A stretch of 39,830 bases of DNA from NCBI RefSeq assembly GCF_018860345.1, contig NZ_JAHKPJ010000023.1, positions 1 through 39,830 of the forward strand. The letters run 5' to 3'. Within the stretch, counting starts at the first letter, position 1. Each line of letters begins with the position of its first letter. Made by a program: the position numbers and the translations under genes. Positions 1 to 39,830 of this stretch are shown here, piece by piece. Source of the stretch: Psychrosphaera sp. F3M07 (GTDB taxonomy: Bacteria; Pseudomonadota; Gammaproteobacteria; Enterobacterales; Alteromonadaceae). The notes beneath the pieces are model-generated. The model saw only the letters and a list, made by a program, of their open reading frames with translations, did no database searches and had not been told where the DNA came from.

Positions 1-19
1 TTATTTCGGGGGCAGATCA

Positions 20-54
20 GTTTCGAGTTTCGAGTTTCGAGTTTCGAGTTTCGA
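20..54. repeat. Five perfect tandem copies of heptamer GTTTCGA
   Basis: Five uninterrupted copies of GTTTCGA run from 20 to 54 and are followed by an A-rich stretch. The repeat lies 39 bases beyond the stop of the RegA-like regulator, in non-coding DNA at the window edge. The period is seven, so copy-number change would not matter for a reading frame here. Such short intergenic tandem repeats usually vary between strains. No function can be read from it. Confidence 0.9.
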
Positions 55-93
55 AAAAATTAAAAGAAGAGCGAGTAACTGAAAAGGGTTTTG

Positions 94-666
94 TTAATTG
101 GCTTGTGGTTTTTTTGCTAACTTACGTTGAAGTGTTCGGCGGTGCATTCCAAGCTGTCTGGCCGTTTCAGATATATTGCCTTGGTTCACTTTTAACACTT
201 GTTGAATATGCTCCCACTCCATACGGGCTGGTGACATACTAGGTTCAATATTGTGTTTGCCCTTACTTGCTCCTTGGTCAGCGGTTTTTACTCCACCTTG
301 TAAGGTAGCCAGTAAACTTGCACCATCAATTGGTTTAGATAAATAGTCATCCGCGCCAGATTTAATGGACTCAACCGCCGTAGCAATGCTGGCATAACCC
401 GTCAATAAAATAATGCGGCTATTGGGTAATAACTGTCTTAATTGGGGCAAGATATGAATGCCATTGTCATCACCCACTTTCATATCTAATAATACATATT
501 CAGGGCTTATTTTTTCAGCTAACTCAAGACCGGACTGCGTAGTGTGGGTAATATCAACTTGATAATCATGCCGTTCTAATCTGCGCGCTAGCACAGCCGC
601 GAAGCTCTCGTCATCTTCTATGATCAACAATTTTTTATTAATAGGCTCCGCTATCAAATCAGACAT
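94..666 (-). CDS. regA: RegA/ActR/PrrA-family redox response regulator
   Basis: A 190-residue response regulator, the usual RegA size. The receiver domain (about 12-125) has the acidic pocket E17-D18-D19, phospho-acceptor D61, T89 and K111. The C-terminus is a Fis-type helix-turn-helix (about 150-186) containing SETARQLGMHRRTLQRKLAK, which closely matches the highly conserved DNA-binding helix of RegA/PrrA. ATG at 666 overlaps the kinase stop by 8 bases, so the pair is translationally coupled. By family, RegA controls respiration and redox genes. Here it is the last gene of a run containing an MbnP/MbnH-like pair, whose promoter carries a GCGAC/GTCGC palindrome fitting this regulator type. 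Autoregulation is an inference. Confidence 0.93.
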   Translation of the reverse strand: MSDLIAEPINKKLLIIEDDESFAAVLARRLERHDYQVDITHTTQSGLELAEKISPEYVLLDMKVGDDNGIHILPQLRQLLPNSRIILLTGYASIATAVESIKSGADDYLSKPIDGASLLATLQGGVKTADQGASKGKHNIEPSMSPARMEWEHIQQVLKVNQGNISETARQLGMHRRTLQRKLAKKPQAN

Positions 667-1927
667 TATCCAACTCCGGCTGTGCAGCTAATAGAGGTAA
701 TGTGACTTCAGCAACAGCCCCGCCTTGTTGATGATTATATAGTTTTAACTGACCACCTAACTTATCTAAAGTGACATGTGATAAAAATACCCCCATACCT
801 AAACCATGTTTGCTGTCCACCAACTCACTGCCCAACTGTAATAATGTGTCGTTTGCAAAGCCAACTCCGTGATCTCGGATACTGATCACAATCGTGTTAT
901 TAGCTATGTGTGGAGCAACGGTTATTTCAATATGGGAATCATTCGGGTTGTCAGTTTTACTCGCCAGTACTGCATTTTGGATCAGATTTAACAAAGCGGG
1001 CATTAAAATGGGAGCCACCATTAACGACAAATTAGCCAGCTCGCCAACCTGCCAAATCACCTTAGTGCTGGGAAAGCTCAATTGAACTTCTTGGCGTAAA
1101 TCATTAATAAATTGTTGTGAGCCTAAACACTGTTTTGCGTTGTTTTTCACTTGTTCTGCCATGGCCCTAAAGTCATCTAAATGGCGTCTACATACATTTA
1201 GCTCTTGGTCTAACTGATTAAACAAAGATTCATCATAGGTTTGAATATCTTGTAATTCTTCCGAGATTAAATGCACGGTACCTAATGGCGTGGCTAATCG
1301 GTGGGCAAATTGTGCGGCGGCGGCCCCTAAAGATAACAACTGCTCTTGGCGTAATTGATCTTCACGTTGTTTACTCACCAATTTTTCTTGTTTGTTCACG
1401 GCCTTGATCAATGAGGCTACAACTAACACCACCACAAAGGCAGACAATAAAAAATTAAGCCACATGCCAAATAAGTGCTGTTCCATATTCATGTGGTGTA
1501 AATCATGAGGACTTAAGGTTAACAATAAACCTGAATAAGCGCTCATCGCCAACAATGTCACCACCAATAACAGGTGTTTAGGTAAAGTGACGGAAGCTAT
1601 TGCTATGGGCAATAACAGCAGTGATACAAACGGATTAGATGCGCCACCACTAAAATACAACAAAGCCGTTAAAAACAAGATGTCCATCACAACTTGAATA
1701 AAGTAGGCATTGATACTGACATTTCGATTGGTGCGGTACAGGTAAACAAACATTACATTTAATGCTGTTTCTATTGCCACAATGGCGTATAAAGTTAAAA
1801 AAGGTAATTCAGATTGGATCCAAAATTGGGATAATAAAATAGCAATCAGCTGCAAAACGATGAATGAAAATCTCGCTTTTACTATTGGCCTAATCTGCTG
1901 ACTGCTTTTTATGGTTTTGCTCTGCAT
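659..1927 (-). CDS. regB: RegB/PrrB-family redox sensor histidine kinase
   Basis: Membrane histidine kinase of 422-424 residues with about six hydrophobic segments in the first 175. Numbering is from the GTG at 1933; the ATG two codons in (1927) is taken as start, as neither has a clear ribosome site. The loop motif GGASNPF (96-102) matches the GGxxNPF quinone-binding motif of RegB. The phospho-acceptor is H211 in AHRLATPLGTV, typical of RegB. C248 in NVCRRHLDDF lies where RegB kinases carry their redox-active cysteine. The ATP-binding part shows NLIQNA (316-321), DHGVGF (354-359) and GLGMGVFL (377-384). It probably reads quinone pool or redox state and phosphorylates the overlapping RegA-like protein. 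Confidence 0.92.
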   Translation of the reverse strand: MQSKTIKSSQQIRPIVKARFSFIVLQLIAILLSQFWIQSELPFLTLYAIVAIETALNVMFVYLYRTNRNVSINAYFIQVVMDILFLTALLYFSGGASNPFVSLLLLPIAIASVTLPKHLLLVVTLLAMSAYSGLLLTLSPHDLHHMNMEQHLFGMWLNFLLSAFVVVLVVASLIKAVNKQEKLVSKQREDQLRQEQLLSLGAAAAQFAHRLATPLGTVHLISEELQDIQTYDESLFNQLDQELNVCRRHLDDFRAMAEQVKNNAKQCLGSQQFINDLRQEVQLSFPSTKVIWQVGELANLSLMVAPILMPALLNLIQNAVLASKTDNPNDSHIEITVAPHIANNTIVISIRDHGVGFANDTLLQLGSELVDSKHGLGMGVFLSHVTLDKLGGQLKLYNHQQGGAVAEVTLPLLAAQPELDNV

Positions 1928-1959
1928 CGACACTGCGCTTTTGTATTGAGTTAGCGGAT

Positions 1960-3165
1960 TTATAACAGTTTATGTTGCCAAATCAAACCTAAAGACCAGT
2001 ATTGTTGCGTTTTGTCTAATCCATCTTGGTATGACTGAGTTTTGTCGCTGACCGATTCAATGCGTAAAGTGAAATCAGCATTCCACTGCCAATGGTACCC
2101 AAACATTAACCTTTGTGGTTCAAAGCCTTGGTTGTATAAACCTTGTTGTTCGATTAACGAGGTACTGGCATCAGTAAACTTATTGTTGATAGCCAAATAT
2201 TCTTGCTGGACAAAAAACTTATGGGTTTGGTAGTTGACCCCTAACATGAAGCGATACCCATCTAAAGTTTGATCTATACCTGCACTTTGTGTTGTGTCTT
2301 CTATTTTTCCATCTTGCTCACTGTGCATCCATTCCCATTGAGCTAACCATAAAAAGTCGTCATTTACTTGCTGAGATAACAATACATAACTGCCCGCCAT
2401 GGCCACATCGCCGGTGAAGCGGACATCAGGCGCCGTGATTGTAGTCGCAGAATGACTATGGCCGCTGTCGTAACGACTGTCTATTCGTTGTTCCGCTTTG
2501 CCTGCAGAGTACCAACTCGCCACATCGGTTTTAACGCCGTAAATAAAACCATGATAACGAACAAAACCTGCAACGTTGCCTTTGCTTGAGCTGGTTGGCC
2601 AACTATCGCCATTCCATGCTTCTAATCCCACTTCAAGTTCGTGCCAATACCAGTTTGCTTTTACGCCGGTATCTTTATGATGACCACCAAAAAATGCTTC
2701 AGCTAATAGAGGTTTAGTATTAAATTCATCTTGTGAGGAGTGGTAATTAGCTGTGGGTGTTACATCTGTCGCCGTCTTGCCCACATCAATTTTTAAAATG
2801 CTGTTTTCAAATTTAAAGTATTTACCAAACCAATAGTTTTCCAGCTCTAACTCACCTTCTCCTTGATGTTGATGAAAACCAATTTTGCTGCCTAAGTAAT
2901 AATCACCTTCTAGGTTAAGGCGGCCAAATAATTGTAAATCATTAATGGCTGTCCCAGAAGATTGGGGGGTGGACTCACCTCCTAACATAACTCCAGGAAT
3001 TAACCATGCTTGATCATTTGCCACTATCGATGTGTTTTGCACACCCATTGCGCTTTTTAACAATAATTGTGATGGCATATCAATAAAGCTTGGCTCATGT
3101 GCCATGACAGTCGAAACCGACAGCAAACTTGTAGCTAATAATATATAGGGGGTAATTTTTCGCAT
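1960..3165 (-). CDS. Outer-membrane beta-barrel protein in the MbnP/MbnH operon
   Basis: About 401 residues. An in-frame start exists at 3219, but ATG 3165 is preferred: it gives a clean signal peptide (MRKITPYILLATSLLSVSTVMA, then HEPSF) and begins 4 bases after the upstream stop. The rest is rich in alternating aromatic/polar beta-strand sequence (for example HWQWNADFTLRIESVSD) and ends in YWSLGLIWQHKLL, consistent with a porin-like barrel. I cannot name the family. Its place behind the metal-handling pair suggests passage or sensing of the same ligand at the outer membrane, which is inference only. Confidence 0.75.
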   Translation of the reverse strand: MRKITPYILLATSLLSVSTVMAHEPSFIDMPSQLLLKSAMGVQNTSIVANDQAWLIPGVMLGGESTPQSSGTAINDLQLFGRLNLEGDYYLGSKIGFHQHQGEGELELENYWFGKYFKFENSILKIDVGKTATDVTPTANYHSSQDEFNTKPLLAEAFFGGHHKDTGVKANWYWHELEVGLEAWNGDSWPTSSSKGNVAGFVRYHGFIYGVKTDVASWYSAGKAEQRIDSRYDSGHSHSATTITAPDVRFTGDVAMAGSYVLLSQQVNDDFLWLAQWEWMHSEQDGKIEDTTQSAGIDQTLDGYRFMLGVNYQTHKFFVQQEYLAINNKFTDASTSLIEQQGLYNQGFEPQRLMFGYHWQWNADFTLRIESVSDKTQSYQDGLDKTQQYWSLGLIWQHKLL

Positions 3166-3169
3166 GGGA

Positions 3170-4372
3170 TCATTCTTCAAAAGGGTTGGAAAACTTGGGT
3201 GACGTAATAAACTCTTCATCGGTAAGAGACTCTAAAAATGCGATAACCGCATCAATTTCTTCATCGGTCGCGTCGAACCCCTGAATTAAACCTGACTTAA
3301 GTGGACTTAAACGTCCGTCTCCCGCATTAATACCGGACTCAGTTAAACTGCCACCTCTCGCATAATGCTCTATGACTTCCCGTAACGTTGCGATACTGCC
3401 ATCGTGCATATAAGGCGCGGTTAACTCGATATTCCTTAAGCTCTGCGGCCTAAAAAAGCCTTTATCTGCAGGATTAAGTGATAAATCATACAAACCTTGA
3501 TCATCACTTGGGTAACTGCCATCTCCGCCTACATTATATAAACCATTATTAAAAAATGGGAACTGGATGGCATCACTGGCGGTATTGGCGTCTCGGTAAG
3601 AAGATGAAAAATTAATGCCTGAATGACAATGAAAACACTCAAACTTTTCACCATTAAATAACTGAAAACCCTTGATCTGTTGCTGAGTTAACGCTGACTT
3701 ATCACCCGCTAAATATTGATCGTATGGGCTGGATGCACTGATCATCGTTCTGACAAAACTTGCCAGTGAAAAGATGATCTTATTCATTGTGATATTTGAA
3801 TCACTGTCTGGAAACGCCATAGCAAACATTTCTACATATTGAGGGTCTTGTTCAAAGCGCAATAAAACTTCATCGAGCTTTGCATCTGTGACCCCTAGCT
3901 CTATTGGGTTATCAGCTCGAATTGGTACATTTAACTGATCTTCAAGTTCTAAAAAGCCATCATTACTCCAGGTTAAGGTGGAGTGATAAATAACATTGGC
4001 TAAGCCTTGGCTGTTTCTGACCAACTGATGACCGGTTGAACCTAACGGTTGTGCAATACCGTCGGCAAACGCTAATGATTGGTTATGACATGACGCACAA
4101 GATTGTGCTTGGTTGGCAGAGAGCCTTGGGTCGTAAAATAAAAAACGTCCCAGTTGGATTTTGGCATTAGTTAACGGGTTAAAATCTGGAATCGCTGGTG
4201 TGGGCATATGATCAGGAAGATCTAATATCTCTCTGACTGAGCGATTGTCACTACTGGTTTCAATGATGGTACTAGAATCTTGTTCGCACCCAGTTACACA
4301 AAACAATGCAGCACTCAAAGACACAATACGTATTAACAAACCGATTTTTAAAGTTCTCAAGATAGTTCTCAA
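3170..4372 (-). CDS. MbnH-like di-heme cytochrome c peroxidase/MauG-family lipoprotein
   Basis: A 400-residue periplasmic di-heme protein. A lipobox VTGC puts the lipidated cysteine at 29. Two heme c sites are visible: CASCH at 92-96 and CFHCH at 246-250, with a downstream APYMHDGS motif (329-336) typical of the second-heme environment. Length and motifs fit the TIGR04039 'metallo-mystery pair' di-heme enzyme, whose studied member MbnH oxidises a tryptophan of its partner MbnP. The partner lies immediately upstream (4429-5421). No ATG is available near the N-terminus: TTG at 4372 opens the frame, and a second TTG at 4360 has GAGAA upstream and is equally plausible. Confidence 0.88.
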   Translation of the reverse strand: MRTILRTLKIGLLIRIVSLSAALFCVTGCEQDSSTIIETSSDNRSVREILDLPDHMPTPAIPDFNPLTNAKIQLGRFLFYDPRLSANQAQSCASCHNQSLAFADGIAQPLGSTGHQLVRNSQGLANVIYHSTLTWSNDGFLELEDQLNVPIRADNPIELGVTDAKLDEVLLRFEQDPQYVEMFAMAFPDSDSNITMNKIIFSLASFVRTMISASSPYDQYLAGDKSALTQQQIKGFQLFNGEKFECFHCHSGINFSSSYRDANTASDAIQFPFFNNGLYNVGGDGSYPSDDQGLYDLSLNPADKGFFRPQSLRNIELTAPYMHDGSIATLREVIEHYARGGSLTESGINAGDGRLSPLKSGLIQGFDATDEEIDAVIAFLESLTDEEFITSPKFSNPFEE

Positions 4373-4389
4373 GTTAGTGATTATTGTTA

Positions 4390-4418
4390 ATTAAAATAAA
4401 AAAGGGGCCTGAGCCCCA
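4390..4418 (-). terminator. Intrinsic terminator between the MbnP-like and MbnH-like genes
   Basis: Read on the minus strand: GGGGC, loop TCAG, GCCCC, then TTTTTTATTTT. A GC-pure 5-bp stem with a uridine tract is a standard Rho-independent terminator. It follows the MbnP-like stop by 11 bases but sits inside a run of co-directional genes, so it probably attenuates rather than ends transcription. Confidence 0.8.
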
Positions 4419-4428
4419 ATAGGAAGGC

Positions 4429-5421
4429 TTATTTAAGCGTAACAACCTTGTTGCCACTTACCGTAGCGCTGCCATCTTCTGTGGCTAAACCAAGGTTATT
4501 GAATATTGGGCCGCAGTCTGCCTGCATATCTGGACTTGTTGAGTGACATGTCACAGATGGTGCGTCCATGGTCATTTCATCGTCATTTTCTGCCGTCGCA
4601 CTGTGACTTCCATGCCCACTCATTGACGCTGAAAACGCTAAGTCAGCAAGTAAGTTGTCAATGTCGATGACAACTTGATTGATATTAGGATCAAAATTAT
4701 TGAGTTCTACTTTGGCGGTATTAACAAAATCACAACGTTCTTTGTTTTCTAACGCTAATAAACCACCATCATCACCACAACCTCGGCTCCCAATATGTAA
4801 ATATCCTTCACCTTTCGAGCCCATCATACTCTCAATGGCAAAATTCATTACAAAATGACGATATCCTGAAGCCCAAGACCAATACATTTCATTTAATGGC
4901 GATGGCGCATCTTCAGCACTTTGAGTCGTGATAACCTCTTTCATAACTGCTTGAGGGACACCTAAGTCAAATGTCACTTTGTTAACACCTATGTCTAACA
5001 TCTTGCCGGTTATCATGTTATTCGTTCTAGCGGTACCTTCACCATTAGCGATAGCATCCGAGGCACAACTGCCCGTGCTGTTGCTGGTTAAATCGATTAG
5101 ACCGACAAAACCTTTATCATGATTTAACTGAAAGTCATTGTCGTTAAATGTTATTTCAATTTGAGCCCCATACTGATCATAAAATGCCAAATTACTAACG
5201 TAAAAACGTAAATCACTCACACCAATAGAATAATGCCCTTCCGTTCCAAACCCAGACAATACAGTGTCACAACTTACTTCTTCTGACCCACTCATGGCCG
5301 TGAAATTTAACGAAAACTCCGTCATCGAGGTTTCATTTTCCATGTCACTACTGCATGCGTTTAACATAAAAACAGTCGCTAATGACAATACACTCACTTT
5401 GGTTTTAGAACTCAATTTCAT
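4429..5421 (-). CDS. MbnP-like (TIGR04052 four-Cys) metal-binding lipoprotein
   Basis: A 330-residue lipoprotein with lipobox LNAC (C23). Features match the 'metallo-mystery pair' four-Cys family: C51, C119, C215 and C230 in the body, and a conserved aromatic block MYWSWASGYRHF (179-190) with W181 and W183, candidates for the tryptophan oxidised by the partner enzyme. A C-terminal CHSTSPDMQADCGPIF block holds C292 and C303. A Met/His-rich stretch (267-286, with GHGSHS) could bind copper. It is first in the operon, with AGAGAA before ATG 5421. By family it binds a metal, copper in characterised MbnP, in the periplasm after kynurenine formation. Whether this protein is so modified is unknown. 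Confidence 0.88.
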   Translation of the reverse strand: MKLSSKTKVSVLSLATVFMLNACSSDMENETSMTEFSLNFTAMSGSEEVSCDTVLSGFGTEGHYSIGVSDLRFYVSNLAFYDQYGAQIEITFNDNDFQLNHDKGFVGLIDLTSNSTGSCASDAIANGEGTARTNNMITGKMLDIGVNKVTFDLGVPQAVMKEVITTQSAEDAPSPLNEMYWSWASGYRHFVMNFAIESMMGSKGEGYLHIGSRGCGDDGGLLALENKERCDFVNTAKVELNNFDPNINQVVIDIDNLLADLAFSASMSGHGSHSATAENDDEMTMDAPSVTCHSTSPDMQADCGPIFNNLGLATEDGSATVSGNKVVTLK

Positions 5422-5518
5422 AATATTCTCTGGTATTTGTTTAATATAAAATAAACATAGTTGCGGACTAACAACTCGTAATTTGGTTACTTGGCAATTA
5501 GTCCAACTTGATGATCGT

Positions 5519-5547
5519 ATTATGATTTTTATCTAACGAGGACTCAA
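5519..5547 (-). promoter_or_regulatory. Sigma70-type promoter of the MbnP-MbnH-barrel-RegBA operon
   Basis: On the minus strand, -35 TTGAGT (5547-5542), a 17-base spacer and -10 CATAAT (5524-5519) form a good vegetative promoter about 100 bases before ATG 5421. The palindrome at 5548-5564 directly abuts the -35 box. Confidence 0.65.
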
Positions 5548-5564
5548 TGCGACAAATTGTCGCA
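5548..5564. promoter_or_regulatory. Perfect palindrome of RegA-box type
   Basis: TGCGACAA, a central A, then TTGTCGCA: a perfect 8+1+8 inverted repeat. The GCGAC/GTCGC half-sites agree with the GCGNC/GNCGC half-sites reported for RegA/PrrA/RegR. It abuts the -35 box of the promoter for the operon that encodes a RegA-like protein. Confidence 0.7.
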
Positions 5565-5622
5565 CCTAAATAGAAGTGACGTTTTTATTAGCGTTATTTT
5601 GTAGGTTGAGTATTAACTGTGT

Positions 5623-6018
5623 TCACTCTTTATCTAAACTGTCTACCACAATGGCGCCCATAGACGCAGGCATTGTAATCACCACGATGCGATTTAATGA
5701 GGTCATGGGATCTTCAAAAAAAGGTAATTTATCCAAGCAGAATAATACTAATGCAACCACAAACGCAGTGATGATATAAGCAATCACTATACGAAACACA
5801 AAGGCAGTTTTACGTGTTGTTATATTCTTTTGAAACACACTTTGATAAGTAAACAAACCAAGGAATAAAACCGATAAACCAAACAACATAAACAAATTTA
5901 TTAATGGTAAAGTTTCACCTAACTTCCAAGCTTCTTCAGAAAATGAAATCGGCACGGCTAAAGCAAATGCACCTACAAATACTTGACTTGCGTCTTCTAC
6001 GTTAAAGCTAAATTTCAT
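5623..6018 (-). CDS. Small four-helix membrane protein, DUF2391-like
   Basis: 131 residues with four hydrophobic segments: about 12-28, 38-58, 74-96 and 108-124. Blocks such as SFSEEAWKLGETLP and the helix after it resemble DUF2391/TIGR02587 integral membrane proteins, although the protein is shorter than full-length members of that family. Function is unknown. It lies 38 bases after the periplasmic binding protein gene and is probably the third gene of the cyclase operon. The region 5565-5622 downstream shows no clear terminator. Confidence 0.65.
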   Translation of the reverse strand: MKFSFNVEDASQVFVGAFALAVPISFSEEAWKLGETLPLINLFMLFGLSVLFLGLFTYQSVFQKNITTRKTAFVFRIVIAYIITAFVVALVLFCLDKLPFFEDPMTSLNRIVVITMPASMGAIVVDSLDKE

Positions 6019-6056
6019 TTTTGGGTTACTCTTAATAAGTGAGATGGATAACGACT

Positions 6057-6926
6057 TTAATTAACGTTGTTATCAATATATTGCTCTACGTCCAACCATA
6101 AATTTTTGCGGCTTAATGGAACGTCGGGCGGCAAAAATGGATTATTTAATTCTATTAAACGTCTGTTTTTTAGATTTATCCTGGTAATGATGTCACCAAA
6201 ATGTTGTTTAAATAGTGTATTTAAACGGCCATCGGCGATGGCTAATTCGAGTCCATTTCTAATATCATTATGCAACTCCACATTTTGTTTGCTTACATAA
6301 AAATAATAAGCCGTGGGGTAATGCAGAATAATATTCGGCTCTATGATTATCCCATGGTGTTTAAACCTTTGATACTCCTCTTCTACTTCCAACATGGAAC
6401 GAGGGAAGTAATCAAACCTTTCCTTTTCTAACATGGTAAACAGGCCAAGAAACTTGCTCCCTTTTAGGACCTTAATACCATTACTTTCTAGAATTTTTGT
6501 ATCTGACCAGGTGTATAACTGTCCTGCTATATGCTGCTTAAATTCAACGTCTGTCTGTTTTTGTAAAAACATGTCTTTATTTTTTTCTAAAACCAGTGGT
6601 ACTCGCCAACCAAACAAACCTTTTAATAAAGGCAATCTTATCGGGTTTACTAATTCTTGCCGTTCTACGGTTGCACCGGCGGGGATAACATCAATCCCTT
6701 CATGATTGGCTATCAGTTTTAAAGCCCTTAATTTAGGTACATCAAAATTGATAAACTTGATTTGATATTGTTTTTCGGGCGCATAAGATAAAGCCAAGGA
6801 GAGTGCTTGGGTAAAATAGTCTGAGCGTTCTGCCCCAGACATCACAACGTCCTTCGCTTTTGCTGGATGCGCGCCTAACAAAATAAATAATAGTGCAACA
6901 ACCAGTCCTATGATTCTAAATTTCAT
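6057..6926 (-). CDS. Periplasmic solute-binding-like protein (SBP_bac_3 type)
   Basis: 289 residues with a signal peptide (MKFRIIGLVVALLFILLGAHPAKA). The mature part has the two-lobe layout of family 3 solute-binding proteins: a first lobe with IDVIPAGATVERQE, a hinge, then YYFYVSKQN and a C-terminal NGLELAIADGRLNTLFKQHFGD block typical of this fold. No transporter genes are adjacent; it follows a CHASE2 cyclase by 49 bases, with AGGT before ATG 6926. A role as stand-alone sensor or ligand presenter is possible. The ligand cannot be told from sequence. Confidence 0.82.
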   Translation of the reverse strand: MKFRIIGLVVALLFILLGAHPAKAKDVVMSGAERSDYFTQALSLALSYAPEKQYQIKFINFDVPKLRALKLIANHEGIDVIPAGATVERQELVNPIRLPLLKGLFGWRVPLVLEKNKDMFLQKQTDVEFKQHIAGQLYTWSDTKILESNGIKVLKGSKFLGLFTMLEKERFDYFPRSMLEVEEEYQRFKHHGIIIEPNIILHYPTAYYFYVSKQNVELHNDIRNGLELAIADGRLNTLFKQHFGDIITRINLKNRRLIELNNPFLPPDVPLSRKNLWLDVEQYIDNNVN

Positions 6927-6975
6927 ACATTACCTAGTTTAATGACCCTAACTTATTCAACGTCAAATAAGGTCT

Positions 6976-9198
6976 CTATTTGGACGTATGGGTGAATGAA
7001 CCGTCCCAATCAGCTTCTAATTCAACGTCTTTAAGCTGTTCAATTCTTTCTATATATATCTGATATATCTTTCTGTTTGGATACTGACTTAACAAGGTTT
7101 TATAGGCCAAGTTAGCTTGGTCCCACTTTTGCGCCAAATATAAATGGTAAGCCACATCCAAGTCTTTTAGCTCTTGCTCTAATTCTGCAGTTAAATCTTT
7201 GCTTTCACATACAGGTTCAAAAATAGCTACCGCTTCTTCTTTACCTTTTACTTTAACTTTATCCACAGGCCTAAATAAAATGTTAGGACATTGTGCTTTG
7301 GTGAATTCACTTACCAGAAACTCTAAACCATAAAACTTGGTTAAACTTTCCAATCGCGAGCCTAAATTTACCGCATCGCCCAACACGGTATACGCTCGGC
7401 GGTACTCTGATCCCATATCACCAACGTTCATGTCACCGGTATTAATACCGATGCCAACATAGATTGCTGGCCAATCTTTCTCCAAAAATTGTTGGCGTAA
7501 TTCAGCGGTGATTTTTAACATATCAAAACCACCAATAACGGCATTTTCGGCGTGATTAGGGTCGTTTAACGGCGCGCCCCAAAATGCCATAACCATGTCA
7601 CCAACATACTTATCAATTGTACCTTGATGTTCAAAAATACTTTTTGTGATTGGTGAAAAATACTCGTTTAATAAGTCTTTCAAATCATTCGCCGATAACT
7701 TTTCAGAGATACTAGTGAAGCTACGAATATCAGAAAATAACACTGACATTTCTTTACGTTCCCCCTCTAACGACACGCCGCTTGGGTCATTCAACATTTT
7801 GTCGATATGAGCAGGAGGGACATATTGGTCGAACATTGATTTAATCTTTTGTTTGTTACTGTTTTCAGCAAAAAAGCCTCTGGCTAAATTGTAAAACGTT
7901 ATAAAGAGCACCAAGCCAAGTGGTTGGGTAACTGGCAGAGCGATTTTTTGGTCCCACATAAATAGGTTAAAACCAACAACAAACGCAAAAGATACCCCGC
8001 CAAGAATAGCCATATGCATAGGACCCAATAATGGCAAAGCAACTGACAAGATAATGCCCAGCAACAGTATCTGTATTAACAAGGCACCTTGCCACCAATC
8101 TGGGCGGTATGAAAATAGGTCCGTTTGTAAAATCCCTTCCAAAATATTCGCGTGAACTTCAACTCCTGGGTATTGCAGACCTACAGAAGTTGAACGTAAA
8201 TCAGCCAGCCCAACAGCAGAGGTACCGATAAAAGCGATGCCTCCTTCGAGCTCTTCAGAAGTTAAACTGCCATTTAACACGTCTGCGGCAGAGTAATATG
8301 GAAATGACTTTTGTCCTCCACGAAAAGGCACTAAAACCCGACCATACTCATCCGTCGGAATTCTATTATTGCCAAATTTAACTGCGGTTATACTGTGATG
8401 GTCGGTATGCGGCAACTGAGTCGTTTCAAGATCTATTGTCTCAGATAGGTTATACAACCTTGCGGCTTCAAGCGCCAACGAAGGATAAAATTGCCCGTTA
8501 TGTTGAATCACCAAAGCGGCTCTTCGAATAAAGCCATCGGGATCTGGCGCTGAATTGATAAATCCTTGTCCGTACGCCGCTTGTTGTAATACGTCTAAGT
8601 TAGCGAGTTGCCCAGGGAAGTTTAAGCTTTGTACTTGAACGGCTGATTTATCCAGTAAGTTTACGGTTGAGTCTTTTAACTTACCTACTTGAACGGACGC
8701 TTCTTGTTGAAATAACACACCTAAGACGATATCCGTGTCACCTAACACTTGTGCCATTTGTGTATCTGCATCAAGTTCGTCCCGCAGTGCGGTTAACTGC
8801 TCGGCAGTAATACCCGATAATCGTTGCCCTATATCAGTATTAAATACAGTGTCTAGCGGATTTAATTCAGGTTCAGGGAAGATAACATCGAAGGCAATGA
8901 CGACAACACCAGCATCAACCAAATTAGTGATAAGTTGTTTGATAGTATGTCGAGTCCAAGGAAAACGGCCGTAATCTTTGATCGCTTTTTCATCAATATC
9001 GACAACAAAAATATTATGATCGGACTCTCGTACTTTTTCAGGCAATGTTGCGTTTAAACGAATGTCATAAATTATCCCTTCAATCCTATCTATTGTTGTT
9101 TTAATTATTGCGATGCTTGGATTTACTAGGGTCGCAAAAAGAATGGTCAAGATAAGACCAAGGACAATAGTATTGAGTTGTTTTTTTATTTTGTTCAT
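6976..9198 (-). CDS. CHASE2-domain class III adenylate cyclase
   Basis: 740 residues. One N-terminal membrane helix (about 11-31) precedes a periplasmic CHASE2 domain (about 35-360), then three helices (about 370-437) and a cytoplasmic class III cyclase domain (about 480-660). Catalytic residues are present: metal ligands D490 (LFSDIRSF) and D534 (YVGDMVMAFW), purine-specifying K530 and D608, and transition-state N611 and R615. The Lys/Asp pair predicts ATP rather than GTP, so cAMP is the likely product. A C-terminal helical tail (about 680-730) looks TPR-like. GGAA precedes ATG 9198. The periplasmic binding protein directly downstream is a candidate partner for CHASE2. Confidence 0.93.
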   Translation of the reverse strand: MNKIKKQLNTIVLGLILTILFATLVNPSIAIIKTTIDRIEGIIYDIRLNATLPEKVRESDHNIFVVDIDEKAIKDYGRFPWTRHTIKQLITNLVDAGVVVIAFDVIFPEPELNPLDTVFNTDIGQRLSGITAEQLTALRDELDADTQMAQVLGDTDIVLGVLFQQEASVQVGKLKDSTVNLLDKSAVQVQSLNFPGQLANLDVLQQAAYGQGFINSAPDPDGFIRRAALVIQHNGQFYPSLALEAARLYNLSETIDLETTQLPHTDHHSITAVKFGNNRIPTDEYGRVLVPFRGGQKSFPYYSAADVLNGSLTSEELEGGIAFIGTSAVGLADLRSTSVGLQYPGVEVHANILEGILQTDLFSYRPDWWQGALLIQILLLGIILSVALPLLGPMHMAILGGVSFAFVVGFNLFMWDQKIALPVTQPLGLVLFITFYNLARGFFAENSNKQKIKSMFDQYVPPAHIDKMLNDPSGVSLEGERKEMSVLFSDIRSFTSISEKLSANDLKDLLNEYFSPITKSIFEHQGTIDKYVGDMVMAFWGAPLNDPNHAENAVIGGFDMLKITAELRQQFLEKDWPAIYVGIGINTGDMNVGDMGSEYRRAYTVLGDAVNLGSRLESLTKFYGLEFLVSEFTKAQCPNILFRPVDKVKVKGKEEAVAIFEPVCESKDLTAELEQELKDLDVAYHLYLAQKWDQANLAYKTLLSQYPNRKIYQIYIERIEQLKDVELEADWDGSFTHTSK

Positions 9199-9402
9199 TT
9201 AACGATTCCGCATCGTTATATTTGTGTCTTTACTATAATTGGCTCAACTCCATTTGCACAGTACTAATCCTATAAACCTATGTTTTTTGGTTTAAATATG
9301 TATTATATCTCTGCGTTTTCACTTATAACTTAGTTAGGTTATTATCTGAAATTAAACTACCTTTATCTTATTGAAAATAGTTAATACTTAGATGGAAATT
9401 AA

Positions 9403-10401
9403 GTGCCTAAAATCAAATTAACAACGGATGACAAAAACGCTATGCCTATCTCTATGCATAAAATTATTCATAGGTTGGCACTCGTTTTATTAATATGCGT
9501 GACACCATTTTCAATTGCCAATTTTGTGCTAGGTGACTTCTTAGTTGGTGGACTCATTTTTATCATTTGTTGCTGTATTTTTTATATCAGTTTTAACATG
9601 AACAGTCAGAGGCAATACAAGGGTAATATTGCTTTTTTTGTATTAATGCCAATTGCTTACTTTCTGATGTACAACCTACTTGTAGATAGAGGAATTATAG
9701 GAATTTTATGGTGTTTTCCGACATTAGTTGTTGTCAATTTCATCATGCAGCAACGCCAAGCCTTGATATCAAATACCTTACTTATCGTTATTCTTTCCCC
9801 TGAGATTTTAAGTCAATTTGATCCCTCGTTTGCTCTCAGAATATATGGCACACTCATTACTGTAGGCGCCCTTTCCAGTTTATTTGTTAACGTGATTATG
9901 GATCAACAGAATAAATTACATAAATTAGCCATCACAGATCCGTTAACCGGACTGTTAAATCGCTTAACACTTGAAGAGCACATATCCCTAGCGATTGAGC
10001 AACACAATCGAACTGTCACACCAATGACATTAGCGAGTATTGACATCGATCACTTTAAGTTAATTAATGACCAACATGGTCATGATGTTGGTGATAAAGT
10101 CCTTATTAAAATCGCTGAATTATTAGCAACACGTACTCGCAACGTGGATAAAGTTTATCGATTAGGTGGGGAGGAATTTTTAGTCGTTTTATTTAATGCT
10201 AATTTGCAAAATGCACGGACTTTTGCCAATAACGTTCAACAAGAGTTAAGCAAACTTGATTTTGAATATGATATCACCCCAACGTTAAGCATAGGGTTGG
10301 CGGAAGTTGATAAAGAAAAAACCTGGGAAGAATGGTTAAAACATGCCGATGAAAATCTTTATCAAGCGAAGGAAAGTGGCCGAAACCAAGTCATTAGTTA
10401 A
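9403..10401 (+). CDS. Membrane-bound GGDEF diguanylate cyclase
   Basis: 332 residues: five to six hydrophobic helices (about 20-165) and a GGDEF domain (about 172-332). The domain has DPLTGLLNR (179-187), an intact active-site GGEEF at 255-259, and an inhibitory I-site RNVD (246-249) exactly five residues before it. It is therefore predicted to make c-di-GMP with product inhibition. The start is GTG 9403 with GGAA upstream; ATG 9442 is an alternative. It is divergent from the adenylate cyclase across 204 AT-rich bases. No extracellular sensor domain is evident, so the membrane part itself probably senses. Confidence 0.92.
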   Translation: MPKIKLTTDDKNAMPISMHKIIHRLALVLLICVTPFSIANFVLGDFLVGGLIFIICCCIFYISFNMNSQRQYKGNIAFFVLMPIAYFLMYNLLVDRGIIGILWCFPTLVVVNFIMQQRQALISNTLLIVILSPEILSQFDPSFALRIYGTLITVGALSSLFVNVIMDQQNKLHKLAITDPLTGLLNRLTLEEHISLAIEQHNRTVTPMTLASIDIDHFKLINDQHGHDVGDKVLIKIAELLATRTRNVDKVYRLGGEEFLVVLFNANLQNARTFANNVQQELSKLDFEYDITPTLSIGLAEVDKEKTWEEWLKHADENLYQAKESGRNQVIS

Positions 10402-10612
10402 CACGATTATATTTAAATTACAGCCCATCCTCTTTTATATAGTTCTGCTCATAAACAAAAGCCAAACTAGAGCAAGATGATTAACTTTTGCACCACTTTA
10501 GTTCAATAAAGACTCACGCCAATCATCTTTTGTTTTAAATTTCAGCTAGTTATAAACTGGAATATATATTGAAGTAATTAAGCTCATCAACGGACTTGAG
10601 TTTCAATATTAA

Positions 10613-11761
10613 ATGTTAATCACTTTTACTTGGCCTGCTCGACAATTAATTAAATTTATCGGCTTTAACGCTTATATTTCCTCTTTATTGCTGCTTGTTT
10701 TTGCCTTTTTTCCTATATCCTTATTCACCAATATTAATATCCATCAAACACTCATTCCACTCTATGCACTTATTACATTTTATCTGTGTTTATCTTTGGT
10801 TTTAATCTTATCTAAGGAATTATCAAACTTTAAAGGGTTGTTAATTAATTTTGATGCTGAGTCGTTTGATTATCGTAAATTAACTATCCAAACTTTGCTG
10901 CCAGTTGACGCAATTGAACAATTTATGAATTCATACCGTGAATTAAGTCGGGTTAATAACCAGCACCATGACAAACTCAGTGAGGTGGATTATTCAGCGT
11001 CTCAAGTGATTGACAAAGCACAAGCTGTGTCAGTCAATGTACAAAAACAATCTGACGCGACGAGTTCAACCGCAGCTGCAATTAATGAAATGAGTCACTC
11101 TTTAATTGAAGTTAACGATCGTATAAGCGATGTTCATGTTTCATCTAAACATGCAAATCAAGCCGCTCAAAGCGGACGTAATACTATCCTAGATTTAAAA
11201 TCATCACTCGATGTCGTGTTAACTGAAGCTAAAGAAACACAACAAGACATCCAACGATTGGAACAATTAGCAACCATAGTATCTTCGACATCTGAGTCTA
11301 TTCAAGGCATCGCTGATCAAACCAATTTATTAGCATTAAATGCATCTATTGAAGCAGCTCGAGCCGGAGAAATGGGAAGAGGTTTTGCCGTTGTCGCAGA
11401 GGAAGTGCGAGCATTAGCGCATCGAGCTAGAGATGCAGCTGATAGTATAGGTAATAACGTTAATACGGTATTAAGCCAAAGCAAAAAAATCGCCCAAAAC
11501 ATGTCCAATGTAGTCCAACAAACAACGCACTGTGAATCTCAATCTAGCTTGGTGGATGATGCTCTCGTCGACATATCAACAGCCACGGACCTAGTGCAGC
11601 AAAAAATGGAAAGTGTGTCGACTACCGCCGAACAACAAAGTGCTGCGACGCTTGAAATTTCACAACATATAGAACTCGTTGTACAAGGCGCTCGCGATAA
11701 TGCGCAAATTGTGAAAGAAACGGAAATCGTTGCTGGGCATCTAAAGATGTTAACTCAATAA
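10613..11761 (+). CDS. Methyl-accepting chemotaxis protein without periplasmic sensor domain
   Basis: 382 residues. Two N-terminal membrane helices (about 15-39 and 46-67) are separated by only a few residues, so there is no periplasmic ligand-binding domain. The cytoplasmic signalling coiled coil contains the canonical hairpin tip around 231-269 ([20 protein letters not shown] and [13 protein letters not shown]). No C-terminal CheR pentapeptide is seen. The next gene starts 17 bases downstream and encodes a membrane-anchored NIT-like helical domain, suggesting the sensor part is supplied in trans. The 211-base leader holds a spaced inverted pair (AAGATGATT near 10473, AATCATCTT near 10523) of unknown meaning. 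Confidence 0.9.
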
Positions 11762-11778
11762 AATAGCGAGGCATTAAC

Positions 11779-12609
11779 ATGTATATATTTCTCGTCATCC
11801 TTATCACCTTAGCCGTTGCAGTGATCCACAATATAAAAGTTAAAAACAATCAAACACTACAACTTGATGGGTTAGCTAATATCGGGAGTATAAAATTATT
11901 GATCAGTTTAGTGCAAAAACACCGAGGATTAAGTTCAGCTAAATTAAATGGTGATAATGCAAAATCAGCCGAAATTGCAACCATTGAACGTACCATCAAT
12001 AACATCTGTCATGATCTAAGCCACAGCAAAGTGGCCAAGAACCATAGGTGGGTATCATTTCTAGATCATTGGGGACGATTAACCAATAATAATAATACAG
12101 AACGCGATCCCCAAAACAACTTTAAACAACACACAACGATGATTGCAAATTTGTTATATGTACTAGAGGACGAAGCCGAAAGTAGTCACTTAAGTTCATT
12201 GTCATTACCAACCATGCCCAACGTTGGTTTTGTATGGCGTGAACTGGTTGCCTCAACGGAAGCTATTGGTCAAACAAGAGCCATAGGTGTTGGGGTTGCA
12301 ACCATAGGTAACTGCAACAGTGTTGATAAAATCCGGTTATCGTTTTTGGAGCAAAATATCATCAAAACCAGTAAAGATACTTTGTCTAAATTATCGTGTT
12401 TGGATGATTTCCGTCAACAACACAATACCTTATTAACCAATGCTCAAAATAAAATGCTTACTCTCAGTAAAATCATTGAAGATGAGCTTATTAAAAAACA
12501 AACCATTACTATTAATCCAAACGATTATTTCACATTGGCAACAGATACGATTAGTGCAATTGACGACATATTTGATAATCAAATTGAGCAAATAAAAATA
12601 GCTTTATAA
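11779..12609 (+). CDS. Membrane-anchored NIT-like (nitrate/nitrite-sensing-type) helical protein
   Basis: 276 residues: one N-terminal hydrophobic helix (3-18) followed by an all-helical domain. SLVQKHRGLSSAKLNGD (43-59) resembles the 'QKERGLS' box of NIT domains, and ELVASTEAIGQTRAIGVG (155-172) resembles their later 'E..GQ.RG.G' segment. No signalling output domain is attached. The protein lies 17 bases after a chemoreceptor that lacks a sensor domain, so together they may form a split receptor. Topology is uncertain: lysines after the helix argue for a cytoplasmic domain, while NIT domains are usually periplasmic. Confidence 0.65.
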   Translation: MYIFLVILITLAVAVIHNIKVKNNQTLQLDGLANIGSIKLLISLVQKHRGLSSAKLNGDNAKSAEIATIERTINNICHDLSHSKVAKNHRWVSFLDHWGRLTNNNNTERDPQNNFKQHTTMIANLLYVLEDEAESSHLSSLSLPTMPNVGFVWRELVASTEAIGQTRAIGVGVATIGNCNSVDKIRLSFLEQNIIKTSKDTLSKLSCLDDFRQQHNTLLTNAQNKMLTLSKIIEDELIKKQTITINPNDYFTLATDTISAIDDIFDNQIEQIKIAL

Positions 12610-12672
12610 ATACCAACTTCTTGTTCAAATAAAAGATTGCAAGGGCACGGTTATTTTAAATTATGCACTTTA

Positions 12673-12759
12673 TTTGCACATTGCTTTATTATCCTACCGA
12701 CTATGTTGTAATCACCTTAGCCATATCCCCCGTTCTAGGGTTTATAAAGCAAATGTGCT
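12673..12759. promoter_or_regulatory. Inverted GCACATT(T)GCTTTAT boxes upstream of the Bae-like kinase
   Basis: TTTGCACATTGCTTTATT begins at 12673 on the plus strand, and AAGCACATTTGCTTTATAAA is read on the minus strand from 12760 to 12741. The two nearly identical boxes face each other about 60 bases apart, ending some 60 bases before the kinase start. TTTGCACA recurs before the EF-hand gene (15012-15019). They are candidate sites for the downstream OmpR-type regulator. Confidence 0.4.
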
Positions 12760-12820
12760 TTTACCAACAGATTATTCAATTAAAGATTAGGTAAAGTTAA
12801 ATAAAGGGTTTTGTTTTACA

Positions 12821-14290
12821 ATGAAAATTCAAAATAAACTGTTTTTGGTATTCTTTGGTTTTAGCCTGTTACTCGTCACAATGTTAGTGTTGCTTATGCA
12901 ATGGAGCATTGGCAAAGGCATGATTAGTTACGTTAACACCAAAGAAGTAGAAGCATTAAAACCAGTCACCGCTTTACTTGCTAATGAATATAATAAAGAA
13001 AACAACTGGCTCTCTATGCAAGGTGAGAATGGCAAATTTATTCGGTTAATCAAAGAACAATTAAAGGGCAGTGAATTTTCCCCTAAAAGAAGAATGCCTC
13101 CTCCTGAACGACGTTCAATGAAATGGAATACCAACGACCGCAAACAATCAGATAGGCCCGAAGGCCGAGGTCATAGAGCTCCCCCCCACCAGCCAGAAAT
13201 AGAATCCTTTTATGCGTTATTAGATATCAATGGCAATACCGTTGTTGGCAGGTATTTGGATGATCAGGAATACACTCAAACCAAAATAGAAACTAAGGGT
13301 GAGATTATTGGTTATTTGGCCATTTCTAAACGTAATCAATTAACCAAAGGTTACGAAATTGATTTCATAGAAAAACAACAAAACTACTTATGGATAATTG
13401 CATTAATAGCCATGATATTAGTGACGTTAGTTACTTTACCTCTGGCAAGGCACTTAGTTGGACCTATCAAACTGATTAGCCGAAGTATGCACCAACTTAC
13501 CCAAGGGGATTATAAACAATCCGTTCAATTAAAACGCCAAGATGAACTTGGTCAAATGGCTAGAGATTATAACGAATTAGCCTTAACTTTAGCGGAAAAT
13601 GATAGCGCTAGAAAACGTTGGTTAGCCAATATTTCCCATGAATTACGCACGCCTGTTGCTATTTTACGTGGTGAACTAGAAGCCATGTTGGATAATATTA
13701 GACCTCTGACAAAAGACAATATTGCCTCTGCCCATGACGAAGTAAAACACTTACAGCGTCTGATTGATGATTTAAACCTGTTAACCAGTGCAGATATTGG
13801 TGGTATGCGTTATCGTAAACAGCAAGAAAACTTAGCTCAGATACTTTCGAGTGAAGAAGATAAATACCGCAGTTATTTAGCCAGTTCAGGGATCAAATTA
13901 AATCTTAATATTCCACATCAAGACGTGGACGTATACGTAGATAAAACTAGGTTATATCAGCTGTTTGAAAACATCATAAACAATTGCATCAAATATTCAT
14001 CATCCACTCAATTAAACATTTCTTTAAGTGTTGAGCAGATTAACAACACACCTTCGGTTATTTTAACTTTTGCAGACAATGGTATCGGAGTCGAAGATGT
14101 TCATTTAGAGCACCTGTTTGAACACCTGTATCGTGTGGATGCTTCACGAAACCGTAAAACCGGCGGGGCGGGATTGGGTTTGTCCATTTGTCGTTTAATT
14201 GTAAATGCGCATCAAGGTGAAATAACGGCTGAACACTCACCTACGGGTGGTCTATCCATAATTGTTAAATTACCTCTGAGTCTAACGTAA
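12821..14290 (+). CDS. BaeS/CpxA-like envelope-stress sensor histidine kinase
   Basis: 489 residues: membrane helix 1 (7-27), periplasmic domain (about 30-185), helix 2 (about 189-210), HAMP (about 210-262), and a dimerisation domain with H273 in ISHELRTPVA. The ATP-binding domain has NIINNCIKYS (385-393), DNGIG (419-423) and GGAGLGLSI (448-456), all intact. The periplasmic domain holds an unusual Pro/Arg/His-rich segment (89-124, with MPPPERR and RAPPHQPE). The regulator starts 21 bases downstream. The domain order and partner resemble BaeS. The EF-hand and polyproline genes that follow suggest a link to periplasmic cation or metal stress. Confidence 0.9.
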   Translation: MKIQNKLFLVFFGFSLLLVTMLVLLMQWSIGKGMISYVNTKEVEALKPVTALLANEYNKENNWLSMQGENGKFIRLIKEQLKGSEFSPKRRMPPPERRSMKWNTNDRKQSDRPEGRGHRAPPHQPEIESFYALLDINGNTVVGRYLDDQEYTQTKIETKGEIIGYLAISKRNQLTKGYEIDFIEKQQNYLWIIALIAMILVTLVTLPLARHLVGPIKLISRSMHQLTQGDYKQSVQLKRQDELGQMARDYNELALTLAENDSARKRWLANISHELRTPVAILRGELEAMLDNIRPLTKDNIASAHDEVKHLQRLIDDLNLLTSADIGGMRYRKQQENLAQILSSEEDKYRSYLASSGIKLNLNIPHQDVDVYVDKTRLYQLFENIINNCIKYSSSTQLNISLSVEQINNTPSVILTFADNGIGVEDVHLEHLFEHLYRVDASRNRKTGGAGLGLSICRLIVNAHQGEITAEHSPTGGLSIIVKLPLSLT

Positions 14291-14310
14291 ATAACGAAAG
14301 GTATGTTGAT

Positions 14311-14976
14311 ATGTCGAATGTTATCTTAATAGTGGAAGATGAAATTAAACTTGCCACATTATTGTCTGACTATTTTTTACAAGCGAATTATACCCCCCAC
14401 TTGATACATCAAGGCAATGACGTAGTTGATTGGGTTAAAGAACATCAACCTAATGCGATCATATTAGACATTATGTTGCCCGGCAAAAGTGGCATTGATA
14501 TATGTAAAGAAATCCGTCAATTTTCCAATATACCAATATTAATGCTTACGGCAAAAGTGGATGAAATTGATCGATTATTAGGATTAGAGTTAGGTGCCGA
14601 CGACTATATTTGTAAACCATTTAGTCCTAGAGAAGTGGTTGCTCGCGTTAAAGCCGTATTACGCAGAACCACAGTGATAGAACAAAGCTCTGATAAGTTA
14701 CACCTCGATGAACATAGGTTTATTGTTGGGTTTAATAATAAAGAAGTTTCTTTAACCTCGGTTGAATTCCAGCTGTTAAAACCATTAGCCAATAAACCTG
14801 AACGAATTTTTACTCGTGAACAACTGATGCAAAATATGTATTCTGATCATCGCATTGTAAATTACCGCACTATAGATAGTCACATCAAAAAGCTGCGTAA
14901 AAAATTAGCGGACATCAGTGATGGTAAAGATTGGATTCAATCAGTGTATGGCACCGGCTACCGTCTAGTTTTATAA
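14311..14976 (+). CDS. BaeR-like OmpR-family response regulator
   Basis: 221 residues. The receiver domain has E10-D11-E12, phospho-acceptor D52 (IILDIMLPG) and K102 in the DDYICKPFSPREVVARVKAV block, which is very like BaeR. The winged-helix output domain (about 125-220) has the OmpR signature ending RTIDSHIKKLRKKL and SVYGTGYRL. GAAAGGT precedes ATG 14311. It is co-transcribed with the kinase. Direct repeats GTTTGCA with 11-base phasing (15011 and 15022), just beyond this gene, have the geometry OmpR-family proteins prefer. Confidence 0.92.
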   Translation: MSNVILIVEDEIKLATLLSDYFLQANYTPHLIHQGNDVVDWVKEHQPNAIILDIMLPGKSGIDICKEIRQFSNIPILMLTAKVDEIDRLLGLELGADDYICKPFSPREVVARVKAVLRRTTVIEQSSDKLHLDEHRFIVGFNNKEVSLTSVEFQLLKPLANKPERIFTREQLMQNMYSDHRIVNYRTIDSHIKKLRKKLADISDGKDWIQSVYGTGYRLVL

Positions 14977-15010
14977 CACTCTGAAATAACACCTGTTTAT
15001 CTTTCTCTTT

Positions 15011-15028
15011 GTTTGCACAATGTTTGCA
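15011..15028 (+). promoter_or_regulatory. Direct repeat GTTTGCA with 11-base phasing before the EF-hand gene
   Basis: GTTTGCA occurs at 15011-15017 and again at 15022-15028, one helical turn apart, as expected for an OmpR-family dimer site. It lies 60 bases before the EF-hand start, and TTTGCACA is shared with the kinase promoter. Candidate operator for the regulator encoded just upstream. Confidence 0.4.
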
Positions 15029-15043
15029 ACTTCTGTCGTTACT

Positions 15044-15071
15044 CTAATGTTGAAAGTTATTTCAACATTAG
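15044..15071. promoter_or_regulatory. Perfect 12-bp inverted repeat in the EF-hand leader
   Basis: CTAATGTTGAAA (15044-15055), spacer GTTA, TTTCAACATTAG (15060-15071). It ends 5 bases before the ribosome site AGGAG (15077-15081) and 16 before ATG 15088. There is no uridine tract, so a terminator is unlikely; it is either a DNA operator or an RNA hairpin affecting translation. Confidence 0.6.
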
Positions 15072-15087
15072 ATGACAGGAGCATTTC

Positions 15088-15426
15088 ATGCGCATGTATT
15101 CAACCATACTATTATCTTTAGTTTTCAGTACGGCGAGCCTAGTGCAAGCCGCGCCAACAATGGCAGACCAAGAAAGTTGTTCAAGTAATGACAATCAAGG
15201 TCAAAAGACTCATAAACAACGTCCAAACTTTGCAACACTAGACATCAACTCTGATGGCGATATTGATACCGAAGAGTTTGCTTCACACAAACACCCTCAT
15301 GGCGACCCTCAAAAAATATTTGTCCGGATTGATGCCGATCAAAACGGAGTCATCAGTAAACAAGAATTTGAAGATCACAAACCACCACACCATAAAAACA
15401 AAACAAAGAGAGGCTGTAATGATTAA
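15088..15426 (+). CDS. Secreted EF-hand calcium-binding protein
   Basis: 112 residues with a signal peptide (about 1-21, cleaved near VQA/APT). Two canonical EF-hand loops are seen: D52-N54-D56-D58-D60-E63 and D82-D84-N86-V88-S90-E93, so the protein should bind two calcium ions in the periplasm. The tail is rich in His, Pro and Lys (HKPPHHKNKTKRG), and two cysteines (C31, C110) could form a disulphide. AGGAG precedes ATG 15088. It follows the Bae-like pair and overlaps the polyproline gene by 8 bases, so a role in the same stress response is inferred. Confidence 0.88.
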   Translation: MRMYSTILLSLVFSTASLVQAAPTMADQESCSSNDNQGQKTHKQRPNFATLDINSDGDIDTEEFASHKHPHGDPQKIFVRIDADQNGVISKQEFEDHKPPHHKNKTKRGCND

Positions 15427-15886
15427 TTCAGTAAGTTCAGGCATGTCAATGCCGCCACCTCCTCCAAGAGGTGAGCAAAAATTAACACAAGATCAACAAA
15501 CATTAATTTCAGATACATTGTCACAGTATGATCCAGAAAATTTAACAGAGTCCGATGCATTATCTATAATCGAAACGTTTTCGGAAGCGGGCATCAAACC
15601 AAGCGCTGCTCTTGAGGAATCGTTGGCTGAGCTTGGTTTCGATGCAAAAGAGTTAGGTGATATCGCGCAAGTTGCCGACCAAGGTCAAAGACCACCACCG
15701 CCTCCAAAACAGAGTAGCGATCAAATAAGCTCATTGGTTGATTACCTTGCTGAGTTAGTTGAAGAAAAGCTAGCAAGTGGTGATACAGACAAATTAACTG
15801 ATGAAGATAAAGAGTCTATTATGGCTCAAGTATTTAAAGAATTTGATATAGAAGATAGAACATCTATTATCAACACCAGCGTCTAA
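15419..15886 (+). CDS. Polyproline-containing acidic protein of unknown function
   Basis: 155 residues starting MINSVSSGMSMPPPPPRGEQ. The frame is open further upstream (from 15254) inside the EF-hand gene, but ATG 15419 with GAGAGG before it and an 8-base overlap with the preceding stop is the natural start. Two PPPPP tracts (12-16 and near 94-98) would need EF-P for translation. The rest is acidic and helical (LTQDQQTLISDTLSQYDPE, EDKESIMAQVFKEFD). There is no signal peptide or membrane segment. I do not recognise a characterised family. Coupling to the EF-hand gene behind a Bae-like system suggests a shared role. Confidence 0.72.
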   Translation: MINSVSSGMSMPPPPPRGEQKLTQDQQTLISDTLSQYDPENLTESDALSIIETFSEAGIKPSAALEESLAELGFDAKELGDIAQVADQGQRPPPPPKQSSDQISSLVDYLAELVEEKLASGDTDKLTDEDKESIMAQVFKEFDIEDRTSIINTSV

Positions 15887-15913
15887 TTTTACTTCAAATT
15901 AACCTTCCTATCT

Positions 15914-15952
15914 AATGGCTTTAACAATTAGCTACAATTGATTAAAGCCATT
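15914..15952 (+). terminator. Long hairpin after the polyproline gene, without a T tract
   Basis: AATGGCTTTAA (15914-15924) pairs with TTAAAGCCATT (15942-15952), and inside it CAATT (25-29) pairs with AATTG (36-40) around loop AGCTAC, with one bulged A. This 16-bp stem follows the operon end by 27 bases. No uridine run follows, so it may stabilise the 3' end or act as a weak terminator. Confidence 0.45.
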
Positions 15953-16047
15953 GAATCTCGCAGTATTCTATGCCACCTTACCTTTAACTCGATATATATC
16001 TAAACAAGATTATGCCTTTGTTTAGATCAAACTATAAAAGGTTATCA

Positions 16048-16509
16048 ATGCCTAATACACGTTTTCTCGAACAGTTATCGACACTATTACATTCAGTTAG
16101 AAAAGAATTAAATATGGAAACGGCCATTGTTAGTTATATAAACGGTGAAAGTTATACATTAGTCATGGTCGACAGCGAAATGAAAGGTGTGTTTGAAGCT
16201 GGAATGGTTTTCCCTCTGGACGACACCTATTGCAGGGATGTGTATAAACTGAATCAAGTGATGCGTTACAACCATGTTGGTATTATGGATAATATGTCGC
16301 AACACCCAGTATATCTGTCTGTTAAGTTAGAAAGTTACATTGCCGCACCAATTCATGACACTAATGGCGATGTGATCGGAACCGTTAATTTCACGTCTTT
16401 GTTTGCTCAGGTGGATAGTTTTAATGAAGATAAAGTAACATTAGTTACCAACTTAGCGGATTACATTGAGCAAAACATTAACCAATACAAATCGTTAGTA
16501 ATGAAATAG
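16048..16509 (+). CDS. GAF-domain protein
   Basis: 153 residues from ATG 16048, chosen because AAAAGG sits 7 bases before it; an upstream in-frame ATG at 16012 would add 12 residues without a ribosome site. Nearly the whole protein is one GAF fold: ETAIVSYINGESYTLVMVDSEM, the YCRDVY block, then ESYIAAPIHDTNGDVIGTVNF. It has no output domain, so it may bind a small ligand or act in trans. It is followed by a convergent TetR gene. The ligand is unknown. Confidence 0.82.
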   Translation: MPNTRFLEQLSTLLHSVRKELNMETAIVSYINGESYTLVMVDSEMKGVFEAGMVFPLDDTYCRDVYKLNQVMRYNHVGIMDNMSQHPVYLSVKLESYIAAPIHDTNGDVIGTVNFTSLFAQVDSFNEDKVTLVTNLADYIEQNINQYKSLVMK

Positions 16510-16538
16510 TGATAATTTCATATTACGAGCTGTCTTAT

Positions 16539-17150
16539 TTAGGCTTGGTAATAACTTAAAAACATACCTACCGTCATATCAACTAATTCTGTTTTTTCAT
16601 TAGCAGTTAAAGGCTCTTGCTGACGTAATAGCTGAGGCCAAAAAGCGCGAGATTTCAATAATCCTTTAATTTGGTCATGAGCAAAATTCACATCTAACGT
16701 TTTTAACTTTCCGTCTGCCATGGCTAATTTCAACCAACGTTGCAGTGCGGTTTCTTGTTCAAACATTTTTGCCATTTGATGTTGCAGTGTGTCAGGTGCG
16801 AATAAAAAGTGCGCCATCGCGACTCTAACCAATTCCATCATCGCACTATCACACATTAGCTCAACTTCATTTGCCACTAACGCAGTTAATTGCGATTTTA
16901 TATCTTTGTTTGCATCGTATAATGCATCATAAACAACCGTTCGTTTTTCCCACTCGCTGGTAATGATTTCAGCAACTAATACTTCTTTGCTTTCAAAATG
17001 ATTATAAACGGTTCGTTTAGAGACTTGCGCTAATTCCGCAATTTTGTCCATGCTAGAATCGGCAACACCATATTGTTGAAATGCAGCTAAGGCGCCCGTA
17101 ATAATAGCTTCACGTTTAATCACACTTCTTGTCTTTTTTTGTTCTGCCAT
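16539..17150 (-). CDS. TetR/AcrR-family transcriptional repressor
   Basis: 203 residues. The N-terminal helix-turn-helix (about 12-58) includes SMDKIAELAQVSKRTVYNHF and KEVLVAEII, typical of TetR. The C-terminal ligand-binding domain is helical, with a segment (KGLLKSRAFWPQLL) seen in AcrR-like C-terminal domains. It is divergent from the lipoprotein metallo-beta-lactamase gene, and the 106-base gap holds a near-perfect 21-bp palindrome (17218-17238). It therefore probably represses that gene and perhaps itself. The ligand is unknown. Confidence 0.9.
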   Translation of the reverse strand: MAEQKKTRSVIKREAIITGALAAFQQYGVADSSMDKIAELAQVSKRTVYNHFESKEVLVAEIITSEWEKRTVVYDALYDANKDIKSQLTALVANEVELMCDSAMMELVRVAMAHFLFAPDTLQHQMAKMFEQETALQRWLKLAMADGKLKTLDVNFAHDQIKGLLKSRAFWPQLLRQQEPLTANEKTELVDMTVGMFLSYYQA

Positions 17151-17217
17151 GACTTAGTCTCAATATACCTGAGCAAACATTTTTACACTTGTTAGTTTAC
17201 TTTTCAATTTTTTAATT

Positions 17218-17238
17218 TAAACTGCACTGTGTAGTTTA
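17218..17238. promoter_or_regulatory. Near-perfect 21-bp palindrome, candidate TetR operator
   Basis: Arms TAAACT and AGTTTA flank GCACTGTGT; only one symmetric base pair breaks the dyad. It ends 18 bases before ATG 17257. A second TAGTTTACTTT copy at 17193 repeats the right half-site found at 17232. Position between the TetR gene and its divergent neighbour makes this the obvious operator. Confidence 0.55.
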
Positions 17239-17256
17239 CTTTAGTGGTTAACAATA

Positions 17257-18303
17257 ATGTTTAAATTTTCAATTCTTATAGGGTTAATACTTATGGCTTC
17301 TGGTTGCGCAAAGGCGTTTGACAGTAATGAGCAAACTCAAAAATTCACTAACTCTGAAATAAACTATAAAACCAGTGCCAGTGACTTTTATCAAATGATC
17401 AAAGCTTTTTGGAATGACGATCGTACTCAAGCAACGCCAAACTTTGATATTCCGGTATTACCTTTAACGGCTGACCAACTCAATCAAGATCAGTCCGATA
17501 CGGTTTTCAGACTTGGTCACTCCACCATATTAGTACGTATCGATCAGGATTTAATATTATTTGACCCTGTTTTCAGTGATCGTGCATCACCTGTGCAATG
17601 GATGGGGCCAAAACGATTTCATCAACCGCCAATTTCTATTGAGCAACTGCCTAAAATAAAAGCGGTGATCATTAGCCATGACCACTATGATCATTTAGAT
17701 AAACAAGCAATATCGGCATTAAATGACAAAGTTGAGTATTTCATAACCCCCTTAAAAGTTGGCCAACACTTGCGTGACTGGGGTGTACCGGAAAACAAAA
17801 TTACTGAGCTAGATTGGTGGCAATCAACTCAAATTGAAACCTTAACTATTACCGCAACACCGTCACAGCATTTTTCGGGCAGAGGTCTGTTCGACAAAGA
17901 TGAAACGTTATGGGCCAGTTGGGCGATAAAAGGTTGGGAGTCAAACATCTATTTTAGTGGTGATTCTGGATATTTTAATGGCTTTAAAGAAATTGGAGAT
18001 CGTTTAGGTCCATTTGATTTAACCTTTATTGAAACTGGCGCTTATAACAAGCTGTGGCCAGAAATTCATATGTTTCCAGAACAAAGCTTACAAGCTCACA
18101 TAGATTTAAAAGGTAAAGCGATGATGCCAATCCATAACGGTACATTCGACTTATCTCTGCATAACTGGTTTGAACCTTTACAACGGATCACTGACCTTGC
18201 CGCTGACCAAGGTGTAAACTTGTTAACCCCAATGTTTGGTGAAGCTGTAAAAGTACAAACTCCTGAAAAAACAACACAATGGTGGCTTAATCCTCAAGAT
18301 TAA
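17257..18303 (+). CDS. Lipoprotein metallo-beta-lactamase-fold hydrolase (RomA/NAPE-PLD-like)
   Basis: 348 residues with lipobox ASGC (C17). The metallo-beta-lactamase fold is complete: HDHYDH at 141-146, H205 in SQHFSGRG, D236 in SGDSG and H293 in PIHNGTFDLSLH. SQHFSGRGLFDKDETLWASW is characteristic of the RomA/UlaG/NAPE-PLD branch. A phosphodiesterase or lipid/lactone hydrolase role at the cell envelope fits; the substrate is unknown. It is controlled, by inference, by the divergent TetR. Its stop overlaps that of the convergent next gene by three bases. Confidence 0.88.
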   Translation: MFKFSILIGLILMASGCAKAFDSNEQTQKFTNSEINYKTSASDFYQMIKAFWNDDRTQATPNFDIPVLPLTADQLNQDQSDTVFRLGHSTILVRIDQDLILFDPVFSDRASPVQWMGPKRFHQPPISIEQLPKIKAVIISHDHYDHLDKQAISALNDKVEYFITPLKVGQHLRDWGVPENKITELDWWQSTQIETLTITATPSQHFSGRGLFDKDETLWASWAIKGWESNIYFSGDSGYFNGFKEIGDRLGPFDLTFIETGAYNKLWPEIHMFPEQSLQAHIDLKGKAMMPIHNGTFDLSLHNWFEPLQRITDLAADQGVNLLTPMFGEAVKVQTPEKTTQWWLNPQD

Positions 18304-18974
18304 TACAAAGCGACATTGGCATATTTACTAGCTAATGAATTATCGGCTTGTTTTGTATTTAATTGTTCAATCACAGTGAGCGTTTTTATAACGCTAGCCA
18401 TGGTTAACTTATCATCTTCAGACATACTGGAAAACTGGTCAGAATCATAAGCCTGCGTTAGTACTTGCTTACTTTGAGCAATAACCTGGCTTAAATGTGT
18501 GTTATTTTCTTCCATGTTAACTTTGGTAATGATACCTCTAGATTGGTCTAGCGCAGCTTGTAATTCAGACAAACTCACCTCACCAAATGTATGATCAGCC
18601 CCCAATCCATTTAAGTTAGCTTTGAGGTCGTCGATATACTGCACAACGCTTTCAGTGGCCGTTGGTTCCGACTCACTTTCTTGACCACCACCAAGCGCAC
18701 TATATTGTGTAGCGCTGATCAAACCATATTCATAAACGCGTTCAACTAATTGCCCTATATCTAACGAATCTATAGGTTTGCCATTAAAAAATTCGTTGGC
18801 AATCGCACTCAACTTCTGTGCTCTCGTTGATAGAGAAATCGTATCACTGCTGCTAGCATCGGTTTGAACATCGGTTGATAAAGTTTCGCTGTCATTATCA
18901 GTAGCCTCTGTTGAAGCAACATTACTGTAACTTGGATCGACCAACGTTGTGGTGGTATTTATATTACTGATCAT
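18300..18974 (-). CDS. Ser/Thr-rich acidic protein of unknown function
   Basis: 224 residues from ATG 18974. A TTG at 19016 with AGGA upstream would add 14 residues, and the start is unsettled. The N-terminus (about 15-60) is a low-complexity Ser/Thr/Asp/Glu stretch, followed by helical segments such as AQKLSAIANEFFNGKPIDSLD and a C-terminal SEDDKLTMASVIKTLTVIEQ. There is no signal peptide, membrane helix or cysteine. I do not recognise the family. It faintly resembles the polyproline protein at 15419 in its polar MI(S/N)-type start and EDK-containing helical tail. It is convergent with the hydrolase gene. Confidence 0.65.
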   Translation of the reverse strand: MISNINTTTTLVDPSYSNVASTEATDNDSETLSTDVQTDASSSDTISLSTRAQKLSAIANEFFNGKPIDSLDIGQLVERVYEYGLISATQYSALGGGQESESEPTATESVVQYIDDLKANLNGLGADHTFGEVSLSELQAALDQSRGIITKVNMEENNTHLSQVIAQSKQVLTQAYDSDQFSSMSEDDKLTMASVIKTLTVIEQLNTKQADNSLASKYANVALY

Positions 18975-19081
18975 AATTGTGTTAACTGAAAAAATTAGCT
19001 TGCTTTTACTAAGCAAGAACCAGTCCTGTTCTAAAACAATATTGAATATAACCTCATATCAAAATCAAATTTTGCTAATAG

Positions 19082-20017
19082 TCATCTTACAGAGTGTGAA
19101 TCGATAAACTCGTGAGCAACCAAGTGTTGTAAAATCACCGCACATTTCTGCTTGAGCATATCTCTTAAAAGCCGAATAGCCGGTGTAATAGATTGCCGAC
19201 TTGGACAAACCAACCAAAGCTCACTGGTTCTTGGTTGGTAGTTTGGCATCACACTGATTATTCTTTTTTCAAGTAAATCATCAGCAACATCTAAACACGA
19301 CTTTACCGCGAGCCCATGACCTGCCACACACCAACGTCTAACTAAGTCACCGTCATTAGATGCACGATTACCTGACATTTTGATTTTGTGTTCTTGCCCA
19401 TTTGAAGTAAATGTCCAAACATCATTGATCACATCGTGTAATTGATAAAACAAGCCGTTATGGCTGACTAACTCTTGTGGATGTACAGGCGTTCCATGTT
19501 GTGTTAAATACTCGGATGTTGCACATAAAACGCCTGGCACGTTACAAATTTTAAAACCATATAAATTTGATTCTGAAGGCGAGCCATAACGAAGCGCAAC
19601 ATCAACGGCATCTCGATAAAAATCAATATTACTGTCGCTTATGTTCAGTTTTAATTTGACCTTAGGGTGTTCATGCACAAACTCATCAAGCCAAGGCGCA
19701 ACAACGTTACGTCCTAAATCTGAGGACAAGGCAATACGCAGTTCTCCTTCAACACTGCCTTGTTCATCTTGCATATTTTGTTTTGCTTGCTCTAACGTCA
19801 ACAATGCTTGTTGGCATTCGGGAATATATCGTTCACCGGCACTCGATAACCTTAACTGTCGGGTGGTACGAATAAACAATTGCATACCTAAGGCCGCTTC
19901 AACCCGTTTGATGGCGGCACTTGCAGTTGCCACTCTCATGTCTAAACTCACGGCCGCTGCTGTGATGCTTCTAAATTCAGCCACTTTTACGATGATTTGT
20001 AGGTCTTCTAATAACAT
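19082..20017 (-). CDS. LysR-family transcriptional regulator
   Basis: 311 residues from ATG 20017; a TTG three codons upstream is also possible. The N-terminal winged helix (about 2-60: EFRSITAAAVSLDMRVATAS, then AIKRVEAALGMQLFIRTTR) and the effector domain (from about 85) are intact. It is divergent from a quinone-oxidoreductase-like gene with a YgiN-like gene behind it, the usual arrangement for LysR control of an electrophile or quinone response. A 19-bp near-palindrome at 20037-20055 lies in the shared promoter region. Confidence 0.92.
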   Translation of the reverse strand: MLLEDLQIIVKVAEFRSITAAAVSLDMRVATASAAIKRVEAALGMQLFIRTTRQLRLSSAGERYIPECQQALLTLEQAKQNMQDEQGSVEGELRIALSSDLGRNVVAPWLDEFVHEHPKVKLKLNISDSNIDFYRDAVDVALRYGSPSESNLYGFKICNVPGVLCATSEYLTQHGTPVHPQELVSHNGLFYQLHDVINDVWTFTSNGQEHKIKMSGNRASNDGDLVRRWCVAGHGLAVKSCLDVADDLLEKRIISVMPNYQPRTSELWLVCPSRQSITPAIRLLRDMLKQKCAVILQHLVAHEFIDSHSVR

Positions 20018-20036
20018 GATTGTCAAAAAATATTTG

Positions 20037-20055
20037 ATAATGATTCAATTATTAT
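20037..20055. promoter_or_regulatory. 19-bp near-palindrome in the LysR/oxidoreductase promoter region
   Basis: ATAATGATT, centre C, AATTATTAT: eight of nine pairs match. It lies 20 bases before the LysR start, in the interval shared with the divergent oxidoreductase. It fits the T-N11-A style of LysR sites, but the region is AT-rich, so chance is possible. Confidence 0.4.
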
Positions 20056-20181
20056 GCTGTTTATCTTTATTAAAGCAACCCCTAGAATGACCCACATCAA
20101 CAATACGAAGAATTAATAAACCTAATCATCAGCTCAGATTAATTAACAATGAGTTTGAACTATTAAATAAAGAGAAAAATT

Positions 20182-21210
20182 ATGAAAGCCATTGCCTATA
20201 AAAAATCATTACCAATCGATCAAGCCGAGTCGCTCATCGATATTGAATTACCACAACCAATCGCTACAGGTCGTGACATATTAGTAAAAGTGAATGCCAT
20301 CGCGGTAAATCCGGTTGACTATAAAGTGCGTATTAACATGCCACCAGCTGAGGGCGAATCTAAAGTTTTAGGATGGGATGCTGTTGGTGAAGTGGTTGCT
20401 GCAGGTGAGTCAGTACAAAACTTCAAACCAGGTGATATTGTATATTACGCAGGTGATTTTACCCGCCAAGGTAGTAACGCTGAATTCCAACTCGTCGACG
20501 AACGTATTGTTGGCTTTAAGCCAAACAGTGTTAGCGACGCAGAAGCGGCTGCATTGCCATTAACTACAATTACCGCTTACGAATTATTGTTTGAACATTT
20601 AAATATCAAACAACAAAAAGCCGGAGCAACTGAAAAATCTAACGAAGTATTATTAGTCGTTGGCGCTGCAGGTGGGGTTGGTTCTATTTTAGTTCAATTA
20701 GCCAAAGTGATTACGGGGGCAACTATTATTGCTACGGCTTCAAGAACTAGCTCTAAAGAATGGGTGACAAACTTAGGTGCTGATCATGTTGTTGACCACA
20801 CTCAACCATTGCAACCTCAAATTGAAGCATTAAATATTGGGCAAGTGACTCATATTGCTAGCTTAAATGGCACCGAAACTTACTATGATAGTTATATTGA
20901 GCTGTCAGCCCCATTTGGCAAAATAGCTATGATTGACGATCCAGAAAATAGCTTAGATGTTATGAAATTGAAACTAAAGAGCTTGTCTTTGCATATTGAG
21001 TTTATGTTTGCTCGTTCTATGTTTAACGCTAGTGATATTGACGAACAAGGTAAACTACTAAACCAAGTGGCACAGTTAATTGATTCTGGCTTTATTAAAA
21101 CGACTATTGCTAAAGACTTAGGAACGATTAATGCGGCAAACTTGAAGTTAGCGCATAAAGAACTTGAAACAGGTAAGTCGATTGGCAAAATCGTATTACA
21201 AGGTTTCTAA
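20182..21210 (+). CDS. Zinc-independent MDR-family quinone oxidoreductase/alcohol dehydrogenase-like enzyme
   Basis: 342 residues of the medium-chain dehydrogenase/reductase family, closest in appearance to TIGR02817 'zinc-binding alcohol dehydrogenase family' proteins. The start MKAIAYKKSLPID and the block NAIAVNPVDYKVR are typical; the catalytic zinc cysteine is replaced there by N43. The NADPH-binding Rossmann motif is GAAGGVGS at 161-168. It probably reduces quinones or reactive carbonyls in the cytoplasm. A YgiN-like gene follows 37 bases later and a LysR gene is divergent, consistent with an inducible detoxification operon. Confidence 0.9.
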   Translation: MKAIAYKKSLPIDQAESLIDIELPQPIATGRDILVKVNAIAVNPVDYKVRINMPPAEGESKVLGWDAVGEVVAAGESVQNFKPGDIVYYAGDFTRQGSNAEFQLVDERIVGFKPNSVSDAEAAALPLTTITAYELLFEHLNIKQQKAGATEKSNEVLLVVGAAGGVGSILVQLAKVITGATIIATASRTSSKEWVTNLGADHVVDHTQPLQPQIEALNIGQVTHIASLNGTETYYDSYIELSAPFGKIAMIDDPENSLDVMKLKLKSLSLHIEFMFARSMFNASDIDEQGKLLNQVAQLIDSGFIKTTIAKDLGTINAANLKLAHKELETGKSIGKIVLQGF

Positions 21211-21247
21211 CAATTTCTAAACTAACTGCATAAGAAAAGGTATTACT

Positions 21248-21538
21248 ATGTCTAAACTTACAATTGTTGCAAATATTACTGCGAAAGCAGGTAAAGAAAC
21301 TTTGGTGAAAAATGAGTTAATAAAGCTGATTGCTATCACTCGCAAAGAGCCGGGTTGTATTAATTACGACTTACATCAGGACAATCAAAATCCTGCCCAC
21401 TTTATGTTTTACGAAAACTGGGAAAGTCGTGAATTATGGCAAACTCATATGAACAATAAACATTTAGCGGAATATGTAGCGGCAACTGAAGACGCGGTTG
21501 ACGCCTTTGTGCTTAATGAAATGACGATGATTGGCTAA
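21248..21538 (+). CDS. YgiN-like antibiotic biosynthesis monooxygenase-domain protein
   Basis: 96 residues forming one ABM (dimeric alpha/beta barrel) domain: LTIVANITAKAGKETLVK, then GCINYDLHQDNQNPAHFMFYENW and the conserved helix HMNNKHLAEYV. This is the size and layout of YgiN-type quinol monooxygenases. AAAGG precedes ATG 21248. Together with the upstream oxidoreductase it may cycle quinones. A 10-bp inverted repeat lies 65 bases beyond the stop. Confidence 0.9.
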   Translation: MSKLTIVANITAKAGKETLVKNELIKLIAITRKEPGCINYDLHQDNQNPAHFMFYENWESRELWQTHMNNKHLAEYVAATEDAVDAFVLNEMTMIG

Positions 21539-21602
21539 AATTAAACTCGTTTGTTTTTAACAGCCCACTTTATCTTCCCCCCTTGTAACAAAACCATCAT
21601 GA

Positions 21603-21631
21603 AACTAGGCTAGAATATTTTTAGCCTAGTT
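21603..21631 (+). terminator. 10-bp hairpin downstream of the YgiN-like gene
   Basis: AACTAGGCTA (21603-21612) pairs perfectly with TAGCCTAGTT (21622-21631) across a 9-base loop. The sequence after it is only weakly T-rich (CTTCC), so this is a possible but not canonical terminator for the oxidoreductase operon. Confidence 0.45.
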
Positions 21632-21676
21632 CTTCCTGCCATATATTAAACTTTTTTTACCCACTTCATTTTTCTA

Positions 21677-21704
21677 TTGACCAATTGGTCAAGAAAGATA
21701 TTAT
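21677..21704 (+). promoter_or_regulatory. Promoter with perfect TTGACCAATTGGTCAA operator over the -35 box
   Basis: TTGACCAATTGGTCAA (21677-21692) is a perfect 16-bp palindrome. Its TTGACC serves as a -35 box with a 16-base spacer to TATTAT (21699-21704). The palindrome fits the RutR/TetR-type consensus TTGACCAnnTGGTCAA. It would control the nuclease gene starting at 21816. Confidence 0.55.
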
Positions 21705-21725
21705 TAGCCGCAATATACCAATGGG

Positions 21726-21753
21726 CATTATCTAACTTAATTCTTAGATAATG
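21726..21753. repeat. 10-bp inverted repeat in the nuclease-gene leader
   Basis: CATTATCTAA (21726-21735) and TTAGATAATG (21744-21753) flank an 8-base spacer. It lies just after an ATACCAA word that recurs in other intergenic regions here. It may be a remnant of a dispersed intergenic repeat or a leader hairpin. Confidence 0.5.
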
Positions 21754-21815
21754 TGTAAATTGCCAATTATTGGCGCATTAAATCGTAGTAATCTCTCTGA
21801 GATAAGTGAGCAAAA

Positions 21816-22733
21816 ATGACACGTCTAGCTGTAATCACGTTAACTCTATTATTAAATTTATTTAGTATTCATCATGCATCAGCCGATTCAACGTCAGAGA
21901 CCATTAAAGTGGCATCATGGAATATTGCCTGGTTAGGTTCACACGAGTACAACGAACGAAAAGAAAGCGATTATAAAAAACTGGCCGCTTATGCCAAAGC
22001 CCTCAACGCAGATGTCATTGCATTACAAGAAGTAGAAAATGGTGAATGGGCTAAAAAAGTGTTTGGCAATGATTACGACTTTTATTTTACCACTCGCGAC
22101 TGGGTGCAACGTGTTGGTGTAGCAGTAAAAAAATCTTCAGGGCTAACGGTTGTTGCTCAAGAATATAAAGCGCTTGATGTCGCCCGTGTTCGAAACGGCA
22201 TGGAGCTGACACTTTCAAGAAATGGTAAAGAACTTACACTATTAGCTGTTCATTTAAAGTCAGGTTGTTTTGCTAATCCATTAGATAGTAAAACCGTTGG
22301 CGCTATGCCAAGCACGTCTGATAAAGAAATTCACAGAAAAGAAGCTTGTACCATTTTAAGTCAACAAATAAAGCCATTGGAACAATGGATTGATAACCAA
22401 GCAAAAGACAATAAAGCGTATATGGTTTTAGGTGATTTTAATCGTCGTTTTTCTCAAGACATTGCTTTTAATCACTCCGAAGAACAAGGTTTATGGCAAG
22501 CCATAGACGACGAAGGTCAAGAGAAGTTATGGACTCCAACAGCAACAGCAGACTCAAAATGCTGGGGTGGATATTACAAAGATTACATAGACCATATCGT
22601 TTTTAGTCCAAACGCTAAAAAATTATACGTAGACAACTCTTTTGATCAATTAGTGTTTACTGAAACTTATACAAGAGAGCTTTCTAGAAATTTAACTGAT
22701 CATTGCCCAATTTCAGTACAGCTGAAGTTGTAA
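21816..22733 (+). CDS. Secreted endonuclease/exonuclease/phosphatase-family protein
   Basis: 305 residues with a signal peptide (about 1-23, ending HHASA). The EEP (DNase I-like) fold has its catalytic residues: N36 in SWNIAW, E72 in LQEVE, H146 in VHLKSGC, D207 and N209 in GDFNRR, D259-H260, and D295-H296 in TDHCPISV. Four cysteines (C151, C178, C249, C297) could form two disulphides, as expected for an exported enzyme. The substrate could be DNA or a phosphoester lipid; sequence does not decide. A palindromic operator overlaps its promoter. Confidence 0.88.
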   Translation: MTRLAVITLTLLLNLFSIHHASADSTSETIKVASWNIAWLGSHEYNERKESDYKKLAAYAKALNADVIALQEVENGEWAKKVFGNDYDFYFTTRDWVQRVGVAVKKSSGLTVVAQEYKALDVARVRNGMELTLSRNGKELTLLAVHLKSGCFANPLDSKTVGAMPSTSDKEIHRKEACTILSQQIKPLEQWIDNQAKDNKAYMVLGDFNRRFSQDIAFNHSEEQGLWQAIDDEGQEKLWTPTATADSKCWGGYYKDYIDHIVFSPNAKKLYVDNSFDQLVFTETYTRELSRNLTDHCPISVQLKL

Positions 22734-22780
22734 ATGTTCATCTAAATACATGGCACCATATTCAACAATTAAGGAATGTT

Positions 22781-22951
22781 ATGGCCGAAATATTAACAGC
22801 ACTAGCAATTGGTGTTTTAGTGGGACTTATTTTCTCATTTTTTAAATTGCCATTACCGGCGCCACCTGTACTGTCAGGGATCGTTGGTATATTTGGTATT
22901 TATCTAGGCGGAGTTGGGTACCAATGGATAACAGAACGTTTTTTTAGTTAA
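22781..22951 (+). CDS. XapX-domain small membrane protein
   Basis: 56 residues starting at ATG 22781 with AAGGA 6 bases before. The frame is open upstream into the nuclease gene, but that part has no ribosome site. Two hydrophobic helices flank LPLPAPPVLSGIVGIFGIYLG, the XapX signature. The function of XapX proteins is unknown. It lies 47 bases after the nuclease gene and may share its transcript. Confidence 0.85.
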   Translation: MAEILTALAIGVLVGLIFSFFKLPLPAPPVLSGIVGIFGIYLGGVGYQWITERFFS

Positions 22952-23137
22952 AAACTTATGGATCCATTTTCTAAAACTAATAAGTTTGTTTATAGTAATA
23001 CAAAGATAAACAATCATTTTAATCACTTATAATTTTATATTAAATTGTCAGTAAAACACCCTTGATAGCAGAACTGAGTCCCTCAGTCTGGCTTGAAACT
23101 TACTGAGTTATACTTCTTAACAAAAAGGTTAACTCTT

Positions 23138-23842
23138 ATGTCAACAGCACACATTGAAGCCCAAATGGGCGATTTCGCCGAAACAGTATTAATGCCAGGC
23201 GACCCTCTTAGAGCAAAATTCATTGCCGATAATTTTTTAGATAATGCCAAATGCGTAACACGTGTCCGTAATATGTTTGGTTACACTGGTACTTATAAAG
23301 GTAAAGCTATTTCTGTAATGGGTTCTGGTATGGGCATCCCTAGCGTTTCTATCTATGCCACTGAACTGTATAAAGATTATGGCGTGAAAGAGATCATTCG
23401 TATTGGTTCATGCGGCGCGGTACGTGACGATATTCATGTACGTGACATTGTTATAGGCATGGCAGCAAGTACAGATTCTAATGTCAATCGTCAACGTTTA
23501 AACAATGTTGATTTTGCCGCTTGTGCAGACTTTTCTTTATTGAAAAAAGTAGTAGATACCGCTGACCGATTAAAAACAAATGTACATGTGGGTAATATTT
23601 TCACTGCTGATCTGTTTTATACCCCAAATCCAGAAATGTTTGCCAAGATGGAAAAATATGGAATTCTAGCGGTAGAAATGGAAGCGGCAGGCCTTTATGG
23701 TGTAGCGGCTGAATATGGTAAAAAAGCATTAACGGTATTAACGGTTAGTGATCATATTAAAACCGGTGAAGTCACCACTGCCGATGAACGTGAAAATACA
23801 TTTAAAGAAATGATGGAATTAACGTTAGAAAGTATTTTGTAA
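23138..23842 (+). CDS. deoD: Purine nucleoside phosphorylase, DeoD type
   Basis: 234 residues, near the E. coli length of 239. Start at ATG 23138 ([18 protein letters not shown]) with AAAAAGG upstream; an in-frame ATG at 23093 lacks support. Conserved blocks are [25 protein letters not shown], the nucleoside-binding [12 protein letters not shown] and TVSDH with the catalytic aspartate. The enzyme cleaves purine (deoxy)ribonucleosides with phosphate in the salvage pathway. It stands alone here, without deoABC, and ends at a strong terminator. Confidence 0.97.
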
Positions 23843-23854
23843 TTTAAATAACTT

Positions 23855-23890
23855 AGCCTTAAACATGACAACATGTTTAAGGCTTTTTTA
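23855..23890 (+). terminator. Intrinsic terminator of deoD
   Basis: AGCCTTAAACATG (23855-23867), loop ACAA, CATGTTTAAGGCT (23872-23884), then a T run: a 13-bp perfect stem 12 bases after the deoD stop. No T tract follows on the other strand, so it acts on the plus strand. Confidence 0.92.
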
Positions 23891-23942
23891 TCACATATCG
23901 AATAATACCAACTTCATTAAGTATTTAGTCACTCAACAAACG

Positions 23943-25112
23943 CTACAATGACTCTTTGCTACCATCATCCAGTAACCGATAATAGTCATCACCTTCTATC
24001 AATAATCCCTCTGAGCTTCTTACCGGAAAACTAACTCGGTAATCATTTGGATGTTTCACATCTATCGCGAACACTTTTCCTTGATACAGTTTTTGAACCG
24101 ACCATTGTAATGTATGACCAACAACAACCGATTTTGCATCAAACTTGGCTAACCCTTTTTCGACATCCTCTTGGCTTAAATCATCTTTAAAATAACCTCG
24201 ATACCAAGCCGGTCCTGTTTTAGATGACACTAAAAACTCTTCATCACCACGTTCTCGCTTAGTAAAATATGGCTTTCTATAATTACTGCGGACAATCTGG
24301 TTTATTTGCTCAAGGGTATAATCAAATTCACTTAATTTAGGATGAATGCCGCCATGTACAAACAAGTTACCATTGATACGTTCAATGCTGTTTTTACTTG
24401 CCAACCAACGACCTAATAATGAATTTTCTCCGTATAAATCCAGTTGTGTTTTGCCAACTATTGAAGCCACATACAGATACTTTTCAGAGGCACTGTAGAA
24501 ATTGCCTTGAAGATTTTTTATTTCATGGTTACCAATAATATAATGAACATTACCTCCATGCTTTTTAGCTTCTTGCTCCAACTTATAAATAAACCACAAT
24601 ACTTGAGTCACTGAATTACCGCGGTCAACCGCGTCTCCAACTAATACCAAATGACCTTTACCAAACTGCCAATTCAACTGTTCATCAATAACACCGTGGG
24701 CTATTAGAAAATCACGAAATGCCTTATAGCCACTCTCGATATCTGAAATCGCTAATATTGGATTTTCGTCTTCATAGCTAACTTCTGGAGTATTGATAAC
24801 CGAACTGACGGTAAAGTTAATATCTTCCTGATCTAATGGGAAATGCGCTTTTACAGCGACTTGATGTTCTATTGAGTGAATGGTTTGATCATTATAAAAA
24901 CCTTCTGGTTTTCCACCACGAACATAATTTACTACCATCTTGTCATCTTCGAAAAAGATATGAGGGCCTTCTTTATCAAGCTTAAAGGCTAACCTATCTT
25001 CATCTAAATTAGCTTCTGCCCCGTGGTAAATACCAAAGGTTACAATCATTATAAAGAGAATAAAAAATGTAATAAAAAAGTGTTTTAAGTTGGTTTTTAT
25101 CGTTTTAAACAT
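23943..25112 (-). CDS. Membrane-anchored calcineurin-like metallophosphatase
   Basis: 389 residues with an N-terminal membrane helix (about 11-29). Phosphoesterase motifs are GDAVDRG (159-165) and GNHE (194-197), plus later histidine motifs VHGGIHP and VVGHT, close to the PPP-type order of Shewanella-like phosphatases. The first motif, normally GDxHG, reads SDIES, with E126 where the metal-binding histidine is expected. The domain is probably periplasmic. Substrate unknown; either a protein phosphatase or a small-molecule phosphoesterase. Confidence 0.85.
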   Translation of the reverse strand: MFKTIKTNLKHFFITFFILFIMIVTFGIYHGAEANLDEDRLAFKLDKEGPHIFFEDDKMVVNYVRGGKPEGFYNDQTIHSIEHQVAVKAHFPLDQEDINFTVSSVINTPEVSYEDENPILAISDIESGYKAFRDFLIAHGVIDEQLNWQFGKGHLVLVGDAVDRGNSVTQVLWFIYKLEQEAKKHGGNVHYIIGNHEIKNLQGNFYSASEKYLYVASIVGKTQLDLYGENSLLGRWLASKNSIERINGNLFVHGGIHPKLSEFDYTLEQINQIVRSNYRKPYFTKRERGDEEFLVSSKTGPAWYRGYFKDDLSQEDVEKGLAKFDAKSVVVGHTLQWSVQKLYQGKVFAIDVKHPNDYRVSFPVRSSEGLLIEGDDYYRLLDDGSKESL

Positions 25113-25275
25113 ACTAACTTTCCTCTTGTTATTGGCTTATCAAACAAAGGGATATGCCCAAAACGTAATATTGATGAGTCACCGACTCTTGAAGTTTTTG
25201 CCAATTTTTGGCCGAACAAAACCACCTCGCAGTTATAAACAGCAAGTGAAGATGTACGTTAAAATGTAATAAGTA

Positions 25276-25833
25276 TTAGTGGATGTTTTGCTTAAGCACC
25301 CTAAGTACACTTCTGGTTAACCAAGTAATGCCACCGCCAAGACCTACAGCGATAGGGGTTAACCAATAGCCTAACAACTCGTCTGAGTTTGGATAAATAT
25401 GTTCGGAAAAAGTAATTGTGACGCTATTGCCTTGCGCGGCAGACCACACGCCAATATATTCTGGGTAAAATAACTTCCCAATACCCACTAAAAGTAGCAA
25501 TGCTGAAATGGCAAAACCAAACAAGCCCATGCCGTAGTATAAACTTTTAGTTGCGCCTTTTTTCACAGTTTGTATTGCTTTAAAACCTGTAGGTGGCGGC
25601 GTACCTTGTAATAGGTGTTCTACATATTGATTAGCTAATTTTCTTGGCTCACCAAAGCCAAATAATATAGCGTCAACATCCTCTTTTTGACCATTTTGTT
25701 GTTGCAACTCAAGTGCATCTAAAATGTGGCTTTCTATTTCACGAATAACCTCGTTGGCTTCCGTTTTTTCCAATCTCGATAAGTATTTTGATAGTGATTT
25801 TAAGTAGTAGTGAATAGGGTCATGTTCAGACAT
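25276..25833 (-). CDS. HAAS/DUF1700-like membrane protein paired with PadR
   Basis: 185 residues. The N-terminal helical part (about 1-80, with YLKSLSKYLSRL and VIREIESHILDAL) is the HAAS/DUF1700-type domain usually encoded next to PadR regulators. Two hydrophobic segments follow (about 100-120 and 158-175). Its ATG lies one base after the PadR stop, so the two are coupled. Such proteins are thought to modulate or respond to the PadR regulon at the membrane; the mechanism is unknown. Confidence 0.8.
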   Translation of the reverse strand: MSEHDPIHYYLKSLSKYLSRLEKTEANEVIREIESHILDALELQQQNGQKEDVDAILFGFGEPRKLANQYVEHLLQGTPPPTGFKAIQTVKKGATKSLYYGMGLFGFAISALLLLVGIGKLFYPEYIGVWSAAQGNSVTITFSEHIYPNSDELLGYWLTPIAVGLGGGITWLTRSVLRVLKQNIH

Positions 25834-25834
25834 A

Positions 25835-26215
25835 TTATTCTCCCTTAAGTTGTATTGATTTTGGACCAGGGTTTTGAATTAAAAACTCCACATCTTTAAC
25901 GGATTGACGCCAACGTTTAGTCACAATATCTAGTTTTTGTTCACCTTGTTGTGTTAACTGGTAATACTTTCTTGGACGAGTCTCTCCTTCATGTTGCCAT
26001 ACAGCACTAACTAAACCATCTCGTTTTAACCTATCTAATAAAGGATAAAGCGTCCCTTCAGTGATCTTCATCGTTTCAAAGGAGTGCAGTAATTTAAGCA
26101 CTTCTAAGCCGTACAGTGTTCGGTTTTTTAACGCAGCTAGGATCACCAACTCCAACGAACCTTTGCGAAGCTGCACATCCCATTTCTCATTTAGATTTTC
26201 ATGTTTTGTCATCAT
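25835..26215 (-). CDS. PadR-family transcriptional regulator
   Basis: 126 residues (ATG 26215 or the adjacent ATG 26212). The winged helix is typical: LRKGSLELVILAALKNRTLY, then KITEGTLYPLLDRLKRDGLV and RKYYQLTQQGEQKL. The small size with one C-terminal helix puts it in the PadR-s2 type. The gene is followed by its HAAS-type partner. An 18-bp near-palindrome with ATACAT/ATGTAT arms lies about 30 bases upstream, suggesting autoregulation. Confidence 0.92.
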   Translation of the reverse strand: MMTKHENLNEKWDVQLRKGSLELVILAALKNRTLYGLEVLKLLHSFETMKITEGTLYPLLDRLKRDGLVSAVWQHEGETRPRKYYQLTQQGEQKLDIVTKRWRQSVKDVEFLIQNPGPKSIQLKGE

Positions 26216-26243
26216 TTAACTGTGCATTGCACCATACCTTGTA

Positions 26244-26261
26244 ATACATAGTACAATGTAT
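26244..26261. promoter_or_regulatory. 18-bp near-palindrome, candidate PadR operator
   Basis: ATACATAGT/ACAATGTAT: eight of nine pairs match, with ACAT/ATGT words as in known PadR sites. It lies 29 bases upstream of the PadR start. A second small dyad, GTGCA-T-TGCAC, is at 26222-26232. Confidence 0.5.
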
Positions 26262-26360
26262 AACACATATTTTTGACATGACAAAGTTAATATTTTTGTT
26301 AAATATATTTTTCAGGGTGAGATCTTTAACTGGAAATAGTTGGTGTTACTTATTTTCAGA

Positions 26361-26390
26361 CACAAAAAAGCCCTGATAACAGGGCTTTAG
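26361..26390 (-). terminator. Intrinsic terminator of the MFS-ssb transcript
   Basis: Minus strand: AAAGCCCTG, loop TTAT, CAGGGCTTT, continuing into a T run. A 9-bp stem about 40 bases after the ssb stop. The opposite strand lacks a T tract. Confidence 0.9.
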
Positions 26391-26431
26391 ATTGTTTTAC
26401 CTTTACAGTATAAAAACTGCTTTATCAGAAA

Positions 26432-27052
26432 TTAAAAAGGTATATCGTCATCAAAGTCCATTGATGGCTCTGGTGGAGCCGATGGCGCTTGACGAGGTTG
26501 GAAACCACCTTGAGGCTGTTGTTGCTGTTGAGGCTGGCTCTGAGGTTGGAAACCACCTTGTGGTTGCTGATACTGCTGCTGAGCTTGTTGCTGAGGAGCT
26601 TGAGATTGTTGCTGAGGCGCAGGTGCTTGCTGAGAAAAACCGCCCGGCTGTTGTGCTTGAGGTTTAAAACCACCAGCTTGTGGGCTAGAACCTGCATTAT
26701 CAGAACGACCGCCTAACATTTGCATTTGGCCACCAAAATCAATCACAACTTCTGTTGTGAATTTATCTTGGCCTGTTGCTTGATCTTGCCATTTACGAGT
26801 TTGCAACTTACCTTCGAAGTAAGCCTGTGAACCTTTACGTAAATATTCGCCTGCAACTTCAGCTAACTTGCCAAAGACTACGATACGATGCCATTCTGTT
26901 TTTTCTTGCATTTGGCCAGTATTTTTATCTTTCCAGCTTTCGTTTGTTGCTAAGCTGATATTGGCAACTGCATTACCATTTGGCATAAATCTGACTTCAG
27001 GATCTGCGCCTAAAGTTCCAATTAAAATTACTTTATTGACTCCGCGAGCCAT
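26432..27052 (-). CDS. ssb: Single-stranded DNA-binding protein
   Basis: 206 residues. The OB fold (1-about 110) starts [21 protein letters not shown] and includes [13 protein letters not shown] and [21 protein letters not shown] long Gln/Pro/Gly-rich disordered linker (about 118-195) leads to the acidic tip MDFDDDIPF, which docks repair and replication partners. The protein is longer than E. coli SSB because of the linker. Its start lies 2 bases after the MFS stop, so the two are co-transcribed. Essential for replication and repair. Confidence 0.97.
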
Positions 27053-27054
27053 AG

Positions 27055-28449
27055 CTATTCTCCTGAATCTTTTTGATTAATCTTTTCTACTAACTGATCA
27101 ACACTAAGTCGATCGTAATCGGTTTTATTTACTTTTAAATATATACAACGTTCATCTTCAACAAATGTGGCTTCCATTACGCCTCCACATTCGCTTAATT
27201 GATTGATAAATTCTTGATAGTCTAAGCCAGCTTTAGGTTCAAACGGTATTGATACCCTTTTTGAACTTGCTGGTAATTTCATGCCAAACGCCAAGACTAA
27301 CCATATTAACGCAATTAGCCCATTAGCGGCAAACAAATAACTGAATCCAAAGTTCTGTGCAATGTAACCGCCTGATACGCCACCTAAAAAAGCACCAAAA
27401 AATTGGCTACTAGAATATACCCCCATCGCAGTCCCTTTTTGACCAGCTGGAGCAAGTCGAGATACGTGTGCAGGAAGACTGGCTTCTAAGAAGTTGAAAC
27501 CAATGAAAAATATAAAAACCGCTACTATCAAAGGCCATATTGATATAGAAAATACCATTAACACCGATGCTAATATCACTAAACCAATAGCAAATACAAA
27601 GAGGCTTTTTTCAATGCTCTTTTTAGCGCCAACTATTAACATAGGTACCATAAAGACAAATGACAAAAACAACACAGGTAAATATACTTTCCAGTGATCG
27701 GTTACGGCTAAACCTGAGTCTTTGAATAAAATCGGAAGTGCGATGAAAATAGATGTCATTAACCAGTGAAGAATTAATACGCCTAAGTCCAATCGTATTA
27801 ATTGGCCATTAAACAACATAGCCATAATATTTGATTTAGACGCGGTCACTTCACTTGAATGACCACGAGTATAGGATACCGGCACAACGGTTAACGTGAT
27901 AACAATACCCACTACTGCCATAACCGCCGTTATAAAAAACACACCCTGCAAACCAAAAGCTTCCGCGATCATAGGCCCTAAAACTAAAGCAACTGCAAAA
28001 CTAAGTCCAATACACATACCTATAACTGCCATCACTTTAGGTCGTTGCTCTTCACGAGTAACGTCGGATGCAAGTGCAAGCACGGCACTAGCGATTGCCC
28101 CCATTCCTTGTATTGCTCGGCCTAACGTGACCATTTCGATACTAGTGGCAAGTCCGGCGATTATACTACCAATGGCAAAGATGACTAAACCAAAAACAAT
28201 GATACGACGACGGCCAAAACGGTCAGATAACCAACCCATAGGTATTTGAAACAAGGCTTGTGTTAAGCCATATGCACCAATTGCTACCCCAATCCAGAAA
28301 GGAGATACGTTTTCTAATTCTTGTCCATAAATCGCAAGAATTGGCATTAACATAAACAAACCAAGCATACGCATTGAGAATATTAATGCTAAAGAAACTG
28401 CTGCACGTTTCTCTAATGAGTTTAGATTAGATTGCTCCACTGAGCCCAC
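27055..28449 (-). CDS. YajR-like MFS transporter with C-terminal ferredoxin-like domain
   Basis: 464 residues with 12 predicted helices (about 15-395). The loop [16 protein letters not shown] is the MFS motif A. A C-terminal soluble domain (about 400-460, with [21 protein letters not shown]) matches the YAM domain of E. coli YajR. The frame opens at GTG 28449, with AGGTGAGG overlapping just before it; a second GTG three codons later (28440) has better spacing. The substrate is unknown. Its linkage to ssb and uvrA is common in Gammaproteobacteria. Confidence 0.9.
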
Positions 28450-28520
28450 GCCTCACCTAGTAAAAATTGAGGACGGATATTAGCATATTTATCGTAGAAT
28501 TTTGTTCATAATTAACCTTG

Positions 28521-29306
28521 TTAATAAAAAAGTTCGATTTTACTAACAAGCTCCAGTTCTGAACCATTCACACGCACCTGATTTACACTTTTAGGGTCGG
28601 TTAATACAAGTAAATCGCCATTAGCTATGACATCATTACAAGGATAAATACTATAGGATTGTTGGTATACTAATGCCGAAACATTACCTAATTCATCTTT
28701 TTCAATGCTAAATTTAGTCAAACCTGCAGCTTTATCACATACAAACAAACTTCCATTTGATAACGTTAACCCGTACGGCTCTTTTAAGGAGTTATCTACC
28801 AGTATTTCAATAGGGGTAGTGATATCTGAAATATCGAGAACTCCTAACGCATCCCTATTTGTGTGTGTACTTTCATTTCCATCTCGCGTTGTAAAGTAGG
28901 CAATACCTTCCAATGCAATAACTGGATCTCTTGCGGTTAAATGTTGAAATGAAGATACAAACTCAGCGGGCAGTAACTCTTCACTTTCTGAATTCAATGA
29001 AAATATATTTACACTATTGTCCGTGCCCACCAGCAAATATTCATTGTTGTAGTTAAATATGGTTTCTGCATCCCAACTATGACTATCAGAGGTTACTTTG
29101 GAGGATAATACGAGCTCACCAGATAAGTCGAAGCTAATTACATAACCATTATTTAATATATGTAAATCCCCGTTAGCGATTGTCATAGATGCTAGAGACC
29201 CCGACTGACCAGATAGACCGGTAGATGAATCTGTTGTCGTTTCTCCGCAACTTCCTATTAAAAATGAAGTTAAAGAGAGAATAATAACTTGTAACTTGAT
29301 TTTCAT
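28521..29306 (-). CDS. Propeller-like lipoprotein (LVIVD-type), partner of the VanZ fusion
   Basis: 261 residues from ATG 29306, which starts 2 bases after the upstream stop (TGATAATG) with GGAG before it. Lipobox IGSC gives C20. The mature part repeats short beta-strand units (NGDLHILNNGYVISFDLSGE, NNEYLLVGTDNSVNIFSL, GVLDISDITTPIEI, NGSLFVCDKAAGLTKFSI) as in LVIVD/beta-propeller proteins. Translation is coupled to the VanZ-LVIVD gene, so the two probably act together at the envelope. Function unknown. Confidence 0.7.
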   Translation of the reverse strand: MKIKLQVIILSLTSFLIGSCGETTTDSSTGLSGQSGSLASMTIANGDLHILNNGYVISFDLSGELVLSSKVTSDSHSWDAETIFNYNNEYLLVGTDNSVNIFSLNSESEELLPAEFVSSFQHLTARDPVIALEGIAYFTTRDGNESTHTNRDALGVLDISDITTPIEILVDNSLKEPYGLTLSNGSLFVCDKAAGLTKFSIEKDELGNVSALVYQQSYSIYPCNDVIANGDLLVLTDPKSVNQVRVNGSELELVSKIELFY

Positions 29307-29308
29307 TA

Positions 29309-30391
29309 TCACAACTCCAAGTCCCAAAAATAAAAGTCATCGAATTCTGACGTTGTATATCCAATGACAATACCTAGCTCTGGAACCGTACCTGAATAAT
29401 ATATGCCAGGAGGCAATAAATCAGTTATCTCAGGAGCTTCCAATACATTACGGTTTCTTCTTATTGGTACCACATTAAGATCTGGTTGTTCATGGTTTAG
29501 TTGATATAAATCTATGGCTACAATGTCGGTGTAACTGTCTAAATAGAGAATATTGTTTTGGATGGCAATATCTTGATTTCCCATAACTCTGAAGTAAGCG
29601 ATATGCTTTGGCATTGAAGGGTCGCTATTATCGAACACGTGTGTACCTTTAAAGCGATCATTAACAAACAAATAATTCTGATAAAGATATATCTTGCCCG
29701 CATTTTTAATGCCGTTATATATCTGGGTTGGATACCCTAAATGTGACCATTTATCGGCGAGATCTTGCCCAAATTCTGAGTCAAAAAATATTTCATCTGA
29801 CTCTCTTATTTGTGACATTGGTAAATAAATTGGTTCTACCATGCACTTTTGCATTGATCCATCTGGAAATTCACATTGATGATTAAATGGATAATAACTT
29901 CCCAACACGCCATAAGTGCCAAACAAGAGTAATACTATTTTTTTTACGATGATTGAATTGTTTTGGTTAAATTCTTTTTTCCTTTCGACTTTTGATAACA
30001 ATTTATATGACAAGAGTGAACCTAATATCAGAGCTAAGATGTCCAAGCCGTCAAATGTCCCCCTAAAAATATAAAATTCACTGTTATTAAGCTGAAAAAG
30101 CTCAAACACTACAGCGAAACATAACCAGAAAGTTACAATAGAATACAAACTTATTTTTGTGTTTTTTAATAAACCAAAAGAGACACTGCAGACGGAAAGA
30201 ATATAAATAAAGCTAAGTAGCCATGCGTCGATAAAACTTGAGATCTTGTCTAAAGGAGTGGCTAATTTCAACCATTGAAGTAAGGCTAAATACTCAAATA
30301 TAACAGGGGTTTGCCTAACATTGGCGTAATAAAACAAACCACAAATACAAAGTAAAATTCCATATACCGTATACCTATTTAACCCGCGCAT
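29309..30391 (-). CDS. VanZ-like membrane domain fused to LVIVD-type propeller repeats
   Basis: 360 residues from ATG 30391, preferred over an upstream in-frame start because AAGGGA sits just before it. Five hydrophobic helices (about 8-24, 54-74, 80-97, 114-130, 150-166). The block ELFQLNN, RGTFDGLD, then a helix with G is the E..Q / R..D..D / G pattern of VanZ-like proteins. The C-terminal half (about 180-360) is exported and has LVIVD-type units: NYLFVNDRFKGTHVFDNSDP and NNILYLDSYTDIVAIDL. The fusion is unusual to me. The pair sits between uvrA and the MFS gene, genes that are often direct neighbours. Confidence 0.68.
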   Translation of the reverse strand: MRGLNRYTVYGILLCICGLFYYANVRQTPVIFEYLALLQWLKLATPLDKISSFIDAWLLSFIYILSVCSVSFGLLKNTKISLYSIVTFWLCFAVVFELFQLNNSEFYIFRGTFDGLDILALILGSLLSYKLLSKVERKKEFNQNNSIIVKKIVLLLFGTYGVLGSYYPFNHQCEFPDGSMQKCMVEPIYLPMSQIRESDEIFFDSEFGQDLADKWSHLGYPTQIYNGIKNAGKIYLYQNYLFVNDRFKGTHVFDNSDPSMPKHIAYFRVMGNQDIAIQNNILYLDSYTDIVAIDLYQLNHEQPDLNVVPIRRNRNVLEAPEITDLLPPGIYYSGTVPELGIVIGYTTSEFDDFYFWDLEL

Positions 30392-30542
30392 GTGTGTCCC
30401 TTTTTTAATACATGTCATTCTACTTATATAATATTTAATTAACATGCGCCATAAATAGTTGGCCGAAATTTTATTTTAGTATTAAACATTGCGCTGCAAA
30501 CTGGCATACTAATGGATCAGTTCAATTAGATAAGAATTCCGT

Positions 30543-33365
30543 ATGAACAAAATAGAAGTCCGTGGTGCCCGAACTCATAATTTAAAAGATATAAGTTTAG
30601 ATATACCGCGAGATAAGCTCATCGTTATTACCGGGCTTTCAGGTTCAGGAAAATCCTCATTAGCATTTGATACCTTATATGCCGAAGGTCAAAGACGGTA
30701 TGTAGAGTCTTTATCCGCATACGCTCGTCAATTTTTATCATTAATGGAAAAACCCGACGTTGATCATATTGAAGGTTTATCTCCAGCAATATCTATTGAA
30801 CAAAAGTCTACCTCACACAACCCTAGATCGACTGTAGGTACAATTACTGAGATTTATGACTATTTGCGATTACTTTTTGCTCGCGTAGGTACGCCTACAT
30901 GTCCAACTCATGGCGAAACACTTGAAGCACAAACAATATCTCAAATGGTAGATAAAATTTTAGAACTACCTGAAGGTTCTAAAATCATGCTTTTAGCTCC
31001 TGTCGTTAAAGCCAGAAAAGGTGAGCACGTTAAAACACTTGAGAACTTAGCGGCACAAGGTTTTATCAGAGCCCGAATTAACGGAGAGATCTGTGACTTA
31101 TCCGATCCACCAACGTTAGAGTTACATAAAAAACATAACATTGATGTGGTTGTTGACCGATTAAAAGTCAGAGAAGACATACAACAGCGATTAGCTGAAT
31201 CAATTGAAACTGCCCTTGAACTGAGTGCCGGTACTTTGCAAATCGGGTTTATGGACTCAGATGACGCTGATATTACGTTCAGTGCTAACTTTGCATGTCC
31301 GGTTTGTGGTTATTCTATGCAAGAATTAGAACCTAGGCTGTTCTCATTTAACAACCCAGCCGGGGCTTGTAATAGTTGTGATGGCCTAGGTGTTAAACAA
31401 TATTTTGATGCAGAAAAAGTTATTATTAACTCAGAATTAAGTTTAACCGGCGGTGCGATAAGAGGCTGGGATAAACGTAATTTCTATTATTTCCAGATGT
31501 TAACTTCTTTGGCGGCATTTTATAAAATTGATTTAACCTTGCCATTTAACGATTTACCTGACGAACATAAACACGTCATTTTAAATGGCAGCGGCAAACA
31601 AGATATTGAATTTAAATACATGAACGACCGTGGTGACGTTGTCACTCGCACACATCCATTTGAAGGTATCTTACCCAACATGGAACGTCGTTATAAAGAC
31701 ACAGAATCAAACTCAGTTAGAGATGAATTAACTAAGTACATAAGCACCCAACATTGCCCAAGTTGTGATGGTAGCCGTTTACGTGAAGAAGCAAGAAACG
31801 TCTTCATTAATGGCACCAACATTTCAACCATCGCTAACCTTTCTATTGGCGACGCGCATGACTTTTTTGACAAAATGGACTTGGTGGGACAAAAAGCGCA
31901 AATAGCAGAAAAGATTTTAAAAGAAATCAAAGAGCGTCTCGGTTTCTTAGTGAATGTTGGCTTAAATTACCTGTCGGTTTCTCGCAGTGCTGATACCTTA
32001 TCTGGTGGTGAAGCTCAACGTATCAGACTTGCCAGTCAAATTGGTGCGGGTCTTGTTGGTGTTATGTACGTTTTAGATGAACCTTCAATTGGATTACATC
32101 AACGTGATAATGACAGATTATTGCAAACCCTATTCCACTTACGTGATTTAGGTAATACCGTTATTGTTGTTGAACATGATGAAGATGCGATACGAGAAGC
32201 CGACCATGTAATTGATATCGGCCCTGGTGCTGGAGTTCATGGTGGTGAAATCATTGCACAAGGCAGCCCACAAGACATTATGGATGAACCTAATTCGATA
32301 ACCGGTCAGTATTTGTCGGGGACTAGACAAATAGCTATTCCGCCTGTTAGAACACCTGTCGATGAGAACAAATGGTTAACGTTAAGTGGTGCGACTGGTA
32401 ATAACCTTAAAGACGTAACACTTAATATACCTTTAGGTTTGATGACCTGTGTCACTGGCGTATCAGGTTCTGGTAAATCTACTTTAATTAATGACACCTT
32501 ATATGAAATTGCTCATCGTGAATTAAACGGTGCAACTACATCGGAACCTGCACCATACAAAGATATTGTCGGCATGGATATGTTAGACAAAGTTATCGAC
32601 ATTGACCAAAGTCCAATAGGAAGAACGCCACGTTCTAACCCTGCCACTTACACTGGTATATTTACTAATATTCGTGACCTGTTTGCTAGCACCCAAGAAT
32701 CTAGAGCTCGTGGTTACAAGGCGGGACGTTTTAGTTTTAATGTCAAAGGCGGACGATGTGAAGCTTGTCAGGGAGATGGCTTAATAAAAGTCGAAATGCA
32801 TTTTTTACCTGATGTATATGTACCTTGTGATGTTTGTAAAAGTAAACGTTATAACCGAGAAACATTGGAGGTTATGTACAAAAACAAAAACATCCATCAA
32901 GTGTTAGACATGACAGTTGAAGACGCTCATGAATTTTTTGATGCCATTCCTGCAATTGCTAGAAAACTAAAAACATTAATGGATGTTGGCCTCAGTTATA
33001 TTCGTTTAGGTCAAAGTGCGACGACCTTATCTGGTGGTGAAGCGCAACGAGTTAAGTTATCTAAAGAGCTCTCTAAACGTGATACTGGTAATACTTTATA
33101 TATCTTAGATGAACCTACAACTGGTCTTCATTTTTATGATATTGAACAATTACTAGGCGTACTTCATAGACTTAGAGACCAAGGTAATACTTTGGTTATT
33201 ATTGAGCATAATCTTGATGTGATTAAAACCGCAGATTGGATCATTGATTTAGGTCCTGAAGGAGGATCGGGCGGTGGCGAAATTTTAGTAGCGGGTAAGC
33301 CTGAAGATATTTGTGATAACGAAAGGTCACACACAGCTAAATACTTAAAACCACTTCTTAGTTAA
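30543..33365 (+). CDS. uvrA: Excinuclease ABC subunit A
   Basis: 940 residues, full length. Two ABC ATPase halves: Walker [10 protein letters not shown] at 31-39 and GVSGSGKST at 639-647; signatures [12 protein letters not shown] and [12 protein letters not shown]; Walker [11 protein letters not shown] and [10 protein letters not shown]. Zinc modules [14 protein letters not shown] and [17 protein letters not shown] are intact. UvrA dimers find bulky DNA lesions and load UvrB in nucleotide excision repair. I saw no convincing LexA box in the 97 bases before the ATG. The gene ends at a bidirectional terminator. Confidence 0.99.
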
Positions 33366-33394
33366 CAAGTTAGGGCTGGCGAATAAGTAATACT

Positions 33395-33427
33395 AAAAAG
33401 GTGAGTAAATAGTTACTCACCTTTTTT
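33395..33427. terminator. Bidirectional terminator between uvrA and the EAL regulator
   Basis: A run of A, GGTGAGTAA (33400-33408), loop ATAG, TTACTCACC (33413-33421), then a T run. A-T flanks on both sides give a T tract on either strand, serving the convergent genes. Confidence 0.92.
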
Positions 33428-33455
33428 CGTTTAATATAACTTGGATTAAGTAAGG

Positions 33456-35687
33456 CTAATTACCCGCGGCTAAAAACTTTTCTAACTCATCTGCAGGCAT
33501 TGGCTTGGCGTGGAAATAACCTTGTACTTCATCACATCCGAGCTTTGCAACAAAGTCGAGTTGAAATTGTGTTTCTATTCCTTCAGCAATCGTTTCTAAC
33601 CCTAACTTTTGACCTAAATTAATAACAGTTTCAGCTATAATTCCATCTCCGCCTTCGCCTATATCCTTAATAAATTCTCTATCAACTTTAATTCTGTCTA
33701 AAGGTAATTGATGTAAATAACTTAACGATGAAAAGCCGGTGCCAAAGTCATCAATGGCAATACTAAATTTATTGGCTTTTAACTGTTTTAACGCTTTGAC
33801 TACAATTTTTGGATCATCCATCACCACACTTTCTGTGATTTCTAATTCTATTAATTCAGGTTTAACGTCAAACTTTTCTACGGTCGTGATAATACTTTGC
33901 ACAAAATTACTATTTCTAAATTGTGGCATCGACACATTAATCGCTACTCTTAAATTATCGTAGGAAAGTGACTTTAATCGTTGTAACTCTCGGCAAGATT
34001 GTTCAATGACCCAAGCACCTATTTCAACAATTAGACCTGAATATTCAGCTAGTGGAATAAAAGTGATTGGGGGAATATAACCACCATTACCATCAGGCCA
34101 ACGCAGTAATGACTCCATGCCAATAACTTTGCCTGACTTTACGCACAATTGCGGTTGGTACCAAACTTGGAGCTTGCCATCGTGGAAATCAGCCGTTAAT
34201 TTTCTGATCATTCCTAAACGCCAGCTCGTTTCATCTTCCATTTCAGGGCGATAAAAACTGTAACGAGAACGAATGTCTTTTTTCGCTCGGTTCAAAGCGA
34301 TATTTGCGTGTTTCAAAACCACTAAACCAGATTTATCATTTTCTAATTTTCGGCAGTACCCGATAGAAGCGTTAACAGGAATAATGTGTTCTTCAGCTTT
34401 AAATGCTGATTCAAAAAGAGCTAACAGTACTTCAGAATCTAGCGTTTCTTCATCACCGATTAAGCCAAATATATCTGCGCCAATTCGACTAACAATCACT
34501 GATGGGGCTAAATGCTGCTGTAACCTAGAGGCGACTGATAACAATAAACTATTGCCGACTTCTTGACCTAATCCATCATTAATATCAGAGAAGTGATCTA
34601 AGTCGACTAACGCGACTGTATTACCCGGGATTTTGCCCGCAGTGTATTCATCTAATAACTGAATAAAACGAGTTCTATTAGGTAAGTTAGTTAACCCATC
34701 ACAATAAGCTATGTTACTTACTCGTTTTAGTAATAACGAATTATCTAAATCCGATGCAACATTAGACACAAACGCTTGCAACAACTGAGGAGGAATATCG
34801 CATCTTGCCGAGCAATTAAAATATAAAACTCCAGAGCAGGATTGCGCATTGATATATATAACCAAACCATCATCTTCAATGACATTCACTTTTTCAGTTA
34901 TAGCGGTTGTAATTTGTTTGATCACTCTACTGTCTAACGACTTTTCATAACGTTGCCCAATGCTCTTAGAAAAATGTTCAGTTCCATAAGCAACCCAATG
35001 ACCTTTTTCAGACACTTCGTTTTTTTCAATAGGATGGTCAATAAGTAATAAACCACCTTGGCTGAGATCAAATAACGAAGCCGATTTTTTGACTAAACAT
35101 TCGACAAAGGAAAGTAAGTCGGACTGAGAAAGCAGATCTGTATTTAAACTATTTAAATTATTTAAGAAGTTTCTAGAATGACGTATTTCTACTATTTGTG
35201 AGTACGATCGGATTGCTGAAAATATTGAGGTGAGTAATTTGTTTCTAGTAAGTTCTGTTTTGGTTCGATAATCATTTATGTCATATTGCATAATGACTTG
35301 TTCTTCAGGCGCATAACCTGGCTGACCGGTACGTAGAATAATTCGCACATCTATCAGTCCTAATTCTTCCCGAATGCGTTGACATGCTATAAGTCCAGAA
35401 TCATCACTTTCCATTACAACATCAAGCAGTATAACCGCGACATTAGGTTCATTTTTTAGCAGCTCTATGGCTTCACTACCTGAGTATGCATGCAAAAACT
35501 CCAACCGTCGGTTTAACAGAATTAAGTTATCTAACGCGAGTTCTGTGACTTTATGGATTTCGGGTTCGTCATCCACGATCAAAACACGCCAAACTCCCTG
35601 CGTAGTATCTTGCTCTTCAATATCAAGGTGATTTTCATGCCCTGCAAAGAGATACATATTTTCATCAATCACATTATCCGCCGACAT
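33456..35687 (-). CDS. Response regulator with REC, DUF3369, degenerate GGDEF and EAL domains
   Basis: 743 residues. Receiver domain (about 33-165) with D39-D40 and phospho-acceptor D89; DUF3369-like GAF-type domain (about 170-315); GGDEF domain (about 325-480); EAL domain (about 490-740). The GGDEF signature reads GADIF (403-407), so cyclase activity is unlikely. The EAL domain looks complete: E525 in ESLLRW, NVSMPQF, ELEITESVVMDD, IDDFGTGFSSLSYL, KVDREFI and AEGIET. It is predicted to hydrolyse c-di-GMP when phosphorylated. No cognate kinase is adjacent. Confidence 0.93.
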   Translation of the reverse strand: MSADNVIDENMYLFAGHENHLDIEEQDTTQGVWRVLIVDDEPEIHKVTELALDNLILLNRRLEFLHAYSGSEAIELLKNEPNVAVILLDVVMESDDSGLIACQRIREELGLIDVRIILRTGQPGYAPEEQVIMQYDINDYRTKTELTRNKLLTSIFSAIRSYSQIVEIRHSRNFLNNLNSLNTDLLSQSDLLSFVECLVKKSASLFDLSQGGLLLIDHPIEKNEVSEKGHWVAYGTEHFSKSIGQRYEKSLDSRVIKQITTAITEKVNVIEDDGLVIYINAQSCSGVLYFNCSARCDIPPQLLQAFVSNVASDLDNSLLLKRVSNIAYCDGLTNLPNRTRFIQLLDEYTAGKIPGNTVALVDLDHFSDINDGLGQEVGNSLLLSVASRLQQHLAPSVIVSRIGADIFGLIGDEETLDSEVLLALFESAFKAEEHIIPVNASIGYCRKLENDKSGLVVLKHANIALNRAKKDIRSRYSFYRPEMEDETSWRLGMIRKLTADFHDGKLQVWYQPQLCVKSGKVIGMESLLRWPDGNGGYIPPITFIPLAEYSGLIVEIGAWVIEQSCRELQRLKSLSYDNLRVAINVSMPQFRNSNFVQSIITTVEKFDVKPELIELEITESVVMDDPKIVVKALKQLKANKFSIAIDDFGTGFSSLSYLHQLPLDRIKVDREFIKDIGEGGDGIIAETVINLGQKLGLETIAEGIETQFQLDFVAKLGCDEVQGYFHAKPMPADELEKFLAAGN

Positions 35688-35876
35688 CTAATAATTTTCA
35701 CCTATTTAGTAAAATCCACTCGCTAATTTATACCAAATTTTAATCTGTTCCCCTAGTTATTAGTTTAGAAAAAAAATCAATTTTTTCAACTAAATAGAAA
35801 ATTTGCTATTACACTTTGACAAAGCTAATAATTTCATTAGTTTAGTTATATTAATAACGGAAATATTATTGCGGCC

Positions 35877-36770
35877 ATGTCAAATTCTATACTGCATCCA
35901 TCTCGTGAAAAGTATCTATCTTTGTTGAAGCAAACAACGAGTATAGATTTTGGTATTGTTACATCTGATGACTTAACAGAGTCAGAGTCGATTGTTCGAG
36001 AAGTCGCAAGCGGTGATAAAGTAATTCTCAAAAACAACGAATTTACTAGCTTCCAACGTGCACAGAGACGGAATCAATTAGTCGCCTCCAGACAACAAAA
36101 TAACCTAGAAAAAATATTTAGCCTTGCCTTAGAGTATATTAACCAAGATGCGCAATTCGATAGATTGGATTTAGATTGGATGATGAAATTCACTGAATTG
36201 GCTAAAAACTGTTATTCACAAACCATGCATGAATTATGGGCTAGGATTATTGCGGTTGAATTAAGTAAGATCGGAACATTTTCTTATAAAAGTTTAAAGG
36301 TATTATCTGAGTTAAGTACCAAAGAGGCATTACTCTTTTATAAAGCCGTTAATCTCACAAGCCGTATTGGCGAAGACAAAAGTGCAAAAATACTGACTGG
36401 GGTTTATAAAAAACCAACTTTTATGTCTATATTTTCCAATAACAATAGAAAAACTATTAATTTAAATAAGTTTGGCTTGTCTTACCCGCAGATAATTTCA
36501 TTAGCTGAGATAGGTTTAATTTACGAACAAGAAATTGAATCGGCGCCTTACTTACACAAAGAGTCAATACATTTATCTTATGTCGGAAAAAGTTATCAAC
36601 TTAGAGTTAAACAAAAAGAGGTAATTCTAACCTATTATAAATTAACTCAAACAGGAAATGAGTTATGTAAACTCATCACCACTGAGTTTAATAAAGGTTA
36701 TTTAAATAGTTTATTATCCGACTTCAACTCTCTATTAGACATAACATCAAACACAGATTCATTAGTTTAA
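35877..36770 (+). CDS. TIGR03899-family protein of unknown function (DUF2806-like)
   Basis: 297 residues with no signal peptide or membrane helix. QRAQRRNQLVASRQQNNLEKI (about 62-82) and the following LDLDWMMKFTELAKNCYSQT / LWARIIAVELSKIGTFS region match TIGR03899 proteins of Vibrio, Shewanella and Alteromonadales. Function is unknown. Its 3' end overlaps the convergent barrel gene by 4 bases. The 189-base leader is AT-rich, with an imperfect dyad (TAGTT..GAAAAAA and TTTTTTC..AACTA around 35761-35792). Confidence 0.8.
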   Translation: MSNSILHPSREKYLSLLKQTTSIDFGIVTSDDLTESESIVREVASGDKVILKNNEFTSFQRAQRRNQLVASRQQNNLEKIFSLALEYINQDAQFDRLDLDWMMKFTELAKNCYSQTMHELWARIIAVELSKIGTFSYKSLKVLSELSTKEALLFYKAVNLTSRIGEDKSAKILTGVYKKPTFMSIFSNNNRKTINLNKFGLSYPQIISLAEIGLIYEQEIESAPYLHKESIHLSYVGKSYQLRVKQKEVILTYYKLTQTGNELCKLITTEFNKGYLNSLLSDFNSLLDITSNTDSLV

Positions 36771-37522
36771 AAACGAACCTCTACGCCAACAAAAAGCTCT
36801 TGCCAATCGAGTTGAGTATATAACCCATCTAAATTTGTGAACTCAAATGTTTGAGTTCTGACGCCTACTTGTAAGTATGTTTTAGCTAATTTTGTGGCAT
36901 CAAATTCATAACTTACTCCGGCTTGAAGGTCGTAACTATTTTTATCTACAACACTGGTTTCTATGAATGCGCCTATACTTAATAATGGTAAGTTTACCTT
37001 ACCAGCAGCATAAGCTAACACCTCTAAATCAGACACTTTATTGCTAACAGATTCACTTTTATCATTTTGATTGGTCACCTGTGTGTGTATTGAATGTTGC
37101 CTAAATGTAATACCGAGATCTAATTCTAATGTTCTATTATCAAATATTTCAAAATAAGTGATCACATCCAGTTGGTCATAATCTGCAGTCACATCTAATG
37201 CAGAAGCAACACGAAAAATGGAACCATTGGATACAAAGGTTTTATCTAATGTACTGCTTGAGTTATTCGAAGTGGCCGTTTTTGAAAGCTTAATATTTGG
37301 AGCTAATGGAAAAGGATGTTCTATTGTTAAGTAGTAACTTGATTGTACAGCAGATTTTTTATCTAATGTAAGCACTGAGTCAGCGGTCTCCCCAAAGCTG
37401 CCATCGGGAGTTGAATTCCAAAACGAAATACCAGCTGACAATTGTAATAAATTGTCAGCTGTTGCAGGAAAGCTACTTAAGCAAACTAAAAGTATATAAA
37501 GACAACTTATTTTATGCCGCAT
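36767..37522 (-). CDS. TIGR04219-family outer-membrane beta-barrel protein
   Basis: 251 residues with a signal peptide (about 1-22, ending PATA). The mature part alternates in barrel fashion and ends ELFVGVEVRF, with the C-terminal phenylalanine needed for BAM recognition. The start NLLQLSAGISFWNSTPDGSFG and the phrase LAPNIKLSKT fit TIGR04219. Function unknown. It lies 10 bases after the DUF2333 gene and ends the minus-strand run that begins with PspC. Confidence 0.85.
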   Translation of the reverse strand: MRHKISCLYILLVCLSSFPATADNLLQLSAGISFWNSTPDGSFGETADSVLTLDKKSAVQSSYYLTIEHPFPLAPNIKLSKTATSNNSSSTLDKTFVSNGSIFRVASALDVTADYDQLDVITYFEIFDNRTLELDLGITFRQHSIHTQVTNQNDKSESVSNKVSDLEVLAYAAGKVNLPLLSIGAFIETSVVDKNSYDLQAGVSYEFDATKLAKTYLQVGVRTQTFEFTNLDGLYTQLDWQELFVGVEVRF

Positions 37523-37532
37523 TAATAAATAA

Positions 37533-38510
37533 CTACCCCTGAATTAATAACTTGTTTAAGTCGATTATCGCCGCATTTGCTCGTGAAATATAATTAGCCA
37601 TAACTAAAGAGTGATTGGCTAATAATCCAAAACCACTTCCGTTTAAGATCATAGGACTCCAAACAGACTCTTGCGTTGACTCTAATTCTCTAATAATTTG
37701 ACGAAGACTCGTTAATGCATTTTTCTTTTGTAATGTGCCAGCAAAGTCAATTTCAATGGCTTTTAAAAAATGTAATAACGCCCAACTAGCACCACGAGCT
37801 TCATAAAATACATCGTCAATTTTCCACCAACTGGTTTTAACCATTAAGTTATTTGATGTTGCTGTTGATTGACTAGCTTCAGCATCACCAGATAAATCCG
37901 TATTGATCCTATCTTGACCAACACTGGCACTTAATCTCTGACTCAAACTGCCTAAACGCTTTTCAACTTCACCAAGCCAATCTCTTAGATTATCAGCTCG
38001 AGCATAAAATTGACCATCACCTTGTTTGTTATCGGCTAATGTATCTCGATATTTAATTAATGCTTCAATAGCTTTGTTATATTCTGATTCCGCACTAGGC
38101 CAAGCCCATGATTTTGAATCAATATTAAACTGTGGTTGAGCTATTTTTAAATAAGGATTTTCTAACGATTGTGACTGTGAACGACTAAAGTCTTTACGAA
38201 GCGTTAGCGCTAAATCACGGATCATTTCCAACGCACCAAATTCAAATGCAGGTATGTTATCTAAGAATACACTTGGAGGCATGATATCATTAGATAAGTA
38301 ACCGCCAGGTTTATTTAAGATCCTTTGAGTGACTTCAATCAATGTATTTGTAGTCGTAAAACCTGTAACAGGTACAGAATTCAAGCTTTTCGCTTTTTCA
38401 ATTGATGACTGCTCTACATCAAAATTATCAGGCATGAAGCTCCAATATTGGGCAATTAAAAATAACAAAACAACAAAACTAATAACGCCGGCACTTAACC
38501 ACTTATACAT
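37533..38510 (-). CDS. DUF2333-family membrane-anchored protein
   Basis: 325 residues: one N-terminal membrane helix (about 6-23), then a long, mostly helical periplasmic domain. NKPGGYLSNDIMPPSVFLDNIPAFEFGALEM (about 66-96) and DNLRDWLGEVEKRLGSLSQRL are typical of DUF2333. Function is unknown. It lies 19 bases after the copper chaperone gene and 10 before the barrel gene, so an envelope-related transcript is likely. Confidence 0.85.
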   Translation of the reverse strand: MYKWLSAGVISFVVLLFLIAQYWSFMPDNFDVEQSSIEKAKSLNSVPVTGFTTTNTLIEVTQRILNKPGGYLSNDIMPPSVFLDNIPAFEFGALEMIRDLALTLRKDFSRSQSQSLENPYLKIAQPQFNIDSKSWAWPSAESEYNKAIEALIKYRDTLADNKQGDGQFYARADNLRDWLGEVEKRLGSLSQRLSASVGQDRINTDLSGDAEASQSTATSNNLMVKTSWWKIDDVFYEARGASWALLHFLKAIEIDFAGTLQKKNALTSLRQIIRELESTQESVWSPMILNGSGFGLLANHSLVMANYISRANAAIIDLNKLLIQG

Positions 38511-38529
38511 TTTTAATTCCTACTCTATT

Positions 38530-38973
38530 TTAATGGTGGTGATGTTGTTGGTGAATTGATTTGACGTTAAACACGCCTATTTTCTTTGTTCCATCTTGAA
38601 AAACAAAAGATACATCAACTGTTTTTGGTAAATCTTTAGATTCATGTAAACCGATGAACATTAAGTGTAATCCACCAGATTCAAAAATTTTTGTTTCGTT
38701 TGCTTTAATGGATAAATCATCTAATTTAACCATTTTCATAACACCATCGTTCATGATGTGATTATGTATTTCTACTTTTTCAGAAAAAACAGAACTTGCT
38801 GCTATCAGCTTAATATTTTTATCACTCAAATTACTTAATTTCATATAAGCAACGGTATTTTCCATTCCTGGAATTGGTGCTCTTAACTCCCCATCCGTTA
38901 TTTCTATACTTTGGGCAAAAGTATTTTGACTGAAAAATCCAATTAACATTGTTAATAAAGCTAGCAATTTCAT
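38530..38973 (-). CDS. Periplasmic copper chaperone PCu(A)C
   Basis: 147 residues with a signal peptide (about 1-20, NTFA/QS). The copper motif H-x10-M-x21-H-x-M is exact: H70, M81, H103, M105. The family delivers Cu(I) to the CuA or CuB site of cytochrome oxidases. The C-terminus ends HQQHHHH, an extra metal-binding tail also seen in some homologues. It is in a run with DUF2333 and PspC rather than with senC or cox genes. It is the second copper-linked locus in this window. Confidence 0.92.
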   Translation of the reverse strand: MKLLALLTMLIGFFSQNTFAQSIEITDGELRAPIPGMENTVAYMKLSNLSDKNIKLIAASSVFSEKVEIHNHIMNDGVMKMVKLDDLSIKANETKIFESGGLHLMFIGLHESKDLPKTVDVSFVFQDGTKKIGVFNVKSIHQQHHHH

Positions 38974-39036
38974 TAGGCGCTCCTTTTTAATTATGCCGGT
39001 ACAATAACAAAATCAATTAATCACGCCTATTTAATC

Positions 39037-39366
39037 CTACACTTTTTGACTATTAGGACTTTTTAAAATCCAGTATATCGCCAACCCTGCGAACAATATT
39101 GGCCATGAGAATGACATACCAACAACCAATAAGGTAAACGCTACTATAAATATAGTCACTAAAACGGCTCCGATAAGGCTAAATAGCATAATAATTAAAC
39201 CTAATACTGCCATGATAGATAGCGGAATAAGAACACCTGTAACGACAAATGTTTCTGAAAGATCAACGTTACTTTGGGTGATTACTATCATTTCTGGCAG
39301 TGGGCTCAAATTCCATAAACAAACGAAACAGATAAATACAAACAAAACCTTTAAAACGGTATTCAC
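39037..39366 (-). CDS. Small membrane protein next to PspC
   Basis: 109 residues with four hydrophobic segments (about 4-20, 40-66, 66-86 and 86-101) and a short periplasmic-looking loop (LSPLPEMIVITQSNVDLSET). No recognised family. Its ATG lies 17 bases after the PspC-domain stop, with AGGAGAG before it, so the two are co-transcribed. A link to envelope stress is inferred only from the neighbour. Confidence 0.7.
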   Translation of the reverse strand: MNTVLKVLFVFICFVCLWNLSPLPEMIVITQSNVDLSETFVVTGVLIPLSIMAVLGLIIMLFSLIGAVLVTIFIVAFTLLVVGMSFSWPILFAGLAIYWILKSPNSQKV

Positions 39367-39383
39367 AAGCTCTCTCCTTATAA

Positions 39384-39590
39384 CTAATAACGACTAGTAG
39401 GCATTAGCAATGTGGCGAGTAAGTATGCAAATATCGTTGGCATTGGTAACATAATTCCTAAAATAATTGTCACGGCTCTAACAGCTATGACTGGTGTATT
39501 ATAATGCTTGGCTATACCAGAACACACGCCTGATAATTTTCTATTTAATAAGTCTTTTGTAATAGGGTTACCTATGTATTTTGTTTTCAT
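39384..39590 (-). CDS. PspC-domain protein
   Basis: 68 residues from ATG 39590, which has GGAGAAAATT directly before it; a TTG four codons upstream is less likely. The PspC domain covers nearly all of it: LNRKLSGVCSGIAKHYNTP, VIAVRAVTIILG, then a hydrophobic helix ending in YLLATLLMP. PspC senses or transmits membrane stress in the phage-shock response. No pspA or pspB is nearby in this window. The 228 bases upstream, to the window edge, hold no gene that I can support. Confidence 0.88.
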   Translation of the reverse strand: MKTKYIGNPITKDLLNRKLSGVCSGIAKHYNTPVIAVRAVTIILGIMLPMPTIFAYLLATLLMPTSRY

Positions 39591-39810
39591 AATTTTCTCC
39601 AATAGAATTGATCAATTAAAATCTTCTGTTATCAACGTAATGTAGTAATACGCCAACAACCTTAAACACAATAAGTATTTACAATCTACATGCCATATAT
39701 ATAAAACCTTAACTCATTGTATTTATTAGTAAAAATAACATCTCCTAATAAATAATAAGTTCGTATGGTTAAATTCACCACTAATTTAGTCTACATCACC
39801 TATATATGAC

Positions 39811-39830
39811 GATTGTAGGATTGTAGGATT
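39811..39830. repeat. Octamer GATTGTAG tandem repeat, cut by the window edge
   Basis: GATTGTAG occurs twice, followed by GATT at the last base, so the true copy number is not visible. It lies in intergenic DNA. Confidence 0.6.

Follow-up and report, generated by a model that had tools for sequence, protein, structure and literature searches.

The RegB/RegA two-component systems, also described as PrrB/PrrA and ActS/ActR and, in Pseudomonas, as RoxSR, combine a membrane kinase that carries an NPF quinone motif and a conserved cysteine with a Fis-type regulator that recognises a GCG inverted-repeat site. According to published accounts, RegB is inhibited only by oxidised ubiquinone (PMC5359404), PrrB, which has six transmembrane segments, is inhibited by electron flow through cbb3 (PMC8399564), and Rhodobacter RegA forms a copper- and oxygen-dependent dimer involving Cys156 (PMC9147068). 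The Rhodobacter RegA regulon is respiratory, and its ChIP sites were used here for comparison with the GCG repeat (PMC5359404). Group-1 regBA loci also carry senC, which encodes a copper-binding protein (PMC9147068). RoxSR is active in a Pseudomonas strain without four terminal oxidases and represses coxB (PMC5436846), so the sign of RegA action at oxidase genes may differ. The second family of interest, the MbnP/MbnH pair, has been termed 'mysterious partners' and is found well outside the methanobactin producers; the same 2013 paper found no data tying close MbnP homologues to copper, and states that MbnP shows no marked similarity to CorA or MopE (PMC3621798).

Both families meet in one gene cluster of Psychrosphaera sp. 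F3M07, within a window of 39,830 nucleotides (the whole stretch of DNA analysed). A check of reading frames and sequence confirms the original prediction: all five genes are real and lie in one direction, which is the minus strand. The spacings were given there as gaps of 55, 4 and 26 bases, followed by an overlap of 8 bases; the last three are correct, and the first is 56 bases. The window ends 93 bases past regA, which is also the end of the contig, and genes beyond regA thus lie outside the data.

In methanotroph MbnP a tryptophan is converted to kynurenine and copper is bound. The MbnP-family lipoprotein of the window (4429..5421, minus strand; PF20243; PDB 7l6g, E 1.3e-10) passes the curated cut-off of TIGR04052 (210.5 against 140 bits), and the MbnH/MauG-type di-heme lipoprotein (3170..4372, minus strand; PDB 6e1c, E 8e-99) passes that of TIGR04039 (483 against 363 bits). 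The two CXXCH motifs expected in MbnH are present as CASCH and CFHCH. The WxW of MbnP lies at W181/W183, the region singled out by the original prediction; it is invariant in the eight aligned MbnPs and present in all 11 loci that share the five-gene arrangement, and each of the two lipoproteins keeps its lipobox cysteine in 8/8 aligned sequences. By analogy with these relatives, the window MbnP would form kynurenine and bind copper. The WxW and the two CXXCH of the known pair are thus retained, but here the pair is joined by a dedicated porin-like barrel and regBA, with a RegA-type box at the head.

The barrel gene (1960..3165, minus strand) was taken to start at the second in-frame ATG (3165), the longest frame beginning at 3219. 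Its product matched no Pfam or NCBIfam family in profile scans; among 34 relatives, BBP2 was matched in two and Porin_O_P in one (Pfam). AlphaFold2 predicts 16 strands (pLDDT 90), and Foldseek matches are mostly general porins at about 10% identity and a TMq of about 0.5, a predicted porin fold that agrees with its proposed identity as an outer-membrane barrel. The barrel has conserved histidines.

The membrane histidine kinase (659..1933, minus strand) scores 168 bits against the NF033792 equivalog cut-off of 350 and is for this reason called RegB-like; its family placement was also assessed by alignment and tree. The GGxxNPF heptad attributed to it was located as GGASNPF, in which NPF is invariant in 11/11 aligned sequences and GG is kept in fewer; quinone sensing by this kinase would be carried over from its relatives. 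Cys248, which follows the H-box, is aligned in nine of the 11 linked RegBs (it is missing from L138 and L137), and RegBs of other classes that exceed the NF033792 cut-off have a cysteine in the matching stretch, making Cys248 a candidate redox-active cysteine. The response regulator (94..666, minus strand) is likewise below its equivalog cut-off (NF033791, 170 against 250 bits) and contains a receiver domain (PF00072) and a Fis-type helix-turn-helix (PF02954, HRRTLQRKL). The recognition-helix residues HRR-LQRKL, which we take to be a defining mark of the RegA family, are invariant in 12/12 aligned regulators. No equivalent of Cys156 was found in the window RegA, a protein with no cysteine at all, and the Cys156 mechanism is therefore impossible here. 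In contrast to described RegB/RegA systems, then, the window pair falls below the curated cut-offs, lacks this cysteine and is linked to mbnP, mbnH and the barrel instead of senC. The group-1 loci are similar in encoding regBA together with a copper protein (PMC9147068), but the cargo here is one of outer-membrane capture, not oxidase assembly.

One possibility is that RegB senses copper directly, with His146, His153 and Met157 in the loop between TM5 and TM6 binding periplasmic copper and gating the kinase. These residues are invariant in 11/11 linked RegBs, the pattern is absent from the aligned rows shown for over-cut-off RegBs of other classes of the phylum, and the periplasmic side of the loop follows from the PrrB six-TM topology (PMC8399564). 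RegBs of the order that are unlinked to mbn genes have similar loops, however, which makes the loop a lineage trait; we rejected it as an mbn-specific copper sensor and regard direct sensing as unlikely.

Of the 121 distinct loci that were compared, 11 from several families share the five-gene order, so that the conservation in related genomes set as a test by the original prediction was found. Ten of the eleven RegBs from these loci form one clade in the tree, and MbnP/MbnH also occur in many loci with other partners. The restriction of the order to 11/121 loci, most of their RegBs from one clade, could mean that regBA is a mere neighbour of the mbn genes. Against this, the operator described below heads the operon in all 11 five-gene loci, and further regBA-mbn linkages exist: the RegBs of L138 and L157 fall outside the ten-member clade on long branches, and in two loci of the class (L363 and L364) a box lies between regB and mbnP. 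We consider chance neighbourhood highly improbable.

A hairpin resembling an intrinsic terminator, followed by T6, lies in the mbnP/mbnH gap (4404..4417, minus strand) and is a possible attenuator. Similar hairpins follow mbnP in 6/11 five-gene loci (L074, L083, L085, L087, L099 and L108); none was found after mbnP in L034, L084, L086, L138 or L142, although little weight can be put on L084, where the mbnP frame, as called, ends early (217 residues). These hairpins weaken the idea of a single simple transcript, and read-through or attenuation is possible.

Upstream of mbnP lies a 17-bp palindrome (5548..5564, minus strand) that resembles RegA sites and adjoins a -35 element. Its GCGNC-N5-GNCGC core (5549-5563) has one match in the window, with 0.09 expected. 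A GCG inverted repeat placed before target genes fits a RegA operator, and we predict that this is one. The end coordinate of the original prediction, 5564, coincides with the edge of this palindrome. The adjoining promoter-like sequence (TTGAGT and CATAAT, 17 bases apart; 5519..5547, minus strand) was called from a consensus scan and from its position; the call rests on position because the region is no richer in such sites than shuffled sequence (16 against 20.8). Over 29 loci, the offset with the best match to a -10-like hexamer is 23 nt after the box.

For the box count, 13 of 124 loci were dropped (the duplicates L091, L107 and L152, and ten lacking an mbnH or an upstream stretch that could be used), leaving 111 testable. 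The box was present upstream in 29 of these, compared with 0.25 in shuffles and 0/104 downstream control windows, and absent upstream in the other 82; the RegB-linked loci L110 and L137 had none in the upstream scan. In L142 both half-sites of the operator are altered symmetrically. A 17-mer search of the window genome at up to two mismatches found a box at the mbn operon alone, a further difference from known RegA systems. At up to three mismatches the two forward and two reverse matches do not exceed the 4 and 5 control matches, which leaves the mbn site as the sole credible one in this genome. A looser genome search with GCGNC-N5-GNCGC yielded 18 sites, compared with 11 when the pattern was reversed, and was too degenerate for calling a regulon.

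Across 394 genomes, the box occurs in 68 of 102 with RegB and 18 of 292 others, the latter close to the reversed-pattern background (15/394); phylogeny was controlled in a few genera only, and some RegBs may have been missed because only four kinase candidates were scored per genome. One genus has the box in 11/11 members with RegB and 0/7 without. No box at up to one mismatch was found in 34 of the 102 RegB-containing genomes, and of the 90 box sites in RegB-containing genomes, 40 are no more than 10 kb away from regB. We also chose 24 loci without linked regBA, plus four linked, and looked for unlinked kinases. All 12 chosen unlinked loci with a box of at least 15/17 have a RegB, including its membrane part, elsewhere in the genome. 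Among the other 12, six have RegB elsewhere: L149 and L161, with boxes of 14/17, and L114, L115, L120 and L144, which have no box (best 13/17). RegB was not found in the genomes of L095, L129, L153, L158, L159 and L162. A RegA-type box that heads the operon and tracks RegB in this way supports the proposed regulatory link between regBA and the mbn genes.

Further boxes precede TonB receptors, PCuAC, a DUF1775 gene, a cytochrome oxidase operon (CoxB/CoxA, in genome G534) and regB itself. TonB receptors are the commonest recognisable targets, in 12 of 25 tool-chosen loci of the order. TIGR01778, a copper family, is the best NCBIfam match for 11 of the 12 receptors scanned, all below its cut-off of 472 bits, so the receptor substrates are unproven. 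The results for genome G134 conflict: a genome search gave no TIGR01778 match at 1e-40, whereas its boxed receptor matched in two stretches by hmmscan (3e-53). In three loci of other genera (L348, L350 and L352) box, TonB receptor and regB follow one another in one direction with short gaps, and in L086, L087 and L099 the first gene of the boxed operon encodes PCuAC.

The kinds of boxed genes bear on two other readings. Under ordinary oxygen/redox control, RegBA would answer to oxygen or the quinone pool, with MbnP/MbnH and the barrel among low-oxygen respiration genes and copper a cofactor need rather than the signal. The RegB family with its quinone motif, the box before the oxidase operon of G534 and the respiratory Rhodobacter regulon (PMC5359404) all accord with this; the prevalence of receptors nearest a copper family and the mbn operon as sole boxed site of the window genome do not, and we judge it somewhat unlikely. 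Alternatively, MbnP and the barrel might defend the cell against copper, by detoxifying or exporting it, or might act on a different ligand, as the many loci with other partners would allow. PCuAC, DUF1775 and TonB receptors in the boxed set point instead to acquisition, and the somewhat similar methanotroph CorA/CorB genes are downregulated by copper (PMC3621798); such a role seems quite unlikely.

Taken together, the conserved order, the operator, its tracking of RegB and the kinds of boxed targets make a self-regulated, RegA-controlled metal-capture operon, most likely for copper, the probable explanation. In such an operon, RegB in the membrane and RegA in the cytoplasm would be made from the 3' end, and phosphorylated RegA would bind the palindrome beside the -35 element; as the operator centre is at about -44, RegA most likely activates mbnP-mbnH-barrel-regB-regA. 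The barrel, with its conserved histidines, could be the outer-membrane port, and the MbnP lipoprotein would hold the metal once MbnH had oxidised a WxW tryptophan. The hairpin after mbnP might keep the binding protein in excess over the enzyme and regulators. RegB need not see copper itself: when copper is short, heme-copper oxidases would fail, the quinone pool would become reduced, RegB would be released and copper capture switched on. This suggests that cells may judge copper supply by how well respiration runs.

The families are known; the regulatory wiring and candidate regulon are new, and no described system of such composition was found in the openly licensed literature, in line with the original prediction. 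Copper-starvation sensing in Gram-negative bacteria is, to our knowledge, poorly understood, and a RegA-type operator before MbnP/MbnH and copper-family-like TonB receptors would offer a concrete regulator, signal and regulon. More tentatively, and with slightly less than even confidence, we suggest that RegBA in Gammaproteobacteria, perhaps also Myxococcota, is largely a copper-economy regulator: shortage would be read as lost heme-copper oxidase function, and a conserved 17-bp operator would turn on TonB receptors, MbnP/MbnH with a porin, PCuAC and DUF1775, the self-contained capture operon being the module of the window's lineage. If true, this would connect the Rhodobacter senC-regBA linkage with the binding of copper by RegA and with the MbnP/MbnH pair, which is otherwise unexplained. 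RegBA would then be seen not just as a general redox switch but also as a guardian of respiration's copper supply.

A comparable case is the CruR-bfrG operon of Bordetella, which includes an outer-membrane receptor and is copper-repressed (PMC9426467); some box-less mbn loci start with a small membrane protein that has a Pro-Pro motif at its end. CruR differs in acting after transcription initiation (PMC9426467), and a CruR/DUF2946 identity of the small mbn-locus proteins was unsupported by Pfam (best E 0.066, L094), so that the resemblance is retained as one of architecture. In the box-less loci L031, L032 and L153 the mbnP-mbnH-barrel cargo is followed by PCuAC.

The five minus-strand genes mbnP, mbnH, barrel, regB-like and regA-like were found at the positions originally predicted for them in the window (bases 1-39,830 of a 50,712-base contig), spaced, as read from the sequence, by 56, 4 and 26 bases and then an 8-base overlap. 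MbnP and MbnH both score over their curated family cut-offs. MbnP matches PDB 7l6g in sequence (E 1.3e-10), with the WxW region within the alignment, and MbnH matches PDB 6e1c (E 8e-99), entries that we take to be the methanotroph MbnP and MbnH proteins. The nearest models of the kinase and regulator are ActS/PrrB and ActR/PrrA; since both scores fall below the equivalog cut-offs, we use the names RegB-like and RegA-like. The MbnP/MbnH pair were still 'mysterious partners' in 2013 (PMC3621798, in excerpt). No description of the operon wiring was found in the openly licensed papers searched. Later biochemical work reportedly identified kynurenine in MbnP. The parts belong to known families, and what is newly recognised, from sequence, is a putative RegA-type operator whose regulator is encoded within the operon itself.

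This operator is a palindrome with a GCGNC-N5-GNCGC core upstream of mbnP (5549-5563), found once in the window against 0.09 expected; it is also the only such box in the genome at up to two mismatches. It resembles Rhodobacter sites bound by RegA in ChIP, at ccoN (GCGACCGTTCGTCGC) and cydA (GTGACAATTTGTCCC) (PMC5359404, in excerpt); PrrA sites have been called a 'degenerate GCG inverted repeat', with no strong consensus for PrrA (PMC4263372, in excerpt). Within 1.1 kb upstream of mbnH, a box with at least 15/17 matches was present in 29 of 111 testable loci, compared with 0.25 in shuffles and 0/104 downstream windows, an enrichment that is descriptive for those loci because the pattern was derived from some of them; the genome-wide test is independent of gene choice. 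The other 82 loci have no box, and the MbnP/MbnH pair as such therefore does not require RegBA. Across the 29 boxed loci a -10 hexamer fits best at an offset of 23 nt downstream of the box, with 2.93 of 6 matches on average; this places the box next to the -35 hexamer, centred near -44, in our reading a probable class II activator position.

Conservation of gene order was assessed in 44 MbnP loci from 394 genomes of the order and in 80 MbnH loci, the best of 131 confirmed in a named genome collection, that come nearest to the window's clade. Among the latter, the nearest named relatives of the window's MbnH are Psychrosphaera (up to 84%), which makes a Psychrosphaera-like host probable. Three of these 124 loci are duplicates. 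The five-gene order claimed for the window recurs, being present in 11 of the 121 distinct loci: the window, L034 (genome G348), L083, L084, L085, L086, L087, L099, L108, L142 and L138, which include Psychrosphaera, Aliiglaciecola, Paraglaciecola, a Hahella MAG and an Oceanobacter MAG. Each of these loci retains the WxW motif, two CXXCH motifs and the box, both half-sites of which are symmetrically altered in L142; in L086, L087 and L099 it precedes a PCuAC gene heading the operon. A terminator-like hairpin follows mbnP in 6/11, suggesting that MbnP is made in excess over MbnH, barrel and regulators. The mbnP-mbnH-barrel set occurs without a linked regB in 29/111 testable loci (Colwellia, Vibrio, Moritella and Teredinibacter among them). 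The mbn genes also adjoin RegB in L157 (divergent), which has a box, and in L137 and L110, with no box at 15/17 or better in the 1.1 kb upstream. In the RegB tree, 10 of the 11 five-gene RegBs form one clade (100/100); since those of L138, L157, L137 and L110 fall elsewhere, the regB-mbn linkage appears to have had more than one origin, a reading to be taken with caution given that all four are long branches.

Two further observations concern these loci. The called mbnP frame of the five-gene locus L084 stops early (6952-7605, 217 residues). In a second MbnP/MbnH locus type, with no box in those tested, the barrel's place is taken by a large protein that looks secreted and is encoded divergently from mbnP (e.g. 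L048:8900-11647); divergent genes of ~880-950 residues occur in many of loci L042-L066.

Across the order, boxes with at most one mismatch occur in 86/394 genomes, against 15 for a reversed-pattern control, and they follow RegB: 68/102 RegB-positive genomes carry one vs 18/292 others (Fisher p 1e-33, uncorrected for phylogeny). RegB-positive here means a RegB of 140 bits or more that covers all or most of the membrane part, called by a profile search whose initial screen was limited; 17 genomes with kinase-domain matches only were scored negative. Phylogeny was controlled within a few genera only: the box is present in 11/11 RegB-positive vs 0/7 RegB-negative genomes of genus g25, and in 3/3 vs 0/3 of genus g3. 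In RegB-positive genomes 40 of 90 sites lie within 10 kb of regB, several immediately upstream of it. The class-wide sample gave boxes in 40/274 genomes (reversed pattern, 11), and in 10 of 28 loci inspected regB is the first gene beside the box, with mbnP on the opposite side in two of those. We assign the box to RegA, its binding being predicted. One class genome, G725, has five boxes at up to one mismatch within ~9 kb (contig 18, 21.2-30.3 kb); around the first, the only one inspected (L380), no target was recognisable.

Among 25 tool-chosen loci of the order (L309-L333), the box precedes a match to the TonB-receptor profile in 12, regB in three (two also among the 12) and a relative of the barrel in one; four more (L310, L311, L331, L332) have unlabelled or overlapping TonB-like proteins, and seven have no recognised target. 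Of 12 receptors scanned, 11 had TIGR01778 (TonB-copper) as their top NCBIfam family, with every score below its cut-off, and one (L355) was nearest to siderophore receptors; genomes G000, G348, G557, G194 and G357 had no TIGR01778 receptor at the threshold used. In L348, L350 and L352 a boxed TonB receptor is followed by regB in the same direction, the window's design with different cargo. Boxed DUF1775 genes in G194 and G535 (E 2e-6, 7e-6), a boxed PepSY protein below the Pfam cut-off and a box before coxB-coxA in Teredinibacter come from 18 genomes where two-mismatch sites are about as numerous as in the control. DUF1775 is presumably the YcnI domain. YcnI has been linked to copper acquisition (PMC12154828).

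An outer-membrane-like protein of ~390-420 residues with AYVGLCC(G/A)KCGGNMP near its N terminus, possibly a copper port, also lies behind a RegA-type box (L361:244-1413, L362:234-1508, L373:236-1420, L374:1574-2740, L376:245-1429). It is divergent from regB in three of the five loci, and the single one scanned matches PF13557 weakly.

The window's barrel matched no family in NCBIfam and Pfam searches. AlphaFold2, with 34 aligned relatives, gave 16 strands (pLDDT 90, pTM 0.86), and the top Foldseek matches were general porins (V. cholerae OmpT, chitoporin, PorB) at ~10% identity. Conservation is low apart from a few residues, some of them histidines: H98 (34/34), H142 (32/34), H236 (34/34) and H238 (33/34), with a further His at the predicted mature N terminus in 28/34, by our reading of the cleavage site. 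Strand order would place H142, H236 and H238 in long loops, presumably extracellular, and H98 at the end of a strand, as expected for a candidate metal port. Copper is a candidate substrate of both barrel and TonB receptors. A 448-residue barrel relative (L325:40-1386, 107 bits) has a box in front of it and regB ~1 kb away; the 3-kb stretch seen contains no mbnP.

Published work, each paper in excerpt, describes RegB as inhibited only by oxidised ubiquinone (PMC5359404), PrrB as inhibited by electron flow via the cbb3 oxidase (PMC8399564), and Pseudomonas RoxSR as active in the absence of four terminal oxidases and activating non-copper oxidase genes (PMC5436846); the copper protein gene senC is co-transcribed with group-1 regBA, and RegA binds copper (PMC9147068). 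We propose that copper shortage would leave heme-copper oxidases under-metallated and the quinone pool reduced, oxidase failure being the presumed signal; RegB would then be active, RegA would occupy the box, and copper-capture proteins, with copper as presumed ligand, would be made.

Seven boxless barrel-type mbn loci, from Vibrio, the Moritella genus and another family (L031), start with a small membrane protein ending ..PK(Q/H)SPP.. (L031:9301-9768, L032:6830-7327, L033:7154-7651, L153:6511-6966, L158:6685-6915, L159:6364-6828, L162:6326-6781). Those scanned did not match Pfam DUF2946, and no RegB with a membrane part was found in the seven genomes; the protein's position is like that of the CruR copper uORF. 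Missing from the compared RegB rows of other classes above the NF033792 cut-off, a His/Met-rich TM5-6 loop is present in RegBs of the order (window gene 1933-659, residues 143-157).
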